Source: Dyadobacter alkalitolerans DSM 23607
GTDB taxonomy: Bacteria; Bacteroidota; Bacteroidia; Cytophagales; Spirosomataceae
NCBI RefSeq assembly: GCF_000428845.1
Contig: NZ_AUAS01000015.1
Coordinates: 62,001-126,000, forward strand
Length of the DNA stretch: 64,000 nt
Direction: 5' to 3'
Shown: in pieces, positions 1 to 64,000 of the stretch
Layout of the letters: every line of letters begins with the position of its first letter
How positions within the stretch are numbered: the stretch's first letter is position 1
Notes under the pieces: generated by a model
The model's input: the letters and a program-made list of their open reading frames with translations, nothing else
Database searches by the model: none
Told to the model about the DNA's origin: nothing
Position numbers and translations under genes: made by a program

Positions 1-157
1 GCTTACCATCAATTTTCACTTCATCCTCGGCCGAAGCCTTATCACCCAGAACAGCCGTTCTGCCGTTCAGCATAACGCGGCCCTGTTCCACCAGCTTATC
101 CGCTTCCCGCCTTGAACAAAAACCTGTTTCGCTGATATATTTATTAATCCTGATCAA
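1..157 (-). CDS. rRNA pseudouridine synthase, RluF/RsuA type (5' end only)
   Basis: Only the first ~52 codons lie in the window; the gene continues past base 1. Read on the minus strand, the start is probably the TTG at 157-155 (an in-frame stop lies just upstream), giving a peptide that begins MIRINKYISETGFCSRREAD. This is the S4 RNA-binding domain that opens the RsuA/RluB/RluE/RluF pseudouridine synthases, with the typical S-R-R-E-A-D-K-L helix followed by G-R-V-x-x-N-G. The family isomerises uridine to pseudouridine in rRNA in the cytoplasm. The catalytic domain is outside the window, so the subfamily (RluF-like) is inferred from the N-terminus only. Confidence 0.75.
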   Translation of the reverse strand, partial: MIRINKYISETGFCSRREADKLVEQGRVMLNGRTAVLGDKASAEDEVKIDGK

Positions 158-328
158 AATCTGCTTTTTAAGATATTACTGATCCAGCCCAGAAGGCCGC
201 AATTAAAGAGAAGCAAATTACTGCAATTCGCAAAAATTATCCTGTTTTTATTAAAGATTCCGGCAGCGTGTCACTTTTACGTTACAAGCTGAAATCATTT
301 TAACTCAATTGACAAAATCTGTCCACTT

Positions 329-1627
329 ATGAAACATCGTTTTTTACCATTAGCCGCGCTTTTCTGGCTCTCATTATTAACCGCTATCGCACAGCCCGCA
401 AGGCGCCCTGTGGAGGTGATCGTTACCATGGACCGGGATGACTGGACTTACAAAACCGGCGACAAAGTGCAATTCCTGGTGACTGTGATAAGAAATGGGA
501 ATATGGTAAAAAATGCCTCTGTACGCTACGAGATCGGTTTGGAAAAACTGGATCCAACCATTAAGGAAACCAAAACAGCCACTGACGGCAAACTGACCAT
601 TGACGGCGGAACACTCAAAACCCCGGGCTTCCTGAGATGCATTGCCTGGGTTACCGTGGACGGAAATGAATATCGCGGCCTGGCCACAGCTGGTTTTGAC
701 CCGCAAAAAATTGAACCAACCGTTGCCAACCCACAGGATTTCGACACATTCTGGGCGACGGCAAAGCAAGAACTTGCCGCCGTTCCTATGGACGCAAAAA
801 TGACGCTCTTGCCCGAACGTTGTACTGAAAAGGTGAATGTGTATCACCTTAACCTGCAAAACAACCGGAAAGGCGTCCGCGTTTACGGGATTCTGAGCAT
901 TCCTAAAAAAGAAGGAAAATACCCTGCGTTACTAAGGGTTCCGGGCGCAGGCGTGAGAGCCTACTATGGTGATGTGGCCACCGCAGAGAACAACATTATC
1001 ACTCTCGAAATCGGTATTCACGGCATTCCGGTGACTATGGACCCTTCGGTATATGTGGATATGGGACAGGGACTGTTGAATGGTTATCCGGCTTATAATA
1101 TGGATGACCGCGATAAATTCTATTACAAAAAAGTTTATCTCGGCTGTGTGCGTGCCAATGATTTTCTGACAAGCCTTCCGCAATACGACGGAACCAACCT
1201 GGCAGTAACCGGCGGAAGCCAGGGGGGTGCATTGTCCATCATCACAGCCGGGCTTGATCCGCGCGTGAAATGGCTGGGTGCATTTTACCCTGCATTGAGC
1301 GATGTGACAGGTTACCTGCACGGACGCGCAGGCGGCTGGCCGCATTATTTTGATAAAAACGGTGTGAAATGGAACAATACGAAAGAAAAAGTGGCGACGG
1401 TGGCCTACTACGACGTGGTGAACTTTGCCAGAAGGGTTAAAGTGCCCGGACTTTATATCTGGGGATATAATGATGAAACCTGCCCTCCTACTTCCATGCA
1501 CGCGGCCTACAATGTTACCACTGCGCCAAAAGAGCTGAAACTTTACCTGGATACCGGGCACTGGACCTACCAGGAAGAAAAGGATATCATGAACAACTGG
1601 CTGATTGAAAAACTGACCAAAAAATAG
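329..1627 (+). CDS. Secreted carbohydrate esterase, CE7/acetylxylan-esterase-like
   Basis: 432 aa. An N-terminal signal peptide (about residues 1-22, ending A-I-A-Q) indicates export. An accessory beta-sandwich-like segment (about 25-130) precedes an alpha/beta hydrolase domain of the AXE1/CE7 type. The nucleophile elbow G-G-S-Q-G-G, the signature of CE7 deacetylases, falls at about 295-300 with Ser ~297; the catalytic His is in T-G-H-W at ~411. The family removes acetyl groups from xylo-oligosaccharides or cephalosporin C. The classical CE7 'HE' ending is replaced by H-W, so the substrate is uncertain. It lies 16 bp upstream of a Tat-exported Gfo/Idh/MocA oxidoreductase, suggesting a shared role in sugar breakdown outside the cytoplasm. 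Confidence 0.8.
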   Translation: MKHRFLPLAALFWLSLLTAIAQPARRPVEVIVTMDRDDWTYKTGDKVQFLVTVIRNGNMVKNASVRYEIGLEKLDPTIKETKTATDGKLTIDGGTLKTPGFLRCIAWVTVDGNEYRGLATAGFDPQKIEPTVANPQDFDTFWATAKQELAAVPMDAKMTLLPERCTEKVNVYHLNLQNNRKGVRVYGILSIPKKEGKYPALLRVPGAGVRAYYGDVATAENNIITLEIGIHGIPVTMDPSVYVDMGQGLLNGYPAYNMDDRDKFYYKKVYLGCVRANDFLTSLPQYDGTNLAVTGGSQGGALSIITAGLDPRVKWLGAFYPALSDVTGYLHGRAGGWPHYFDKNGVKWNNTKEKVATVAYYDVVNFARRVKVPGLYIWGYNDETCPPTSMHAAYNVTTAPKELKLYLDTGHWTYQEEKDIMNNWLIEKLTKK

Positions 1628-1643
1628 TTTAAAAAACATTAAA

Positions 1644-2963
1644 ATGGATCGTAGAACCTTTATAGAGAAATCGGCACTTGCGGGTGCTGCACTATCCAGT
1701 GCGGCCTTCTCATCACTCCCACTCCTAAGCGCCATCAGCCGCGCCGCTCCTTACCGCACGGCGCTGATCGGAACGGGATGGTGGGGAACCAATATCCTGC
1801 GCTGCGCGCTGCAATCGGGAGAAAACAAACTGGTTGCGCTTTGTGATGTGGATGATAACCAGCTCAAAGTTTGCGCGACGGAAATGTCCAAGCTCACGCC
1901 GGACAAACCAAAAATGTATAAGGATTACCGCGAACTGCTGGCGAAGGAAAAGCCGGAAGTGGTGATTGTTGCGACGCCGGATCACTGGCATGCGTTGTGC
2001 TGCATTGCAGCTATCGAGTCGGGTGCGCACGTGTATGTGGAGAAGCCCATTTCGCATACGATCAAGGAAGGACGGGCAATGGTAAATGCGACGCGTAAGC
2101 ATGGGAAAATTGTGCAGGTAGGAACGCACAGGCGCGTCTCACCTCACAATGTTTCCGGCATGGAGTTTCTGAAATCAGGTAAGGCAGGAAAAATTGGCAT
2201 GGCGCGCGCATTCGTACATTATGGCGGCGGCCCGGGACAGAAGACGCCGGATTCCGAGCCACCACAGGGACTCGACTGGGATTTTTACTGCGGTCCCGCG
2301 CAATTACAGCCCTATAACAAAACCATGCACCCGCGCGGATTCCGGAACTATCTTAATTTCGCAAACGGAACATTAGGCGACTGGGGCATTCACTGGCTCG
2401 ACCAGGTGTTGTGGTGGTCGGAACAAAAATATCCAAAAAAGATTTATTCAACCGGTGGCCGGGCCATCCGCCAGGACAGCACCGACGCGCCTGATCACCA
2501 GGTGGCGGTTTATGATTTTGATGGTTTTACGCTGGAATGGGAACACCGGAATTTTGCCGCAAACAATGCGGAGAAAACGCATCCGCAGCAGGCCGTGGGC
2601 GTTTATTTCTACGGAACCGAAGGCACATTCCATATGGGCTGGCTGGATGGCTGGACATTTTATCCGACTGATCCCAAGAAACCTATCATTCACGAGGATG
2701 CAAAGCTTAACAAGCCGGACGACCAGAATATAAAGGAACTTTGGGCCAATTTCATTGAATCGATCAAGACTAACAAGCCGCCAATTTGTGAAATTGAGAT
2801 CGGGCAGCGTTCAACCAATGTGGCGCTGCTGGGCATGCTCTCGCTCAAATTAGGCAGAAGCATTATCTGGGATGGAGAAAAGGAAACGATTGAAGGGGAT
2901 CCGGAAGCGAATAAGCTTCTAAGCAGGGAATACCGGGGAGAATGGAAATACCCGCAGGTATAA
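1644..2963 (+). CDS. Gfo/Idh/MocA family oxidoreductase with Tat signal
   Basis: 439 aa. The N-terminus carries a twin-arginine signal (M-D-R-R-T-F-I-E-K-S followed by an Ala-rich hydrophobic stretch), so the folded, cofactor-loaded enzyme is probably exported. A Rossmann domain follows (L-I-G-T-G-W-W-G at about 33-40) with the family V-E-K-P motif near residue 132-135, then the C-terminal alpha/beta domain with G-D-W-G-I-H-W. These enzymes oxidise or epimerise sugars and sugar derivatives with tightly bound NAD(P). It is second in a two-gene operon behind the CE7-type esterase and is followed by a strong bidirectional terminator. The exact sugar cannot be deduced. Confidence 0.85.
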   Translation: MDRRTFIEKSALAGAALSSAAFSSLPLLSAISRAAPYRTALIGTGWWGTNILRCALQSGENKLVALCDVDDNQLKVCATEMSKLTPDKPKMYKDYRELLAKEKPEVVIVATPDHWHALCCIAAIESGAHVYVEKPISHTIKEGRAMVNATRKHGKIVQVGTHRRVSPHNVSGMEFLKSGKAGKIGMARAFVHYGGGPGQKTPDSEPPQGLDWDFYCGPAQLQPYNKTMHPRGFRNYLNFANGTLGDWGIHWLDQVLWWSEQKYPKKIYSTGGRAIRQDSTDAPDHQVAVYDFDGFTLEWEHRNFAANNAEKTHPQQAVGVYFYGTEGTFHMGWLDGWTFYPTDPKKPIIHEDAKLNKPDDQNIKELWANFIESIKTNKPPICEIEIGQRSTNVALLGMLSLKLGRSIIWDGEKETIEGDPEANKLLSREYRGEWKYPQV

Positions 2964-3007
2964 AAACGAAAAAGGGATTGTTAGCTTTAACAATCCCTTT
3001 TTCGTTT
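2964..3007. terminator. Bidirectional intrinsic terminator
   Basis: A perfect 20-bp inverted repeat (arms 2964-2983 and 2988-3007, loop 2984-2987) flanked by A/T runs on both sides. It sits exactly between the converging oxidoreductase gene (+) and the small hypothetical gene (-), whose stop codon begins at its last base. Confidence 0.9.
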
Positions 3008-3363
3008 CAGTCGATCTTCACAACCTCCGCCGGAATGTTGTACTGATCTATAATTTCGCGTGTGAACCTGACATGCCCTCTTGGCGCCATCAGATATAAT
3101 TTAGCACCTTTCATGCCTGCAAGTTCGCTGAGCAGTTTCCATTTCGAGATACTTCCCCGAAGCTGGTCTGTTTTCATTGAGACTTCCAGATAGTGCCTGT
3201 TGAACATATTTACGCCTGTAACATCCGGGGTAAATTTGGCATTATCGGCGGCCCGTTCGTAGGACTTCGGAGTTTCAAATCCTTCCATATTGGCCTGGAT
3301 ATCCTTGAACCCATGCGCCTGTGCCCACTTTACCACAAGTGGAATAAATAATTCCTTTTCCAT
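3007..3363 (-). CDS. Conserved hypothetical protein, possibly nuclease-like fold
   Basis: 118 aa, not recognised with certainty. The order of features is: an N-terminal helix, then T-P-D-V-T-G-V, a strand with Y-L-E-V-S-M-K, a helix S-I-S-K-W-K-L-L-S-E-L-A, and a strand K-L-Y-L-M-A-P-R-G. This resembles the beta-beta-alpha-beta core of PD-(D/E)xK nuclease-like proteins with an altered E-x-x-x-K spacing; that reading is inference. The protein is soluble with no signal peptide. It is transcribed towards the shared terminator and is monocistronic as far as can be seen. Confidence 0.6.
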   Translation of the reverse strand: MEKELFIPLVVKWAQAHGFKDIQANMEGFETPKSYERAADNAKFTPDVTGVNMFNRHYLEVSMKTDQLRGSISKWKLLSELAGMKGAKLYLMAPRGHVRFTREIIDQYNIPAEVVKID

Positions 3364-3533
3364 AATATTAAATGAATAATTTTTTCTATCCCGTAAACCA
3401 GGGGAACTCCTTTAAAATCAAACTAAACTGAGCAGAGGAAGTAATTACCGAAAGCAGTCTGGATTGTAGTACTCTTACTAATCATGAAAGGTACGGCATT
3501 TTACGTCAATGAGCAAATTTTTGCTGCAATCAG

Positions 3534-3860
3534 TTAGTCGTCCATTTCGTCCAGAAAGTTGTTATAAGCCCTTACCAGCTCCTGGTGTGCCCTGGTATTT
3601 TTTTGTAAAAGCGCCAGGGCCACCCCTTTGCGATAAATTTCCTCAGCCTTTTCCACATCTTCATTACCAGCAAAAAATGAACCAGCGTGATAGTATGTGG
3701 CCAGGTAATCGGGATGCTCGTTTAAAAGGATATCAAAGAAATGCGCAGCTTTCGCCGGGTCAAACTTGGCATACTCGATGGCAAGGGCATAAACATTGAA
3801 CGGATCGGCAGGATCCTCTTCGTAAAAGCTGATCAGATTGTTGAGTAAAGTGGTATTCAT
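3534..3860 (-). CDS. Small tetratricopeptide-repeat protein
   Basis: 108 aa made almost wholly of TPR-type helix pairs. There are roughly two and a half repeats, with the spaced A-x-x-Y, A-x-x-F and A-E-E-I-Y-R-K-G patterns typical of the fold (a clear repeat at about 60-85). It has no signal peptide and no other domain. Such small TPR proteins are usually protein-interaction modules; no partner is evident from the neighbours, a hypothetical gene on the same strand and the divergent etfBA operon. Confidence 0.7.
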   Translation of the reverse strand: MNTTLLNNLISFYEEDPADPFNVYALAIEYAKFDPAKAAHFFDILLNEHPDYLATYYHAGSFFAGNEDVEKAEEIYRKGVALALLQKNTRAHQELVRAYNNFLDEMDD

Positions 3861-3955
3861 TATGGATTATTATGCTTGCATACTATATAAGATTTCCCTT
3901 TATTTGCCCGGACAAAGTTATATTCATACCAGGCAATAATTCTAAATAAAAGCTC

Positions 3956-4693
3956 ATGAAAATACTCGTTTGTATATCCAATGTGCCCGATACAACCGCT
4001 AAGATAACATTTACGGACAACGACACCAGACTTAATAAAACCGGCATTCAATACATAATTGGTCCATATGACGATTACGCACTGGCCAGGGGCGTTGAAT
4101 TAAAAGAACAATCCGGAGGAACATTAACCGTGCTGCACGTAGGCGAAGCCGACGCCGATCCACAGATCCGCAAAGCACTCGCAATCGGTGCCGACGATGC
4201 GATCCGGGTGAATGCCGATCCCCTCGACTCTTACTTCGTGGCCGTTCAGATCGCAGCTGTTGCTAAGCAAAACAATTACGACCTGATCCTGATGGGTCGC
4301 GAATCGATTGATTATAACAGTGGCGTTGTCCATGGTCTGGTAGGTGAAATGTTGGGAATCGCTTCCTACTCCCCCGTCATGAAGCTGGATATTGCAGACG
4401 GTTCAGCTACGATCAGCCGTGAAATTGACGGAGGAAAGGAAATCTTGAAAGCACCTTTGCCGCTCGTTCTCGGCTGCCAGGAACCGATTGCAGAATGGAA
4501 AATCCCGAATATGCGTGGCATTATGACGGCCCGTACCAAGCCGTTAACCGTGGTTGAACCTGTGTCCGTGGACGAAATGACCGTGCCTGAAAAATATTTC
4601 CTGCCTGCCCCGAAAGGCGCATGCAAAATGATCCCGGCCAGCGAGGCCGGAACATTGATCCGCCTTTTGCAGACAGAAGCAAAAGTGTTGTGA
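3956..4693 (+). CDS. etfB: Electron transfer flavoprotein, beta subunit
   Basis: 245 aa, the usual length for EtfB/FixA. It starts M-K-I-L-V-C-I-S-N-V-P-D-T, matching the family opening, and has the AMP/nucleotide-binding segment around residues 115-135 (G-R-E-S-I-D-Y-N-S-G). EtfB pairs with EtfA to carry electrons from acyl-CoA and other flavin dehydrogenases to the quinone pool via ETF:quinone oxidoreductase. etfA follows 36 bp downstream in the same operon. No dehydrogenase gene is adjacent, so its electron donor is not shown here. Confidence 0.93.
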   Translation: MKILVCISNVPDTTAKITFTDNDTRLNKTGIQYIIGPYDDYALARGVELKEQSGGTLTVLHVGEADADPQIRKALAIGADDAIRVNADPLDSYFVAVQIAAVAKQNNYDLILMGRESIDYNSGVVHGLVGEMLGIASYSPVMKLDIADGSATISREIDGGKEILKAPLPLVLGCQEPIAEWKIPNMRGIMTARTKPLTVVEPVSVDEMTVPEKYFLPAPKGACKMIPASEAGTLIRLLQTEAKVL

Positions 4694-4729
4694 TCTTTTG
4701 AAACAATCATTAATTAAAACAGAAAGAAA

Positions 4730-5701
4730 ATGTCAGTCCTTATATATGTAGAACTGGACAATGGTTCTATCAAAAAAACATCGCTGGAAGCAGTGGCTTA
4801 CGGCGCAAAAGTGGCGGAGAAAACGGGTGATAAAGCGGTGGTGCTGGCCATTGGCAAGGCGGATGCGTCTGCATTGGAAATTGCCGGAAACTATGGCGCT
4901 GTCAAAGTCCTGCATGCCTCGGATGAAAAACTATCGCACGAAAACAGCCTTGCCTATGCGGATGCATTGGCGCAGGCGGCCGGGCAGGAAGGCAGCAAAA
5001 TCATCATTCTTTCCAAATCCGGCTTAGGCGATGCCATGGCGGCCCGTGCTGCGGCCAAGTTGAAAGCGGGAGTCGTCTCCGGCGTTACAGCTTTGCCTGA
5101 GATCAATGGTTCATTTAAAGTAACACGCGGGATTTTTACAGGAAAAGCGTTTGCTACAACCGAATTGAAATCAGATGTAAAAATCCTGGTAGTCAAAAAG
5201 AATGTCATCGAGATCAATGAGGATGATGTCGCTTCCGCCAATGCGGTTGTGGAAACATTCTCCCCGCAATTGCGTGATGCTGACTTCAAGGCGTCCGTTG
5301 TGAATGTTGAGAAAGCTAATTCTGAACTGTCTCTTACCGAGGCACAGATTATCGTTTCCGGCGGTCGGGGTATGAAAGGGCCTGAGCATTGGCAGCCGCT
5401 GGTGGACCTTGCGAAGGCGCTGGGTGCTGCAACGGGATGTTCAAAGCCCGTTTCGGACCTCGACTGGCGTCCGCATCATGAGCATATAGGCCAAACCGGG
5501 ATTAAAGTTGCACCGAACCTTTACATTGCCTGCGGAATTTCCGGCGCCATCCAGCATCTGGCCGGCGTAAACGGTTCCAAATGCATCGTGGTTATTAATA
5601 AGGATCCCGAAGCTCCGTTCTTCAAGGCGGCTGATTATGGAATCGTCGGCGATGTTTTCGAAATTCTGCCCAAACTGACAGAAGCCGCGAAAAATCTCTA
5701 A
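4730..5701 (+). CDS. etfA: Electron transfer flavoprotein, alpha subunit
   Basis: 323 aa, the standard EtfA length. The C-terminal FAD domain is clear: V-S-G-G-R-G-M-K at about 208-215 and [10 protein letters not shown] at about 265-275, then N-K-D-P-E-A-P-F-F, which contact FAD in the family. It forms the heterodimer with EtfB encoded just upstream. The pair is bifunctional or acyl-CoA-dehydrogenase type; there are no ferredoxin or bifurcation-specific neighbours. Confidence 0.94.
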
Positions 5702-5829
5702 AAAATGCGGTTTCAGGGCATATTGAAATTAATTGTAATAAATACTGATTGGCCGTATTTGAAAAAATAGCTTAAAAATCAGATAATTAAGCCGCTTTAT
5801 TTCCATCCGGCTGTCAATGAGCATATTCT

Positions 5830-5865
5830 TAACCCGTACTTCATTTTTTTATGCAGTACGGGTTA
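5830..5865 (+). terminator. Hairpin after etfA, probable terminator
   Basis: An 11-bp perfect inverted repeat (arms 5830-5840 and 5855-5865) with a T-rich loop, followed by A/T-rich sequence. It lies 130 bp after etfA and directly before the promoter-like box of the next gene. It could alternatively be an operator. Confidence 0.5.
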
Positions 5866-5867
5866 AT

Positions 5868-5875
5868 TATTTTTG
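5868..5875 (+). promoter_or_regulatory. Bacteroidota -7 box (TATTTTTG)
   Basis: An exact match to the TAnnTTTG -7 element of the Bacteroidota primary sigma factor, 69 bp before the likely GTG start of the bifunctional nuclease gene. No convincing -33 element was identified. Confidence 0.4.
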
Positions 5876-5943
5876 CAACTTCGAATACATTTTCAGGCAA
5901 ATTCACCACAACTGTTAACCAAACTTGCGCATTTAGTTTAAAC

Positions 5944-6540
5944 GTGAAAAAAATCAAGTTAGAAATACTCGGGCTGTCTCCAAGCCAATCACAGGCAGGT
6001 TCCTTCGCACTGGTTCTGGGCGAAGAGCTGGGTAACCGCCGCCTGCCCATCATTATTGGTGTGTTCGAAGCACAGGCCATTGCCGTTCAGATAGAAAATA
6101 TTGTCCCAAACCGTCCGATGACGCACGATCTCTTCAAATCGTTCGCGGATGGAATGAATTATACATTGAAAGAAATCGTCATTTCGGACCTGAAAGAAGG
6201 CATATTCTACGCCAAGATCGTCTGCACGGACAATCTCAGGGAAGTGGAAATCGACGCGCGTCCTTCCGACGCCATCGCCATCGGCTTACGGTTCGACATT
6301 CCTATTTTCACTTACGAGGCCATACTTTCAGAAGCAGGCATCGTGTCGAGCTCTTTAACAGAGGATGAAGAAGACGAGGAAGATGGTGTAAAAGAAACGT
6401 TGGGAACAACGGGATCATCCAAAGACCAGCTGCGCGACCTTACATTCGACGAGTTACAGCGCATGCTCGATGACGCACTTTCCAAAGAGGATTACGAAAA
6501 AGCTGCCAGCATCCGCGACGAAATGGGCCGGAGAAACTAG
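5944..6540 (+). CDS. Bifunctional nuclease (BFN/DUF151) domain protein with C-terminal UVR motif
   Basis: About 198 aa from the GTG at 5944. Earlier in-frame codons encode a segment without similarity to the family, and the domain itself starts V-K-K-I-K-L-E-I-L-G-L-S. Residues ~1-135 form the BFN/DUF151 fold (G-N-R-R-L-P-I-I-I-G, then D-A-R-P-S-D-A-I-A-I-G-L-R), described in some organisms as a nuclease for DNA and RNA. An acidic linker follows, then a UVR (UvrB/UvrC) motif, L-x-x-A-L-S-K-E-D-Y-E-K-A-A-x-I-R-D-E. The BFN-UVR arrangement is normal for Bacteroidota. It lies between etfA and ftsX without operon coupling. Confidence 0.82.
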   Translation: MKKIKLEILGLSPSQSQAGSFALVLGEELGNRRLPIIIGVFEAQAIAVQIENIVPNRPMTHDLFKSFADGMNYTLKEIVISDLKEGIFYAKIVCTDNLREVEIDARPSDAIAIGLRFDIPIFTYEAILSEAGIVSSSLTEDEEDEEDGVKETLGTTGSSKDQLRDLTFDELQRMLDDALSKEDYEKAASIRDEMGRRN

Positions 6541-6612
6541 TCTGCGCCGTTTTGTTAAAGTTAAAAATAGTTAACAAACCGGCCATTCCTGTCCTTATGC
6601 CATTATAATGCT

Positions 6613-6620
6613 TATTTTTG
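6613..6620 (+). promoter_or_regulatory. Bacteroidota -7 box upstream of ftsX
   Basis: TATTTTTG matches TAnnTTTG and lies 54 bp before the ftsX start, in the 133-bp gap after the nuclease gene. It is the likely promoter of the ftsX-DUF3098-uppP-truB-ribF operon. Confidence 0.45.
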
Positions 6621-6673
6621 CCAACGTTCATTCCAGAGTCTGGACCAACTGCTAAGCAAAACCTTACGCTCTT

Positions 6674-7552
6674 ATGCCTAAAAAAAAGAAGATTGGAAGT
6701 TATCCCAATGCAATGATTGTAATGAGCCTCACGGCTGCATTGTTCCTGATCGGTTTTTGCGGGCTGCTGGTGATCCAATCCAAAAAACTGGTTTCCATTA
6801 TCCGTGAAAATATTGAGGTCCGCGTATTCCTGAACAAAGAAGAAACTCAGGCGGGCCAGGATTCCATATTAAAAGTAATACAGGCAAAACCATTTGTTCT
6901 TGCATCTACGGAAGTAAAGCCGATCACGTTTGTCTCCAAAGAAGAAGCGGCCAAAGAATTTATTGAAGGCACAAAAGAGGATTTCGTAACTTTTTTAGGA
7001 GAAAATCCTTTGCGTGACAGTTATCGTGTAAAAATCCAGGAAGACTATTTCGAAGAAGCCAAATTACAGGCGATCAAGAAGGAACTGGAACAGATTAAAG
7101 GCGTTTACGAGGTCGTTTATCAGGAAGATCTGGCAGATAACATTAATCGTAACGTCACCAAAATCTACGTGGTTCTGGCTAGCTTTGCACTGATCATGCT
7201 GATCATCATCGTATTGCTCGTTAACAACACCATCCGCCTTGCTATCTATTCCCAGCGTTTTCTCATAAGGAGTATGCAGCTCGTGGGAGCGACTAATGGC
7301 TTTATCCAGCGTCCTTATGTTGTGCGCGGCGCCATTCAGGGCCTAATCGGCGGCGTTTTAGCCGGGGCATTATTGGTTGGCTTACAACAGCTTGCAGTTC
7401 GCAATGTCGAAGGATTAGGCATGTTGCAGGAGTATGACAAGATTATTATCCTGGTGGCTTCTGTTCTTATTCTTGGTATTTTAATCGGCATAGCCAGCAC
7501 TTACCAATCGCTTACGCGCTATCTGAGAATGGCCCTGGATGACCTCTACTGA
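6674..7552 (+). CDS. ftsX: Cell division ABC transporter permease FtsX
   Basis: 292 aa with the FtsX topology. There is one N-terminal membrane segment (about 15-35), a periplasmic loop containing the conserved F-V-S-K-E-E-A and G-E-N-P-L-R-D-S-Y motifs (about 95-125), then three membrane segments from ~170 to the end. FtsX with the ATPase FtsE relays division signals to periplasmic peptidoglycan hydrolases. ftsE is not in the window, which is usual in Bacteroidota. First gene of the operon leading to DUF3098, uppP, truB and ribF. Confidence 0.92.
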   Translation: MPKKKKIGSYPNAMIVMSLTAALFLIGFCGLLVIQSKKLVSIIRENIEVRVFLNKEETQAGQDSILKVIQAKPFVLASTEVKPITFVSKEEAAKEFIEGTKEDFVTFLGENPLRDSYRVKIQEDYFEEAKLQAIKKELEQIKGVYEVVYQEDLADNINRNVTKIYVVLASFALIMLIIIVLLVNNTIRLAIYSQRFLIRSMQLVGATNGFIQRPYVVRGAIQGLIGGVLAGALLVGLQQLAVRNVEGLGMLQEYDKIIILVASVLILGILIGIASTYQSLTRYLRMALDDLY

Positions 7553-7605
7553 GGCATTCTTTTCAAAAAATATTACCGTTCAGATTATAGTAAATCGCAA
7601 AACTG

Positions 7606-7821
7606 ATGAACAACACAAAAAACGAACTACCATTTTCGACATCGAACTACACTACGATGTTAATCGGCATTGCATTGATCCTTGCCGGATTCCTGATCAT
7701 GACATTCGACAGCACGGAATTCGGTTTCGGCTTTCTGGGATTGACTTTGGGCCCGCTGGTGACGATTAGCGGCTTTATCATCGAGTTTTGGGCGATTCTA
7801 CGTAAACCCCGTAATTCATGA
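7606..7821 (+). CDS. DUF3098 small membrane protein
   Basis: 71 aa with two predicted membrane helices (about 18-36 and 40-62) separated by the F-D-S-T-E-F-G-F-G turn. This matches DUF3098, a Bacteroidota family found between ftsX and uppP. The function is unknown; the position implies a role at the cell envelope or division site. Its stop overlaps the uppP start by 4 bp, so the two are translationally coupled. Confidence 0.82.
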
Positions 7822-8597
7822 GTATTTGGCAAGCCATTATTTTAGCAATTGTTGAAGGGATTACCGAGTTTTTGCCCGTTTCTTCTACCGGCCATATGAT
7901 CATCGCCTCTTCTTTCATGGGGATCAGTCATTTGGAATTCACTAAAATGTTCACGGTTAATATCCAGTTTGGTGCGATATTATCCGTTCTGGTGCTTTAC
8001 TGGAAGCGTTTTTTCCAGACCACAGATTTCTATTTCAAATTATTTGTAGCGTTTCTTCCGGCCGCTGTCATCGGGTTTTTACTCAATGATTTTATTGATG
8101 CCATGCTGGAAAACGTTGTGGTGGTTGCCGTTTCACTGCTTGTAGGCGGGATCATATTGATCTTCATCGACCGCATTGCCAATGATAACACCCGCGAAAG
8201 GGAGATTTCCTATTTCGATGCGCTAAAAATCGGTTTTTTTCAATGCATAGCCATGATCCCGGGTGTTTCGAGATCAGCTTCCACCATCATCGGCGGAATG
8301 TTGCAGGGGCTTTCGCGCAAGCAGGCAGCGGAATTCAGCTTCTTTCTGGCAGTGCCAACCATGGCAGCAGCAGGCGGCTATAAGTTGCTGAAAACCTACG
8401 ACACCATTCAAGCGGAAGACATTAAAGTGCTTTTGATCGGGAATGCAGTTGCATTTGTGGTGGCTATGCTGGCTATCAAGTTCTTTATCAGCTTTTTGAC
8501 CAAATATGGTTTCAAAGTTTTCGGTTATTACCGGATCATTCTCGGGCTGATCCTTTTAGGGTTGCTTGCCTCTGGCTACAAGCTGGACCTTGTCTAA
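7818..8597 (+). CDS. uppP: Undecaprenyl-diphosphatase UppP/BacA
   Basis: 259 aa integral membrane protein. It has both family signatures: [14 protein letters not shown] (about 12-25) and [10 protein letters not shown] (about 155-164), which carry the acidic, Ser and Arg residues of the active site. It dephosphorylates undecaprenyl pyrophosphate to recycle the lipid carrier of peptidoglycan synthesis. The start overlaps the DUF3098 stop by 4 bp. Confidence 0.95.
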
Positions 8598-8625
8598 GCG
8601 CTTCATTTAATACGCATTCCATAAT

Positions 8626-9327
8626 TTGAATAACGAAAATAACATACCGGACGAAGGCGAAGTCATTCTCATTGACAAGCCTTTGACCTGGACTTCATTT
8701 GACGTGGCCAATAAGCTTAAAAGAGCTTGCAAATTCAAGAAAATCGGTCACGCGGGCACATTGGATCCGCTGGCTACCGGCTTGCTTATATTGTGCACCG
8801 GCAAAAAAACAAAGCAGATCGACACCTACCAGGCGCAGGAAAAGGAATATACCGGTACATTGGTTTTGGGCAAAACAACGCCCTCTATCGACCTGGAAAC
8901 CGAATTTGATGCCGAATATCCAACAGATCACATTACCGCAGCAATTCTGGAAAGTGCTCGGCTGGCATTAACAGGCAGCATTGCGCAAACACCGCCGATT
9001 TATTCGGCATTGCGTGTCGATGGCGAACGGCTTTATAAGAAGGCGCGGCGCGGCGAGGAAATTGAGATTAAGAAACGCAATGTTGAAATTTCGCTTTTTG
9101 AAATTGATGCCACACATTTTCCCTCGGTTGATTTTAGGATCATTTGTTCAAAAGGTACTTATATTCGCAGTATGGTTCGCGATTTCGGTCAGTTGGTGGG
9201 CAGCGGCGCTTATATGAGCGCGTTATGCAGGACCCGGATCGGAGCGTTTGAATTGAAGGATGCGTGGAATCTTGCCGATTTCATTCAGCAAAAAAGACTT
9301 GAATTGAAGTTAGAAGTGGACGAATGA
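8626..9327 (+). CDS. truB: tRNA pseudouridine(55) synthase TruB
   Basis: 233 aa. The catalytic motif G-H-A-G-T-L-D-P-L-A-T-G is at 41-52, with the nucleophilic Asp at ~47; K-P-x-x-x-T-S-F-D at the N-terminus and C-S-K-G-T-Y-I-R-S near 178 are also family hallmarks. It makes pseudouridine 55 in the T-loop of tRNAs. The protein begins at a TTG codon (8626), in frame with a typical N-terminus. Its end overlaps the ribF start by 4 bp (ATGA). Confidence 0.94.
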   Translation: MNNENNIPDEGEVILIDKPLTWTSFDVANKLKRACKFKKIGHAGTLDPLATGLLILCTGKKTKQIDTYQAQEKEYTGTLVLGKTTPSIDLETEFDAEYPTDHITAAILESARLALTGSIAQTPPIYSALRVDGERLYKKARRGEEIEIKKRNVEISLFEIDATHFPSVDFRIICSKGTYIRSMVRDFGQLVGSGAYMSALCRTRIGAFELKDAWNLADFIQQKRLELKLEVDE

Positions 9328-10250
9328 ATATTTATCACAGCCTGGATTCCTTTGAAAAACTGGAATATGGCGTCGTAACAAGTGGCACATTCGACGGTGT
9401 GCATCTTGGACATAAAAAAATACTTTCCCGGCTTCGGGAAATCAGTGAACAGTCTGGCGGAGAAACCGTTGTGCTTACTTTCTGGCCGCATCCGCGTATG
9501 GTTGTTTCAGATGACAGCCAGGGACTGCAACTCCTTTCAACCATTGATGAAAAGATTGAGCTGTTCTCTGAACTAGGCATTCACCATTTGCTGATCGTCC
9601 CTTTTACACGGGCTTTCTCCGAGCTGTCCTGCCACGAGTACATTAAGGAAATCCTTGTTGAAAAGATCGGGACCAAAAAGCTGGTAATTGGCTACGACCA
9701 TCGTTTCGGGCGCAACCGCGAGGGAAGCTTTGAATTTTTGCAGGAAAATTGTGCTTCCTATGGTTTCGAGGTGGAAGAGATTCCGCGCGAAGACATTGAG
9801 GATCTGGCCATCAGTTCTTCCAGGATCCGTAAAGCGTTGGTTACCGGGCATGTAGGTGAAGCGAATGGCCTATTAGGCAGACCCTATACCCTTTCCGGCA
9901 CTGTGATCAAAGGCAAGCAGCTGGGTCGCACCATCGGCTTCCCGACAGCGAATGTGCATTTGCACGAGTCTTATAAGCTGATCCCGATGAACGGCGTTTA
10001 CGTCATTCAAGCAACTTACGACGGCGAGAAATTCAAGGGCATGCTGAACATTGGTGTCCGACCGACCGTAGACGGAACCATGCGGACGATCGAAGCCAAC
10101 TTATTTGATTTTGATAAAGAAATTTATGGCGAAGATTTAAAACTGGAACTGCTGCATTACCTGCGTCCGGAGCAAAAATTCGAAAGTCTGGATATGCTGG
10201 TGCGCCAAATTAATGTTGACAAGGAAAATTCCCGGGCTTACTTTTCTTAA
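9324..10250 (+). CDS. ribF: Bifunctional riboflavin kinase/FAD synthetase
   Basis: 308 aa. The N-terminal FMN adenylyltransferase domain has T-S-G-T-F-D-G-V-H-L-G-H (about 19-30) and S-S-S-R-I-R (near 168), both nucleotide-binding motifs of the family. The C-terminal flavokinase domain has G-R-T-I-G-F-P-T-A-N (about 202-211). It converts riboflavin to FMN and then FAD. It is the last gene of the ftsX-to-ribF operon and is followed by a hairpin terminator. Confidence 0.95.
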   Translation: MNIYHSLDSFEKLEYGVVTSGTFDGVHLGHKKILSRLREISEQSGGETVVLTFWPHPRMVVSDDSQGLQLLSTIDEKIELFSELGIHHLLIVPFTRAFSELSCHEYIKEILVEKIGTKKLVIGYDHRFGRNREGSFEFLQENCASYGFEVEEIPREDIEDLAISSSRIRKALVTGHVGEANGLLGRPYTLSGTVIKGKQLGRTIGFPTANVHLHESYKLIPMNGVYVIQATYDGEKFKGMLNIGVRPTVDGTMRTIEANLFDFDKEIYGEDLKLELLHYLRPEQKFESLDMLVRQINVDKENSRAYFS

Positions 10251-10270
10251 AATCTGACGGAATATATTGT

Positions 10271-10298
10271 AAAAGGCGTGTCCCGACGGCACGCTTTT
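10271..10298 (+). terminator. Intrinsic terminator after ribF
   Basis: A hairpin formed by 10271-10280 and 10290-10298 with one bulged G, ending in a short T run and TTGTTGTTATTT. It separates ribF from the flavoprotein operon that starts 59 bp later. Confidence 0.55.
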
Positions 10299-10356
10299 GT
10301 TGTTATTTGGTGTAATTGCATTTGCAAATCTTACATCCCATTAACACACCGCCTCT

Positions 10357-11739
10357 ATGCAACATTACGATGCCATAGTAATCGGTTCCGGACAAGCCGG
10401 AACGCCTCTTTCCAAAAAATTAGCCGAGTCTGGCTTAAAAACAGCATTAATAGAAAAAAGATGGGTCGGCGGGACTTGCGTGAACGATGGGTGCTCCCCT
10501 ACCAAAGCAATGATCGCTTCTGCAAAAGCAGCCTGGTCTGTCTATCACAATAAAAGCTTAGGCGTTATTACCGATCATTTTTATGTTGATTTTTTAGCTA
10601 TTATAAAGCGTAAGGACGACATTGTGCACCGCATGCGCAGCAATTCCGAGAAAAGCATTCAGGAAACAAAAAACCTGGACTTGTTTTATGGAACCGCAAC
10701 ATTTTCAGGCGATAAGGAAATCACTGTCACATTGAATGATGGCGGAACAGCTGTTTTTACCGCGGATAAATTCTTTCTTAATACAGGAGAAAAACCCTCT
10801 GTTCCAAAGATCGATGGCATTGAAAGTGTAAATTACCTGACTTCGACCACCATCATGGAACTCGACAGCATTCCCGAACATTTACTAGTGCTCGGCAGCG
10901 GATATATCGGACTGGAATTCGGACAAATGTTCAAGCGATTCGGAAGCAAGGTGACCATTATTGAGCCATCAGAGCGGATCCTAAAAAAAGAAGATGCTGA
11001 CATTGCGGAGGAAGTTGTTAAGATTTTGAAGGAGGAAGACATTCAGGTTCTTACAAACACCAAAGCGAAATCAGTAACCAACAATGGAGATCATATTGCC
11101 GTGACGGTTGATGAAAACGGCAAGGAAACCGTGCTGGAATGCTCGCATATCCTGGTTGCAACAGGCAGAAAGCCGCAAACAAAAGAGCTCGGCCTCGACA
11201 AAACCGGTGTGGACGTCGATGAAAAGGGTTATATAAAAGTAAATGATAAGCTGGAAACGTCTGCGGTAGACATTTACGCATTGGGAGACGTGAAAGGCGG
11301 GCCAGCGTTCACGCACATTTCATACGACGACTACCGCATCATTACCGAGAATGTTATCAGCAATGGATACGCATCCATAAAAGACAGGCTTGTCCCCTAC
11401 TGCATGTTCATCGATCCGCAGCTCGGCCGCGTGGGCATCACGGAACAGGAAGCACGCGAGCAAGGCCTGGACATACTTGTAGCGACGATGAAAAATGACA
11501 GCGTTGCACGCTCCATTGAAACCGGCGACGAACGCGGAATGATGAAAGCGGTGATCGACGCCAAAACGAAACAAATCCTGGGCGCTTCGGTCCTGGCCGA
11601 ACAAGGCGGAGAAATCGTGACCATTCTGCAGATGGCCATGATGGGAAATGTTACGTACGACCGCCTGATGAACGGCGTCTTCGCGCACCCTACTTATGCG
11701 GAATCGCTGAACAATCTTTTCATGTCGCTGGAACAGTAA
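10357..11739 (+). CDS. Class I pyridine-nucleotide disulfide oxidoreductase (MerA-like); candidate thiol/thione reductase of the Egt operon
   Basis: 460 aa FAD/NAD(P)H flavoprotein. FAD motif G-S-G-Q-A-G at 10-15; redox motif G-G-T-C-V-N-D-G-C-S-P-T-K with Cys41 and Cys46; second Rossmann motif G-S-G-Y-I-G (about 182-187); FAD motif A-L-G-D-V-K near 308; C-terminal dimer motif H-P-T-Y-A-E that supplies the catalytic His-Glu pair in glutathione and lipoamide reductases. It would often be auto-named mercuric reductase, but it has neither the N-terminal HMA domain nor the C-terminal Cys-Cys pair of MerA. It stands 4 bp before the ABC ATPase in the operon with egtB and egtD. A reductase acting on an oxidised low-molecular-weight thiol or thione is inferred from that context. 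Confidence 0.85.
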   Translation: MQHYDAIVIGSGQAGTPLSKKLAESGLKTALIEKRWVGGTCVNDGCSPTKAMIASAKAAWSVYHNKSLGVITDHFYVDFLAIIKRKDDIVHRMRSNSEKSIQETKNLDLFYGTATFSGDKEITVTLNDGGTAVFTADKFFLNTGEKPSVPKIDGIESVNYLTSTTIMELDSIPEHLLVLGSGYIGLEFGQMFKRFGSKVTIIEPSERILKKEDADIAEEVVKILKEEDIQVLTNTKAKSVTNNGDHIAVTVDENGKETVLECSHILVATGRKPQTKELGLDKTGVDVDEKGYIKVNDKLETSAVDIYALGDVKGGPAFTHISYDDYRIITENVISNGYASIKDRLVPYCMFIDPQLGRVGITEQEAREQGLDILVATMKNDSVARSIETGDERGMMKAVIDAKTKQILGASVLAEQGGEIVTILQMAMMGNVTYDRLMNGVFAHPTYAESLNNLFMSLEQ

Positions 11740-11743
11740 ACTC

Positions 11744-12715
11744 ATGATCATTGCCGAACGCATTAGCAAAGTTTTTAATGATATCCGGGCAGTTGATGAC
11801 ATTTCTTTTGAAGTAAAAGAAGGCGAAACCATGGTATTGCTGGGCACAAGCGGATGCGGAAAGACCACAACATTGAAGATGCTTAACCGACTGATCGACG
11901 CCTCGGGTGGTTTTATTTCCATCAATGGCCAGAATATCTTTGATCAGCAACCGGAATTGCTCAGACGTACAATCGGTTACGTTTCCCAGAGCAATGGTCT
12001 TTTCCCACATTATTCGGTTGAGGAAAATGTATCGGTTGTTCCAAAGCTATTGAAATGGGATAAGGCCAAAACCCGCAAAAGAGCACAGGAGTTACTGAAC
12101 CAGTTGAAGCTTCCGCTGGAAGCGTTCGGTCACAAATATCCCGATGAACTCAGCGGCGGCCAGCAGCAGCGTGTTGCCATTGCGCGTGCGCTCATTTCTG
12201 ATCCGCCCGTTTTATTAATGGACGAACCTTTCGGTGCGCTTGACCCGATTACGCGCGCTGGCGTGCGCAAGGAATTTCTAGAATTGCCTGAATTGAAACA
12301 AAAAACCATCGTGCTCGTAACCCACGATGTGCAGGAAGCATTTGAGCTCGGAGACAGCATTTGTTTAATGGATAAAGGTAAAATCGTCCAGACCGGAACC
12401 GCAAAAGAGCTGATCCTGAAACCCGCGAATACATTTGTCCGAACATTCTTTGATCACCAGCGCTTGTTTCTCGAACTGAGCGCGGTCACCTTTGAGTACA
12501 TTTGGGATGTTGTTACTACTGCTGATTTTGATGCCGTTAATAACGCGCCTAATGCTGAAGTGAATGCTAAAACGAGCTTATGGTCGGGCATGGAGCTCCT
12601 TTCAAAATCCGGAAATGAGGCGCTGGCTGTTCGTAATCAGGCTGCGAATAAATTAAAGTTGTTCACGACTTCCAATATTCAGGAAGCTTACAAAAAGTTA
12701 AAACAGCAGATTTAA
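11744..12715 (+). CDS. ABC transporter ATP-binding protein, OpuCA/EgtV-like
   Basis: 323 aa. Walker A G-T-S-G-C-G-K-T-T at 34-42, Q-loop near 85, signature L-S-G-G-Q-Q-Q-R (about 134-141) and Walker B L-L-M-D-E-P with the D-loop after it. The C-terminal ~85 residues are not a clear CBS pair. The closest family is the quaternary-amine (OpuC/ProV) group of importers. Its partner is the fused permease/binding protein whose start overlaps this stop (TAATG). In Helicobacter pylori and Streptococcus pneumoniae, OpuC-like systems of this design (EgtUV) import ergothioneine; the egtB-egtD genes immediately downstream make that the favoured reading here, though betaine or choline uptake cannot be excluded. 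Confidence 0.85.
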   Translation: MIIAERISKVFNDIRAVDDISFEVKEGETMVLLGTSGCGKTTTLKMLNRLIDASGGFISINGQNIFDQQPELLRRTIGYVSQSNGLFPHYSVEENVSVVPKLLKWDKAKTRKRAQELLNQLKLPLEAFGHKYPDELSGGQQQRVAIARALISDPPVLLMDEPFGALDPITRAGVRKEFLELPELKQKTIVLVTHDVQEAFELGDSICLMDKGKIVQTGTAKELILKPANTFVRTFFDHQRLFLELSAVTFEYIWDVVTTADFDAVNNAPNAEVNAKTSLWSGMELLSKSGNEALAVRNQAANKLKLFTTSNIQEAYKKLKQQI

Positions 12716-14292
12716 TGGAAGTGCAGCAAAGTTTGTGGGAATTCATCGCGCAGCAATCCGATAAACTTTGGAGCCAGACGCTTGCGCACATCGGGTTGAC
12801 ATGTATTTCTTTGCTGATTGCCGTCCTGATAGGACTGCCGCTGGGAATCTGGATCGCGAAGCGAAATAAGGCGGCATGGCTCGTCCTGGGCATTGCTGGC
12901 GTGTTGCAGACCATTCCGAGCATCGCATTGCTTGGCTTTATGATCCCGCTGCTGGGCATCGGCGCGCTTCCGGCGATCAATGCGTTGTTTTTGTATGCGT
13001 TGCTCCCGATCATTAGGAACACTTATACGGGCATTCGCGGCGTAAATCCGGCCGTGACGGAAGCTGCCCGCGGAATGGGCATGAGCAGCTCGCAGGTTTT
13101 GTTTAATGTGGAGCTTCCGCTTGCTATGCCGGTGATCCTGGCTGGGATTCGCACGGCGACGGTCATTAATGTGGGCGTTGCGACCCTTGCAGCATACATT
13201 GCAGCGGGCGGTTTGGGCGAATTTATTTTCGGAGGCATTGCATTGAATAATTCGAACATGATCCTCGCCGGAGCGATCCCGGCTGCATTGCTCGCCATAT
13301 TTTTTGATATGCTGCTGTCTTTGGTTCAAAGAGCGAATGTCAGGAAAATGCGCAAGGTGTCCGTCATTCTGCCGGTTTTACTGCTCTTGCTATCCTCATT
13401 TTACATATTCCCTTATGCAGATGCGAAAATTCTGGGTGGCTTTACGCCTGAGTTTATGGGGCGTGAAGATGGTTATCTGGGTTTGAAATCAAAATACAAA
13501 CTGGATATGCCGACCGTTGTGATCAGCGATGCAGTAATGTACAAGGCGGCATATGAAAAGAAAATCGATGTCATCAGTGGTTATAGCACGGATGGGAGGC
13601 TTAAAGCGTACGATCTTATTACATTGGAAGATGACAAACGCATTTTTCCGCCCTATTATGCCTCTCCATTGGTTAGAAAAGAGGTTTTGCTTCAATTTCC
13701 GGAACTGGAAAGTGCATTGAATCTCTTGTCCGGAACGATTAACGATTCGATCATGACCGATCTGAATTACAGGGTTGATTACCTGAAACAAAGCCCGGAA
13801 AAAGTAGCGCATGATTTTATTTTGGCTAATAATCTTTATAAAAAGCCTCGAAACGGAAACAAAGGCACGATCCGGCTGGGCTCCAAAATCTTTGCCGAGC
13901 AATACATTCTGATCAACATGTACAAAGCGCTGATCGAAGGGAATACGGATTTAAAAGTTGAAACAAAAACGGGACTTGGCGGAACGAAGATCTGTTTTGA
14001 TGCATTAACCAATAACGAGATCGATATGTACCCTGAATACACAGGAACGGGGCTTTTAGTGATCCTGAAACCGCCTAAAAACGACCTGGCAGCACTTGCA
14101 GGCAGTCGTGAGAAGGTTTTTAGTTACGTTCAAAACGGCTTTGACGAGCAGTATAACCTAAAATGGCTCAAACCAATCGGTTTCAATAATGCCTATGCTT
14201 TGATGATGCGCAAAGAACAGGCACAGTCATTGAATATAAGAACTATTACAGATTTAAAAGAATATGTATCCGCTGACAACCACCGCCATTAA
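12715..14292 (+). CDS. Fused ABC permease and solute-binding protein, EgtU/OpuC-like, with permuted binding domain
   Basis: 525 aa. Residues ~1-210 are the OpuCB-type permease (about five membrane segments; E-A-A-R-G-M-G coupling motif near 117), one further membrane segment follows (~220-236), then an OpuAC/ProX-type binding domain facing the periplasm. The two halves of that domain appear in swapped order. The segment with G-R-E-D-G-Y-L-G-L, Y-S-T-D-G-R-L and D-L-I-T-L-E-D-D-K (~245-370), usually the second half, comes first. The segment G-S-K-I-F-A-E-Q-Y-I-L ... T-G-L-G-G-T ... Y-P-E-Y-T-G-T-G (~383-510), usually the first half, ends the protein. The gene overlaps egtB by 29 bp. The substrate is inferred to be ergothioneine from operon context. 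Confidence 0.82.
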   Translation: MEVQQSLWEFIAQQSDKLWSQTLAHIGLTCISLLIAVLIGLPLGIWIAKRNKAAWLVLGIAGVLQTIPSIALLGFMIPLLGIGALPAINALFLYALLPIIRNTYTGIRGVNPAVTEAARGMGMSSSQVLFNVELPLAMPVILAGIRTATVINVGVATLAAYIAAGGLGEFIFGGIALNNSNMILAGAIPAALLAIFFDMLLSLVQRANVRKMRKVSVILPVLLLLLSSFYIFPYADAKILGGFTPEFMGREDGYLGLKSKYKLDMPTVVISDAVMYKAAYEKKIDVISGYSTDGRLKAYDLITLEDDKRIFPPYYASPLVRKEVLLQFPELESALNLLSGTINDSIMTDLNYRVDYLKQSPEKVAHDFILANNLYKKPRNGNKGTIRLGSKIFAEQYILINMYKALIEGNTDLKVETKTGLGGTKICFDALTNNEIDMYPEYTGTGLLVILKPPKNDLAALAGSREKVFSYVQNGFDEQYNLKWLKPIGFNNAYALMMRKEQAQSLNIRTITDLKEYVSADNHRH

Positions 14293-15430
14293 TGAAGCAT
14301 ACAATCGTGTGAGGCAACATTCGGAAACGATTTGTGAGCCCCTTGAAACCGAAGACTATGTCCCGCAGCCTGTTCCGTTTGTAAGTCCGCCTAAGTGGCA
14401 CCTGGCGCATTCGACATGGTTTTTTGAAACATTCATTCTTAAACCTTTTCACCCCGGATACCAGGTTTTTGATAACGACTACAACTATCTGTTCAACAGT
14501 TATTATAACAATGTAGGCGAACGCACCCTGCGCACCGACAGGGGAAATGTTACACGGCCAACGACCAAAAATGTGTACGCTTACCGGCAACATGTGGATC
14601 GTCATATGTCCGACCTGCTCGAAACATTAACAGATCCCGAAGCATTAACGCTGGTGCAACTGGGCCTGCACCACGAGCAGCAACATCAGGAATTGCTCGT
14701 TACGGACATCAAATATATCCTGGGCCATAACCCTTTGTTTCCGGTTTACAAATCGGGCTATAATCTGGTGAATGACGTTAATGAAGACTCCGGATTTGCT
14801 CAGGTTACGGAGGGCGTTTACGAGATAGGGTTCAACGGCCCCGGCTTTTGCTTTGATAATGAACTGGGCAGGCATAAAGTGTATCTGCACGATTTTGAAA
14901 TTTCCAAAACGCTGGTTACCAATGCTGAATACATTGAATTTATGGAAGCGGGCGGTTATCAGGATTTTAACCTGTGGCTGGATGCAGGCTGGTCGTGGAT
15001 CAACGACAACGCGATCAATGCTCCCATGTACTGGCATAAAATAAGAGGAGCCTGGCATTACTATACGCTGGACGGGTTACAGCCAGTGAACCCGGAAGCG
15101 ATCCTGAGCCACATTAACCTTTACGAAGCTTCCGCCTATGCGCAATGGAGAGGCATGCGGTTACCAACCGAAGCGGAGTGGGAAATTGCATCGGAGCAGT
15201 TCCAATGGGGCAAGCGCTGGGAATGGACGAATAGCGCTTACTTGCCCTACCCCGGCTTTTCGAAGGCTCCGGGTGCCGTAGGCGAATACAACGGAAAATT
15301 TATGATTAACCAAATGGTGCTCCGTGGGGCATCTGTTGCAACTTCGCCTGAGCATAGCCGCAAAACTTACCGCAACTTTTTTCAAGCACACGAACGCTGG
15401 CAATACACGGGCATCAGGCTGGTGAAGTAA
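14264..15430 (+). CDS. egtB: Ergothioneine biosynthesis sulfoxide synthase EgtB
   Basis: 388 aa. The N-terminal DinB-like domain supplies the iron ligands: H-L-A-H-S-T-W-F-F-E near 46-55 and L-H-H-E-Q-Q-H-Q-E at ~135-143. The C-terminal domain is formylglycine-generating-enzyme-like (R-L-P-T-E-A-E-W-E at ~300, G-I-R-L-V at the end). EgtB couples trimethylhistidine (hercynine) with a thiol donor, gamma-glutamylcysteine or cysteine, using O2 and Fe(II). It sits between the transporter gene (29 bp overlap) and egtD. No egtA or egtC is in the operon, which fits a cysteine-using EgtB, but this is inference. Confidence 0.92.
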   Translation: MYPLTTTAINEAYNRVRQHSETICEPLETEDYVPQPVPFVSPPKWHLAHSTWFFETFILKPFHPGYQVFDNDYNYLFNSYYNNVGERTLRTDRGNVTRPTTKNVYAYRQHVDRHMSDLLETLTDPEALTLVQLGLHHEQQHQELLVTDIKYILGHNPLFPVYKSGYNLVNDVNEDSGFAQVTEGVYEIGFNGPGFCFDNELGRHKVYLHDFEISKTLVTNAEYIEFMEAGGYQDFNLWLDAGWSWINDNAINAPMYWHKIRGAWHYYTLDGLQPVNPEAILSHINLYEASAYAQWRGMRLPTEAEWEIASEQFQWGKRWEWTNSAYLPYPGFSKAPGAVGEYNGKFMINQMVLRGASVATSPEHSRKTYRNFFQAHERWQYTGIRLVK

Positions 15431-15448
15431 TTGAATTAACACAACAAT

Positions 15449-16390
15449 ATGTCGGACAATACATTCGCAAAAGATATACACAAAGGCCTTTCGGCGCCAC
15501 TGAAGCACATTTCTTCCAAATATTTCTATGATGATATAGGCAGCGTCATTTTTCAGGATATCATGAAAATGCCGGAATACTACCCTACTGCCTGTGAATT
15601 TGAAATTCTGTCATTGCAGGGAAACCAGATCATCGAAAGACTAAACTTTGATCAGCCTTTTAACATTGTGGAATTCGGAGCTGGTGATGGCATTAAGACG
15701 CGCCAATTGCTTAAAACACTGGTTGAGAACGGGGTGCAATTCTCTTATGTGCCCATTGATATCTCCGCAAAAGCCATAGAAGAGCTGGAAGCTAATATGC
15801 TCGACCATCTGCCTGATTTACAGATCAAACCGATGATCGGGAATTACTTTTCCATGATAGAGGAGCTGGCTTCTTCCGAAACGCCCAGCTTGTTTCTTTT
15901 TCTGGGCGGCAACATTGGCAATTATGAAAAAGATGAGGTGAACGATCTGCTCACCAGCTTCAACCAAAGCATGAAGCCAGGAGACAAATTGCTGACGGGC
16001 TTCGATTTACAGAAAAACCCGGCTACAATCCGCAACGCTTATGATGATCCGCAGGGCATTACCAAAGCATTCAATATGAATCTCCTCACCAGGATCAATC
16101 GCGAACTGGGCGGGAACATCAAAACCAATCAATTTGACTTCTACTCCCATTACAACCCTATCAATGGTGAAGTGAGAAGTTACCTGGTAAGTCTGGTAGT
16201 GCAGAAAATCCATCTGCAGCGTATAGACAAATGCTACGATTTCGCCCAGAACGAGCTGATCCGTACGGAGTTATCTAAAAAATATACATTAAAAGAAATT
16301 GAAGAAACCGCAGATAATAATGGCTTCAAAGTGATCGAACACTTCCTGGATTGCAAGCATTATTTCACAGATAGCCTTTGGGTGAAATAG
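15449..16390 (+). CDS. egtD: L-histidine N(alpha)-methyltransferase EgtD
   Basis: 313 aa. An SAM-dependent methyltransferase of the EgtD/DUF2260 family: SAM-binding E-F-G-A-G-D-G-I-K-T at about 73-82, Y-V-P-I-D-I-S near 105, and F-L-G-G-N-I-G-N-Y (about 150-158), all characteristic. It trimethylates histidine to hercynine, the first step of ergothioneine synthesis. It begins 18 bp after egtB and ends the five-gene operon. The C-S lyase step (EgtE) has no candidate in this window. Confidence 0.93.
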   Translation: MSDNTFAKDIHKGLSAPLKHISSKYFYDDIGSVIFQDIMKMPEYYPTACEFEILSLQGNQIIERLNFDQPFNIVEFGAGDGIKTRQLLKTLVENGVQFSYVPIDISAKAIEELEANMLDHLPDLQIKPMIGNYFSMIEELASSETPSLFLFLGGNIGNYEKDEVNDLLTSFNQSMKPGDKLLTGFDLQKNPATIRNAYDDPQGITKAFNMNLLTRINRELGGNIKTNQFDFYSHYNPINGEVRSYLVSLVVQKIHLQRIDKCYDFAQNELIRTELSKKYTLKEIEETADNNGFKVIEHFLDCKHYFTDSLWVK

Positions 16391-16416
16391 TTGCCCGACA
16401 TTGAATGCTGCATGTC

Positions 16417-16842
16417 CTATACGTAATTATTCGGGTGCAGACAGCTCTGCCAATATTCGAAGATGGTGCCGATCCGTTTTTTCAGATCTTCAAAACTATT
16501 CTCCTTTTTGAAAAATCCCTGGATCGTGGCCTCATAGGCTACTGAAATGATGTGGGGATTGTCTGCGGTGCTTAAAAACACGAACGGGATTGACTTTTTC
16601 TTTAAATACTCATTCTGCTCAATGCGCTGGCGGAGTTCCAGTCCGTTCATAACCGGCATGTTGATATCACAGAAAATGATGAACGGCTGCTCCGCAGTCG
16701 TTTCAAGGAAAAGCAATGCTTCCAGACCATTTGAGAAGAAAATAATCGGGTTTGGTATCTGCAATTCCTCTACGATGCTTTTAAGCAAAAACTGGTCATC
16801 GGAATCGTCTTCAATCAATATGATAGGCCCTTTTACTGACAT
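16417..16842 (-). CDS. Stand-alone response regulator receiver (Rcp1-like)
   Basis: 141 aa single REC domain. The acidic pair E-D-D at ~11-13, the phospho-acceptor in F-C-D-I-N-M-P-V-M-N-G (~Asp61), the switch Ser/Thr in F-L-S-T-A-D and the Lys in F-F-K-K-E are all present. There is no output domain, so it probably works as a phosphorelay shuttle or by protein contact. It is oriented away from the yceI gene, and the direct repeats at 16928-16961 lie between the two. Confidence 0.85.
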   Translation of the reverse strand: MSVKGPIILIEDDSDDQFLLKSIVEELQIPNPIIFFSNGLEALLFLETTAEQPFIIFCDINMPVMNGLELRQRIEQNEYLKKKSIPFVFLSTADNPHIISVAYEATIQGFFKKENSFEDLKKRIGTIFEYWQSCLHPNNYV

Positions 16843-16927
16843 TACAGGGGATTTAGTTCTAGTTCCTCTTTGTAAATATCACATTTATTCAAACGAATAC
16901 CTATTCCGAAGTCAATTACGGATAATT

Positions 16928-16961
16928 CGTCTCGCGTAGGTTTTACTCCGTTTCGCGTAGG
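16928..16961. repeat. Pair of direct repeats 21 bp apart, candidate regulator site
   Basis: Two 13-bp near-identical direct repeats (CGTCTCGCGTAGG at 16928-16940, CGTTTCGCGTAGG at 16949-16961; 12 of 13 identical), start-to-start 21 bp, i.e. two helical turns. They lie in the divergent gap between the REC gene and yceI, just upstream of the yceI promoter-like box. The arrangement suits a tandem-binding activator (for example LytTR-type), but the protein is unknown. Confidence 0.55.
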
Positions 16962-16982
16962 CGCTTCCGTGCGTGCACGCCT

Positions 16983-16990
16983 TAGTTTTG
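16983..16990 (+). promoter_or_regulatory. Bacteroidota -7 box upstream of yceI
   Basis: TAGTTTTG matches TAnnTTTG, 47 bp before the YceI start. No -33 element is seen where expected; the direct repeats at 16928-16961 end 22 bp upstream, consistent with activator-dependent transcription. Confidence 0.4.
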
Positions 16991-17036
16991 CATCATTAAT
17001 CAAAGCCATGATCAAGCAACCAAAACAAAAACAACA

Positions 17037-17657
17037 ATGAAAAAGCAACTTTTTAGTCTATTAGCCTCAATTTCAATTGCATTCGGTTGCGCAGATCACG
17101 ATGTGCAATCAACAAATTACAAGCTCGATGAATCCGTTTCCGTCGCGGAATGGAAAGGATATCTCAGAAATGAGTATTTCAATGAAGGTTCCATTGCCAT
17201 CAAAAGTGAAAGCCTGGTCATTCGTGAAGGACAGGTCAAGAGCGGTTCTTTCACCATTCCGATAGCCTCTATCGTCAACTTTAACCTGCCGACAGAGGAA
17301 TTGAAGCATGCGCTGGTGCACCATTTACAAAGCCCGGACTTCTTTAATATGGCGCTTCACCCGGAAGTAAAGTTCAACATTACAGGCGTCGCGTCTTACA
17401 GCGGAACTGGTGAAAATGTAATTGCAGGCGCCGATCAACTGGTGACCGGGAATTTAACGATGCTAGGAATCACGCATTCAATCTCATTTCCTGCCAAAAT
17501 TGATTTGAACGGAGATAATCTGAAAGTGGAGGCTAAACTAAAAATAGACCGGACCAAATGGGGTATCACCTACGCCACCGATCCTGCCTTACCAGACGAT
17601 GCGGTCATCAAAAACGATATTGACCTGCATTTAAAACTCGCCGGAAAAAAGATATAA
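17037..17657 (+). CDS. YceI-family lipocalin-like lipoprotein
   Basis: 206 aa. The N-terminus is hydrophobic and ends A-F-G-C, a plausible lipobox, so it is likely a periplasmic or outer-membrane lipoprotein. The remainder matches YceI: V-A-E-W-K-G near 38-43, the conserved H-P near 110 with V-K-F-N-I, G-N-L-T-M-L-G-I-T-H-S (about 142-152) and the closing D-I-D-L-H-L-K-L. YceI proteins form a beta-barrel that binds polyprenoid lipids or amphiphiles and is often stress-induced. Only 2 bp separate it from the convergent SDR gene. Confidence 0.85.
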   Translation: MKKQLFSLLASISIAFGCADHDVQSTNYKLDESVSVAEWKGYLRNEYFNEGSIAIKSESLVIREGQVKSGSFTIPIASIVNFNLPTEELKHALVHHLQSPDFFNMALHPEVKFNITGVASYSGTGENVIAGADQLVTGNLTMLGITHSISFPAKIDLNGDNLKVEAKLKIDRTKWGITYATDPALPDDAVIKNDIDLHLKLAGKKI

Positions 17658-17659
17658 CA

Positions 17660-18424
17660 TTAAAGGTTCATCCCACCCGAGGCCTCGATCCGCTGGGCAT
17701 TGATCCAGCGGGCGCCCTCGGTGCAAAGGAACGCAACCACCGCGCCAATGTCCTGCGGCTCGCCTACCCGGCCCAATGCAGTAATGGAATTGATCTGCGC
17801 TTCCAATCCTTCGTGCGCCTTGAATGCTCGTTCAGTGAAGTCGGTGTGAATGATCCCGGGTGCTACGATATTCACGGTAATGCCTCTGTGCCCCAATTCT
17901 TTCGCCAGATATTTGGTTAGGACTTCAATAGCGCCTTTCATAGATGCATATGCTGCGTAACCCGGTGTTGCAAAACGGGTTAGCCCAGTGGAAAGGTTGA
18001 TGATACGGCCATTATCCGCAATGTAAGGCAATGCTTTCTGGGTCAGAAAGTAAACGCCCTTGAAATGCACATTCATTAATGCATCAAAATCCTCCTCCGT
18101 TGTATCAGTGAATCTAGAATTGGCATCTATGCCGGCATTATTGATCAGAGAATCGAAAGTTTTGCGGTTCCAGGTAATTTCCAGAACGGATTGAAGATCC
18201 GTAAAAAATGTATCGAAAAGCTTTGTATTTGCCGTATCCAGCTGCATAGCGACGGCTTTTCTGCCCATGGCCTCGATCGTCTTCACAACTTCAAGCGCTT
18301 CCTGTTCCTTGCTGCGATATATGACAATAATGTCGGTTCCTTGCTGAGCGAGATTGAGCGCCATATTTTTCCCTAATCCTCTGCTGGCGCCTGTTATCAG
18401 AGCTATTTTATTTCCTTGTTCCAT
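17660..18424 (-). CDS. SDR-family oxidoreductase
   Basis: 254 aa classical short-chain dehydrogenase. The cofactor motif T-G-A-S-R-G-L-G is at ~12-19, N-N-A-G near 94, and the catalytic Ser-Tyr-Lys set is S-T-G ... Y-A-A-Y-A-S-M-K-G (Tyr ~160, Lys ~164). C-terminal S-G-G-M-N-L is typical. It probably uses NADP(H) (Arg after the glycine motif); the substrate is unknown. An AraC-type regulator on the same strand ends 94 bp upstream and may control it. Confidence 0.88.
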   Translation of the reverse strand: MEQGNKIALITGASRGLGKNMALNLAQQGTDIIVIYRSKEQEALEVVKTIEAMGRKAVAMQLDTANTKLFDTFFTDLQSVLEITWNRKTFDSLINNAGIDANSRFTDTTEEDFDALMNVHFKGVYFLTQKALPYIADNGRIINLSTGLTRFATPGYAAYASMKGAIEVLTKYLAKELGHRGITVNIVAPGIIHTDFTERAFKAHEGLEAQINSITALGRVGEPQDIGAVVAFLCTEGARWINAQRIEASGGMNL

Positions 18425-18518
18425 CTTTCTGTTAGTTTGATTTTTGATGGAACAAAGTTATGCCATGTAGCAGACGCAAGCTTGCCGCTTTCAAATCAAA
18501 ACTTACAAAAATCAAATC

Positions 18519-19445
18519 TCATGCCCGAAATGCACGAGGACTTAATGCTATGTGTTTTTTGAAGAGGTTATTAAAGTGTGAAGGTTCCTCGAATCCGAGG
18601 CTGTACGCGATCTCGGAAATGTTCCAGTCTGTGTGTTTCAGCAAGATCTTGGATTCTTTGATAATACGCTCAATGATGAGTTCAGTAGTGGTTTTGCCCG
18701 TCACCATCTTCAAAACCTTATTGAGATAATTAACATGGATCGTCAGCTGATCCGCATAATCCTTTGCCGAACGGAACATCAGTTTCTGGTGCGGGGGCTC
18801 GATGGGAAACTGGCGTTCGAGCAGCTCAATAAAAAGGGAAGAAACGCGCTTATGCGCATTGGTTTCATTAAAAAGACCTGTGGCAGGCTGTAACTTCTGC
18901 CCGCTATGAATCAGTTCGAGCACATAATTACGCAGCAGATCATATTTGAATGCGTAATCGGAAGAAACTTCTTTGAACATTTTATTGAAAATGTGCTTAA
19001 CGTCCGCAAGCTGCTCATCGTTCAGGAAAAAAATTGGCACATTACCGGGCCTGAAAACGGGCAAATCCTTCAATAGAATCCCGCTGTTGGTCTGGGTAAG
19101 GAAATCTTCTGAAAAAATACAGAACATTCCGGATTGCTTGTCATCTAGTGCCTCCCAGTTATAGGGAATCTGGGGTGTGGCAAAAAGCAATGCATTTTCT
19201 TGAATGTCAATAACTTTATCCGCATACTCCGCACGGTTTCTGCCGATGATCAGGCTGATCTTATAGTAAGCCCGCCGGTTGTAAGGAACTGCTTTCGGCT
19301 TGGAATCCCTGAAAAGATCCTCCGTCCGGAAAATGTTGAAATGGCCGATCTCCTTCTGGACTGGCTCCGGGATCAGCTGTGAAGTATCTTTATAAAATTC
19401 CGGGATTGAAGTCGGTTTTTCCATAGACGAAGTTACAAAATTCAA
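18519..19445 (-). CDS. AraC-family transcriptional regulator
   Basis: 308 aa. The N-terminal ~190 residues are a cupin-like sensing region (F-R-T-E-D-L-F ... I-P-Y-N-W-E). The C-terminal ~100 residues carry the two-helix-turn-helix AraC domain: Y-A-D-Q-L-T-I-H-V-N-Y-L-N-K-V and I-S-E-I-A-Y-S-L-G-F-E-E-P-S-H-F-N-N-L-F-K. Transcribed in the same direction as the SDR gene 94 bp downstream, which is its most likely target or operon partner. Confidence 0.9.
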   Translation of the reverse strand: MNFVTSSMEKPTSIPEFYKDTSQLIPEPVQKEIGHFNIFRTEDLFRDSKPKAVPYNRRAYYKISLIIGRNRAEYADKVIDIQENALLFATPQIPYNWEALDDKQSGMFCIFSEDFLTQTNSGILLKDLPVFRPGNVPIFFLNDEQLADVKHIFNKMFKEVSSDYAFKYDLLRNYVLELIHSGQKLQPATGLFNETNAHKRVSSLFIELLERQFPIEPPHQKLMFRSAKDYADQLTIHVNYLNKVLKMVTGKTTTELIIERIIKESKILLKHTDWNISEIAYSLGFEEPSHFNNLFKKHIALSPRAFRA

Positions 19446-19462
19446 TCCCGAAATTTCAATGC

Positions 19463-19732
19463 CTAATTGTATTCGACAAATGATTCATCCTTGTAACACC
19501 AAAGCCATTGTTCGCCGGGCTCTGCCGAGCTGGCAACGGGGTGGCCGGTTTGGTGATAATGCTGCGTCATGTGTTTTGCCGGCGAGCTGTCACAGCATAA
19601 TGTTGCGCCGCAGGTCTGGCAGGTCCGCAGGTGCAGCCATCTGCCGTCCACTTTCACGCATTCCTCGCATACGTGAGCAGCCTCTTTTTTGATTTCGGTG
19701 ATTTTCTTAATGTGTTGACAAACCTGATCCAT
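19463..19732 (-). CDS. UBP-type zinc finger protein
   Basis: 89 aa, a free-standing ZnF-UBP domain. Zinc ligands are visible as C-x2-C (C-E-E-C, ~22-25), C-x2-C (C-Q-T-C, ~38-41), C (~46) and the H-x-x-x-H-Y-H-x-T-G-H cluster (~54-63). In eukaryotes this domain binds the ubiquitin C-terminus; bacteria with it have no ubiquitin and the role is unknown. Its start touches the stop of the REC-flavoprotein gene upstream (1-bp overlap), so it is the third cistron of the redox-signalling operon. Confidence 0.85.
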   Translation of the reverse strand: MDQVCQHIKKITEIKKEAAHVCEECVKVDGRWLHLRTCQTCGATLCCDSSPAKHMTQHYHQTGHPVASSAEPGEQWLWCYKDESFVEYN

Positions 19733-21393
19733 TATACTTCACTTAAATATTGGTGAACAAAACTAATCGACATAGAACCTTCTCCGACTGCGGAAGTGAC
19801 ACGGTTCATAGCACCGGCACGTACGTCGCCTGCGGCAAAAATGCCGGGAGAGCTGGTTTCGAGCAAATAAGGATCACGCTGCATTTTCCAGACCTGCCGG
19901 AAACTCTTGTGGCTCTTCATATCGCGGCCGGTTTCTATAAACCCTTTGTTGTTTTTAATGATCTGTAAACCAACCCAGTCTGTATAAGGTCTCGCCCCGA
20001 TAAAGATGAACAGCGCATCGGCCGGAACCTCACGCTCTTCTGAGGAATTGAGGTCAACCAATCTCAAAGCTTCCAAATGCTCGTCCCCTTTTGCTTCCAT
20101 AATTTCCGTACAACCCAGTATCGAGACATTATCTGTGTTTTTGATCTGGTCAATGAGGTAGGACGACATCGAAGAAGTCAGATCGTTCTTGCGGACGATA
20201 ATGTAAACGTTTTTGGCGAATTTGGATAAATACATGGCTGCCTGGCCTGCCGAGTTACCTCCGCCGAGCACGTAAACATCCTTGTTACCGCAGGAACTGG
20301 CTTCTGTGCTGGCCGCGCCATAGTAAATGCCCTTGCCTGTAAATTCCGCTATTCCTTTGGTTTCCAGCTTGCGATAGTCAACGCCCGTCGTGATAACGAC
20401 GGCTCTCGCATTGATTTCCGTATCATCTTCCAGCACGATGGTCTTGTACTGATCCTTCAATTTGATCTCCTTCACCGACTGCGGCGAAAGGAATTCTGTT
20501 CCGAAACGCGTGGCTTGTGTAATGGCCCTTCTCGTCAATTCCGACCCGCTCAAACCCGCCGGAAAGCCCAGGTAATTCTCAATCCTGGAACTCGTACCAG
20601 CCTGACCACCAGGCGCTTTGCGCTCGATCAATAAAGTACTTAAACCTTCTGACGCGCCGTATACGGATGCTGCCAGCCCAGCCGGACCAGCACCGATAAT
20701 GACCACATCGTAAACTTGCAGCTTCACCTTCGCATTCAATCCGATATGTGAAGCTACATCCAGTAACGATGGCGTTTTCAGGATCGTCCCATCTTCGAAA
20801 ATGACCGTCGGAAAGTCGGTGGGACAAAGTCCGTTGGTTTTGATGATCTGCTTGCCGACATCACTCGAACTGGCGTCCATCCATGAATACGGGACGAGAT
20901 TGCCCGCAAGAAAATCCTTGATCTCATGGGACTTAGGAGAGAATTGATAACCTATCACTTTAATGCCTGTAAAGTCAGGACGGTAATTGGCCTGCCAGTC
21001 GTGCAGCAATTCATCAATGGCGGGATACAGCTTTTCTTCGGGCGGGTCCCATGGTTTCATCAGATAATAATCCAGCCGCACCTCGTTAATCGCCTTAATG
21101 GCCGCATCTGTATCTGAGTAAGCAGTCAGTAAAACCCTTTTAGCGAAAGGAAAAATAGCCATTGCTTTTTCCAGGAAATCAACGCCCTGCATCTCCGGCA
21201 TGCGTTGATCGGAAACGAATATGGCCACTTCTTCGCCTTTGTTTTGAAGTTCGACCAGGCTTTCCATGGCTTCGCTAACGGAGGAAGTGCTCAGTACGCG
21301 GTATCTGTCCCTATATTGGGCTTTCAGGTCGCGGCTGATCGCCCGCAAAACCTGTGGATCGTCGTCAATTGAAAATATAATGGGCAAACCCAT
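19732..21393 (-). CDS. Response regulator fused to thioredoxin-reductase-like flavoprotein without CxxC
   Basis: 553 aa. Domains in order: REC (1-125; acidic D-D-D at 10-12, phospho-Asp ~62 in S-D-Q-R-M-P-E-M, K-P-W), a glutaredoxin-like segment (~145-225) with S-P-K-S where C-x-x-C would be, and a thioredoxin-reductase fold (~228-553) with G-A-G-P-A-G, G-G-Q-A-G and the NAD(P) motif G-G-G-N-S-A-G. At the position where thioredoxin reductase has C-A-x-C-D-G, this protein reads Y-Y-G-A-A-S-T, so both disulfide centres are missing. It may be a phosphorylation- and NAD(P)H-responsive signalling flavoprotein rather than a reductase (inference). It lies 36 bp downstream of its probable kinase. Confidence 0.88.
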   Translation of the reverse strand: MGLPIIFSIDDDPQVLRAISRDLKAQYRDRYRVLSTSSVSEAMESLVELQNKGEEVAIFVSDQRMPEMQGVDFLEKAMAIFPFAKRVLLTAYSDTDAAIKAINEVRLDYYLMKPWDPPEEKLYPAIDELLHDWQANYRPDFTGIKVIGYQFSPKSHEIKDFLAGNLVPYSWMDASSSDVGKQIIKTNGLCPTDFPTVIFEDGTILKTPSLLDVASHIGLNAKVKLQVYDVVIIGAGPAGLAASVYGASEGLSTLLIERKAPGGQAGTSSRIENYLGFPAGLSGSELTRRAITQATRFGTEFLSPQSVKEIKLKDQYKTIVLEDDTEINARAVVITTGVDYRKLETKGIAEFTGKGIYYGAASTEASSCGNKDVYVLGGGNSAGQAAMYLSKFAKNVYIIVRKNDLTSSMSSYLIDQIKNTDNVSILGCTEIMEAKGDEHLEALRLVDLNSSEEREVPADALFIFIGARPYTDWVGLQIIKNNKGFIETGRDMKSHKSFRQVWKMQRDPYLLETSSPGIFAAGDVRAGAMNRVTSAVGEGSMSISFVHQYLSEV

Positions 21394-21429
21394 AGTAGAC
21401 TGCTGTTAAAGGGTAAAAAGAAATCTAAA

Positions 21430-22830
21430 TTAATTATTGATAGGAAAACAAACTAAAAATTCCGTCTTACCCGGGGCACTGTGCAATGTTACCGAGCCGT
21501 GGTGCTGCTTTATAATGCGTATGACCACGTCCAGGCCCAATCCCGTGCCTTTTCCAACTGACTTTGTTGTAAAAAACGGATCGAAGATTTTGTTCTTGAT
21601 TTCGGCCGGAATACCCGGACCATTATCACAAATGGAGACTTTTACAAACTCCTTATCATGATGTGTAATGATCCGTAGTTCCGGATCAGGCTGATTTTCC
21701 AGCGCATCTACTGCATTGTCAATCAGGTTTGTCCAGACCTGATTGAGCTCGCCCACCATCACTTTAACATGCGGCAGACTGAGATCAAACTCTTCTGTAA
21801 CTTTAATATTAGCTTTTTTCAACTTATAATTCAGCATCGTGAGCGTATTTTTGATGCCGACGTGAATGTCTATCACTTCTTTTTCCCCGCCCCTGTCCAT
21901 GTGCGTGAATGTCTTCACCGATCCCACCAGATCAGCGATCCTTTTGGACGCTTCCTGAATGTCGGCTACCATCCGCTCCGTGGTCAGGTTGTTGTTGATC
22001 CAAAGCAGTATCGGGGAAAAATCATCTTTGTTGATTTTGCTTTTAAGCTCTTCCAGATCATCCTCGGTGATGCCAAATTCTACAATATTTTCCGCAATAT
22101 CGTCGCATTCCCCAATGCTGTTCATATCAAGCCAGTCCAGGATTTGGTCCTCACGCTCGGAACGCTGCATCATGCTCATCACCGGCCTGTCCTTCGTAGC
22201 CATGATTTGAAGCATTTTCTCATTGATGAGCTCAATTTCTTCCGGGGAAAGGTGAATGGAGATCAGCTTTTTGAACGCTCCGGGCTGCAACAAAAGGTGT
22301 TTTTTCAAAGAAACAGAACCTCTTACAATCGCCGCAGCAGGATTATTAAGCTCATGGGCGAGGCCTGCTGACAATTTCCCAAGCGCCATCATTTTCTCAT
22401 TCTGCTGCTCCAATTCAGTGAATTCGCGTACACGGGACGTCATTACGATCACCAGCGCCTGGGTAAGCTCATAATGCGAAATGATCAATTCGCGCATCAG
22501 CTCAACCGGGAACGTCATGATCTGCGTCAATTCCGTGCACTGGCCATAAGCCACGCCAACTTTTCCTCGCGAAAATGGCAGGGACCCGGTTATAGTGCCG
22601 GGAAGCAGCTCAGCAATAAATAGTTTTGCATTGTTTTGAATGCGGTATAACTCAATCCGGCCGGAAAAGATGACGTGGGTGCCGGTTAGAGGCTCGCCCG
22701 GCGATGTCATAAATTCGCCTTCCGGCAATTCGTAATGCTTACTTCTGTCGATCATCCATTGCAGCTGATCGTCAGGCACATCCTGAAAAACCTTGATGGC
22801 TTTCAGTTCTCCAACGGTGATATCCTTCAT
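21430..22830 (-). CDS. Histidine kinase with N-terminal cyclic-nucleotide-binding domain
   Basis: 466 aa. Residues ~10-130 form a Crp-like cNMP-binding beta-roll ([22 protein letters not shown]). There are no membrane segments, so the kinase is cytosolic. The H-box is [12 protein letters not shown] (His ~158), and the ATPase has N-A-V-D-A-L, D-N-G-P-G-I-P and G-T-G-L-G-L. An insert of ~130 residues separates H-box and ATPase. It heads the operon with the REC-flavoprotein and the UBP finger and probably phosphorylates the REC domain. Confidence 0.9.
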
Positions 22831-22929
22831 AAAATAAACGGCTTGACGTAACTCAATGTCCCAATTTCGAAATAATTGAGGATTTGACGGAAATTTTTTT
22901 ACGCAAACCTGCCGAATTCGGCTGTGAAG

Positions 22930-23289
22930 CTATGCGGCCCCTCCTGAAACAACGCGGTTATAGAGCTTGTATTCAGGAAACCCGCTTATATGCTCGGCAA
23001 GACTGATCTCAACCCAATCGCGGTTTGCCTGATGCACAAAAACACCATTGCAAGCGGGAAATAGCGCTTTCAGAATCTCCATCGACGCTTCTTCCATATT
23101 TACTTCTTCATGGCCCAACTCGCCGGAGTGATAATAACCCCTGCAAAGTCCCATGGAAGTTTCAAATTCTATCTTAACCAAACTCCCCGAAAGCTCCTCT
23201 TGCAAACTTTCAACAATAATCTCTTCACGAAGGTCTTCCGCAGTTCCCAAAGTTTCCTCCTGTTCGCCAAGAATATCGATAATGCTCAT
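22930..23289 (-). CDS. Hypothetical protein
   Basis: About 119 aa from the ATG at 23289 (a GTG directly before it is also possible). Soluble and acidic, with G-Y-Y-H-S-G-E-L-G-H-E-E-V-N-M-E-E in the middle and F-P-E-Y-K-L-Y-N-R near the end. I do not recognise a family. It lies upstream of the cNMP-kinase operon on the same strand with a 99-bp gap, so it could be co-transcribed with it. Confidence 0.55.
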   Translation of the reverse strand: MSIIDILGEQEETLGTAEDLREEIIVESLQEELSGSLVKIEFETSMGLCRGYYHSGELGHEEVNMEEASMEILKALFPACNGVFVHQANRDWVEISLAEHISGFPEYKLYNRVVSGGAA

Positions 23290-23397
23290 CACAAAATGAT
23301 TTGGTAAGCAACCAACAACGAAAAAACCATTCCTGCCAGCGGCTCAGCGCCAAGTCGGTATGATTATTTTATTCAATCGTTCCCACATCATCACGTT

Positions 23398-24150
23398 ATG
23401 AAAGCAACGGATCGCATACATATTGGGACTTCCGGGTGGAGCTATAAGCATTGGAAAGGGATCTTTTATCCAAATGAAATGAAGCCGACCGATTACATTT
23501 CTTTCTATGCGGACCACTTTTCCGTCTCTGAGCTGAATGGTAGCTTTTACAAACTGCCTACCCAGGAAACAGTCCTAAAATGGATCACGATGGTGCCTGA
23601 GGATTTCCTGTTTTGTCCCAAAATGAGCCGTTATCTGAGTCATATGAAGAAGCTACATGACCCGGAAGAGCCCTTACAGCGCTTTTTCAACATTTTTGAA
23701 CCAGTCAAACAACACCTGGGACCTGTGCTGATCCAGCTGCCTGATAATGTAAAGTTTAACGAAGCGGTTGTCAGGCCATTTTATGAATTACTTCAAAGCG
23801 ATTACAGTGATTACCGTTTCGCCATGGAAGTAAGGGATGAATCCTGGTTCTCCGATGAAAGCCTCAAACTGCTGAAAAAACACAAGGTAACCCTCGTTTT
23901 CGCACAGTCGGAGAAGTTTCCCTATTATGAAGAAATCACTGCCAAAGACATCTTTATCCGCTTTCACGGCCCGGAATCGCTATATAGTTCTTCGTATTCC
24001 GATGAGACGTTGAAAGAATATGCACTGAAATTCGGCGAATGGGTTAAGCAGGGCCACGAGGTTTGGGCCTTTTTTAACAACGACGTCGGCGGTCATGCAC
24101 TCCAAAACGGTGCGAAACTTAAAGAGCTTGTCGCCGAGCTGACAGACTAA
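23398..24150 (+). CDS. DUF72 (YecE-like) protein
   Basis: 250 aa TIM-barrel-like protein of DUF72. It opens I-H-I-G-T-S-G-W-S-Y-K-H-W-K-G, and has E-L-N-G-S-F-Y-K-L-P (about 45-54), the E-V-R-D-E-S-W-F motif (~150) and Y-x-R-F-H-G-P near the end, plus F-F-N-N-D. The biochemical role is unknown. The ligD gene starts 23 bp after it, and the pairing of DUF72 with LigD suggests a DNA-damage connection, by context only. Confidence 0.88.
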   Translation: MKATDRIHIGTSGWSYKHWKGIFYPNEMKPTDYISFYADHFSVSELNGSFYKLPTQETVLKWITMVPEDFLFCPKMSRYLSHMKKLHDPEEPLQRFFNIFEPVKQHLGPVLIQLPDNVKFNEAVVRPFYELLQSDYSDYRFAMEVRDESWFSDESLKLLKKHKVTLVFAQSEKFPYYEEITAKDIFIRFHGPESLYSSSYSDETLKEYALKFGEWVKQGHEVWAFFNNDVGGHALQNGAKLKELVAELTD

Positions 24151-24173
24151 TGTTCCATTAAACCACTAAAACC

Positions 24174-26930
24174 ATGAGCCTGACCAAATACAACGAGAAA
24201 CGTTCCTTTGAAAAAACACCTGAACCAAAAGGCGGTAAAGCTGATTCGGAAGAACTCATTTTTGTCATCCAGAAACATCATGCGTCCAGGCTGCATTACG
24301 ATTTCAGGCTGGAAATGGATGGTGTGCTGAAAAGCTGGGCGGTTCCCAAAGGCCCGTCGCTGGACCCGGCAACGAAGCGGCTGGCCATGATGGTGGAGGA
24401 TCATCCTTATGATTATAAAGATTTCGAAGGCATAATCCCGAAAGGTAACTATGGGGCAGGCACGGTAATGGTTTGGGATGAAGGCACTTATGAGCCATTG
24501 GAAGAAGCAAAAACAAAGAAAGAGAAAGAAGAAATACTACTCAAAGAACTTTCATCCGGCTCCGTGAAGATCCGGATGAAAGGCAAAAAACTGAAAGGTG
24601 AATTTGCATTGGTCAAAACAAAAGGCATGTCGGAGAACTCCTGGCTGCTCATTAAGCACCGGGATAAATTTGCTTCGGACGCGGACATTACGAAAAAAGA
24701 CAAATCGGTTATCTCAAACAAAACACTTGAAGGAATAAAAGCGACCACAGACAACGTTTACGGGGAATCGAAAGAAGACAAAAAGAAGGCCGATAAAGCC
24801 GAAAAAAAGAAAGATAAAGATAAGGAAGACGAAGCCGCTCCGATCGACGAATATATAGAGAATGAAAAGGATGATAAATCCGACGAAAAAAGTGCCGCAG
24901 CGCTCTTAAAGAAAGGGAAAAAAGCAGCATTTCCAGACGACATCGTGCCTATGCTCGCTACGCTCGTAGACGCACCTTTCGATGATCCCGGTTGGGAATA
25001 TGAGGTCAAATGGGATGGTTACCGCGCCATTGCCTACATGAATAAAGGCGTTACAGAGCTGAAATCACGCAATAAAAAATCTTTCAACGACAAGTTCTAT
25101 CCCATCCATGAAGGCCTTTGCGATTGGAAAATCAATGCGGTGCTGGATGGTGAAGTTGTTGTGATCAATGAAAAAGGCCATTCGGATTTTGGCGCTCTGC
25201 AAAACTGGCGGAGCGAGGCGGACGGTGAATTGATTTACTATGTGTTCGATATTCTTTGGTATGAAGGTAAAAGCCTGATGCATTTGCCGCTGACCGAGCG
25301 GAAAGCCATTCTGCAAAGCATTGTTACTGAGGACAGTCCGGTCCGGATTGGTTACAGCATTGCTTCGGAGGGAACCGCTTTTTTTGATGCTGCACGGGAA
25401 ATGGGGCTTGAAGGCATTATCGCTAAACGATCAGACAGCCCTTATCTCGCCGGGCTGCGGACGAATGACTGGCTTAAAATCAAGGTTAACAAGCGGCAGG
25501 AAGTGATCGTTGCCGGTTATACGCGTAATGCAGGCACGTCAAAACATTTCAGCGCGCTGCTACTTGCTGCCTATGATCAGGGCGTTTTGCAGTATGTGGG
25601 GAAAGTGGGGACTGGTTTTAAGGATAAGCAGCAAAAGGAAATGCTGGAACTGTTTAAGCCGCTGGAAACAGAGAACAGCCCATTTAAGGAAACGCCGGAC
25701 TACAACAAACCTTCCCGTTTCCGGCCCAATCCGCCCAAGGCAAATGCAACCTGGCTTAAACCGGAGCTGGTTTGTGAAGTAAGTTTTACAGAAGTGACTT
25801 CGGACGGCGTATTCAGGCATCCGTCATTTGAGGGAATGCGTGAAGACAAGAAGGCGAAAGACGTGGTCCGTGAGATAGAGCAGCCTACCGGGCAAGTGGT
25901 TGACGAGGAGAAGAAACCGGAAGCTAAGTCTGCCGAAAAGTCGGAGAAAAATGATGAAATTATTTCAAAGCCTGCAAAATCGAAACGTAAAACACTGCTT
26001 AATCCAACCGACGAGACGCAGGTCAGGAAAATCAATGGTAATGAGGTGAAGTTTTCAAACCTGAGCAAGATTTTCTGGCATCAGGAAAAACTAACCAAGC
26101 GAGATCTGATCAACTACTATTATCAGATAGCGCCTTTCATATTGCCCTACCTGGAAAGAAGACCGTTGTCTTTGAACCGCTATCCGAATGGGATTGACGG
26201 CAAAAGTTTTTATCAAAAAGATGTTACAGGTAAAGTGCCGGCCTGGGTGGAAACATTTCCTTACACTTCCAACGACGAAGAACAGGAAAAGAATTTCATG
26301 ATATGCAATGATGAAGCTGCATTGCTATATATGGCTAATCTGGGTTGCATTGATATGAACCCCTGGAACAGCCGCACCAACAAACCCGACAACCCCGACT
26401 GGTGCCTGCTGGACCTGGATCCGGACACAACCAACACATTCGAACAAGTGATAGAAACCGCACTCGTTATCAAGCAGCTGCTGGACTCGTTGGACATTAA
26501 AAGTTATTGCAAAACCTCCGGCTCGACAGGCCTGCACATTTACATTCCGCTGGGCGCCAAATATTCGTACGATCAATGTCAACTCTTTGCGCAATGGGTT
26601 GCGAGCCAGGTGCAGCAGGAATTGTCTGGCTTCACCAGCATCGAGCGGATGACCAAAAACCGGAAGGGAAAATTGTACATCGATTATCTCCAGAACAGGC
26701 CAAAGGCAACGCTTGCAGCCCCCTATTCAGTGCGGCCCAAGCCAGGCGCAACGGTGTCGATGCCGCTGCACTGGGAAGAGGTAAAGATTGGTTTGCAGCT
26801 GCGCCATTTTACGATTCTGAATGCAATGGACCGGTTGGAAAATGAAGGAGATCTGTTTCAACCCGTGCTTGGCGAAGGCATTGACCTGGAAGCGGCGATA
26901 GGAAAAATCGAGGCGGAAAATAAGGAATGA
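24174..26930 (+). CDS. ligD: Multifunctional DNA ligase D (NHEJ)
   Basis: 918 aa, order phosphoesterase - ligase - polymerase. The 3'-phosphoesterase (about 1-170) has Q-K-H-H-A-S-R-L-H-Y-D-F-R-L-E. A Lys/Asp/Glu-rich linker (~195-255) follows. The ATP-dependent ligase (~260-560) has motif I E-V-K-W-D-G with adenylated Lys ~279 and motif IV E-G-I-I-A-K-R. A second charged linker (~570-625) leads to the primase-polymerase domain (~630-918), with L-L-D-L-D-P-D as catalytic acids near 745 and K-T-S-G-S-T-G-L-H. LigD repairs double-strand breaks with Ku. No ku gene is in the window, so Ku must be encoded elsewhere. Confidence 0.95.
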   Translation: MSLTKYNEKRSFEKTPEPKGGKADSEELIFVIQKHHASRLHYDFRLEMDGVLKSWAVPKGPSLDPATKRLAMMVEDHPYDYKDFEGIIPKGNYGAGTVMVWDEGTYEPLEEAKTKKEKEEILLKELSSGSVKIRMKGKKLKGEFALVKTKGMSENSWLLIKHRDKFASDADITKKDKSVISNKTLEGIKATTDNVYGESKEDKKKADKAEKKKDKDKEDEAAPIDEYIENEKDDKSDEKSAAALLKKGKKAAFPDDIVPMLATLVDAPFDDPGWEYEVKWDGYRAIAYMNKGVTELKSRNKKSFNDKFYPIHEGLCDWKINAVLDGEVVVINEKGHSDFGALQNWRSEADGELIYYVFDILWYEGKSLMHLPLTERKAILQSIVTEDSPVRIGYSIASEGTAFFDAAREMGLEGIIAKRSDSPYLAGLRTNDWLKIKVNKRQEVIVAGYTRNAGTSKHFSALLLAAYDQGVLQYVGKVGTGFKDKQQKEMLELFKPLETENSPFKETPDYNKPSRFRPNPPKANATWLKPELVCEVSFTEVTSDGVFRHPSFEGMREDKKAKDVVREIEQPTGQVVDEEKKPEAKSAEKSEKNDEIISKPAKSKRKTLLNPTDETQVRKINGNEVKFSNLSKIFWHQEKLTKRDLINYYYQIAPFILPYLERRPLSLNRYPNGIDGKSFYQKDVTGKVPAWVETFPYTSNDEEQEKNFMICNDEAALLYMANLGCIDMNPWNSRTNKPDNPDWCLLDLDPDTTNTFEQVIETALVIKQLLDSLDIKSYCKTSGSTGLHIYIPLGAKYSYDQCQLFAQWVASQVQQELSGFTSIERMTKNRKGKLYIDYLQNRPKATLAAPYSVRPKPGATVSMPLHWEEVKIGLQLRHFTILNAMDRLENEGDLFQPVLGEGIDLEAAIGKIEAENKE

Positions 26931-26951
26931 CACGGGTCTTTTTGCCCGTGT
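26930..26951 (+). terminator. Weak hairpin after ligD
   Basis: A 7-bp perfect stem (26930-26936 with 26945-26951) and an 8-nt T-rich loop starting within the ligD stop codon. It lacks a T tract downstream on the plus strand, so termination is only possible. Confidence 0.35.
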
Positions 26952-27091
26952 TAACGATCACACATCCCGGACCGGGGATATCCGATAAAATCAGTTCGCC
27001 GAAAGCATGATTTATTGATTTTTTGGATATATATTGTAATTATACTCTGTATTTACCTCCACGATGTGCCCGAATAACTAAATTCAGAAAT

Positions 27092-28273
27092 ATGGATTTG
27101 AGCTTGGTTAATGGAAAGGTCCTCGACAAGACCTGGAATGCTACGCAACCTGCTGCACGTGTCGGAAATTGGGAGGATCGGTTCGAGTCCCTTGTGCAGA
27201 CCGTCGATGGAATTGTTTGGGAGGCCGATGTGGCAACATTGGAATTTTCCTTTGTAAGCGACCAGGCCGTCCGCATTCTTGGCTACGCACCCGAAGTCTG
27301 GATAAACACGAAAAATTTCTGGCAGGACCGCATCCATCCGGATGATCGCGAGCAGGCGATCGGCTATTGCCACCGCCAGCTCCGGGACGGGAAAAATCAT
27401 ATTTTTGATTACCGCATGATTTCCGCAACCGGCGACATTGTGTGGCTGAAAGACATTGTTGCCGTCATTAAAACCAATGGTGTGCCAACGCTATTGCGCG
27501 GTGTAATGGTGGATGTTACGGAAAACAAGCGCTTTGAAATCCTGGAACAATTAGAAAAGAAGATTCTCGATTTAAATTCCGATAGAGAAATTCCGCTTCA
27601 AAAAGTGCTTTCTGAGTATCTCTTGGGCATTGAGCATATCTATCCGCGCATGAAATGCTCGATAACCGGCATTGTGGATGGTAAACTGGACAACTGGTCA
27701 TCCCCGAGCCTCCCAATTGCTTACACCCAGGCACTAGATGGTCTGGATATCGGGAATAATCACGGGTCTTGCGGAACTGCCGCCTATCTGAAAGAAAAAG
27801 TGATTTCCAGTGATATCGCGAATGACCCGCGCTGGGCAAATTACCGGCAGCTGGCGCTTCCTTATCAACTTCTGTCTTGCTGGTCGCACCCCATTCTGGA
27901 TTCCGAAGGTAATGTTACCGCAACTTTTGCCATTTATTACGACCACATTAAAACACCGGATGAAGATGAGCTGAATGTGATAGACCGGGCCGTTGCGATT
28001 TTAAAAATGATCCTGGAAAACAGGAAGAATTCCGAGATAATCACATCCAGCAACTCGCGGCTCAGGAATTATGTGGAAGAAATAGCGTTCCTGCAATCGC
28101 ACGTGGTGCGTGCCCCGCTGGCACGGCTCATGGGCATTGTGGATCTCATCAAAAACTACGAGCACACAGACATTGAAAAACAGGAACTCCTCGATCATCT
28201 GCTAATGTCGGCCAAGCAGCTGGATGATGTGATCCGCGACATTGCCCGAAAAGCGGGTGAGAAAAGTGTTTAA
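27092..28273 (+). CDS. PAS-GAF protein ending in an H-box helix without kinase domain
   Basis: About 393 aa from the ATG at 27092; upstream in-frame codons from a TTG at 27023 look non-coding. A PAS domain (about 30-145, ending in V-D-V-T-E-N-K-R) is followed by a GAF domain (about 165-315, with S-C-G-T-A-A and S-H-P-I-L). The last 65 residues form a dimerisation-type helix, L-Q-S-H-V-V-R-A-P-L-A-R-L, matching the HisKA H-box including its His, but the protein stops there with no ATPase domain. It may act as a sensor adaptor or phosphoacceptor for a separate kinase. A second protein with the same ending is at 50532-52991. Confidence 0.8.
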   Translation: MDLSLVNGKVLDKTWNATQPAARVGNWEDRFESLVQTVDGIVWEADVATLEFSFVSDQAVRILGYAPEVWINTKNFWQDRIHPDDREQAIGYCHRQLRDGKNHIFDYRMISATGDIVWLKDIVAVIKTNGVPTLLRGVMVDVTENKRFEILEQLEKKILDLNSDREIPLQKVLSEYLLGIEHIYPRMKCSITGIVDGKLDNWSSPSLPIAYTQALDGLDIGNNHGSCGTAAYLKEKVISSDIANDPRWANYRQLALPYQLLSCWSHPILDSEGNVTATFAIYYDHIKTPDEDELNVIDRAVAILKMILENRKNSEIITSSNSRLRNYVEEIAFLQSHVVRAPLARLMGIVDLIKNYEHTDIEKQELLDHLLMSAKQLDDVIRDIARKAGEKSV

Positions 28274-28866
28274 AATCCAAATCTCACTCCAAGTGCCAGG
28301 TTCACAATGTCGGACGGACGCAGGTAACCGGTATTCTGGACATAACTGATCAGTAACAAATCATAGGTCCCCAGCTCATAATACAATTCCACTGACCGCT
28401 GGCGATTCTTGATCGAGACATCCTTTCCTATTTTTCCACCGATATATGCGCCCGGCCGCAAAGATGTTGCCCACCAGTAATAGCCAACGGGATAATGTTC
28501 GGGAAGTTTCGTATTGAACTGTGTTCCGAATGTATAGCTCAGATAAAAACCAAGTGAAAACGGTTTGATATAATAGTCGCTTTTCAATGGAATGCTCCTT
28601 GGCGAGTAAGTGGTTTTGAGCGTGGTGCTTATCAGACCGTCGCCGCCAAATTTCTGGGGCAGAAAACCAAATAACAAGTCGGTTTCCAATGTTTTGTTAC
28701 GAGAAATGTAACCCGGCCCGCCCGACAAAAACCCAATGTTCCCGGCGAATTGCAATTTGATATGATCCGGCATAAACCACTTCCGTTTCGCATCCACATC
28801 ATCGCGGATTTGTGCAGAGCTTGTTAGTGGCGTAAGGAGGATAAGTAGTAAAATTATTTTTTTCAT
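28270..28866 (-). CDS. Probable outer-membrane beta-barrel protein
   Basis: 198 aa with a clear signal peptide (about 1-19, cleavage after S-S-A). The remainder shows alternating hydrophobic/aromatic strands, and the last residue is Phe (G-V-R-F-G-F), the usual ending for barrel assembly. No family could be named. Its 3' end overlaps the convergent PAS-GAF gene by 4 bp. It starts 6 bp after the metallophosphoesterase gene, so the two probably form one operon. Confidence 0.65.
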   Translation of the reverse strand: MKKIILLLILLTPLTSSAQIRDDVDAKRKWFMPDHIKLQFAGNIGFLSGGPGYISRNKTLETDLLFGFLPQKFGGDGLISTTLKTTYSPRSIPLKSDYYIKPFSLGFYLSYTFGTQFNTKLPEHYPVGYYWWATSLRPGAYIGGKIGKDVSIKNRQRSVELYYELGTYDLLLISYVQNTGYLRPSDIVNLALGVRFGF

Positions 28867-28871
28867 GGCAT

Positions 28872-29678
28872 TCAGTATTCAATTCTTTCTGCCTTATAGC
28901 CACCTTTCCAGGTTGTCAAAAGCCAATATCCCCGCTCTCCCATGGCGGTTGTTAGGTAGTAATGCACACCGTCGTTGTAAAACGTTCCGTCCTTGAAAGT
29001 GTGCTGGTGACCGTAAAGTGTAAACTTTACATTCTTGTCATTCGCAAGCAGCCCGGAATAATCATCGGCCAATGCCGGGTCGAAATCCCCGTCGAACGGC
29101 GGGATATGCGCCACGACGATCGCATTCTTATTGTCCGGATTATCGGCGAGTTGGGATTGCAGCCAGTTAATGTTGGGAACCGAGCCGTTGAAAACGTATT
29201 CCCTTGAATTTGTATTAATAAAAATAAACTTGTTGTGCCCGTACTCGAACGAGTAATCCATAGGGCCGTAGATTTTTTTGTAGGCCGCGGGACCATTCGC
29301 AACAAGATCGTGATTCCCGATAACGGTCAGGTAAGGGCAATTAAGCTTGACCATAATCTTATTCACCCATTTGAATTCCTGCGAAAGCCCGAAGTCCGAA
29401 ATGTCACCGGCATGCACGACAAAGGCCACATCCTTCTGACTGTTCGCACTTTTCACAAAATCATCTGTCTCGTCATACCAGCGCTGCGTGTCACCCATTA
29501 GGATAAACCGTAGCGTGTCCTTTACAGGAATTGCCTGGATGCGGTCGATGTTTTTTTGATTTAAATTGGTCTCGTTTTCCTTAAAAATGACCTGATTGGG
29601 ATTGTACTGAAATACGCCTTCACAAGCTGTTAAAGTCATTCCCCAAACGAGCAGCAGAGCTTTTGGAAAATTTTTCAA
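28872..29678 (-). CDS. Calcineurin-like metallophosphoesterase, lipoprotein
   Basis: 268 aa. The signal ends in L-T-A-C, a good lipobox (Cys ~19). The metallophosphoesterase metal ligands are in order: G-D-T-Q (~61), G-D-I-S (~91), G-N-H-D (~121), H-I-P-P (~192) and G-H-Q-H (~223). A periplasmic, membrane-anchored phosphoesterase is indicated; substrate unknown. It is the first gene of a two-gene operon with the beta-barrel protein. Confidence 0.85.
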   Translation of the reverse strand: MKNFPKALLLVWGMTLTACEGVFQYNPNQVIFKENETNLNQKNIDRIQAIPVKDTLRFILMGDTQRWYDETDDFVKSANSQKDVAFVVHAGDISDFGLSQEFKWVNKIMVKLNCPYLTVIGNHDLVANGPAAYKKIYGPMDYSFEYGHNKFIFINTNSREYVFNGSVPNINWLQSQLADNPDNKNAIVVAHIPPFDGDFDPALADDYSGLLANDKNVKFTLYGHQHTFKDGTFYNDGVHYYLTTAMGERGYWLLTTWKGGYKAERIEY

Positions 29679-29841
29679 AGTATGGCTAATAATAATGAGT
29701 TAATCAAACGGGCCTTTAAGGCTGTTAGGTAACCGAGAACCAACGCTTATAATTCCACAAAAAACCGCTATTTCGATCCTGTCCGGCATTTATTTGCGGC
29801 ACGATTATTGCAATTCGGTTTTGACCTTACAATAAACCAAT

Positions 29842-30306
29842 ATGAAAATCAAGACCATCCAAACGCTAGCACTGCTAGGACTCCTCTCTGTTGCCATGCC
29901 GCTAACCGCGCAAGTCGTGTCACGGGATTCCCTCAACACATTAAAAGAGCAGAAAGAGAGTATTGAGCTGAATAAAAAATTAAACGAGCGCAAAACCGAG
30001 CTCGCGAAGCTGGAAAACGAACTGGACGGCGCCACCCGGGATGTTGAAAAAACAGCGGAACAAGCGCAGCGATCAGCCGATGATAATCAGAAAAATGCGG
30101 AGCGGCTGGGCAGCGACCCTCAGGATAAGAAGCTCGCGCGCCGTGCGGGGAATAGCGCAAGCGGCGCCCGTAAAGACGCCAAGCGCGCCCGAAAAGCGTC
30201 GGATCATCTGGATGATCTGAGAAAAGACATTGAGTCATTGAAGAGAAAGATAGCTGATGACGAAGCTAAATTAGCCAACATGCCTGGCGGATCTTCTTCA
30301 AGGTAA
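29842..30306 (+). CDS. Exported coiled-coil protein
   Basis: 154 aa. A signal peptide (about 1-23, ending L-T-A-Q) is followed by two long heptad regions: residues ~30-75 (E-L-N-K-K-L-N-E-R-K-T-E-L-A-K-L-E-N-E-L) and ~115-145 (D-H-L-D-D-L-R-K-D-I-E-S-L-K). Strongly charged, with no known domain. Probably a periplasmic structural or scaffolding protein. Monocistronic, with its own terminator just downstream. Confidence 0.65.
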   Translation: MKIKTIQTLALLGLLSVAMPLTAQVVSRDSLNTLKEQKESIELNKKLNERKTELAKLENELDGATRDVEKTAEQAQRSADDNQKNAERLGSDPQDKKLARRAGNSASGARKDAKRARKASDHLDDLRKDIESLKRKIADDEAKLANMPGGSSSR

Positions 30307-30330
30307 TCACATGATCCTCTTCTTTTTAGC

Positions 30331-30365
30331 GGGTGTATCCAATATTTTGGATGCTCCCTTTTTTT
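30331..30365 (+). terminator. Intrinsic terminator
   Basis: A GC-flanked hairpin with perfect ATCCAA/TTGGAT stem plus GGG/CCC base (30331-30357), followed by a seven-T run (30359-30365), directly after the coiled-coil gene. Confidence 0.6.
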
Positions 30366-30422
30366 GTGATTCCGCGGCATGCTTTTTTATTAAAAAACGG
30401 CATATATCAACAACCAATAATC

Positions 30423-30998
30423 ATGGCTACTACAACAGCAAAATCCGATACTAAAAAGGCGGCAACAAAAACCGCAACAAAGGCAGCACCGAAAGCTGCC
30501 GCCAAATCAGAACCGAAAAAATCGACGGCTTCGGCTGCTAAGTCCACAGCAGATAAAGCGACAACGAAAACGGCTGCCAAGAGCGATTCAAAAAAGTCGG
30601 CAACTCCGGCTTCTAAAAGTTCAGCAGACAAAGGTGAAACAAAGTCAGCATCCAAGACGGGCTCAAAAACAGCGTCTAAAACGGCTTCCAAGAGCAGCGC
30701 GAAGAAAGACAGCGACTCTGATTCCAAATCCAACACCACAACCGACCATGAAGAGATTCGCGCCTGGGTCGAACAGCGAGGTGGAAAACCAGCGATGGTG
30801 AAAGGTACGAATAAGAAAAAATCAGAAACAGGCATACTGAGAATTGACTTCCCTGGTTACACAGGAAAAGACACGCTCGAAGAAATTGGCTGGGACGAGT
30901 TCTTTGAAAAGTTTGACGAAGGAAACCTACAGTTCCTTTATCAGAGCGAAACTGCCGATGGAAAAGAGAGCAGATTCAATAAGTTTATTTCAAAGTAA
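30423..30998 (+). CDS. Basic protein with histone-H1-like tail and a small C-terminal domain
   Basis: 191 aa from the ATG at 30423 (M-A-T-T-T-A-K-S); earlier in-frame codons overlap the terminator and are unlikely. Residues ~1-105 are almost only Lys, Ala, Ser and Thr in repeated K-x-A-x-K-S/T units, like bacterial histone-H1-type proteins that coat DNA. Residues ~110-191 are a globular domain with H-E-E-I-R-A-W-V-E-Q-R-G-G-K-P and a D-F-P-G-Y-x-G ... F-F-E-K-F-D-E ending. I recall this domain in small proteins sometimes misnamed 1,4-alpha-glucan branching enzyme; its function is unknown. Nucleoid binding is inference from the tail. Confidence 0.7.
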   Translation: MATTTAKSDTKKAATKTATKAAPKAAAKSEPKKSTASAAKSTADKATTKTAAKSDSKKSATPASKSSADKGETKSASKTGSKTASKTASKSSAKKDSDSDSKSNTTTDHEEIRAWVEQRGGKPAMVKGTNKKKSETGILRIDFPGYTGKDTLEEIGWDEFFEKFDEGNLQFLYQSETADGKESRFNKFISK

Positions 30999-31056
30999 GG
31001 TTATATCAAATTTGAATTAGTTAATTGTTATTTTAAAGATCAGCTTTACGAAGCAG

Positions 31057-31085
31057 AGAGGCTATGAGTGTTCATGGCCTCTTTT
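31057..31085 (+). terminator. Intrinsic terminator
   Basis: An 11-bp stem (31057-31067 with 31072-31082, one G-T pair) and 4-nt loop, followed by TTTT, 58 bp after the histone-like gene. Confidence 0.7.
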
Positions 31086-31211
31086 GATGTCCGTACTATT
31101 AATACTTTTTGTAATAACTATACATTATGTTAATATTAAAAGTAATTTACATTAGTCATAAGCAGCTGTAAAAAGATGCTTATTTAAATGCCATTAATTC
31201 GGTGGAAACAT

Positions 31212-31249
31212 TATTTTTGATGCGTCAACTGCGCCAACCGTTATTTTTG
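31212..31249 (+). promoter_or_regulatory. Two -7 box copies before the LuxR-type gene
   Basis: TATTTTTG occurs at 31212-31219 and again at 31242-31249, 30 bp apart. The first is well placed to start transcription of the gene at 31251; the second abuts the start codon and would give a transcript starting inside the coding region. Confidence 0.4.
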
Positions 31250-31250
31250 A

Positions 31251-31721
31251 ATGACTTCGGAATTTCTTCAAAAGCACAAAGCAACAATTCTTTACGGGAT
31301 ATCGCTGGCCATGCTGCTGTTCCTTTTAAAGTGGCTGGAACTGCGGTTTATCATTATCAATCATATCTTTGAAATCTACGCAGGCGCCATTGCATTGCTT
31401 TTCACAGGCCTGGGCATTTGGATCGCCATGAAACTGACCAAGCCCAAAGTTGAGACGGTTGTGATAGAGAAGGAAATTTTTATTGAAAGCAAGAGTTTTC
31501 AGTTCAATGAGCAGCAACAGGCATTACTGGGACTAAGCAAAAGAGAGCTCGAAGTGCTTAATCTGATCGCGGAAGGACTGAGTAATCAGGAAATTGCCGG
31601 GCAGCTTTTTGTTTCCCTTAACACGGTTAAAACCCACTCTTCGAAATTGTTCGAAAAAATGGAAGTCAAGAGCCGCACCCAGGCCGTCGAAAAGGCCAAA
31701 CGCCTGAGCCTCATCCCCTAG
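31251..31721 (+). CDS. Membrane-anchored LuxR-type transcriptional regulator
   Basis: 156 aa. Two membrane segments (about 11-30 and 36-60) and a short linker precede a C-terminal LuxR/GerE helix-turn-helix: [22 protein letters not shown], then [10 protein letters not shown]. It has no receiver domain. A DNA-binding domain tethered to the inner membrane implies signal sensing through the membrane part. It lies upstream of a DUF4199 membrane protein and a VOC protein on the same strand, which may be its targets. Confidence 0.82.
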
Positions 31722-31840
31722 CGGCCAATCATACTTTGGCATGAAAAAGTCTCTTTAAAGGTAAAATCACCCAAAAGTATGAGTTAATTTAGCGATTGAC
31801 TCGCCAATTTTGCTGCCCAACCAAACCAAACGATCGCGTT

Positions 31841-32377
31841 ATGAGAAAAATAATCCTTGTCTGCGGAACCATTGCCGGGATCATTGTGTCGGTGTTCATG
31901 GTGTTGTCCATCGCCGTCTGTTATTCCAGCAATAATTTTGAAGGGAACATGCTGCTGGGCTATGCGGCCATGCTCCTCTCCTTTTCATTAATTTTCGTAG
32001 GTGTCCGGAATTTCAGGGATAAATACAACGGCGGTTTCGTTTCATTCGGCAAGGCATTTCAGATAGGTCTTTATATTTCTTTAATCGCCTCGACCATTTA
32101 CGTGATTGTCTGGCTGGTAGATTACTATTTATTCGTTCCGGAATTTATGGAACGTTACGCAACGCACGTTATGCGGGAATTACAGCAGGAAGGCGCAAGC
32201 GCGCAGGAGTTGCAGGCAGAATCTGTCAAAATGGATGGATACCGCGAAATGTATAAAAATCCATTGATGGTCATTTTATTTACCTACTTTGAAATATTAC
32301 CCGTAGGCCTTATCGTATCATTGATTTGCGCGCTGATCCTGAAAAAGAAACCCACGCAATCGCTTCCCGCCGCCTGA
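31841..32377 (+). CDS. DUF4199 membrane protein
   Basis: About 178 aa from the ATG at 31841. Four membrane helices (about 5-27, 34-52, 72-95, 145-168) with a charged loop between the third and fourth (M-R-E-L-Q-Q-E-G-A-S). Matches DUF4199, a Bacteroidota membrane family of unknown function; G-F-V-S-F-G-K-A-F-Q-I-G is the characteristic segment. It follows the membrane LuxR-type regulator and is 33 bp ahead of the VOC protein gene. Confidence 0.78.
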   Translation: MRKIILVCGTIAGIIVSVFMVLSIAVCYSSNNFEGNMLLGYAAMLLSFSLIFVGVRNFRDKYNGGFVSFGKAFQIGLYISLIASTIYVIVWLVDYYLFVPEFMERYATHVMRELQQEGASAQELQAESVKMDGYREMYKNPLMVILFTYFEILPVGLIVSLICALILKKKPTQSLPAA

Positions 32378-32410
32378 TTTCAAATTCTAAATCTTAAACA
32401 ATTCAAGCAA

Positions 32411-32797
32411 ATGAAAATCATTGTAACCAGTGTGATGGTCAACGACCAGGAAAAAGCAAAGCAGTTCTATACCGAAAAATTGGGATTTGTAGTAAAAAAT
32501 GAGATTCCCATCGGAGAGTACAAATGGCTGACCGTTGTATCACCGGAAGACGATCACAAGGTGGAATTGCTGCTGGAACCGATTGCTTTCGGGCCTGCGA
32601 AGGTGTATCAGAAAGAATTGTTTGATGCACATATCCCTGCCACCATGTTCGGTGTCGATGATATCAGAGAAAGTTATGAAAAGCTGGTGAAACTGGGGGT
32701 AATGTTCACCGGAGAGCCCAAAACAATGGGTAATGTTACGATTGCAGTGTTCGATGACACTTGCGGAAACCTGATCCAGATCGCCGAGCAACATTAG
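32411..32797 (+). CDS. VOC-family (glyoxalase/bleomycin-resistance-like) protein
   Basis: 128 aa with the two beta-alpha-beta-beta-beta modules of the VOC fold. It opens with V-M-V-N-D-Q-E-K-A-K-Q-F-Y-T-E-K-L-G-F and ends with F-D-D-T-C-G-N-L-I-Q-I. Several possible metal ligands are seen, including the C-terminal Asp/Glu region. A small dioxygenase, lyase or binding protein; substrate not predictable. It probably shares a transcript with the DUF4199 gene. Confidence 0.82.
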   Translation: MKIIVTSVMVNDQEKAKQFYTEKLGFVVKNEIPIGEYKWLTVVSPEDDHKVELLLEPIAFGPAKVYQKELFDAHIPATMFGVDDIRESYEKLVKLGVMFTGEPKTMGNVTIAVFDDTCGNLIQIAEQH

Positions 32798-32824
32798 ATC
32801 AATTGCTTCCGGCGTTTCGACAGA

Positions 32825-32856
32825 TTGGGATAGCCTGTATGTTTTCTGTATCCCAA
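32825..32856 (+). terminator. Hairpin after the VOC gene
   Basis: A perfect 8-bp stem TTGGGATA/TATCCCAA (32825-32832, 32849-32856) with a 16-nt loop; no strong T tract follows. The rest of the 328-bp gap up to 33125 holds no gene that I can see, only the inverted repeat at 33057-33112. Confidence 0.4.
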
Positions 32857-33056
32857 AATAAAATATAGTGTGCGTATAGGTTAAAGCATAGTGTGTGTAC
32901 CAGAACTTTATTAAGCCGTCACAAATAAACGTTAATAGAATTTTGTTCTCAAAGCCGTTGATTGACTGGTGAGGTTGAGTTAGTAATCGGTAAATTGAGG
33001 GTCAAATGTCCAACACTGGTGTTTGGAACAGATAGTAAAACTTTCACAGCAACGCC

Positions 33057-33112
33057 TTTACAAAAGAAGTTAGAAAACTGACTTAACGTTTAAAACTTTC
33101 CTCTTTTGTAAA
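33057..33112. repeat. Inverted repeat upstream of an SDR gene
   Basis: Perfect 11-bp arms TTTACAAAAGA (33057-33067) and TCTTTTGTAAA (33102-33112), 34 bp apart, ending 13 bp before the SDR start codon. It could be a dimer-binding operator pair or a 5'-UTR stem that affects translation. Confidence 0.45.
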
Positions 33113-33125
33113 ACAAATCATTACT

Positions 33126-33722
33126 ATGAAAATTATTATCATCGGCGCTACCGGGACCATAGGTAAGCACGTCGTAAAAGCATTGGAAAACGGCAATGAG
33201 ATTATTCAGGTCGGTTCAAAAAGTGGCGACTTCCAGGTGGACATCGCGGATGCAGCTTCTATCAAAGCCCTGTTTGAAAAAGTCGGCCCATTCGACGCGG
33301 TGGTGAGCACTGCCGGATACGGCCATTTCGGCCCGCTCGCCGACATGACTGAAAACGAGTTTCGCGCCGGAGTGGACAGCAAGCTGATGGGTCAGGTTAA
33401 CCTAGTGCTGATCGGCCAAAAGTACATTAATCCAAACGGCTCATTCACCTTAACATCGGGAACCATGGGAGACGATCCGATTATTCTGGGCGCTGCGGTG
33501 AGTGCAATAAATGGTGCGATTGACGCCTTTGTGAGGGCCGCCGCTATCGAGCTCAAAAATGGTGTTCGGATCAATGCAGTCGGACCGGATGTAGTGGAAG
33601 AGTCGCCCGGATATTTCCCATTTTTCCCTGGCCACGTGCCTGTTTCAATGCATCGCGTTGCACAAGCTTATGTCAAAAGCGTAGCAGGCGGTCAAACTGG
33701 GCAGAATTATAAGGTTTTGTAA
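33126..33722 (+). CDS. Short-chain dehydrogenase (short form)
   Basis: 198 aa, shorter than classical SDRs (~250). It has G-A-T-G-T-I-G at 7-13 and S-T-A-G-Y-G near 59-64. The usual Tyr-x-x-x-Lys is absent: the helix after T-S-G-T reads A-V-S-A-I-N-G-A-I-D-A-F, with Asn in place of the catalytic Lys and no Tyr. This matches a known short subgroup of putative SDRs that lacks the canonical catalytic pair. It is monocistronic and followed by a bidirectional terminator. Confidence 0.8.
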   Translation: MKIIIIGATGTIGKHVVKALENGNEIIQVGSKSGDFQVDIADAASIKALFEKVGPFDAVVSTAGYGHFGPLADMTENEFRAGVDSKLMGQVNLVLIGQKYINPNGSFTLTSGTMGDDPIILGAAVSAINGAIDAFVRAAAIELKNGVRINAVGPDVVEESPGYFPFFPGHVPVSMHRVAQAYVKSVAGGQTGQNYKVL

Positions 33723-33755
33723 AACACCTGGTCAGAAACTGCCGTAGATTATAAT

Positions 33756-33789
33756 CAAAAAGAGGTTGCATGTTCGCAACCTCTTTTTG
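33756..33789. terminator. Bidirectional intrinsic terminator
   Basis: A perfect 14-bp stem (33756-33769 with 33776-33789) with A and T runs on either side, between the SDR gene (+) and the hybrid sensor kinase gene (-), whose stop codon follows immediately. Confidence 0.88.
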
Positions 33790-36700
33790 CTAGTGAGCCT
33801 TTATCTGCTTATAACCCAATTGAAGGGCAGCTTTAAGTTCTTCAAGCCGCAGCGGTTTAGACAAATAATGATCCATTCCTGCCTGCAAACAAGCTTCCTT
33901 GTCTTCACGCATGGCGTTGGCAGTCATAGCAATGATGAAAGGCTGGCTGATAGTCGCGCTTCTGATCTTCCTGGTCGCTTCCAAACCGTCGAGTACAGGC
34001 ATCTGCACATCCATAAAAACAACGTCGAAGTTGGTCGAAACGGCTTCCTTATAAGCCTCAGCTCCGTTGCGGCTGATGGTAGGACTGTAACCGAGTTTTC
34101 GCAGAATGCTCACAAACAACTTCTCATTGACAGCATTGTCTTCGGCCAGCAGAATGTTCAAGGGGTAATGCTGCTCAAACTCAGTAGTAAGATTCAGTGT
34201 GTTTTGCGGCTCGGGAGCAGCTTTCATTTTGTGCCCCAATTTCAGAATTAACTGAATGGTTTTTTCCAGATGCGCATGTTTAACAGGCTTTGTAAGCACT
34301 TGTGCGAACAGTGCTTTCTCGTTTTTACCCGAATCATCACCCACCGAACTCAACAATATGATGGGAAGCTCCGGATGCCGCTGCCTGATTTGTGCAGCCA
34401 GTTCAATGCCATCCATTTCGGGCATCTGCTGGTCTGTGATTACCATATCGAAATGCTGGCCGGCTTGCAGATAAGCCAGCGCCTGGGCTGCCGATGATGC
34501 CAGCGTACAAGACAGTTTCCATTGGTGCATTTGCATTTCAAGAATCCTCCGGTTCGTGCTGTTATCATCAACAATCAGAACAGATTTTCCTTCATTTTCT
34601 GCCAGGGGCAGCAAAACATTTTGCTTCGAAGGCATGCTGGCAATGCCCGCCATAATAGTAAAATAAAAGCAAGATCCGCTGCCAGGGATGCTTTCCACCC
34701 ATATGGTGCCGCCCATTAGGCCAATTAACCGCTGACAAATGATAAGTCCCAGACCAGTGCCACCGTATTTGCGGGTATGGGAAGAATCTACCTGCGAAAA
34801 TGCCACAAACAGCTTACTAAGCTTGTCTTCGGGAATGCCTATCCCCGTGTCCCGGATGCTAAATTGCAACTCGACCTGATCACCGGCAATCTTTTTTGCC
34901 TGCTTAATGCTCAGAAATATTTCCCCTGATGCCGTGAACTTGATCGCATTGCCGACCAGGTTAATCAGCACCTGCCTCAGCCGATGGCTGTCCGCGTTGA
35001 TTTGCGAAGGTGTGTCCACGTCTATCTCATAAACCAGGTCCAGGCCTATTTCTGCCGCTTTGGAAGCAAACAAATCCAAAACACTTTCAACACATTCCCT
35101 GAGGTCGAAATCCAGATGCTCCAACTCCATATTCCCGGATTCGATTTTGGAAAAATCCAGGATATCGTTAATAACCGTGAGCAGGCTATCGCCGCTTTTG
35201 ATGATGGTCTCCGTATACTCGGCCTGCTCGGTCGTCTGGGCGGTTTGCGAAAGCAGCATCGCCATGCCCATCACGCCATTCATCGGCGTCCGAATCTCGT
35301 GGCTCATGGTTGCCAGGAAAACGCTTTTGGCAACATTGGCCTTCTCGGCGTCCTGACGAGCAAGCTGCTCCTGCTGGTTTTGTATTTGCAATTGAGTATT
35401 TAGCTCTTGAAGTCGATGCGTCTGGTTCAAAATTTCCTGTTTTTGCAGGTTTATTTCATTCGTCCTTTCTGTGACTTGCGAAACCAATGCCTCTTTCTGT
35501 GACTTGATAACACGCATCCTGATTCTGTACAAACCAAGCAGCAACGCTATCGCCAGCGCCCCGCAGCCCAGTTTGAACCAGATTGTTTGCCACAAGGCCG
35601 CCGCAACATGCACCCGCACCTGCGCTCCCTCTTTGTTCCATATTCCATCATTATTAGCCGCTTTGACCCGAAAAACATAGTCGCCCGGATCCAGATTGGT
35701 GTAAGTTGCCTTCCTCGCCGTGCCGCTGAATGTCCAGTCTTTGTCAAAACCTTCGAGCATGTATGCATATTTGTTTTTTTCAGGCATCGTATAGTTGAGC
35801 GCTGCAAATTCAAATGCTAACACCGATTGCTCATGGGTAAGATTAATCTGCGTGGCTTGAATGGCTGCTTTGTCCATTGAAGTGTCCTTACCGGCCGCAA
35901 CGGGCTTGTTGAACAACAAAACTTCGGTAATGTAAACAGGTGGCAAATGTGTGTTATCAGTCAGTTTGTCAGGATAAAAAGAAGTAAAGCCTCTTACCCC
36001 GCCGAAAAACATTTCACCGTCCTGCGTTTGAAAACAGGAGTTACTTTTAAACTCGTTACCCTGTAAGCCGTCGGCAAGCCCGAAGTTTCTGAATGTTTTA
36101 TTTTTTGGATCAAAATCACTCAGACCATTATTGGTACTCAACCAGAGATGCCCTTTCTTGTCCTCTAAAATGCCATATATAACATTGCTGGCAAGTCCCT
36201 GTTTCTCTGTAAAAGAAGTAAATCGGTTGTTGTCAGGATCAAATCGATTTAAACCACCGCCCAATGTCCCGATCCATAAACTGCCATCCCGCGACTGTTG
36301 TATAGTCTGTATTTTATTGTTAGACAGCGCGTTGTGATTGTTGTGGTGGGCATGAAACCGCTTAAAGCCTTTGGTCTGCGGGTCAAAGAGGTTGAGCCCC
36401 TGGAAAGTTCCTACCCAGATTCTCCCTTGCCGGTCTTCGAAAACTTTGGTCACAATATCGCTGCTGATGCTGGCATCGTTGGCAGGATCGTGCTGGTAAT
36501 GTGTGATGTGTCCGGTTTTAGGATCGTAAAAATCAAGTCCGCCATTCCATGTGCCCAGCCATATGCCACCCTGCCGGTCTTTGAAAATATTGTTGACATC
36601 CGCGGTGGTAAGGCTGTAAGGATTGGCCGGAGCCGGTAAATGATGCGTAAATGTTCCGGTGCGTGTATTGAAAAAATCAAATCCACCCATGTGATACGCA

Positions 36701-37980
36701 AGCCCCAGCATATCATCAGAAATTCGCGTTATGGAGATCACATAATTATTGCTGGGTGAGTTGGGGATGGCTGGATCATGCCGGAAATTTGTAAACTTTT
36801 TGGTTTTCCTGTTGAAAAGGTTCAGCCCTCCCCCGTCTGTTCCGATCCAGACTTTATCAGGATCTTTATCTCCGCAAATGCTTAAAACCAAATTGTTACT
36901 TAATGTATTGCTGAGCGCGTTTGTCTTGCGGTAGGTGGAAAACTTTTTGCGGAACCGGGATAAAAAATTGACCCCACCAGAATACGTGCCTACCCAAAGG
37001 TTATTGATCCGGTCGCGGTAAATGCAGTAAACCGAATTGTCACTCAGGGCCGTGTTGTCGCCCTCAATGTGGCCTATCCTCTGGAACAGGCCGGTTGTTT
37101 GATTGAAAATGCTGATGCCGCCGTTCTCTGTGCCAATCCAGAGCTTGCCGTCCGAATCCTGGGCGATTGAAAGGATATCATTGTGCGAGATGCTCAGGCT
37201 GTCGGCGGGATCGTTCAAGTAACTTTTAAAATCTCCGCTGCCTGTTTCCAGCATGGAAAGCCCGCCACCGCGCGTGCCCACCCAAATGTTGTCATTTTTA
37301 TCCTTATACAGGACTTTGATCCAATTGGAATGCAGCCGCCCCTGGCTAGTCCTTCCGCTATAAGCCCGGAAGCGCAGTGTTGCCGGATCAAAGATGTATA
37401 GCCCTTGCCTGGTGCCGACCCAAAACTTCCCTTTCGAATCCTCTGCAATGCAAGTTATATTGAGCGGCTTCCTATACGCGCTGTTATCGGGACTAGCCTG
37501 TAAAAACACCTTGGCTTTGTCCTTTTCGGTGTCCAGCAACACCAGGCCCTCATCTGTGCAGAGCCATAATTTCCCTGCCCGGTCTTCAAAGATTTTATTG
37601 ACAGAACGCGTGCCCAATATCCCGCCGAAGCGCACGAAGCGGTCTTTGTCAAAATCGAAGCGGTTTAGTCCGCTGGAAGTTGCAACCCAGAGTCGTCCGT
37701 GGCGGTCTTCAAGCAAATCGAGAATGTAGCTGTCGTTAACGCTGCGCGGATCGCTTTGGTCGTGCTTATAATGTTTGAATGTGTATCCGTCGAACCGGTT
37801 CAGGCCGTCATCGGTGCCGAACCACATGAAGCCTTTTTTGTCCATCACGATCGAAGCAACGTGGCTCTGGGAAAGTCCGCGGCTTGTCGTCAGCTGTCTG
37901 AATCCCATGCCCTGCCCCATAACCAAAATGGGCAAAAGCAGAATTATTAACAGCTTGATGAGGGTATAGCGTTTCTTCAA
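33790..37980 (-). CDS. Hybrid two-component sensor: 14-blade Reg_prop, Y_Y_Y, HisKA, HATPase, two REC domains
   Basis: About 1396 aa from a TTG at 37980, chosen because M-K-K-R-Y-T-L-I-K-L-L then begins a clean signal peptide ending V-M-G-Q-G; the frame is open to 38100. Fourteen W-x-G-T-x-x-G-L-x-x-F-D repeats (residues ~40-690) give two seven-bladed periplasmic propellers, then a Y_Y_Y domain (~720-785), a membrane segment (~795-815), a coiled coil, HisKA (M-S-H-E-I-R-T-P-M-N-G), HATPase (G-G-T-G-L-G-L) and two REC domains (T-D-Q-Q-M-P-E-M and M-D-V-Q-M-P-V-L). The usual hybrid sensors of this family end in an AraC DNA-binding domain; here there is none. No glycan-utilisation locus is adjacent, so the ligand is unknown. 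Confidence 0.88.
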   Translation of the reverse strand: MKKRYTLIKLLIILLLPILVMGQGMGFRQLTTSRGLSQSHVASIVMDKKGFMWFGTDDGLNRFDGYTFKHYKHDQSDPRSVNDSYILDLLEDRHGRLWVATSSGLNRFDFDKDRFVRFGGILGTRSVNKIFEDRAGKLWLCTDEGLVLLDTEKDKAKVFLQASPDNSAYRKPLNITCIAEDSKGKFWVGTRQGLYIFDPATLRFRAYSGRTSQGRLHSNWIKVLYKDKNDNIWVGTRGGGLSMLETGSGDFKSYLNDPADSLSISHNDILSIAQDSDGKLWIGTENGGISIFNQTTGLFQRIGHIEGDNTALSDNSVYCIYRDRINNLWVGTYSGGVNFLSRFRKKFSTYRKTNALSNTLSNNLVLSICGDKDPDKVWIGTDGGGLNLFNRKTKKFTNFRHDPAIPNSPSNNYVISITRISDDMLGLAYHMGGFDFFNTRTGTFTHHLPAPANPYSLTTADVNNIFKDRQGGIWLGTWNGGLDFYDPKTGHITHYQHDPANDASISSDIVTKVFEDRQGRIWVGTFQGLNLFDPQTKGFKRFHAHHNNHNALSNNKIQTIQQSRDGSLWIGTLGGGLNRFDPDNNRFTSFTEKQGLASNVIYGILEDKKGHLWLSTNNGLSDFDPKNKTFRNFGLADGLQGNEFKSNSCFQTQDGEMFFGGVRGFTSFYPDKLTDNTHLPPVYITEVLLFNKPVAAGKDTSMDKAAIQATQINLTHEQSVLAFEFAALNYTMPEKNKYAYMLEGFDKDWTFSGTARKATYTNLDPGDYVFRVKAANNDGIWNKEGAQVRVHVAAALWQTIWFKLGCGALAIALLLGLYRIRMRVIKSQKEALVSQVTERTNEINLQKQEILNQTHRLQELNTQLQIQNQQEQLARQDAEKANVAKSVFLATMSHEIRTPMNGVMGMAMLLSQTAQTTEQAEYTETIIKSGDSLLTVINDILDFSKIESGNMELEHLDFDLRECVESVLDLFASKAAEIGLDLVYEIDVDTPSQINADSHRLRQVLINLVGNAIKFTASGEIFLSIKQAKKIAGDQVELQFSIRDTGIGIPEDKLSKLFVAFSQVDSSHTRKYGGTGLGLIICQRLIGLMGGTIWVESIPGSGSCFYFTIMAGIASMPSKQNVLLPLAENEGKSVLIVDDNSTNRRILEMQMHQWKLSCTLASSAAQALAYLQAGQHFDMVITDQQMPEMDGIELAAQIRQRHPELPIILLSSVGDDSGKNEKALFAQVLTKPVKHAHLEKTIQLILKLGHKMKAAPEPQNTLNLTTEFEQHYPLNILLAEDNAVNEKLFVSILRKLGYSPTISRNGAEAYKEAVSTNFDVVFMDVQMPVLDGLEATRKIRSATISQPFIIAMTANAMREDKEACLQAGMDHYLSKPLRLEELKAALQLGYKQIKAH

Positions 37981-38094
37981 AAATGGGTTGATATACGATA
38001 TGACGTAAACTAATAGTAAATGTAATATTATATACCATGTAATAATAATTGTGTAGGTATAGAAGTTAACCGTCACAAAACTATCAAAGCAAAA

Positions 38095-38126
38095 AAGCAC
38101 TTATAAGTTTTACCTTACAAGTGCTT
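38095..38126. repeat. Hairpin at the boundary of the hybrid kinase and the integrase remnant
   Basis: Arms 38095-38107 and 38114-38126 pair over 13 bp with one mismatch (loop 38108-38113). It marks the point where the integrase similarity begins and may be a terminator or part of an old recombination end. Confidence 0.4.
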
Positions 38127-38763
38127 TCGGACAACCGGGATTTGTACCCATTCTCCAAAAACCGTTACACCATTCCAGCTGGAAGCAATACCAAAAAAGC
38201 CCTAACCAAAGCCGAAGTATTAAAGATCATGGAATACCAGTGTGCACCCGGCATGGAGCAACGAAGCCGAAACCTATGGGTATTTTCCTATTTATGCAAT
38301 GGGATGAATATCAATGATATCTGTCGATTGAAATGGGAGGATATTCAGTCTGACAAGTTGCCTTATGTTAGGCAGAAGACCGCCAGGAGCAGAAAGAGCA
38401 ACCAAACCCGTATTAAGGTTACGCTGTTCCCCGAAACGCTGGCAATCATAGAAAGGTGGGCAGGCACAGACCGACACCCCAAAAAACACATTTTCCCATT
38501 CCTTGAAAATGATATGCCGGTTTTAAGAGAGCGGATTATCATCAGCCAGGTCATTAAGATCACCAATCAATATATGAGAGGGATTGCCAAAGAGCTTGAA
38601 ATCGAAAGTGACGTTAATACGTATAGCGCCAGGCACTCTTTCGCAACAATCCTTCTTCAATCAGAAGCACCACTTGCATTCATTAGCCAGTCGCTTGGTC
38701 ACACTTCAATTTCCACCACGGAAAGCTATGGGTAGTTTTGATGATGAAAAAAAAAATATCTAA
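38121..38763 (+). pseudogene. Tyrosine recombinase (integrase) remnant
   Basis: Only the catalytic half of a Bacteroidota-type phage/ICE integrase remains. Recognisable parts: Y-P-F-S-K-N-R-Y-T-I-P linker, the catalytic Arg region L-C-N-G-M-N-I-N-D-I-C-R-L-K-W, Y-S-A-R-H-S-F-A-T (His-x-x-Arg box variant) and L-G-H-T-S-I-S-T-T-E-S-Y with the nucleophilic Tyr. The N-terminal arm-binding and SAM-like domains are absent. Two bases are missing just after the Tyr codon (38729), so translation stops, although the next frame continues with the expected G-S-F-D-D-E. A scar of an integrated element. Confidence 0.85.
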
Positions 38764-38811
38764 GCGCGCTGTTGTAGTTTTTGACTTTCAGCATCGTCAA
38801 TAGAAACAATA

Positions 38812-39338
38812 ATGAAATTTCAAAGCATGGAAGTCTTTAAAGCTGGCTATGACATCACTCGTCAGACCCCACATTTCTCGTTGCAGTTTGCAAAGCGATT
38901 GCAGATTTTAAAGGACCTGGCCGTCATCGACATCATTGGCGCAAATCCTGGGAGACGAAAAGCATATCTGGATCAAACAAAGAAGCTTCAATCCCTATTC
39001 AATAGGTTTTGGGAGAGTTATTTCGCCATTACCCTGGGAATGGCGAAAATTTCCAGGACAACTTTTTGCTGGTTATCGAATTCGCTGAAATCTTTTAAAC
39101 CGATCTGTTAGAGCCCAATAAAACAGATGCCATCATAACGCCAGAATTTGTGGAAGATCTTTGTGATTCAATCCGGGAAAGGGAGGAGAGCTCGGCGGGT
39201 TTTATCGCAGAAGTTACTGCGCTCGAAAAAACAGAAGATCAAGATTGGGAGATAGAAAAGATAAGTGATGGAGAACCAACACCAATACGAATCCGCCCTG
39301 CTGTGGCGAACCTTGACTTCAACTTGAAAATACAATAG
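38812..39338 (+). pseudogene. Broken gene of unknown function
   Basis: Two overlapping frames look like parts of one protein. 38812-39111 encodes a helical start (M-E-V-F-K-A-G-Y-D-I-T ... L-Q-S-L-F-N-R-F-W-E-S-Y). From about 39050 the sensible reading moves to another frame (N-F-Q-D-N-F-L-L-V-I-E-F-A-E-I-F), meets an in-frame TAA near 39095, then continues with T-D-L-L-E-P-N-K-T-D-A ... to 39338 (acidic C-terminus). At least one frameshift and one nonsense change are needed. No family recognised; it sits next to the integrase remnant. Confidence 0.5.
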
Positions 39339-39362
39339 CGACTACACTAAACCCGGTATAGC

Positions 39363-39387
39363 GCAGCAGCAAGCTTAATGCTGCTGC
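39363..39387. terminator. GCAGCAGCA hairpin
   Basis: 9-bp perfect stem 39363-39371 with 39379-39387, 10 bp before the end of the Fur-family gene (-); on the plus strand it is followed by TTTGCTTT. Confidence 0.45.
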
Positions 39388-39396
39388 TGCTTTGCT

Positions 39397-39831
39397 TTAC
39401 CATTTACCAATGCTGCCAGATCTAACGCATTCGTTGCAAATGCCTTCCAGCAACAGCCGGGATTGTTGAACGCGGCCAATTGAGGCTATCTGCTGGATGT
39501 AGGTTTCGGGAAGGGTTGGAAGCGCAGTAATGCCTTCACAACTGCTGCATTTAAAATGTGGGGTAAGTATCCCTTCCTGTTTTGTTTTTGCTTGCCGGAA
39601 ATGAAACTGGGCAACACCTTCTGCATCAACAAGTCTTGTAAGCAGGTTCGCACTAACCAGGTCGAGCAGCGTCCGGTACAAACTCACCCGGTCAATCTCA
39701 TAGTTAAGCAAGCATTGCAAGCGCCCATGGGACAGTGATTTGTGCTCCCGCAGGAAAACGTCCAGAACGGCAATGCGGTTGGGCGTTGGACGCACCTTGC
39801 TTTTAATCAAAAGCTTTTTTACCTGGGCCAT
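39397..39831 (-). CDS. Fur-family repressor, probably zinc-type (Zur)
   Basis: 144 aa. The winged-helix N-terminal part (about 1-80) has the P-T-P-N-R-I-A-V-L-D-V-F and Y-E-I-D-R-V-S-L-Y-R-T-L-L-D-L recognition helix of Fur proteins. The dimerisation part has structural-zinc cysteines C-S-S-C (~94-97) and C-N-E-C (~133-136) and the H-F-H/H-F-K metal residues. Located at the end of a locus with histidine-rich lipoproteins and a TonB receptor, it most likely controls that locus through the palindromes at 44755-44808. Zinc specificity is inferred. Confidence 0.85.
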   Translation of the reverse strand: MAQVKKLLIKSKVRPTPNRIAVLDVFLREHKSLSHGRLQCLLNYEIDRVSLYRTLLDLVSANLLTRLVDAEGVAQFHFRQAKTKQEGILTPHFKCSSCEGITALPTLPETYIQQIASIGRVQQSRLLLEGICNECVRSGSIGKW

Positions 39832-39869
39832 AAAAAAGTGATGAAGTAAGCCAGCCTACTTTAAAAGCC

Positions 39870-39962
39870 GGCAAGTTGCTTGCGGGTATGGTAAAATGCT
39901 TGTGGACATTGGTATTTTTAGCGCCCTTGTCCCATGTGATTTGTTTTTTGGATTTATTGGGC
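39870..39962 (-). pseudogene. Relic of a DUF4625 lipoprotein gene
   Basis: The minus strand encodes Q-I-T-W-D-K-G-A-K-N-T-N-V-H-K-H-F-T-I-P, nearly the same as E-I-T-W-D-Q-Y-K-G-L-K-N-T-N-V-H-K-H-F in the intact gene at 40556-41539. There is no start codon or surrounding open frame, so this is a fragment left by duplication and decay, or recombination, of the paralogous lipoprotein genes. Confidence 0.55.
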
Positions 39963-39989
39963 GAACAAGGGCATGTTACAGCCTGGATG

Positions 39990-40463
39990 CTATTGGATCT
40001 TGATGCTAATGCCCCTGATCGTCTGCCATCCTTCCTTGTCTGTCAGGCGGATCATGAAGTGGTAGTCGCCTGGGTCAATGCCCGCAGGGACCTTGATTGT
40101 CTGGCTCGCTTCAAATCTTTGCTGGCTGGGGTCAATGTCAAAGCTTTTGATCAAAAGGAAAGGATTGACTGGTTTCTTGACCGGATCCATATTGCAATCA
40201 CTTACTTCTGTACTATGGGTGTGGTGATCGAAATTGTGATGGATATCCACACTATAAGAGCCCAGTGCGATATTGTCAGAGAATGTTGCCTTGAAGGTGA
40301 ATGCTTCGCCTCGTTTAAGGGTGCTGCACTGAATGGGGAAAGTGCCTGGGGCTTCCGCCTCAATGACAGGATAATCGGTATCTATTGCGGGCTCATCTCT
40401 ATCGCAACCAACAGCGGCTAATGCAATCACTGCTAACAGAATAAATTGTCGGAGTTGTTTCAT
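39990..40463 (-). CDS. DUF4625-type lipoprotein (third copy)
   Basis: 157 aa from the ATG at 40463. Signal peptide ending L-A-A-V-G-C, so a lipoprotein. The body is one Ig-like beta domain of the DUF4625 type (F-T-F-K-A-T-F-S-D-N-I-A-L-G-S-Y-S-V-D-I) carrying a histidine run, I-H-H-N-F-D-H-H-T-H, that could bind metal ions, and the closing G-D-Y-H-F-M-I-R-L-T-D. Last gene of the receptor-lipoprotein operon. Confidence 0.75.
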   Translation of the reverse strand: MKQLRQFILLAVIALAAVGCDRDEPAIDTDYPVIEAEAPGTFPIQCSTLKRGEAFTFKATFSDNIALGSYSVDIHHNFDHHTHSTEVSDCNMDPVKKPVNPFLLIKSFDIDPSQQRFEASQTIKVPAGIDPGDYHFMIRLTDKEGWQTIRGISIKIQ

Positions 40464-40555
40464 GTTGTTTTTAAGAATGGACCGGTGCATGGCTCACCGG
40501 CCCGGCGGTTTTTAGTTGTGGTTGATAATCAAATTACCATTGGTGATGGACAACG

Positions 40556-41539
40556 TTAATTGTAATCGATTCCAAAGGGGATTGCCTTATGGATCGTCTG
40601 GTTGGTGGTCACATTCTTATAGATCACGACCAGATTGTAATCCCCGCTTTCCCAGGCCTTACCACCACTGATCGCATTCTTCGTTGGTGCATTGTTGTCC
40701 TTCTCAGCTCCAATGATCAAATCAGGAATGTTACGAATGACCGTATAGGTTTCCATATCAAATTCTGAATTGCCAAAGTCCTGAACGGTTTTCTCATCCT
40801 TATGCTCATGTACATCATATACAATGGCTTTGCTCAGGTCAACTTCCTCAATAGTCTGCGGGTTGTAGTTTGCCGACTTCTTGATCAGTAGCAGATACAG
40901 CTTCCCATCCCCTTTCACAAAAGAAATATTGGCCTGTACCTGAATGGTATCCCCTTTTTTGTAGCGCTCGGTGGGGAAACTATCTTTATCAGAATGATAG
41001 TCATACATCGGGTTCCAGTTTTTATGCATCCATAACCCTGTAAACATGGGCCTTACCGGAAGACTTTCCCGGGTGTAGATTTCAAAGTCCCGCTTCACTT
41101 CAAGCCTGGAACCGTTCTCATCGACAACAGTCACCACAAGCTCATACTTGCCTTCGACAGCATCTTTGGGAAGGTTGAAATGCTTGTGAACATTCGTATT
41201 CTTTAAGCCCTTATACTGGTCCCAGGTAATCTCATGTTTCCAGGGTTTAGTGTAAGTTTCTCCTTCTTTGGGCAAGATACCGACTTTGACTGTATCAATT
41301 TTATCAACCGCTAAAATGTCAGCTTCAAAGTGGAAATCTTCGCCAATTACACCAATACCAGCATTACCCAGTCCCAGTTCCAGGTTTTCCAGAGTTGGTT
41401 TTGGAAGCTCGGGTTCAGGCTTGGGTTCTGGCTCAGGATCGTTGTTATCACAAGCCGCCAGGGTCAGCATGATCATGAGAAGTGCTGAAAGAAGTACGGA
41501 TAGGCTTTTGGGCTGGCGCTTAACTAAATTGTTTTTCAT
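40556..41539 (-). CDS. DUF4625-type lipoprotein (second copy)
   Basis: About 327 aa from the ATG at 41539, chosen because it lies 19 bp after the stop of the upstream gene. Signal peptide ending L-T-L-A-A-C, then a Pro/Glu-rich spacer (P-E-P-E-P-K-P-E-P-E) that would lift the domain from the membrane. An Ig-like DUF4625 domain (about 55-170) contains N-T-N-V-H-K-H-F, and a C-terminal ~150-residue part contains V-Y-D-V-H-E-H-K-D-E. Two His-rich loops support metal or metallophore binding (inference). Confidence 0.75.
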   Translation of the reverse strand: MKNNLVKRQPKSLSVLLSALLMIMLTLAACDNNDPEPEPKPEPELPKPTLENLELGLGNAGIGVIGEDFHFEADILAVDKIDTVKVGILPKEGETYTKPWKHEITWDQYKGLKNTNVHKHFNLPKDAVEGKYELVVTVVDENGSRLEVKRDFEIYTRESLPVRPMFTGLWMHKNWNPMYDYHSDKDSFPTERYKKGDTIQVQANISFVKGDGKLYLLLIKKSANYNPQTIEEVDLSKAIVYDVHEHKDEKTVQDFGNSEFDMETYTVIRNIPDLIIGAEKDNNAPTKNAISGGKAWESGDYNLVVIYKNVTTNQTIHKAIPFGIDYN

Positions 41540-41558
41540 GGCTAATAGTAAGCTCGGT

Positions 41559-42266
41559 TTATTTGTCAAAGTGTTCTTCAAATTCATTTTCTTTTCCAGC
41601 CTGGTCAACTACCTTTAAATGCACATGGTAGTGGCCCACTGGCGCTGCGGTGATATCGACATGCTTATGAAACTCAAAGGCCGTTTGACCTACCATGGCA
41701 GCATCTTTGAATTCAAATTCCTTTTCCCATTTGTCCCCATGGACTTCCACAGTTACTGATGCGATTTTGTTGGGTGCTGCAATAGCTGCTTCCAGGTGCA
41801 GTCCTTTTCCGGCATCTTCCACTTCAACGGCAAAGCCAGTAAGTGCAGGCAGTGTCGGGTCTTTGATCACTTCCAGCTCCGAGTCGATCTCTGCTTTGTT
41901 ACCATTCTTATCAAAAACAGTCATATGCAGGTGGTAATCTCCCAGTGCGGCACTGGCAGGAACATCAATATGCTCATGCAGTTCTGCATTTTTAAGTCCC
42001 GAAAGACCAGTTGTGTAAACCGTATCCAGCTCCCAGCCACTTCCATTCTCAGGGTGGATTTCCAGTTGCACGCGGTCGATGTCGCCTGGTGCTACGATCT
42101 GCGCCTCGATATGAAAGTCGCTGCCCGCCTGGGCTTGTTTGTTGTTACCCGACCCGATTTCAACATTCGAGATCGTTGGTGCGGCCACGTCTACATCATC
42201 ATCGTCGTTACAGGAAGCGAAAAGTGCCCCGGCCAATAGCAGGGCAAGCATTGATTTGATTTTCAT
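41559..42266 (-). CDS. DUF4625-type lipoprotein with two domains (first copy)
   Basis: 235 aa. Signal peptide ends L-F-A-S-C (lipobox), followed by N-D-D-D-D. Two tandem Ig-like DUF4625 repeats (about 30-130 and 135-232), each ending with histidine motifs: A-E-L-H-E-H-I-D-V-P with D-Y-H-L-H-M, and F-E-F-H-K-H-V-D-I with H-Y-H-V-H-L. The regular H-x-H pattern on adjacent strands suggests a metal-binding surface. It lies 39 bp after the TonB receptor gene and probably is its surface or periplasmic partner. Confidence 0.8.
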   Translation of the reverse strand: MKIKSMLALLLAGALFASCNDDDDVDVAAPTISNVEIGSGNNKQAQAGSDFHIEAQIVAPGDIDRVQLEIHPENGSGWELDTVYTTGLSGLKNAELHEHIDVPASAALGDYHLHMTVFDKNGNKAEIDSELEVIKDPTLPALTGFAVEVEDAGKGLHLEAAIAAPNKIASVTVEVHGDKWEKEFEFKDAAMVGQTAFEFHKHVDITAAPVGHYHVHLKVVDQAGKENEFEEHFDK

Positions 42267-42305
42267 TGTTTTGGATTTATGGTGAGTAATAGAATTTGCA
42301 TGAAA

Positions 42306-44717
42306 TTAACTTTGGGCTTTTGCTTTGAAGGCAAAAGGAATTTTAACGGCCAGCACGACATTGCGGCCTGCTTCGGGCAGACCAATCAGACGGTAAAAGC
42401 TGGTATGGTTTAAATAGCGCTTGTTCAGCACATTTTGTACTTGCAGGCTAACATTCATCAGTTGCTGGCCGATTTTCAGGCTTCCGCCCGCTGAAAAGTT
42501 AAAGACCTGATAAGCAGGCGTTGGCCGCTCAGGGGGCACAATCCGGTTTTGGCTGGCCGAAAGCCGGCAGTCGATGGTAAAGTAAGCGCTGGTCAGAGGC
42601 CCCTCCCACTGCGGCTCATAGGTCAGGCTCACAAGCGCAGATGGCGGCGGCGCGAAAGGCAAGCCGTAGCCCCGCTTGGCCCCGGAAAGCTGTTTGCTGA
42701 AAAGATATTCAGCTGCAAGCCCTGCTTTCCAGCTTTTTAAAAAGCTGTATGAGACCTGCAACTCCGAGCCGTAGCGCATCACCCTGCTCTGCGCGTAGTT
42801 GAAAACCTGGTTACCAGCACCATAGAAATAATCATGTTGGGCGGTAGGGTTTAGAAATATGTAGTTAGGAAAATAATTGAAGAACGGCGTGAGCTGCGCA
42901 GTGAGCTTTTCACTATTAACCCCTACGCCAAGATCTAATTGATACGATTTTTCGGCTGAAAGTGAAGGATCGCCTTTTTCATACCGGAAGTAATGATAAT
43001 TGACCCCGTTTGCGGCCAGCTCTTTGGCTATCGGCATCCGGAAGCCGGTTCCCGCATTCAGTTTCAGAAAGAATTCACCCGGTGTATAATTCAGACCCCC
43101 AGACCAGTTGATACTATTAAATCTGCGCGTAATGGCGTCTGCGCGCGTAAGGTAGGTGGTCGTGCCGCTTTCTGATTGGGTTGTGAACCAATCTTTGTAT
43201 TCCTTAATATCAATGCTTCCATAATCGTACCGGATCGCACCTTGAATGAGAAGCTTTTCATTGACCTTAAATTTATCCAGGATAAAAGCGCCAGCGCTGC
43301 TTTGCGAGAATGCCGGGATCAAGAAGCCCCAGCCACCGATGGTGTTGTGCTGATGCTCTCCGCTTGCACCAATGGTCAGCATGTGCCTGTCTATAAGAAG
43401 CTCATTTTTAACATTGACTGAGAAAACGCTCTTGTCATACTGCCGCTCCAAGGTTTCCGGCGCAGACTGCTCGGATGGATAAACCGGTGGCATGTAGCCA
43501 TGGTTGACATACTGACTGTGCTCCTGACGGAAATTATGCTGATAACCCAGCTCGACATTCAGCCTGTTTTTCCCGTAGCGAAATTCAGTCCGGTTGATCA
43601 CTTTGGTATGTGAAACCTGCTGAGAGGGTAGCTGGATGTCCCTGGATAAACGGTCGTGCAGATCCAGGTCAACGCGCCGCGGCTCCAACCCATGCGCATT
43701 AGCAAAAAAGCCGCTTTTGCTGGATGTATTGCTGATGTAGAATATCGATTCAAACGGCGCTGTAATCCAGCCCGCCCGCAAGTGCAGGTTCCGCTCCTCC
43801 CCTGCCGTATTACGCAGCCTGTTCTTGTAAAGCGCGACCCCATAATCGTAAACAAATATAGAATCCACGGACACACGGTAGTCTCCATACGTTTGCCATG
43901 TCATACGGGCATCAGCAAACAGGCGGTCTTTTCTGCCATACAAATTAAATGAACCACCATACAGACCGTTGTTGCTTTTGGCTGTCAGATCCACGGCTCC
44001 ACCTCCCGAGCCAGAAGCCGGAATTGCTGCTGGTTTAATGTCAATTGCCCCACCAATGGCCTCGGATCCATACAGGAATGCCGATGGGCCTTTGATCACT
44101 TCTACCCTACCCGCTGCAAACTGATCAATTTCTAATGCATGATCAGCGCCCCATTGCTGCCCTTCATGGCGCACGCCGTTCTCGATGACAACCACCTGGT
44201 TAAAGCCAAGTCCACGGATCAAAGGCTTTGAGCCGCCCGAGCCGATACCAATGGTCTTGACGCCCGGCAGCTTTTCAAGCGATTGCATCAGGCTTCCGCC
44301 CAGATTGCGCCTTATATAGTCTGCGCTGACAATATCAACATTTAGTGAAACCTGCTGCTGCCGGAGCTGCTCATAGTTGTCTTTGACTATGACTTCCTTT
44401 AACTGCGCTTCATCGGCTTCCAACACCAAATCTCCAAGTGCGACAGCTTCTGATTTAATGGTTAATGCTTTGGTGATTGGCTTAAAACCCACAAAGGAAA
44501 CCCTCAGGCTGTACCGTCCCTTTTCAACCTGGTTAAAGACAAAAGTGCCGCCTGAATCACTCAGGCTGCTAAGCTCGCCAGGTATTAATGTGATTGTTGC
44601 ACCTATCAGCGGCTGACCAGTAGTGCTAACAACTTTGCCTGACAAGGACTGCCCCATTAGCACCGCCCGCGGCACAAATAGCAATGTCATCAAGCAAACA
44701 AGTACACGTATCTTCAT
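42306..44717 (-). CDS. TonB-dependent outer-membrane receptor with CarboxypepD_reg domain
   Basis: 803 aa from the ATG at 44717, which starts a signal peptide (M-K-I-R-V-L-V-C-L-M-T-L-L-F). A carboxypeptidase-regulatory-like domain follows (about 25-110; G-K-V-V-S-T-T-G-Q-P-L-I-G-A-T), then a plug (~115-235; L-P-G-V-K-T-I-G, P-L-I-R-G-L-G-F-N-Q-V-V) and a 22-strand type barrel to the end. It imports a large ligand energised by TonB. No SusD partner is present, so a metal chelate rather than a glycan is likely; the adjacent Zur-like repressor and His-rich lipoproteins point to zinc or another metal. Confidence 0.88.
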   Translation of the reverse strand: MKIRVLVCLMTLLFVPRAVLMGQSLSGKVVSTTGQPLIGATITLIPGELSSLSDSGGTFVFNQVEKGRYSLRVSFVGFKPITKALTIKSEAVALGDLVLEADEAQLKEVIVKDNYEQLRQQQVSLNVDIVSADYIRRNLGGSLMQSLEKLPGVKTIGIGSGGSKPLIRGLGFNQVVVIENGVRHEGQQWGADHALEIDQFAAGRVEVIKGPSAFLYGSEAIGGAIDIKPAAIPASGSGGGAVDLTAKSNNGLYGGSFNLYGRKDRLFADARMTWQTYGDYRVSVDSIFVYDYGVALYKNRLRNTAGEERNLHLRAGWITAPFESIFYISNTSSKSGFFANAHGLEPRRVDLDLHDRLSRDIQLPSQQVSHTKVINRTEFRYGKNRLNVELGYQHNFRQEHSQYVNHGYMPPVYPSEQSAPETLERQYDKSVFSVNVKNELLIDRHMLTIGASGEHQHNTIGGWGFLIPAFSQSSAGAFILDKFKVNEKLLIQGAIRYDYGSIDIKEYKDWFTTQSESGTTTYLTRADAITRRFNSINWSGGLNYTPGEFFLKLNAGTGFRMPIAKELAANGVNYHYFRYEKGDPSLSAEKSYQLDLGVGVNSEKLTAQLTPFFNYFPNYIFLNPTAQHDYFYGAGNQVFNYAQSRVMRYGSELQVSYSFLKSWKAGLAAEYLFSKQLSGAKRGYGLPFAPPPSALVSLTYEPQWEGPLTSAYFTIDCRLSASQNRIVPPERPTPAYQVFNFSAGGSLKIGQQLMNVSLQVQNVLNKRYLNHTSFYRLIGLPEAGRNVVLAVKIPFAFKAKAQS

Positions 44718-44754
44718 CAAACCAGCTTTCAAGTCGGCATTCGGCCGCCCTACA

Positions 44755-44808
44755 TGAAACAATGTTGCAAATAAAGCTTTGATATTTTTAACCTGCAACC
44801 ATGTTGCA
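44755..44808. promoter_or_regulatory. Two Fur/Zur-box-like palindromes
   Basis: TGCAACCATGTTGCA (44794-44808) is a perfect 6-3-6 palindrome; TGAAACAATGTTGCA (44755-44769) is the same with one arm mismatch. They are 39 bp apart in the divergent gap between the TonB receptor (-) and the peptidase-like gene (+), where a repressor would control both. The Fur-family gene at 39397-39831 is the obvious candidate protein. Confidence 0.65.
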
Positions 44809-44850
44809 ATAATTATTATGGTAGTGGTTACATTTGTCTCTTATTACTCG

Positions 44851-45903
44851 ATGATGAAACACTTTGCAATTCTGTTATTTTTTATCTTAATGGTGAATAT
44901 GTCCACTGGGCTCGCCCAGCGTGCTATGACATTAGACATAGACATAAAGCCCGGCTCGGCTTCCGAGCAGATCCTGACTGTGCGCAGCGGCGCTGATGCT
45001 GCTGAATTACCTGTAAAGGTGATCAAAGGAAAATTGGACGGACCCGTTTTCTCCATCATCGCCGGCATTCATGGCTATGAGTATCCGCCCATCATAGCGG
45101 CCCAGGAGATCATGGCTGAAATTGACCCGGGCAAACTGAAAGGCACACTAATCATTGTTCCTATTGCTAATACAGCTGCCTTCTTTGGAAGGTCCGTTTT
45201 CTATAATCCACTTGATGGGAAGAATCTGAACCGCGTCTTTCCTGGAAAGCCAGATGGAAGTATCTCCGAGCAGCTGGCCCATGCGATTACCATCCAGGTT
45301 ATCCAGCGTTCAACGGTGCTTCTGGATATACATGCGGGTGATGCCAGTGAAGATCTTACGGATTTTATCTGCTACTATGACAATAAGGATACGCCCGGGC
45401 AGACTTCCCAGGCCCGTAAATTGGCTGAGTCCGCAGGTTTTCCATTGATGGTTATATATCCATTCAATCTAAGCAAAACCCAGCCTGCTGAATATGCTTT
45501 CAAGCATGCGACCCAGCAAGGCATTACTGCGCTAAGCATGGAAGCGGGTAAATTAGGAGGTGTTCAAAACAAGTCCGTAGAACAGATTAAGACGGGTATT
45601 TATAATATTCTTGTCGAGCTCGGCATGTATAAAACCAATCGTAAACCTGTCTTAAAACCCGTCGTTCTGAACGGGCAGCATTATATTAAATCGCCTGCGA
45701 AAGGCATATTTTACAGTGACTTGAAAAGTGGTGATCAGGTTGTCAAAAGGCAAAAGATCGGTTATATCACCGACGTCTTTGGAAAACAAATTGCTGATAT
45801 CAATGCAGATCAAAACGGGATCATCCTGTATAAAGTGGGCACTCCACCGGTTAATGAAGGGGAAACATTATTGTGTATTGGATACACTGCTACCGCCAAT
45901 TAA
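44851..45903 (+). CDS. Exported succinylglutamate desuccinylase/aspartoacylase-like zinc hydrolase (M14 type)
   Basis: About 350 aa from the ATG pair at 44851/44854, which begins a signal peptide ending G-L-A-Q. The zinc site of the family is present: G-I-H-G-Y-E (His and Glu ligands, ~70-75) and D-I-H-A-G-D (third ligand, ~168-173), with N-R-V-F-P-G between them. The C-terminal ~80 residues form the small beta domain of AstE/AspA proteins. It would hydrolyse an amide or peptide bond in the periplasm. Shares the palindrome-containing promoter region with the TonB receptor, so it may process the imported ligand (inference). Confidence 0.82.
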   Translation: MMKHFAILLFFILMVNMSTGLAQRAMTLDIDIKPGSASEQILTVRSGADAAELPVKVIKGKLDGPVFSIIAGIHGYEYPPIIAAQEIMAEIDPGKLKGTLIIVPIANTAAFFGRSVFYNPLDGKNLNRVFPGKPDGSISEQLAHAITIQVIQRSTVLLDIHAGDASEDLTDFICYYDNKDTPGQTSQARKLAESAGFPLMVIYPFNLSKTQPAEYAFKHATQQGITALSMEAGKLGGVQNKSVEQIKTGIYNILVELGMYKTNRKPVLKPVVLNGQHYIKSPAKGIFYSDLKSGDQVVKRQKIGYITDVFGKQIADINADQNGIILYKVGTPPVNEGETLLCIGYTATAN

Positions 45904-46086
45904 TAGCTGATAATGGTACGATTTAACCTACTCCCAAGCACCTAAAACATACCAAAATAAGCTTCCCGATGACTGAAACTGATAAAAGTAGTGAGCCTCC
46001 ATATTTCTTTTTAACCACCGTGGCTGTTGCACAACTCTCAAAATGACATTTAAACAGTTGCGATGAAGAGAGAATATTTGGATATA

Positions 46087-46758
46087 CTATTTAAATTTTT
46101 GGAGATGAGCTTCGATCTGAGCATCTCGCGCAGATATGATATTCTTTGAATCGTTAGTAAGTTCATGGTTGAGCGCTACATCCGTTTCGAGACTTGTATA
46201 TCTGTAGAGTGGCGATGGATTGTACTCGACAAGCAACTGGATTCTTCTAGCCTCATGAGGCCCGGCAATTTTATTGACGAAGTAAAAGCCTAGATCGATT
46301 CCTGCTGTTACCCCGCCGCAGGAGATAATATTACCGTCTTCGACAATACGCTCGTCAACTACAATAGCACCAAACTTCTCAAGGGCCTGGTACGCGCTCC
46401 TGTTAGTTGTCACTTTCTTGTCAAAGAGAAGTCCACAGAACGCTAGAATTAGCGAACCTGTACATACTGTGAGAACAAAACCGGCTTTTTCACAGACTGC
46501 CTTGACGATTCGAAGGTTATCTTCACTTTTACAAAATTCTATCTGTCCACGACCTCCCGGAATAAGAAGGACATCCAATTTCGTCTCCACCGTCAATATC
46601 AGAGAAGGCTCGACGAATAGCTTGTTTCCAACATCTATCCGGCCTGGCAAACAGGCAACATTTTGAACATCCCATGCTTTAACTCGGCCTAAAATATCCA
46701 TTGGACCGAACGCATCTAACGCAGTCACTTGGTCATAAAGCAGTATCCCAATTTTCAT
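46087..46758 (-). CDS. DJ-1/PfpI family protein, isonitrile-hydratase-like
   Basis: 223 aa. Family features: L-D-A-F-G-P-M-D-I-L at ~14-23, L-I-P-G-G-R-G at ~65-71, and the nucleophile elbow V-C-T-G-S-L-I-L-A (Cys ~98) followed by G-L-L and T-T-N-R. This is the arrangement of ThiJ/PfpI proteins such as isonitrile hydratase (InhA) and of the sensor part of GATase-like AraC regulators; no DNA-binding part is attached. Monocistronic. The 222 bp upstream up to the transposase remnant show no clear gene. Confidence 0.82.
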   Translation of the reverse strand: MKIGILLYDQVTALDAFGPMDILGRVKAWDVQNVACLPGRIDVGNKLFVEPSLILTVETKLDVLLIPGGRGQIEFCKSEDNLRIVKAVCEKAGFVLTVCTGSLILAFCGLLFDKKVTTNRSAYQALEKFGAIVVDERIVEDGNIISCGGVTAGIDLGFYFVNKIAGPHEARRIQLLVEYNPSPLYRYTSLETDVALNHELTNDSKNIISARDAQIEAHLQKFK

Positions 46759-46980
46759 GAATTTGTGATATCAGAATTTATAGAGTAAACCATCATTAAC
46801 TATAAGAGGTAAAATTCGCCATGACAAAACTAAAACCAATGATGGAAAAAAACACTTTCCAAAGCATTCATGATCAACTCTAAGTTTGCCTTGTTGTTGG
46901 CTTATTACGGTAGAATTTTGTAACTTCAGGACGCAAGGACGAAAAAATTACTCAGTGCGACGGCCGCCGAAAAGCTGTTC

Positions 46981-48459
46981 ATGAACTTCCAGTTATCCGA
47001 GCGGATCCCAACGGATAATTTTTATCGGAAGTTGAAAGAATCACTGGATTTGAACTCCATCTCCAAAGAAACCAGGGAGCTTTATGGAAGCACTGGAAAC
47101 CCATCCATAGATCTGGTTGTATTTCGCCCGGCGACCCGGTTTAAGCTAATGCTTGTCGGTTACCTGGAAAATATAACGTTTGATCGCAAACTGGTAGATC
47201 ACTGTTCGGTGTGGGCTATGATATTGACGAGCAGCTGCCCTGGCATTCAACCATCAGCCGGACCAGGCAGCTATATCCGGCTACCGTTTTTGAAGGTTTA
47301 TTCAATAAGGTATTTACTCTGTGTGTTGACAAGGGCATGGTCAGTGGACATACACACGCAATGGACCGCGGCGGCGGCCGTTCAGCACCAGTTAAAGCCA
47401 ATGCTTCAATGGAAAGTCTTGAACTGAAAAGACCTTTTCAATCTGTTGAAGGCGCTTTGAAGCCGTAGATACCAAGAACCAGTAATCACTGCCCCTCCTT
47501 CGACAGCGGGGTTGATAACTGCCCCGCAGCATCATTTGAATCGTGTGAAACATGTTCATGATAAACTGCTTAAAAATCCGGCCGGTGCCAGCGGCGCTTC
47601 TCATGAAAAAGCTCAGTTGTTCAGTAATAAAACGCATTATAATCCGCATGATCCGGATGCTCGTATTTCGGTAAAGCCTGGCAAGGCAAGAAAACTTAAC
47701 TACCACTGCTGCACGGAGTAGATTCAGGGCAAGGCGTCATTAGCCATATACAGGCCGACTTTGCAGACGGGAGAGATAGTCAGTATCTTCCAGCAATGAC
47801 TCTACAAATTCAAAACCGACTAAAAGCGAATGAGCTTCGCATGACAGAGTTGTTGGCAGATGCCGGATACTCAAATGGTTTTAATTATGGGTACTAATTA
47901 AGAAACATCACACCATGGATTCCTGTTTTTGGCAAGTACAAACCAGAACGGGGATGGGTTACCTATAACAGGAAAGAAGATGTTCTTACCTGTACCATGG
48001 AAGACAATTCCTTTTAAAGGCTTTGATCGAACCTCTGATAGAAAGCCAATAAAAAACTACCGGGCTTCGAAAAGAGATTGCATCCCCTGTGTTCTAAAAG
48101 AATCCTGCACGCCTAAGTCCCAGTTTAAAAGAATTTTTACGACAGCCTATGAAGATTATTACCATAGAGCTTATGAAAGACAACTAAGCAGACGAGGGAA
48201 ACAGATGAAACAAGTCCGGCAAAGTACGGTAGAGCCGGTCTTTAGAAGCCTGGTCCATCATTACGGATTAAGTAAAATCAATGTTTTGAGAATAACCGCA
48301 GCACATAAGGTGATGCTGATGGCAACGACCTGCTTCAACCTCAAAAAGTACCTCAAAATATTTAAAAGGAAATTGACAAATAGTGCAGCAATAGAGACCA
48401 TGGTTCGCTTAACGGGCGCATTTTTGAAGCCCTCGATTGCTTTTACGCTAAACTTTTAG
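46981..48459 (+). pseudogene. Degenerate IS1182-family transposase
   Basis: Pieces of one IS1182-type transposase in order but in different frames: P-T-D-N-F-Y-R-K-L-K-E-S-L-D (46981-), F-K-L-M-L-V-G-Y-L-E-N-I, G-Y-D-I-D-E-Q-L-P-W-H-S-T-I-S-R-T (47211-47468), H-Y-N-P-H-D-P-D-A-R-I-S-V-K-P-G-K (47512-), and the C-terminal part Y-H-R-A-Y-E-R-Q-L-S-R-R-G-K-Q-M-K (47929-48459). A small internal deletion near 47205 and at least three frameshifts make it inactive. I could not define the terminal inverted repeats. Confidence 0.85.
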
Positions 48460-48498
48460 AGTTCGCAGAAGTCAGCACTAATTTCCTATTTTTACGCT

Positions 48499-49054
48499 AT
48501 GAAAGATACAAAGGCGCATATAGTTGAGTCAGCTATTATTATTTTTCAATACAGACTATTCAGCTACACTCGATATGGTTGCAGAAAAAGCCGGTGTACA
48601 CCGGCGGACCTTGCACCTTTACTTTGGTAACCGGCAAGAGTTAATTGAATTCTGCAAGGCTGAAATGATGACGACTTGCCAACATGCAATGACAGTAGCT
48701 TATCATGCTTCCACTGACCCAGTAAAACAACTTGAACTGATGCTGTATGCCGGCATTGATTGTGGTGCCAAGTATGCGTTTTTGGACAAGATTTATGGGC
48801 ATACTGCTTATGGTGATATAGCGCAGGATGAGAAAAACGGCGCATACGACTCCATTAAGTCCGAGTGGTTCAAAGTGATTGCTTCCCTTCAGCAAAACGG
48901 CTCGATCAGCCAGCAGCTCTCAATAGCATGGATCTTTGCCTTGTTTGGTAGCATGATCACTAATACGATTAATGTAAGCAATTCAGGTGATGTTGTACTA
49001 AACGATATTAAAGGTTTTGCGTGGTATTCGTTCAGCAAAAGCATTGGCTTATGA
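48499..49054 (+). pseudogene. TetR-family regulator with a one-base frameshift
   Basis: The natural start M-K-D-T-K-A-H-I-V-E-S-A-I-I-I-F (ATG at 48499) joins the downstream frame N-T-D-Y-S-A-T-L-D-M-V-A-E-K-A-G-V-H-R-R-T-L-H-L-Y-F only if one T is removed from the T5 run at 48542-48546. The recognisable TetR helix-turn-helix lies in the second frame, and about 130 residues of ligand-binding domain follow to 49054. An internal start such as the TTG at 48524 could still give a protein missing helix 1. Either a recent mutation or a homopolymer sequencing error. Confidence 0.7.
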
Positions 49055-49075
49055 ACTACTAATGACGAGTTTAAA

Positions 49076-49438
49076 ATGTCTATTTTAACAACTAATAATA
49101 AAATGAGTGATCAAGAGATGATCCCGGAAAACCGCAGCCATATTTTGCTGTATTATTTGTTTGATAATCTGAGCTTTGATAGAAGCTCAATAACAGAATA
49201 TGACCGTTTGGTATATGCAACATCTTACAACCAGATCAGTAGCATCCGAGCAGCCAACAAGTGGTACCAGGCCTTTCCGCAAGATGCCGTTGATAGTAAA
49301 AGTTATCAGAAATTATCAAATGCCGATCCTTTCGGGGTTTTGTTTTATATCGGGTGTCCACATACATACGACGGTAAGCGTGAACAACGGATCTTATGGA
49401 ATCCATGCTTACTATTTGGCTGGATCTTCATTTCCTGA
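49076..49438 (+). CDS. Hypothetical protein, possibly truncated
   Basis: 120 aa, not recognised. It starts 21 bp after the TetR-like gene. Mixed helical sequence (S-H-I-L-L-Y-Y-L-F-D-N-L-S-F-D-R-S-S-I, I-R-A-A-N-K-W-Y-Q-A-F). The last ~25 residues are of low quality and overlap the convergent gene by 27 bp, so the true protein may have ended differently. Given the decayed neighbours this may itself be a fragment. Confidence 0.4.
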   Translation: MSILTTNNKMSDQEMIPENRSHILLYYLFDNLSFDRSSITEYDRLVYATSYNQISSIRAANKWYQAFPQDAVDSKSYQKLSNADPFGVLFYIGCPHTYDGKREQRILWNPCLLFGWIFIS

Positions 49439-49699
49439 AAGCGTTCCTCTTTCTGTCTCTGTCACTGCTTTGGCCCTTATTTTAATTTCAGGGCTGTCAA
49501 CTTCCGTAGTCCCCGCTGGCGACCTAGCAGTGTGCTCGCCTTTTTGTTTTTCAAGTTTCTTCTGCTGCTTGATGGAAACCTTGATTATCTTTTCGGCAAG
49601 CTTTTTAGCCGTCTTTTTAATGGCTTTCGCCAGCTTTTTACTATCGGTTTCAGTGTGTCTTAGCTTGTCTTGAAGCGACTCTGTAAGATTTGCTGTCAA
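49412..49699 (-). CDS. Small Lys-rich helical protein
   Basis: 95 aa. Residues ~1-52 form a strongly basic amphipathic helix (K-K-L-A-K-A-I-K-K-T-A-K-K-L-A-E-K-I-I-K); the remainder is polar and probably disordered. No family recognised. The composition suggests nucleic-acid or membrane-surface binding. Codon and amino-acid pattern look like a genuine coding strand, in contrast to the opposite strand. Confidence 0.5.
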   Translation of the reverse strand: MTANLTESLQDKLRHTETDSKKLAKAIKKTAKKLAEKIIKVSIKQQKKLEKQKGEHTARSPAGTTEVDSPEIKIRAKAVTETERGTLSGNEDPAK

Positions 49700-49847
49700 C
49701 TGCTTTTATTCACGTTTCATAGGATTTCAGTTTGTTGAAAAGATTGCTTATAAAATTACAACTGGCTCTTTACAGCCAATATTAAGTTTCATGCGCCTAC
49801 TGGCACAGTTTTAAACTAAATGTGCCCATGGATCAACTCAGCGCCAA

Positions 49848-50318
49848 ATGACAGCCCACCAACTACTTACCATAGAACTACGGCAGATGCATTGGCTCGA
49901 AAATGCATGGGTTGCCATGTTAGGCCAGCTCGGCAGGTCAACCTGCCCTGCCAGAATTGGGAAGTGCCTTAAAAAATGAGCGTGCATACACCCAGGAGCA
50001 TGTTAATCGTCTTCGGCGAATTTTTACTTCAATCAACGAGCCCTTGGAAAACACAGAGAGCGCAGCTCTTGCAGGCCTAATAGCAGATCTAAAAGATGCA
50101 TACGCATGCCTAAAAGAGGATGATACTTGGTGTGACATTTCATTTATCCTGGCCGTCATCAAAGCAGTAAATTATCAGATTGGGGCTTATTCAAGCATTC
50201 TTGCACTTGCCAGTGCATTGCAGTACGGACCGGCACAGGGAATGGTCAGGATACTATCAATGAAGAAAAACGGACAATCCAGGACTTGCAGGTGCTGCTT
50301 TCCCAACAGGTAATATAG
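49848..50318 (+). pseudogene. DUF892 (YciE/YciF) ferritin-like gene with two frameshifts
   Basis: The ATG at 49848 opens M-T-A-H-Q-L-L-T-I-E-L-R-Q-M-H-W-L-E-N-A, like the first helix of DUF892. The reading then shifts (near 49935) to A-L-P-E-L-G-S-A-L-K-N-E-R-A-Y-T-Q-E-H-V-N-R-L, the second and third helices, and again (near 50250) to D-T-I-N-E-E-K-R-T-I-Q-D-L, the family's last helix, stopping at 50318. DUF892 proteins are stress-induced four-helix bundles. Two indels disable it as sequenced. Confidence 0.7.
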
Positions 50319-50333
50319 TGCTTGGCAACAAAA

Positions 50334-50355
50334 AAGGCACCTTAAAAGGTGCCTT
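50334..50355. terminator. Hairpin between DUF892 relic and PAS gene
   Basis: Perfect 10-bp stem (50334-50343 with 50346-50355), preceded by an A run on the plus strand, so it reads as a terminator with a T tail for minus-strand transcription and marks the 3' end of both convergent genes. Confidence 0.55.
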
Positions 50356-50531
50356 CTGACTTGTGCTATATATTCTTTATAGATCTAAACGTGATCTTCT
50401 GAGCCTTTCTTTATCTGTAAGGTATTCAACTTCCACCTCCGTACTATGCAGGGTTTTATGGATTACTTCTCACGCTCATCGCCTACTACCGATTCTTTTT
50501 GCAATGGACAGGCAATGTGAGAGCTTTGTTT

Positions 50532-52991
50532 TTATTTTAAATTTATTGAACATGTGGCGTCAGTGATCGAGTGGATCACATGGTCGAGCTCCTTCGCCGA
50601 TGCGACCAAGTAATTGTAAATTAGCTGCTGCTCTGCATCGGGTTCAGCAGGCAATTCCAGCATTGGAAGAAGCGCCATGATGCGGGCTAATGGCGCCCGG
50701 ATCACATGTGATTGCATCCAGGAGATCTCTCGAAGTTTTTTATTTTGAGCCTCAATTGCTTGAATATATCGCATACGCTCGGTTACATCATTGGCAAGCA
50801 CCACCTTTGCCTTTATGCCTTGGTAAGTAATTGCGTTACTCTGGATATCGACGTTGATCAGTTCTCCATTTTTTTTCCGGTGCCGGAAAATACCATGCAG
50901 AATGACCTTCTCCTGTTCCACGTGCTGCCGCACCGTCTGCTGTACGAGCGGAATATCCTCGGCCGGCCGGATATCTAGTATCGTCATGTCCAGAAACTCT
51001 TCGTGACTATAACCATAATGGGCAATTGCTGCCGCGTTCACATCCAGGTACTTTAACGTGTCTACGGCGTAGACGAACATCGGCTGGGGGCTTAGCTGAA
51101 AGAGGTCACTGTAACGCTTTTCGGATTCGGCGAGCGCCTGCATCGTTCTTTTACTTTCCGAAATATCCCTAAAATATACGGACAGTCCATTCTCTGATGG
51201 ATAAGCGCTTACAGTGAACCAAGCCTGCATCGCCGGATAAAAGTCTTCAAAGTGGACCGCTGTCCCTTCAAGCATAGCTTGTTGGTAAAACCTGTAAAAA
51301 TCCAACTCCCACACATCCTCATAGATATCCCAAAAATATTTACCAAGCATTGTTTCACGCGGCTTGCCCGTGTTTTTTTCGGCAGTCGCATTCCAATAGG
51401 TAACAATCCAGTTACGGTCGACGGCAAAAAAGCCATCGCCGATACTTTCAAGGATAGCATTTCGTTCAGCAAGCGCCGTGGTCGCCGCTAGTTCCGCTCT
51501 TTTACGGTGATCAATGTCCTGGAAGCTGCCGTAGACCCGGACGCATTTGCCGTCCCTGAACTCGGCCTCCGCCATCGCCCTGACCCAGCGAAGGTTGCCC
51601 CGTGCGGTAACCAGTTCTACCTCGGCGTCGCAGGGCACCCCGGTCACAATTGTGTCAGCCATTTTGCCAGCGATATAATCTCTATCTGCTCCCTGACGGT
51701 AAAAGGACAGCCAGTTATCAACGCTCGGAGTGAAGGAATCAGGGACTTCATAAATTTCCCTTGTGATCGGTGACCAGTAGGCCGTTCCGCTCACCCGATC
51801 GACTTCCCAGCTTCCGATACGTGCGAGTTGATTGGCTTTATGCAACAGGTTTTCAATCTCTTTTTTATCCGAAATATTTTTGCCTACACAAAACAACAGT
51901 TTTTCATTAACGGACCGGGTAACTGTCCAGGATAGCCAGATTGCTTTGCCGCTTTTTGTCAAGAAGCGGTTTTCAAAGTACATGGTCTGGTTACAACTGG
52001 CAATGAAAGCTTTGGTGCGTTCGCGACTGACTTCCAAGTCGTCCGGGTGAACCAGAAGATCGAGCGGCGCATCCAGCAGCTGCTTTTCGGTATATTCCAA
52101 CAGGCTGCACATGGCAGGATTAACCTTTTTAAAATAGCGGTCGAGCCCAAGGATCCCGATCATATCCGGCGCACGGTCGAAGAGCAAACGCAGCTGCTCA
52201 TCCGCCTTTTTACGACCCGTAACGTCCTGGATAAACATAGAAAAGCCATCGGTGCCGGGATAGACCCGGTTTTCCTGCCACAGGCCGAGCGGCGCATAAT
52301 AATCTTCGCTGCGTACAAAACGATTTTCTTGAAGCGCTTGCTGAATCGAGTGATAGGTGGTCGATCCGACCGCGTCTGGGAAAACGTCCCAAACCCGCCG
52401 TCCGATCATTTCCTGGGGTGTCAGGCCGACCATTTCACAGATCCTCCTGTTCACATAAGTATAGCACTGCTTAGCATCCGCCGTGAAAAAACCGTCCGTG
52501 ATACTGCCTAATAACGCTTCCAGCTGCACTGACTTCTGGCTAGCCTCGGTTTGAGCATTCCGGCTTTGCTGCTCTTCGGCTTCCAGTTTTACCTGCGTAG
52601 TCACATCTATAAAATTCAAAACGATCGCTTTGACCTCGGGCTCGCACAGCAGGTTGGTTAGTGTGCAATCAATTGTAATGTAGTGCCCTGCATAATGCCG
52701 GGTCCGAAAGCGTGTCGTAACCGGCTTGCCGGGATGTGCATATACCTGTGATAATACCTGATGAAGTGTCTGGCCGTCATCGGGGTGTATCAAGGAGTTT
52801 ACGGCTTGCTTTGTCCGGTTAGCTAAGCTCCAGCCGGTAATCCGTTCGGCCGATGGACTTCTGTAAACCACGGTCAGCTCGCCGTCAAGAAGTGTAACGC
52901 CGGCGTAACTATGCTCAATGAGTTTGCGGAAGCACAATTCTCCGCGATCGGTTTGGTCCGTGTGTGAAGCAATAACCATATCAGGCTTCAA
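50532..52991 (-). CDS. Six-PAS-domain sensor protein ending in an H-box helix without kinase domain
   Basis: 819 aa, soluble. Six PAS/PAC units can be counted at about 20-135, 150-260, 265-380, 385-500, 505-625 and 630-745, each ending in a D-V-T-x-R or D-I-S-E-S-K-R type motif. The last ~65 residues are a HisKA-like helix pair with Q-S-H-V-I-R-A-P-L-A-R-I; the H-box His is kept but no ATPase domain follows. The ending closely resembles that of the protein at 27092-28273. It may sense several small ligands and act with a separate kinase, such as those encoded just upstream. Confidence 0.85.
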   Translation of the reverse strand: MKPDMVIASHTDQTDRGELCFRKLIEHSYAGVTLLDGELTVVYRSPSAERITGWSLANRTKQAVNSLIHPDDGQTLHQVLSQVYAHPGKPVTTRFRTRHYAGHYITIDCTLTNLLCEPEVKAIVLNFIDVTTQVKLEAEEQQSRNAQTEASQKSVQLEALLGSITDGFFTADAKQCYTYVNRRICEMVGLTPQEMIGRRVWDVFPDAVGSTTYHSIQQALQENRFVRSEDYYAPLGLWQENRVYPGTDGFSMFIQDVTGRKKADEQLRLLFDRAPDMIGILGLDRYFKKVNPAMCSLLEYTEKQLLDAPLDLLVHPDDLEVSRERTKAFIASCNQTMYFENRFLTKSGKAIWLSWTVTRSVNEKLLFCVGKNISDKKEIENLLHKANQLARIGSWEVDRVSGTAYWSPITREIYEVPDSFTPSVDNWLSFYRQGADRDYIAGKMADTIVTGVPCDAEVELVTARGNLRWVRAMAEAEFRDGKCVRVYGSFQDIDHRKRAELAATTALAERNAILESIGDGFFAVDRNWIVTYWNATAEKNTGKPRETMLGKYFWDIYEDVWELDFYRFYQQAMLEGTAVHFEDFYPAMQAWFTVSAYPSENGLSVYFRDISESKRTMQALAESEKRYSDLFQLSPQPMFVYAVDTLKYLDVNAAAIAHYGYSHEEFLDMTILDIRPAEDIPLVQQTVRQHVEQEKVILHGIFRHRKKNGELINVDIQSNAITYQGIKAKVVLANDVTERMRYIQAIEAQNKKLREISWMQSHVIRAPLARIMALLPMLELPAEPDAEQQLIYNYLVASAKELDHVIHSITDATCSINLK

Positions 52992-53076
52992 AACTTAAAG
53001 TTGCGAATAGTATCTTTTGAAACTCATAATTTGTGGCGCAATGCAGTAGTTGTAATGCACGTTCCATTAGAAGCGG

Positions 53077-54633
53077 TTATAATGTTATATTGAAAACAGC
53101 GCCATCGTCGTTTAAGACGGCGATTTTGCCACCATGGGCCGTCACGTAATGTTTTACGATGGCCAGGCCCAAGCCTGTTCCATGGCTTTTATTTTTGGTA
53201 ACAAATGGCTCAAAAAGTGTTTTTAGCAGGCCCGATGGTATACCGGGGCCATTATCTCTGACCTGCATACTAACGGAGCCACTTTGCTTACGAGCTGCAA
53301 TTGAAATTTTCGGCTCGTTGACTTTGTGATCCAGAAGTGCGTCAACAGCATTATTGACCAGGTTGATAACTACCCTTTTTAGTTTGCTTTGGTCGCCGTG
53401 AACAGTCAGTTCTTCGTCAGCTTCGATTTGGATACTCACCTTTTCAAGCCCGGCTTTTGGAGCTAACTGTTTCAGAGCGCCCTCAAGAAGTGGTTTAAGG
53501 AATACGGTTTGCTTTTCAACAGGGGTTTCTCTGATGAAGTCCAGAAAGTCTTCAAATATTTCAGAAGCCTGCCCAGCCGATCTGTCGATCATATCCAGCC
53601 AATCACTGCCATACCCTTCCTGACGGATTATCCCGGTAAGCAGTTGTATGTTTCCAATGGCGGGCCGCAAGTCGTGGATGACCATTCCTATCGCCCTGCC
53701 CACAGCCGACAGTTTCTCTTTGCGAATGAGCTCTTCGTTCATTTCAGCATTCCGGATCGCATGGGCTGCATTCTGCACAAACAACCGCAGCAGGTACATC
53801 TTTTCAGTTTTTAGCCTGCCGTTTTTTTTAAGCACCGCAAACACAGAATACCCGTTCAAGCGTGCCAATACCAGCTCGTCAAGCTGGACTACTTCCTCGG
53901 GAGATATTTCTATATCTCTGATGCGGTTTACAAGCTCGTCCAGATTGATTTTTTCTTCCATTGCGCCGATCGACAAAACTTTCTCGTAAGAAAAGTCATC
54001 CTGAAGCCTGCCCAAAAAGGCCATGTCAGTACCGATGGTTGCTGCCAGCTGGTCCAGTATGTTCTTCAACAAGGAAGTAAGCTGCCGCTCATTTAATCCG
54101 ATAGATGCAATGGATTCGATTAGGCTTTCCAGATTGCGCAGACGGCTGTAATCTGTCACTGCCTTGGTAGCCAACTGTATAATTTCTTCGGAAGCATAGG
54201 GTTTGCAGTGATAGCCTACGTTCTGGCCCGCCTGCTCGATAATTTCCTCGATGGAACGGTCTGTGAAGGCAGTAACAAATATAATCTCGGCTTTACTGTC
54301 AAATTTCCTAATCTGTATGGCGGTTTCCAGTCCATCCCAGCCTGGCATGCGCATATCCAGGAAAATCACCGCATACGGGCTGTTGTTTGCGATGGAAGCT
54401 TTCACCTTTTCGAGCCCCTCCATTCCGTTTGAGGCTTTCTCTACCTTAAAAATAGGAATGTTGCTGGTCAGGGGCGCCAGGATCGAGACCGGCGCATCAA
54501 AGAGGATACTCGCAGCATGGTCTATCTGCTGGCTTTCAATAGATTGGTGGCGCGGTACGAGTATTTCTTCCATGTTATCTCTCACCATTTCCTCGTCATC
54601 AATAATTAATATTGAGGTATTAATATCATTCAT
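53077..54633 (-). CDS. REC-GAF-like-histidine kinase
   Basis: 518 aa, soluble. N-terminal REC domain (about 5-160) with a ~45-residue insert after I-I-D-D-E-E; phospho-Asp in F-L-D-M-R-M-P-G-W-D-G; K-P-Y at ~148. A GAF-like region (~170-300) precedes the kinase core: H-box M-V-I-H-D-L-R-P-A-I-G-N-I, then N-A-V-D-A-L, D-N-G-P-G-I-P and G-T-G-L-G-L. A receiver at the N-terminus with kinase output suggests it is a mid-relay component. Its start is 22 bp after the stop of the PAS-kinase gene, so the two form an operon. Confidence 0.88.
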   Translation of the reverse strand: MNDINTSILIIDDEEMVRDNMEEILVPRHQSIESQQIDHAASILFDAPVSILAPLTSNIPIFKVEKASNGMEGLEKVKASIANNSPYAVIFLDMRMPGWDGLETAIQIRKFDSKAEIIFVTAFTDRSIEEIIEQAGQNVGYHCKPYASEEIIQLATKAVTDYSRLRNLESLIESIASIGLNERQLTSLLKNILDQLAATIGTDMAFLGRLQDDFSYEKVLSIGAMEEKINLDELVNRIRDIEISPEEVVQLDELVLARLNGYSVFAVLKKNGRLKTEKMYLLRLFVQNAAHAIRNAEMNEELIRKEKLSAVGRAIGMVIHDLRPAIGNIQLLTGIIRQEGYGSDWLDMIDRSAGQASEIFEDFLDFIRETPVEKQTVFLKPLLEGALKQLAPKAGLEKVSIQIEADEELTVHGDQSKLKRVVINLVNNAVDALLDHKVNEPKISIAARKQSGSVSMQVRDNGPGIPSGLLKTLFEPFVTKNKSHGTGLGLAIVKHYVTAHGGKIAVLNDDGAVFNITL

Positions 54634-54655
54634 CTTTTTTAAAATCTGATTGTGT

Positions 54656-55876
54656 TTATTTCTTAATTGAAATGGTGGTTCTGCTACCTGTACCTACCCC
54701 ATCGCTTTCCATGGAAATTGATCCTCCGTGGCTCTCAATAATGGCTTTGCAATTGTAAAGGCCAAGGCCCGTACCGGTACTTTTGGTGGTATATCCCCGA
54801 TCAAAAAGGTGTTTTGCTGTTTGCGCATCAAAACCTTTTCCCGAATCAGTAACGCTTAAATGGACGCTGTCTTCGGAATCAATTAGTTTAATGGTAACAG
54901 ATTTTTCAGCTGCGTCCATATCGATCGCTTCGATACTGTTTTTGAGGATGTTTAGTAGTACCTGCATAAGCTTGGTACGGTCGCCCTTGATTTCAATATG
55001 CGTGGACGGTATGCTTAAGGACAAGTTAACCCCCTTCTTTTCCATGTTGGCAAATATCATTGAACGGCAATCGCTGATAATGTCTTTCAGATTAACTGGT
55101 TTTCTTTCCTGGGATTCGTGTCCGCTGATGTATTGGCGCTGAATATTTAAGATGTCCTGAATATGGGTGGTAAGGTGAAGCTGCTCGTTGACTGACCGTC
55201 GAAGTTCGTCATGGCTATCCCCGAGAGACTTGCAGATAGCCTCCAACATGTCAATCAGGGCAGCGGCCTTAGGGGCACCTATTGCGGCACTTAATGGTTC
55301 ATTTTGCTGCTTTAAGAACATGGCCACCTTTTGCAAGTTGCCCTGGTTGTACTGTTCCAGCATGCGGTTGATACGGGTCAGATAAGAGTTGAACCCAACT
55401 ACTGCGTTGCCGATATCATGGATTACTTCTGAGGCTATTTCATACTTTCCCTGCGCAACGGCTTTATCCTGCTGTGCCTGTTTCAGCGCTTGTTCCTCCT
55501 GCATTTTTCCGGTAACATCTTCCACGCTTACAATGACGCAGCCCGCAAAAATTTTGGTTACAGTCAGCTTGAAATGCCTTTCGCCATCAGTGGAATTAGG
55601 ATTAACATAACTGTACTGCTGGTTCAGCATGATCAATCCCGAGGGCTCTGCATAATCACGGATGCGGGTTACTATTTCGGGATCAAGCGCTGATAGACAC
55701 GGATATAAGTTGATTCCAGGCACTAGGGTTTCGCCAGCTAAAGGATTAAGAAGCTTGCCACCCATCAGGTTAATACTTACAATTTTCCCACTTTCGTCCA
55801 TGTCAACCAGTCCCACTGGGGCATGCAGCAAAATGGCCTTCATTTTTTGTTCAGCAGGACTTATCACTTGCCCCAT
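54656..55876 (-). CDS. PAS histidine kinase
   Basis: 406 aa, soluble. One PAS domain (about 10-130; A-P-V-G-L-V-D-M-D-E-S-G-K-I, ending V-S-V-E-D-V-T-G-K) and a kinase core with H-box S-E-V-I-H-D-I-G-N-A-V-V-G (His ~154) and ATPase motifs N-S-I-E-A-I, D-S-G-K-G-F and G-T-G-L-G-L. The H-box style H-D-I-G-N matches the HisKA_7TM/HWE-unlike class also used in the neighbour kinase. First gene of the two-kinase operon; likely donates phosphate to the REC of the next protein or to a soluble REC. Confidence 0.87.
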   Translation of the reverse strand: MGQVISPAEQKMKAILLHAPVGLVDMDESGKIVSINLMGGKLLNPLAGETLVPGINLYPCLSALDPEIVTRIRDYAEPSGLIMLNQQYSYVNPNSTDGERHFKLTVTKIFAGCVIVSVEDVTGKMQEEQALKQAQQDKAVAQGKYEIASEVIHDIGNAVVGFNSYLTRINRMLEQYNQGNLQKVAMFLKQQNEPLSAAIGAPKAAALIDMLEAICKSLGDSHDELRRSVNEQLHLTTHIQDILNIQRQYISGHESQERKPVNLKDIISDCRSMIFANMEKKGVNLSLSIPSTHIEIKGDRTKLMQVLLNILKNSIEAIDMDAAEKSVTIKLIDSEDSVHLSVTDSGKGFDAQTAKHLFDRGYTTKSTGTGLGLYNCKAIIESHGGSISMESDGVGTGSRTTISIKK

Positions 55877-56147
55877 AACATGTATAAGAAATCATTGTCG
55901 AATTACTTTAATACTTAATTCATAAATATAGAATGAATTGTATAAAACTCCACTAATATGAATAACTTATGAAAGCAGGTGTCCATGGAGAACCTTGCCC
56001 TAAAGCTCGAAGGGATTTTATTTAATGACTGGACTGGTTGCAAAAAACAATTTATTTATCCTAAAATGAGCGTATCTAGAAAACGGATAAATCAGCGGAA
56101 GTATCCAATTAAGATACTGTTGGCCTGTTAGGTGAAATAGCGGGACA

Positions 56148-58225
56148 ATGTTTAACTTGCCGCAAAGCATTACAGTATTCCCATTAAACTTGTCAAATAC
56201 TAATAACGGCACCGCAGACCAGCTGCACCTATCCGAACAACGGTTTCAAAACCTGGTCGGGCAGGCATCAGCAGGCATTATCATGCTAAGTGGGCCACAG
56301 ATGCGTGTGGACATCGTCAACCAGGCATATGCTTCGTTGATTGGCCGAACCACTTGTCAGCTGCTTGGCAACGATTTGTTTGATATAATCCCGGAAGCCC
56401 AGGAACCGTTCCGTGCCCTCATAGATAACGTTAGGATTACCCAAGAGCCACTTTATCTGTATGCCCAGTACTATTTCGTGTGGGTAGATAAAGTAAAAAA
56501 AGAAGGTTTTTTAGACCTTGTTTATCAACCTTACAAGGAGCTCGACGGGACAGTACAGGTGTAATTGTCCTTTGCCAGGATGTGACCGGGAAGGTGCGGG
56601 CGCGCCAGCTACTGGAAGAAAGTGAAGCCCGCCTTCAAAGCCTAATGGAAAGTGCTCCTTTTCCGATCGGTGTTTATGTTGGTCCTCAGATGACTATCCA
56701 GCTGGTGAACAAATCCATTATAGATGTATGGGGTAAAGGGCCCGATATCATCGGCAAGCGTTATGCCGACATTTTGCCAGAGCTAGAAGGAACAGGGATT
56801 TATCAGCAGCTTGAAAAGGTTTACTATACCGGTCAGCCTTATCATGCCAATAACCAGCGGGTTGACTTAAAGATTGACGGCCAATTACAGCGCTTTTACT
56901 TTAAGTACACGTTCACACCTCTCTTTGACCGGCAAGGTAAGGTATATGGAGTCATGAACACGGCCGCTGATGTGACAGATCTGGTCGTGGCCAAACAAGA
57001 CCTTGAAGTTGCTCAGACAAGCCTGCGGGGTGCCATTGAACTGGCCCATCTGGGCTCGTGGGAACTGAATTTGAACACAGGCGATGTCAACTACTCGGAA
57101 AATATCAGGTCCTGGTTTGGCTTCGACAATGACCAGATACCTTTGGCCCAGGTTTACAACCCGATCCATGTCGATGACCGCGAATTAGTTGAAGCAGCCG
57201 TAAACCAGGCACTTGCACCGGGTTCACCGGGCATCTACGAAGCGGAATACCGCCTAACACCATTGCGTGGCAGTGAGCGTGTGCTGCACGCGCTGGGCAA
57301 AGTCATCTATGATAGCGATGGCCAGCCGATTAAATTATTAGGCACTGCTCAGGATGTGACCGCCGAGCGCAACCGTCAGCGGGGGTTAGAGCAGCTCGTG
57401 CAGCTACGTACAGCAGAACTTGCTGCCATGAACCAGGAATTGGAAGCGCAAAATGAAGAATACCTGGCTGTTAATGAAGAACTGGAGGAAGCCAATCAAT
57501 TGCTAATTCGTTCAAACGATAATTTGCAGCAGTTTGCTTACGTGGCCAGCCATGATTTACAGGAGCCACTCCGAAAGATTCAGCAATTCAGTGACCGTCT
57601 CATCTCGCAAAACGTAGCATCGACCATTAAAGGGTCACAATATCTGGACCGGATCCAGGCCGCTGCTGGCCGAATGTCCGTGCTTATTGAGGATTTGCTA
57701 GATTTTTCAAGGATTTCAACCGGGCGCGATATACATCAGATAGTAAGGCTTAACAAAGTAGTTGAAACCGTTCTTTCAGATTTGGACTTGGTCATTGAAG
57801 AAACAGGTGCCGTCGTTGAGATTGGCATGTTGCCTACTGTCCAGGGAAATGCCCTTCAACTCGGGCAATTGTTCCAAAACCTGATCAGCAACGCGCTAAA
57901 GTTTCGTAAGCCGGGGCTAGCGCCCTATATCCAGGTGACAGGCATACTAGTCTTACAGGGACAGCTGCCGGTATCGGTAAAGCCGGTATGTCATACGGGC
58001 AGCTACCATCAAATTGAAATTCGGGACAATGGTATTGGTTTTGATGAAAAATACCTGGACCGCATTTTTCAGGTTTTCCAACGTCTGCATGGCAGGAATG
58101 AATTCCAGGGAACAGGGATTGGCCTTGCTATTTGTGAAAAAGTCATGGTCAATCATGGCGGATCGATCACAGCTACAAGCCAGCCAGGCGAGGGTGCAAG
58201 CTTCAAGGTATTCTTTCCAGCCTAG
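56148..58225 (+). pseudogene. Multi-PAS histidine kinase split by a one-base frameshift
   Basis: Two frames, 56148-56564 (138 aa, first PAS) and 56582-58225 (547 aa, two more PAS, coiled coil, HisKA with S-H-D-L-Q-E-P-L-R-K, HATPase with N-A-L-K-F-R, D-N-G-I-G-F and G-T-G-I-G-L), are halves of one gene. Around 56553 the expected V-T-G-V-I-V-L-C-Q-D-V-T-G-K-V runs across the break if one base is added to GTACAGG. The second half alone could still be translated as a kinase with two PAS domains. The soluble REC gene 117 bp downstream is the probable partner. Confidence 0.75.
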
Positions 58226-58342
58226 TCAACCTTTCACTTAAATGCTGTTTAGGCTGCACAGGGAATTCAACAGATCTCAATAATGCCTAGGGGTTTATTG
58301 TAAATCATCAGTATCTTGCCTACGTAGCGTACTGGCCCAACA

Positions 58343-58738
58343 ATGTCCTACCCCAGAAATATCTATTTAGTGGATGATGATGAAGACGACAGGTTCCTGA
58401 TCTGCGCCGCACTTGCCGAAGTTGATGCAGGAATCAACATCGCCCAGGCACATGACGGCCTACATTTTCTGGAACTGGTTGGCCAGGCAGGCAGTCCGGT
58501 TGCGGTGCTTATTCTATTGGATATGAACATGCCAAGGATGAACGGACTGGAAACTGTCAGGAAAATCAAATCAAATCCCATATTATCGGAGGTTCCGATT
58601 GTCATGATTTCAACAACAGACAACGAATCACTTACAAGCCAGGCTTACCAGCTTGGCGTTAGCTCCTTTTACACCAAACCCAATTCCTTCGAAGGCTTCA
58701 TTGACCTTGCTAAAACAGTTGTATCTGAATACTTATAG
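58343..58738 (+). CDS. Stand-alone response regulator receiver (Rcp1-like)
   Basis: 131 aa REC-only protein. V-D-D-D-E-D-D at ~10-16, phospho-Asp in L-L-D-M-N-M-P-R-M-N-G (~Asp61), switch Thr in I-S-T-T-D-N and Lys in Y-T-K-P-N. It resembles phytochrome-partner regulators such as Rcp1. Located downstream of the multi-PAS kinase on the same strand; together they form a kinase-receiver pair. The 298 bp between its end and the sigma-factor fragment hold no gene that I can see. Confidence 0.87.
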   Translation: MSYPRNIYLVDDDEDDRFLICAALAEVDAGINIAQAHDGLHFLELVGQAGSPVAVLILLDMNMPRMNGLETVRKIKSNPILSEVPIVMISTTDNESLTSQAYQLGVSSFYTKPNSFEGFIDLAKTVVSEYL

Positions 58739-59036
58739 TCTTTGCATGTTTGTGCTAGTAAGCAGCACAGACAATAAGACACGCATAAGGACTTATGGGT
58801 CATCATTTGATGTTCAAGTTATTCGGACTGTGATCAAGGCACTTTTTTTTTGAGCAACAATTGCAGACACCTCCTACCCTAGTCACATTGATTGATAGTT
58901 GCCTTTTTAGTTTTGAAATCATACATTTGCATAACCTTACCTTCCAAAATTTTCATAGGACAGTGTGGGCTTTTAAAGGACCGCATTGTCTGATATCAAA
59001 AGCACTTTGATTAGCAGTTTATTTCCTAATGATCGT

Positions 59037-59169
59037 TTAGGCAACCTGGACTTGGTTAACAGGAATATTAAAAGTCTGTCTTAACTCCGACAATGCTTTG
59101 CGTACCCTGGATTTTAGGGTGCCCAGCGGCAAGCGCAAATACTCGGATGCTTCTTCATGTGTGTATCCT
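59037..59169 (-). pseudogene. ECF sigma factor, 3' fragment (region 4)
   Basis: The minus strand encodes Y-T-H-E-E-A-S-E-Y-L-R-L-P-L-G-T-L-K-S-R-V-R-K-A-L and stops at 59037-59039. This is sigma-70 region 4, the -35-recognising helix-turn-helix. It is separated from regions 2-3 by the IS3-family element. Removing the element and one copy of the 4-bp target repeat joins it in frame to the 5' fragment. Confidence 0.9.
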
Positions 59170-59195
59170 TGTCTTGGCCCCTTATAAGTTGGACA
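59170..59195. repeat. IS3 element, left terminal inverted repeat
   Basis: Inward sequence TGTCTTGGCCCC-TTATAAGTTGGACA pairs imperfectly with the right end (60426-60452), matching at the outer six bases, the GCCCC block and the inner GTTGGACA. Confidence 0.8.
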
Positions 59196-60069
59196 CTTCT
59201 TCTAAAATGGTTGTGTCAGATACGATGGCTTCATCCCATTTTTGTTGGGGCGTTACGAAACCGATTGAACGATGGAGGCGACTTTCATTATAATGTTTGA
59301 TGAAACGCTGGATTGTGTCTTTGGCCTCATAATAGCTGGCAAACTGGTTCCGTTCAATCACTTCACGTTCTAAAATACTGTGAAAAGCTTCGATATAAGC
59401 GTTTTCTTCAGGCGTTGCAACATGGGTAAATTGCTGCTTTACATCCGAATTTTTTAGAAAATTTCGAACCTTGTGGGCAATGAACTGGCTTCCGTTATCA
59501 TTTCGTAATATTACACCTTGCAACTGATAAAAATGGTTAACCCGGCGAAGCAAGTTTATTAAATCAAGCTGCCGAATGCTGCCTTGGAAGATCCAATCAA
59601 TAATTTTGCGGGTGTAAACATCCAGAATACACAGCAAATAGTAATTGCGACGTTCACCATAAACCCAAACATATTTAATATCCCAGCACAAGTATTCTAG
59701 TGGCTTACTAGCCTCAATACGACGAAATTGAACAAAGTCACGCTTTCCACTAGGTCGAATCATTTTGTTCAATAAAAGGCCATTGGCAAGCATTAGCCGG
59801 TACACTTTCTTCTTATTTATCAGATATTCTTTTTTCAATTCATGAGTAGCATACTCATACCCAAACGCGTTAAATTCGGTATCAATGAGCTTTTTAATGC
59901 GAATTACCACATCTTCATTAGGAACCAAAGCGCCATCCAGCTTCATCGTTACCTGACTGGCTTTTGCTCCTGGCTTGCCATTTCGAGCTCTATAATAAGA
60001 TACACTCCGTGGTAACTCTAACCACCTACACAGTTCCTTTCGCGTTGTAGATTGCTGATATTGAGTCAT
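59182..60069 (-). CDS. IS3-family transposase OrfB (DDE integrase)
   Basis: 295 aa. HTH_21-like segment (K-K-L-I-D-T-E-F-N-A-F-G-Y) followed by the rve/DDE catalytic core: first Asp in C-W-D-I-K-Y-V (~128), second Asp in R-N-D-N-G-S-Q-F (~194), Glu in E-N-A-Y-I-E-A-F-H-S (~231). It is 6 bp beyond the orfA stop in the minus-1 frame; the active transposase is normally the OrfAB fusion made by frameshifting. No internal stops, so it is likely functional. Confidence 0.93.
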   Translation of the reverse strand: MTQYQQSTTRKELCRWLELPRSVSYYRARNGKPGAKASQVTMKLDGALVPNEDVVIRIKKLIDTEFNAFGYEYATHELKKEYLINKKKVYRLMLANGLLLNKMIRPSGKRDFVQFRRIEASKPLEYLCWDIKYVWVYGERRNYYLLCILDVYTRKIIDWIFQGSIRQLDLINLLRRVNHFYQLQGVILRNDNGSQFIAHKVRNFLKNSDVKQQFTHVATPEENAYIEAFHSILEREVIERNQFASYYEAKDTIQRFIKHYNESRLHRSIGFVTPQQKWDEAIVSDTTILEEVSNL

Positions 60070-60074
60070 GACGG

Positions 60075-60386
60075 CTATCTTTTCCTGGGTCCGATAGGAG
60101 TTTTTTTTAGCAGTTCACTTTTTACTTCTAGTTCGAGAGCTTGCTTGGCTACTATGCGCTTCAAGCGTTCGTTTTCTTCTTCCAAGATGCGTAGTTGTGG
60201 ATCAACTCGTGGGTAAGAATCCCGAAGGCCATCCTTGCCGCTCGCCAAATACTTTTCCTTCCACCTCCTCAAAAGAGATGGTGACAGGCTGTACTTTCTG
60301 CTAACTTCGGAAGGTCCGCTCCGAAGAGATTCCTGTACGATCGAGTACCGATCTTCAGCACTGAATGTTCGCCGTTGTTTACTCAT
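60075..60386 (-). CDS. IS3-family transposase OrfA
   Basis: 103 aa. N-terminal helix-turn-helix (R-R-T-F-S-A-E-D-R-Y-S-I-V-Q-E, then Y-S-L-S-P-S-L-L-R-R-W-K-E-K-Y) and a C-terminal leucine-zipper helix (L-R-I-L-E-E-E-N-E-R-L-K-R-I-V). It binds the IS ends and supplies the N-terminus of OrfAB. Confidence 0.9.
   Translation of the reverse strand: MSKQRRTFSAEDRYSIVQESLRSGPSEVSRKYSLSPSLLRRWKEKYLASGKDGLRDSYPRVDPQLRILEEENERLKRIVAKQALELEVKSELLKKTPIGPRKR
60101..60108 (-). other. Programmed -1 frameshift site (A8) between orfA and orfB
   Basis: Eight consecutive A on the coding strand near the end of orfA. Slipping back one base there changes L-L-K-K-T-P to L-L-K-K-N-S and reads through without a stop into orfB (A-V-M-T-Q-Y), giving the OrfAB fusion. 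Confidence 0.75.
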
Positions 60387-60425
60387 GATTCCTAAATTAA
60401 ATGGACTAAACTGTTTTTACAATTT

Positions 60426-60452
60426 TGTCCAACCATTTAGGGGGCTAAGACA
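60426..60452. repeat. IS3 element, right terminal inverted repeat
   Basis: Read inward on the minus strand: TGTCTTAGCCCCC-TAAATGGTTGGACA, partner of the left end at 59170-59195. Confidence 0.8.
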
Positions 60453-60902
60453 TCCTTCAAAGTAGAGCAGCTCAATAAGGTGCCTTCTTTCGGGCACAAG
60501 TTTATCCACAAAGCATTTTAGATCAACTTCGATTGCAGATGTAAGTGGGACAAATGTTGGTCCCCCATTCAGATCATCTTCACATACCAAATCCCAATTT
60601 AAGTTACTTTCAAATTTGGCATCAGCTCTTAGGTGATCAATGGCTGTATGCCTGGTGATGTTCAGCATCCAGGTAAATAATGTGCCTCGATCTGTATCGT
60701 AGTAGGCAATTTTCTTCCAGATTTTTATGAAGGAGTCCTGCATACCATTATCTACTTTGTCATCGTCCCTTACTATCCGGCGGACCGTTCCGTAGAGCCC
60801 CGCTGCATAGTGGTCGTACAAATATTCAAATGCTGCCTTATCGTTAGCTTTGAGAAGTGTAACTAATTCTTTCTCACAGTAGAAGGTAGATGTACTACTC
60901 AT
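60453..60902 (-). pseudogene. ECF sigma factor, 5' fragment (regions 2-3)
   Basis: 150 codons from the ATG at 60902. Region 2 is intact: F-E-Y-L-Y-D-H-Y-A-A-G-L-Y-G, D-S-F-I-K-I-W-K-K-I, R-G-T-L-F-T-W-M-L-N-I-T-R-H-T-A-I-D. The reading ends L-I-E-L-L-Y-F-E-G at the IS border, then runs 11 codons into the IS before a stop (60417). With region 4 restored the protein would be 192 aa, a normal ECF length. It starts 12 bp after the DoxX-like gene; no anti-sigma gene is visible. Confidence 0.92.
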
Positions 60903-60913
60903 TAGATCACTGT

Positions 60914-61365
60914 TTATGGAGGTAACCGTGGCTTATCCGACTTGGCGCTTAGCATTACAAAATTTATGCCTGTTGAAACGCTAAAATGGTGTGTTGTTCC
61001 AGGGAAAAGCTCAGAAGGGTAAAGAAACAATGGCGACATAGCTCCCACCATTTGAAGTGCAAGTAACCAGACCCCTACCCGCAAGAACATCCCAGTAATG
61101 AAGCAGAAGCCGATCAAACATTCAAGGGTAGCCACAAATACCATGGCACTATGACCTGTGAAACCCCTAATGTAAGCTCGGAAGTTGTGCGGGTGGCCAA
61201 GGATTCGATAGGGCTTATCCCCGAAAAAAATTTAAGCACGTCAAAACCAAAGAAAACAACGCCCATCGCAAAGCGAAGGATGGTGATGCTGTTGGCTACC
61301 AGCCATATATTGACGGATGTGTCCAGTTTATCAAAGCGGTCAAAAAGAGTAGGCGAATTTTTCAT
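60914..61365 (-). pseudogene. DoxX-like membrane protein with a frameshift
   Basis: The start M-K-N-S-P-T-L-F-D-R-F-D-K-L-D (ATG at 61365) and first membrane helix run to F-G-F-D-V-L-K-F-F. The natural continuation G-D-K-P-Y-R-I-L-G-H-P-H-N-F-R-A-Y-I-R-G-F-T-G-H and the C-terminal helices (C-L-I-G-F-C-F-I-T-G-M-F-L-R) are in another frame, to 60914. One T added to the T7 run (plus-strand A7 at about 61224-61230) restores a full DoxX-like four-helix protein. Lies upstream of the disrupted sigma gene. Confidence 0.72.
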
Positions 61366-61637
61366 GTGTCGTCAATCAAGTTCGCTTAATCTACGCCTGG
61401 ACCGCCTTAAAAGATTGATTTAACACTAAGATAATGCTGGACATTTCAATTCAAAATCTTAGAGAACTTCTGTGTTAACTGATATTGGTCCAGAGACATT
61501 ATCAGAAATTATAGCATGCAGGAGGAAATATTATGCATGGCCGACAAAACCAATCACAACACAGTTAACTTGGATAAAATGCGTTTGGACCTTCGTAAAA
61601 TGGCAAAGTTTACTTTGTGCCATTACTGTTGGACACC

Positions 61638-62216
61638 TTAGCGGGTTAGTAAATAGTCCGTGAGCGCATAAGCAAGCGTCCGAGGTGAGAGTATCCCATC
61701 AGGGTCATCTTTAATGATTGCAGAAACGGGCATGCCATCAAACAAGGCAGTTCCTGGGTCTTGCACCAATACAATCCCCCCATGCTCATGTATACTCGCA
61801 GCACCTTTGGCTCCATCAGAGCCTATACCAGAGAGTATAATACCAACAGCCATGGCGGCTGCATCAATGGCCAGGGACTTAAAAAAAATGTCCACCGCCC
61901 AATTACTCCTGTCCTGGGGGTCGCGGTCACTGGTTTGCAAATGCCCCTTGGCGATCGTCATAAGTTTGTTGGGCGCTAGCAGATATATGTGGTTTGCTTC
62001 GACAAGGTCCTGATCTGCTGCCCAACTAATCGGCAAGTTGGTGCTTGGCGCCAGCAAAACGTCCGCAACACTTGGGTGGTACCTGTTAAGGTGTTGTAAT
62101 ACAATGAAGGCAGCATTAGGCACTTTGGGCAGATGCGAAAAAAAATCATGTAGATCTTCTCGCCCGCCGGCGGAAAAGCCAATGGCTACGATAAACAATT
62201 TTTTACTGCCCGCCAT
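61638..62216 (-). CDS. Stand-alone CheB-type methylesterase domain
   Basis: About 192 aa from the ATG at 62216 (M-A-G-S-K-K-L-F), which gives the domain's usual start; an ATG at 62258 is possible. Catalytic triad of CheB: Ser in G-F-S-A-G-G (~14), His in V-L-Q-H-L (~41), Asp in L-S-G-I-G-S-D-G-A (~134). The N-terminal receiver domain of CheB is absent and no chemotaxis genes are near. Such domains in non-motile bacteria occur with CheR-PAS signalling systems; here the surrounding PAS kinases are the possible context. Confidence 0.85.
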   Translation of the reverse strand: MAGSKKLFIVAIGFSAGGREDLHDFFSHLPKVPNAAFIVLQHLNRYHPSVADVLLAPSTNLPISWAADQDLVEANHIYLLAPNKLMTIAKGHLQTSDRDPQDRSNWAVDIFFKSLAIDAAAMAVGIILSGIGSDGAKGAASIHEHGGIVLVQDPGTALFDGMPVSAIIKDDPDGILSPRTLAYALTDYLLTR

Positions 62217-62378
62217 TTGTATCAATTGGATGTGAAGGTGTTTAGCACTTTTATGCAAAAAAAACTTACAAAAGCAGGATTAAAATAGAGCAACGAACAT
62301 TAAAGTCAACTGCTGCTCAAAGACAATGCATTCGAAACACTGGTTGGCAGCACACAAAAGTGGCTCACAAAACTATTG

Positions 62379-63080
62379 TTAAAAAGAACCCATTCTTGCT
62401 TTCACAATTTCGGGGGCAACTTGCTCCAAAGCTTCTACAAGTGCTTCATAGGGACGGTAACCTGTTATTAAAACACCCCGACCATTTAAAGTGATGGTTA
62501 GCGATGGAAACCTGCCAATGCGGTTATATCTTACTTTTTGTAAATCAACTCGGAATGCTTGCCGGCTCTGCTCGTCATTAAATTCATTTTCAAACCTTTG
62601 CATGTCAAAAATCTCAGGATAGTCGTCAGCCGCTTTCTGTGCTATCTGCATCAAAATCTCTGGTTTGGCAATATTTTTGGCCTCAAGCATAACGGCTTTT
62701 CTCAGCTCGCCAAGAAACACTTCTTCTGCACGGTTTGACTGTCGCCCGGCGGACTTCACCGCAATGCAGGCGGGAAAAGAAGATGCAGGCGGATCAAGGA
62801 TCCAAAGCATATCATTGATATCGGTGCCTGTAAGGTGATGTACTTCCATCCAGACAGGTCCCATTTGAACAGGTCTGCTCACTGCATAAAGCGGATCGTT
62901 AAACCTTTCCCAGTCTGGTATGAGTCCCGACATGCAATACTGATAAGATATATACGCGGAGTATTCCTGTAAAAAACGTTGCCAGTGGGTTTCAAATGCC
63001 CAGCTCCAGCAACAAAGCGGATCGGTGTAGTACACAATTTCTACCCGGTCCGCTTGTTGGTTCAATTTTTCAGTAATCAT
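62379..63080 (-). CDS. DsbA-family thioredoxin-fold protein
   Basis: 233 aa, no signal peptide, so cytoplasmic. The opening Y-Y-T-D-P-L-C-C-W-S-W-A-F-E places a C-C-W-S motif where DsbA/FrnE has C-P-W-C: the first Cys is kept and the second is Ser. The cis-Pro loop is F-P-S-L-T (~197). A helical insertion lies between. Monothiol oxidoreductase or adaptor function is possible. Its start overlaps the Mn-catalase stop by 4 bp, so the two are co-translated, pointing to peroxide defence. Confidence 0.82.
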   Translation of the reverse strand: MITEKLNQQADRVEIVYYTDPLCCWSWAFETHWQRFLQEYSAYISYQYCMSGLIPDWERFNDPLYAVSRPVQMGPVWMEVHHLTGTDINDMLWILDPPASSFPACIAVKSAGRQSNRAEEVFLGELRKAVMLEAKNIAKPEILMQIAQKAADDYPEIFDMQRFENEFNDEQSRQAFRVDLQKVRYNRIGRFPSLTITLNGRGVLITGYRPYEALVEALEQVAPEIVKARMGSF

Positions 63081-64000
63081 TTCTTCTTTTTAGGCTCTTC
63101 AATAATCCCGCCTTCCTTGGTATAGGTGCTCCACTGCATATCTATTTCCTGGGTCGCACTCTTTACTTCCTCGCTACGGATCTGACTCATGGTTTTATCC
63201 AGTTTGGTAACTTTATCCGGAGTACGGTCAGTTCCCGTCGGTTTCAGGTCCACAAGTCCATTACTACTCATCACGTGTTCCAGCGGATCTTCAATAAACT
63301 GCCAGGTTTCTCCGAGCTGGGTGCTGGTCCCGTCATTCCATGGACCGCGGGCATCCATTCCCGTTGACATATTGTAGTATAAGTTACTGTACCTGGGATC
63401 ACCTTGAAGAACCCCAGGCGGAAAATTCGGCTGTATTGTATTCAGCGCCGCTTCAAACATCTGATAATGAGCTATCTCCCGGGTCATCAGAAAACTCAAC
63501 GTTTCCTTCACATAGGGATCGTCAGTAAACTTCATCAGATACTCATAAACTATTTTTGCCCTAGATTCAGAAGCAATATTGGAACGCAGGTCAACAGTCA
63601 GGTCACCATTCGCGGTAACGTAAGCTGCAGTCCAGGGAATACCATTACTATCTGTCAGGGCCGGGCCTCCACCGGTCAGCACGCCAAAGTGCGGGTTCAC
63701 CATGGCCTCGTGAATAAAACCTTCCTTAGCAGCCTGACCGTCAAGTAGCTGCATGATTTCTGATTCTTCTGCTGCGTTTTTCAATTCTCCATTTACGCCG
63801 CTAAGCAACATCTGAATAGTAGCGCCAACAATTTCCAGATGGCTAAATTCCTCTGTGGCAATATCCATCAATAGGTCGTACTTATCTGGATAAGGGTTTT
63901 TACAGCTAAATGCCTGTACAAAATACTGCATGGCAGCTTTAAGCTCCCCATTGCTTCCCCCGAACTGTTCAAGTAACAGACGTGCAAACTTAGGGTCTGG
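63077..64000 (-). CDS. Manganese catalase (5' end beyond the window)
   Basis: About 308 C-terminal residues are present; the frame is open to base 64000 (P-D-P-K-F-A-R-L-L-L-E-Q-F-G-G). Di-manganese ligands of the family are visible: E-E-F-S-H-L-E (Glu and His) and, after the strand region, the second set S-E-S-R-A-K and R-E-I-A-H-Y-Q-M-F-E (Glu-x-x-His). The G-P-W-N-D-G and Lys-rich tail are also typical of Bacteroidota enzymes. It dismutates H2O2 without haem. In an operon with the DsbA-like gene. Confidence 0.9.
   Translation of the reverse strand, partial: PDPKFARLLLEQFGGSNGELKAAMQYFVQAFSCKNPYPDKYDLLMDIATEEFSHLEIVGATIQMLLSGVNGELKNAAEESEIMQLLDGQAAKEGFIHEAMVNPHFGVLTGGGPALTDSNGIPWTAAYVTANGDLTVDLRSNIASESRAKIVYEYLMKFTDDPYVKETLSFLMTREIAHYQMFEAALNTIQPNFPPGVLQGDPRYSNLYYNMSTGMDARGPWNDGTSTQLGETWQFIEDPLEHVMSSNGLVDLKPTGTDRTPDKVTKLDKTMSQIRSEEVKSATQEIDMQWSTYTKEGGIIEEPKKKK

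Follow-up and report, generated by a model that had tools for sequence, protein, structure and literature searches.

A candidate Zur-controlled zinc-acquisition operon with DUF4625 lipoproteins in Dyadobacter alkalitolerans

The 64,000-nucleotide stretch of Dyadobacter alkalitolerans DSM 23607 analysed here (the window) carries on its minus strand a gene for a TonB-dependent receptor of 803 aa (42306–44717) with plug and barrel, whose closest solved structure by sequence is ZnuD (4rdr). It is followed on the same strand by three genes for lipoproteins with Pfam matches to DUF4625: D3, a two-domain, H-x-H-rich protein of 235 aa (41559–42266); D2, of 327 aa, with a second beta-rich C-terminal part (40556–41539); and D1, a single-domain protein of 157 aa (39990–40463). 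Next come, again on the minus strand, the relic of another DUF4625 gene (39832–39989), with about 25 recognisable codons identified by likeness to D2, and a Fur-family gene (39397–39831) recognised by PF01475. A gene for an exported AstE/AspA-type hydrolase of 349 aa (44854–45903), assigned by PF24827, lies on the plus strand, divergent from the receptor gene. The likely start codons of the receptor (44717), hydrolase (44854), D2 (41539) and D1 (40463) are internal to the listed open reading frames and were chosen by us, with the frames checked. The analysis confirmed this gene list, which had been predicted from the sequence, including the absence of a SusD partner beside the receptor at the locus. 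The predicted paired H-x-H motifs were likewise found, as LHEH, YHLH, FHKH and YHVH in D3 and HHTH in D1, and so was the relic, which reads ITWDKGAKNTNVHKHFTIPA on the minus strand and matches EITWDQYKGLKNTNVHKHFNLP of D2.

The gap between the divergent starts had been proposed to hold a shared palindrome, and it contains two copies of TGCAAC-N3-GTTGCA. Box 1 (44794–44808; TGCAACCATGTTGCA), the proposed Zur box, is an exact palindrome whose distance is 45 bp to the start of the hydrolase gene and 76 bp to that of the receptor gene. Box 2 (44755–44769; TGAAACAATGTTGCA) has one mismatch and lies 39 bp from Box 1 and 37 bp before the receptor start.

The three DUF4625 (PF15418) proteins score 133.3, 79.3 and 109.8 bits, all over the Pfam cut-off of 27, and their four domains are the only DUF4625 matches found in the genome. 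Class alignments of 52, 28 and 20 sequences for D1, D2 and D3, including those of the window and picked from 89, 80 and 29 listed, revealed invariant histidines in each class; the invariant residues of D1 (52 sequences, mature numbering) are H56, H62, H64, H116, C27 and C71. Together with the genomic context, these histidines suggest that DUF4625 proteins may bind a metal and hand it over. Attempts to derive a function from the fold were abandoned for both proteins modelled: the good D1 model (pLDDT 92, pTM 0.83) retrieved generic beta-sandwich proteins with Foldseek and VIA-align (best E 8.3e-05, best Z 9.3), and the D2 model, also with a pLDDT of 92, matched assorted multi-domain proteins at TM values below 0.35. 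A phmmer search found no solved sequence relative below E 0.7.

The neighbourhood of DUF4625 genes was surveyed in 80 named loci, the best of 301 when ordered by their similarity to D1, and the counts are accordingly biased towards D1-type operons. The loci cover 13 genera; two loci are labelled Flavobacterium here despite the titles [Flexibacter] and Flavobacteriaceae. A receptor gene was present within 4 kb of DUF4625 in 80 of 80 of these loci, which rules out mainly unrelated contexts for DUF4625 genes among them, and a gene for an AztD-like lipoprotein stood beside DUF4625 in 58. A strain of Flavobacterium johnsoniae (L155) also has the receptor operon with DUF4625, together with an AztD-like gene.

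Within the window, the palindrome is at chance level: four matches occur at up to two mismatches, and 59 of 100 shuffles reach as many. Its significance therefore rests on comparative tests. An initial scan of 700 bp upstream of DUF4625 operons, in which 29 of 98 regions had the box at one mismatch, was replaced by a 1000-bp scan, because a short leader gene often separates the box from the first core gene. The longer scan detected the box with at most one mismatch in 69 of the 98 distinct regions, placing it first among 4096 equivalent palindromes; the runners-up, the near-variant TGCAAT and AAAAAT, reached 41 and 30, and the reversed control ACGTTG reached 0. The 98 regions derive from 110 loci after removal of three (L111–L113) for which BLAST gave no usable hit to the DUF4625 proteins, and of nine duplicates of other upstream regions; one of them spans 504 bp instead of 1000, and the scan misses exact boxes beside the receptor in L086 and L091. 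Of the 576 other ORFs of the same 80 named loci, including any sharing the operon's site, 41 have a one-mismatch box in the 1 kb preceding them. Paired boxes 38–39 bp apart, of the form TTGCAAC-N3-GTTGCAA, are found in many relatives. The box is poorly conserved in some groups: Pedobacter has the box in 5 of 16 cases at one mismatch and in 14 at two, the only Filimonas case has it at two mismatches and not at one, and the only Segetibacter case lacks it even at two. A count over 14 chosen genomes gave 136 copies of the box and 26 of the reversed pattern, although the box is barely commoner than this control in Chitinophaga rhizophila (13 versus 12) and equal to it in Rufibacter (2 versus 2).

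The same box is associated with genes of presumed zinc homeostasis outside DUF4625 operons. Around 30 Zur-like genes it ranks first of 4096 palindromes, being exact at 7 of them (next palindrome 2) and present with one mismatch or fewer at 12 (next 8); the other 18 lack it at that threshold, and at two mismatches it is only 40th of 4096. In the 30 best loci for MerC-family genes, the 300 bp preceding the gene contain an exact copy in 9 cases (next 1) and a copy with at most one mismatch in 18 (next 3), the box again ranking first of 4096 at the latter threshold; in L323, L327 and L329 this count took a neighbouring or over-long ORF, and a recount by motif, which leaves L323 as the one unclassed gene, assigns the one-mismatch box to 18 of 23 CxxHC-type and to none of 6 SPCC-type genes. 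Across 295 Bacteroidia genomes, 27 of the 60 MerC matches that pass the cut-off have a Zur-like match no more than 5 kb away, and in the host genome a MerC-like gene that adjoins the Zur-like gene is preceded at 46 bp by an exact box. CobW GTPase genes stand behind boxes in L276 (two exact copies, 38 bp apart) and in L272 (behind a MerC-like gene), and boxes precede AztD-like genes in L024, L247 and L252. The individual sites inspected were our choice among the matches listed and give no regulon frequency; those in L248, L249, L253, L255 and L267 lie inside genes, look like chance occurrences and were discarded. A box near Zur-like genes and before AztD-like, CobW and MerC-like genes is the pattern expected, by sequence, of a Zur-regulon operator. 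Searches of the open-licence literature on zinc uptake returned no Bacteroidota Zur box.

The hydrolase scores 90.7 bits against the AstE/AspA catalytic domain (PF24827, cut-off 25), and its H98, E101, H185 and E255 (long-ORF numbering) are each at least 95% conserved across 10 sequences; we take the H/E/H set to be metal ligands and the remaining glutamate to be the catalytic residue. In three other genomes, copies of the hydrolase gene either have a box of their own or belong to a cluster that has one; locus L266 is a biased case, since it was found through its box. Among 18 hydrolase loci found by protein search, the window's excluded, a one-mismatch box is present in 4, two of which are Dyadobacter DUF4625 neighbours, and absent from 14. 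The hydrolase adjoins DUF4625 in two other Dyadobacter species only and is thus an occasional partner of the operon, not the fixed component originally envisaged.

The AztD-like partner is encoded in the host genome by a separate boxed gene (C16:53116, L024). Its product scores 97.1 bits against the AztD model NF038015, under the curated cut-off of 400, yet like AztD itself (PDB 6cmk, 6ck1) it keeps all published zinc ligands including the C-terminal histidine; the seven ligands of sites 1 and 2 (H103, H106, D108, H127, H170/H171, H220 and H402) are kept in 62 of 62 aligned sequences. It differs from AztD in being a lipoprotein whose cysteine is followed by acid-rich positions and in belonging to a genome where no ZnuA-family receiver was found.

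The computed parts of this picture are the gene content, the conservation of the neighbourhood, the box shared with Zur-like, MerC-like, CobW and AztD-like genes, and the conserved candidate ligands. The proposal that the locus serves to acquire a metal, and that this metal is zinc, has strong support, all of it computational, from the conserved neighbourhood, the shared box and the AztD-like zinc ligands. In our reading, the palindrome is a putative Zur box of Bacteroidota, and the locus is a probable Zur-controlled zinc-acquisition operon of the outer membrane, to which we give a probability of roughly three in four. At low zinc, the main Zur, probably the product of another Fur-family gene located outside the window (C6:97520), would leave the paired palindromes between the divergent promoters, whereupon the ZnuD-like receptor and the three DUF4625 lipoproteins, predicted Ig-like beta-sandwiches with conserved histidines, would be made. 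From a probable position on the cell surface, reached by flipping, the lipoproteins would bind zinc or a zinc chelate and hand it to the receptor; the AztD-like zinc-binding lipoprotein would be part of the same relay, and, more speculatively, the divergent, box-adjacent hydrolase may trim a zinc-bearing ligand.

The orientation of the lipoproteins is where this model meets its strongest competitor. Residues following the lipobox cysteine are CDRDE in D1, CDNND in D2 and CNDDD in D3, and such acid-rich positions resemble the published Bacteroidota surface-export signals C-X-K-(D/E)2-X and SDDFE, as given in PMC5080379. Across loci, at least two acidic residues at positions +2 to +5 occur in 61 of 81 D2, 23 of 30 D3 and 53 of 61 AztD-like proteins but in only 24 of 92 of the D1 class, so that the export-like signal is common in D2 and D3 and weak in D1. 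In a zinc locus, DUF4625 lipoproteins could instead be turned towards the periplasm, as buffers or chaperones for zinc that has already entered, much as Paracoccus AztD hands zinc to the solute-binding protein AztC according to PMC6689063. The search of the host genome, however, found no ZnuA-family protein to receive the metal, and we consider periplasmic orientation a real but clearly less probable option.

As to regulation, the Fur-family gene of the window (24 bits against PF01475, cut-off 23.1) keeps the structural CxxC...CxxC pairs and was at first taken for Zur. The last lipoprotein gene lies immediately before it, and in D. crusticola the same place is occupied by a close relative (68%), so it might control the operon in answer to another signal. 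This is rather improbable: a Fur-family gene of any kind occurs in the fetched stretch of just 6 of the 80 loci, yet the box is present in 59, and the window protein has GILTPHFKCSSC where its C6 paralogue has HHHDHIHFKCSEC, GILTPHFKC replacing HHHDHIHFKC before the first CxxC. Because the window protein is without this His-rich sensing motif, the C6 gene, itself flanked by boxes, appears the likelier regulator, and the assignment of the window gene as Zur was not upheld. The best solved matches of the C6 protein are the zinc regulators 2o03 (6.5e-06) and 4mtd (2.4e-04), followed by a Fur (3.8e-04) and PerR; its score of 32.9 bits with the NCBIfam Zur model (cut-off 167) is no better than the 33 obtained with the Fur and PerR models.

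The receptor could also import heme or another iron source, with the lipoproteins as heme-binding partners. HmuY/HmuR-like systems pair a heme-binding lipoprotein with a receptor without SusD, an arrangement similar to that at the locus, and the best NCBIfam model of the window receptor is a heme/hemoglobin receptor (141.8 bits, versus 126.3 for ZnuD, NF038289). Both scores are far under the cut-offs, no heme model reaching its own; the best solved match is ZnuD (4rdr, E 7.6e-19), and AztD-like, CobW, MerC-like and Zur-like genes have the box as well, which makes heme a highly unlikely cargo. Copper, nickel or cobalt in place of zinc is no more probable than heme, for although the copper receptor OprC is the second solved match (E 4.3e-11), a heavy-metal P-type ATPase operon of the host carries two weaker paired boxes, and histidine clusters bind copper and nickel as well, the AztD-like proteins keep all published zinc ligands and the same box lies on CobW GTPase genes and a Zur-like regulator gene. 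The heme, copper and local-regulator readings are thus ranked below zinc acquisition under the C6 Zur.

Zinc acquisition by such a locus would both resemble and depart from known systems. ZnuD is a zinc-piracy receptor under Zur control; the window receptor shares its outer-membrane TonB type but fails the curated cut-off of 950 bits at 126.3, adjoins DUF4625 lipoproteins and bears an extra carboxypeptidase-regulatory-like N-terminal domain. In Proteobacteria, Zur is a zinc-dependent repressor of the Fur family whose targets include TonB receptors and CobW GTPases, Zur regulons being reported from Caulobacter and Paracoccus; here, the box is often paired, the boxed genes include DUF4625, MerC-like and AstE-like ones, and neither ZnuA nor ZIP was found in the host genome. 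In Vibrio, ZnuABC and ZrgABCDE are systems for comparison. In XusA/XusB of Bacteroides, too, a lipoprotein binds a metal source that a TonB receptor imports, the cargo being an iron siderophore; the likeness is one of description, after PMC12574912.

Family searches of the host genome found neither ZnuA, to which family AztC presumably belongs, nor ZIP, and this led to the idea of a MerC-like inner-membrane zinc importer. MerC is known as a mercury importer. Tentatively, a Bacteroidota-specific zinc route could exist in which surface DUF4625 and AztD-like lipoproteins feed the ZnuD-like receptor and, in the absence of ZnuABC and ZIP, the small boxed MerC-like protein takes zinc through the inner membrane. 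A boxed P-type ATPase and DUF3526 ABC and FtsX-type ABC systems are rival candidates for this step.

Zinc uptake in Bacteroidota looks poorly described, and no paper found on it in the open-licence literature names DUF4625. If the zinc reading holds, it would provide a testable first function for DUF4625, a family without one, and the operator and the list of boxed genes would make it possible to predict genes for zinc handling, among them the importer still missing at the inner membrane, in Flavobacterium, Pedobacter, Chitinophaga, Dyadobacter and their relatives.

Re-examination of gene content within the window indicated that the genes originally predicted between 39397 and 45903 are all real; we chose gene starts from signal peptides and relatives, and reading frames were checked. 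The minus strand carries genes for a TonB receptor (42306–44717), the two-domain DUF4625 lipoprotein D3 (41559–42266) and the DUF4625 lipoproteins D2 (40556–41539) and D1 (39990–40463), followed by a DUF4625 relic (39832–39989) and a Fur-family gene (39397–39831), while an exported hydrolase is encoded divergently from the receptor–lipoprotein run (44854–45903, plus strand). D1, D2 and D3 together account for all four DUF4625 domains detected in the 6.29 Mb genome. DUF4625 was found over the cut-off in 10 of 200 genomes of the family and 18 of 395 of the phylum, and is thus a patchy gene. With this distribution, the flanks of the locus are consistent: a tyrosine-recombinase-like ORF lies at 38121–38735 and apparent transposase fragments at 46981–48459, as judged by eye from translations.

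Between the divergent starts, the palindrome TGCAAC-N3-GTTGCA occurs twice (box 1, 44794–44808; box 2, 44755–44769), once exactly and once with a single mismatch, 39 bp apart. The plus strand has a TAnnTTTG element, the Bacteroidota -7 box, at 44829, which lies 21 bp past box 1; box 1 would therefore overlie the hydrolase gene's upstream promoter element. No such element was found on the minus strand in 44700–44860. The palindrome count inside the window alone is not unusual. In a test that did not select the box by eye, each of the 4096 possible palindromes (hexamer-N3-reverse complement) was scored in the 1000 bp upstream of 98 distinct DUF4625 operons, and TGCAAC ranked first at every threshold, with 10 operons at exact match, 69 at up to one mismatch and 85 at up to two. 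The runners-up were the near-variant TGCAAT (41) and AAAAAT (30) at up to one mismatch and TTTTTT (67) at up to two, and the reversed control ACGTTG gave 0, 0 and 2 operons at the three thresholds. Paired boxes 38–39 bp apart, matching the arrangement in the window, are common among these operons. An exact box is likewise present at D2 genes that stand alone in other loci (L090, L109).

The gene neighbourhood was surveyed in 80 named loci from 13 genera, the best 80 of 301 ranked by likeness to D1, among which the nearest named relatives were Dyadobacter flavalbus, D. crusticola and D. sediminis. The suspected partnership of DUF4625 with a TonB receptor was borne out, since the receptor gene lies within 4 kb in all 80 of these best 80 of 301 loci; an upstream box is present in 59 of them at one mismatch and 75 at two, and a Fur-family gene of any kind occurs in the fetched stretch of six. 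A one-mismatch box precedes 41 of 576 other ORFs of the same 80 loci, sites shared with the operon included. In several DUF4625 loci (L094, L098, L107, L142, L158 and others), the first core gene is preceded by one for a small exported leader, mostly 94–129 aa long and usually carrying CxxC and histidines as well as RAPP, RPPP or KGPP at the C-terminus; a similar protein (L268:3604–3951) has no Pfam match, and the window locus shows no such leader.

Besides the Fur-family gene in the window, the genome yielded two more, C6:111968 (105 bits) and C6:97520 (41 bits), making three in all. The window gene had been predicted to encode a Zur-like repressor, a role that its sequence does not favour: the structural cysteines are kept, but the histidine run of the C6:97520 paralogue is absent, and we read it as a paralogue whose sensing may have been changed or lost. 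The product of C6:97520, our favoured regulator, has zinc regulators as its best solved matches, albeit weakly, and its NCBIfam Zur score is not above the Fur and PerR scores. One box lies between this gene and a divergent MerC-like gene, and a second precedes another ZnuD/heme-type receptor, whose lipoprotein neighbour ends beside the regulator. The whole region (L020, C6:93000–106000; 3843–7897 therein) comprises the Zur-like and MerC-like genes, this second receptor, a 202-aa lipoprotein with no Pfam or NCBIfam match, and the two boxes.

The 4096-palindrome test was repeated independently of DUF4625 on about 3.4 kb around each of the 30 best matches to the C6:97520 gene among 295 Bacteroidia genomes, of which 110 had a match at E 1e-12. 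TGCAAC again ranked first: exact copies occurred at 7 of 30 loci (next, 2) and copies with no more than one mismatch at 12 (next, TGCATT with 8), while with two mismatches allowed it dropped to rank 40 (14 of 30). For the 30 best MerC-family genes, the 300 bp upstream held an exact box in 9 cases (next palindrome, 1), a box with at most one mismatch in 18 (next, 3) and one with at most two in 22 (next, 15). By motif, a one-mismatch box was present at 18 of 23 CxxHC-type genes and at 0 of 6 SPCC-type genes; one locus was unclassed. Of 60 MerC hits above the cut-off in 295 Bacteroidia genomes, 27 have a Zur-like match no more than 5 kb away, for which chance is roughly estimated at 0.3% each. 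At up to one mismatch, WTGCAACNNNGTTGCAW occurred 136 times in 14 chosen genomes versus 26 for the reversed pattern, with no real excess in Chitinophaga rhizophila (13 versus 12) and Rufibacter (2 versus 2). A gene for an SCO1/SenC-like protein adjoins the Zur-like gene in several Bacteroidia (L228, L230, L231, L232, L257, L260; identified by Pfam for L257 and by eye for the rest).

Other boxed genes were inspected in 40 fetched stretches and six own-genome regions, where part of the sites fall within long genes and are probably chance occurrences. Among the classic targets of Zur are CobW GTPases and ZnuD. In D. tibetensis (L276), a pair of exact boxes spaced 38 bp apart precedes the CobW gene, and in Echinicola (L272), beside its DUF4625 locus, two boxes are followed by a MerC-like gene and then a CobW GTPase gene. 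A box also precedes genes for a pyridine nucleotide-disulphide oxidoreductase, a thioredoxin-reductase-like FAD enzyme, in five genomes of four genera (L023, assigned by Pfam; L254, L261, L274 and L278, by N-terminal likeness), and a DUF3526 ABC-2 permease operon (L022, own genome C2, 6820–10428; look-alike in L244), with boxes at similar ABC-2 operons headed by a CxxC leader gene (L268, L279). In L285, an AstE-like hydrolase gene lies directly 3' of an apparently similar permease gene. Elsewhere in the genome (L025, C10, 2624–7157), two weaker paired boxes are followed by genes for a heavy-metal P-type ATPase, an exported Cys/His-rich protein of 106 aa and a further TonB receptor; in Chitinophaga japonensis (L179), homologues of this receptor and of the small protein adjoin the DUF4625 locus and the Zur-like gene. 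Within 2.8 kb around two receptor-like ORFs of D. crusticola (L246, C19, 3639–6408), there are six boxes with no more than one mismatch, and an exact box precedes a small lipoprotein gene (137 aa; L021, own genome C9, 6586–7030) as well as its look-alikes in D. crusticola (L245) and another Dyadobacter genome (L301).

The box likewise precedes the gene of an AztD-like lipoprotein in the own genome (L024, two one-mismatch boxes 40 bp apart), D. crusticola (L247) and Belliella (L252, exact). AztD is a zinc metallochaperone, for which two crystallographic zinc sites are described, His124, His167, His218 and His99, His102, Asp104, His408 (PMC6689063). The L024 protein matches PDB AztD chains (6cmk, E 1.8e-19), and its H103, H106, D108, H127, H170, H171, H220 and C-terminal H402 are identical across the alignment of 62 sequences, made up of this protein and 61 others encoded at DUF4625 loci, although it scores below the curated cut-off (97 versus 400 bits). 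An AztD-like gene adjoins DUF4625 in 58 of the best 80 of 301 loci: Flavobacterium 47/47, Pedobacter 8/16, Dyadobacter 1/4, Rufibacter 1/1, Segetibacter 1/1 and others 0/11.

Invariant residues (mature numbering) are H56, H62, H64, H116, C27 and C71 in D1 (52 sequences), and the invariant histidines are H41, H89 and H91 in D2 (28 sequences) and H34, H79, H81, H139, H158, H182, H184 and H196 in D3 (20 sequences); every DUF4625 domain therefore pairs single histidines with H-x-H. AlphaFold models of D1 and D2 are confident beta-sandwiches with generic fold matches only. Acids following the lipid cysteine resemble surface-export signals described in a published account (PMC5080379); two or more at +2 to +5 were found in 24/92 D1, 61/81 D2, 23/30 D3 and 53/61 AztD-like proteins, the window D1, D2 and D3 having 3, 2 and 3. 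Among solved structures, the receptor is closest to ZnuD (E 7.6e-19), then OprC (4.3e-11), with colicin I, B12 and heme receptors lower, and its NCBIfam scores, all far under cut-off, are 141.8 bits for a heme receptor, 127.3 for hemoglobin/transferrin and 126.3 for ZnuD. The receptor family by itself leaves the metal unfixed; the box and the other boxed targets point to zinc.

The divergent hydrolase keeps H98, E101, H185 and E255. It is a rare protein: at E 1e-30, with the own genome counted, it was found in 12 of 295 Bacteroidia genomes and 7 of 150 of the family. It adjoins DUF4625 in D. flavalbus and D. sediminis. Two other Dyadobacter genomes with no DUF4625 match carry, respectively, a distant copy that has an exact box to itself (L300) and a broken copy in a cluster with an exact box at its head (L301), and a copy in C. 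japonensis (L266, a locus picked through its box) has a one-mismatch box. No box was found at fourteen other copies. The hydrolase is thus an optional, though recurrent, component of the boxed set.

Neither the ZnuA family nor ZIP gave a match in the own genome (99.97% complete), whereas they did so in 11 and 8 of 14 control genomes, respectively. In our boldest reading, the boxed MerC-like protein, the ABC-2 system, or the P-type ATPase with its receptor (L025, weaker boxes) would be candidates for an inner-membrane zinc importer. In a collection of openly licensed papers, no paper naming DUF4625 and no account of the box or operon in work on Zur or zinc in Bacteroidota were found, which does not prove absence; a fur/zur gene in Chryseobacterium is mentioned in PMC10710014.

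Judged from sequence comparisons, this locus, hypothetical and outwardly ordinary, very probably represents an operon for zinc acquisition under Zur control, in which a familiar type of receptor is paired with lipoproteins of an uncharacterised type. The box renders the proposed zinc function of the operon open to direct test.
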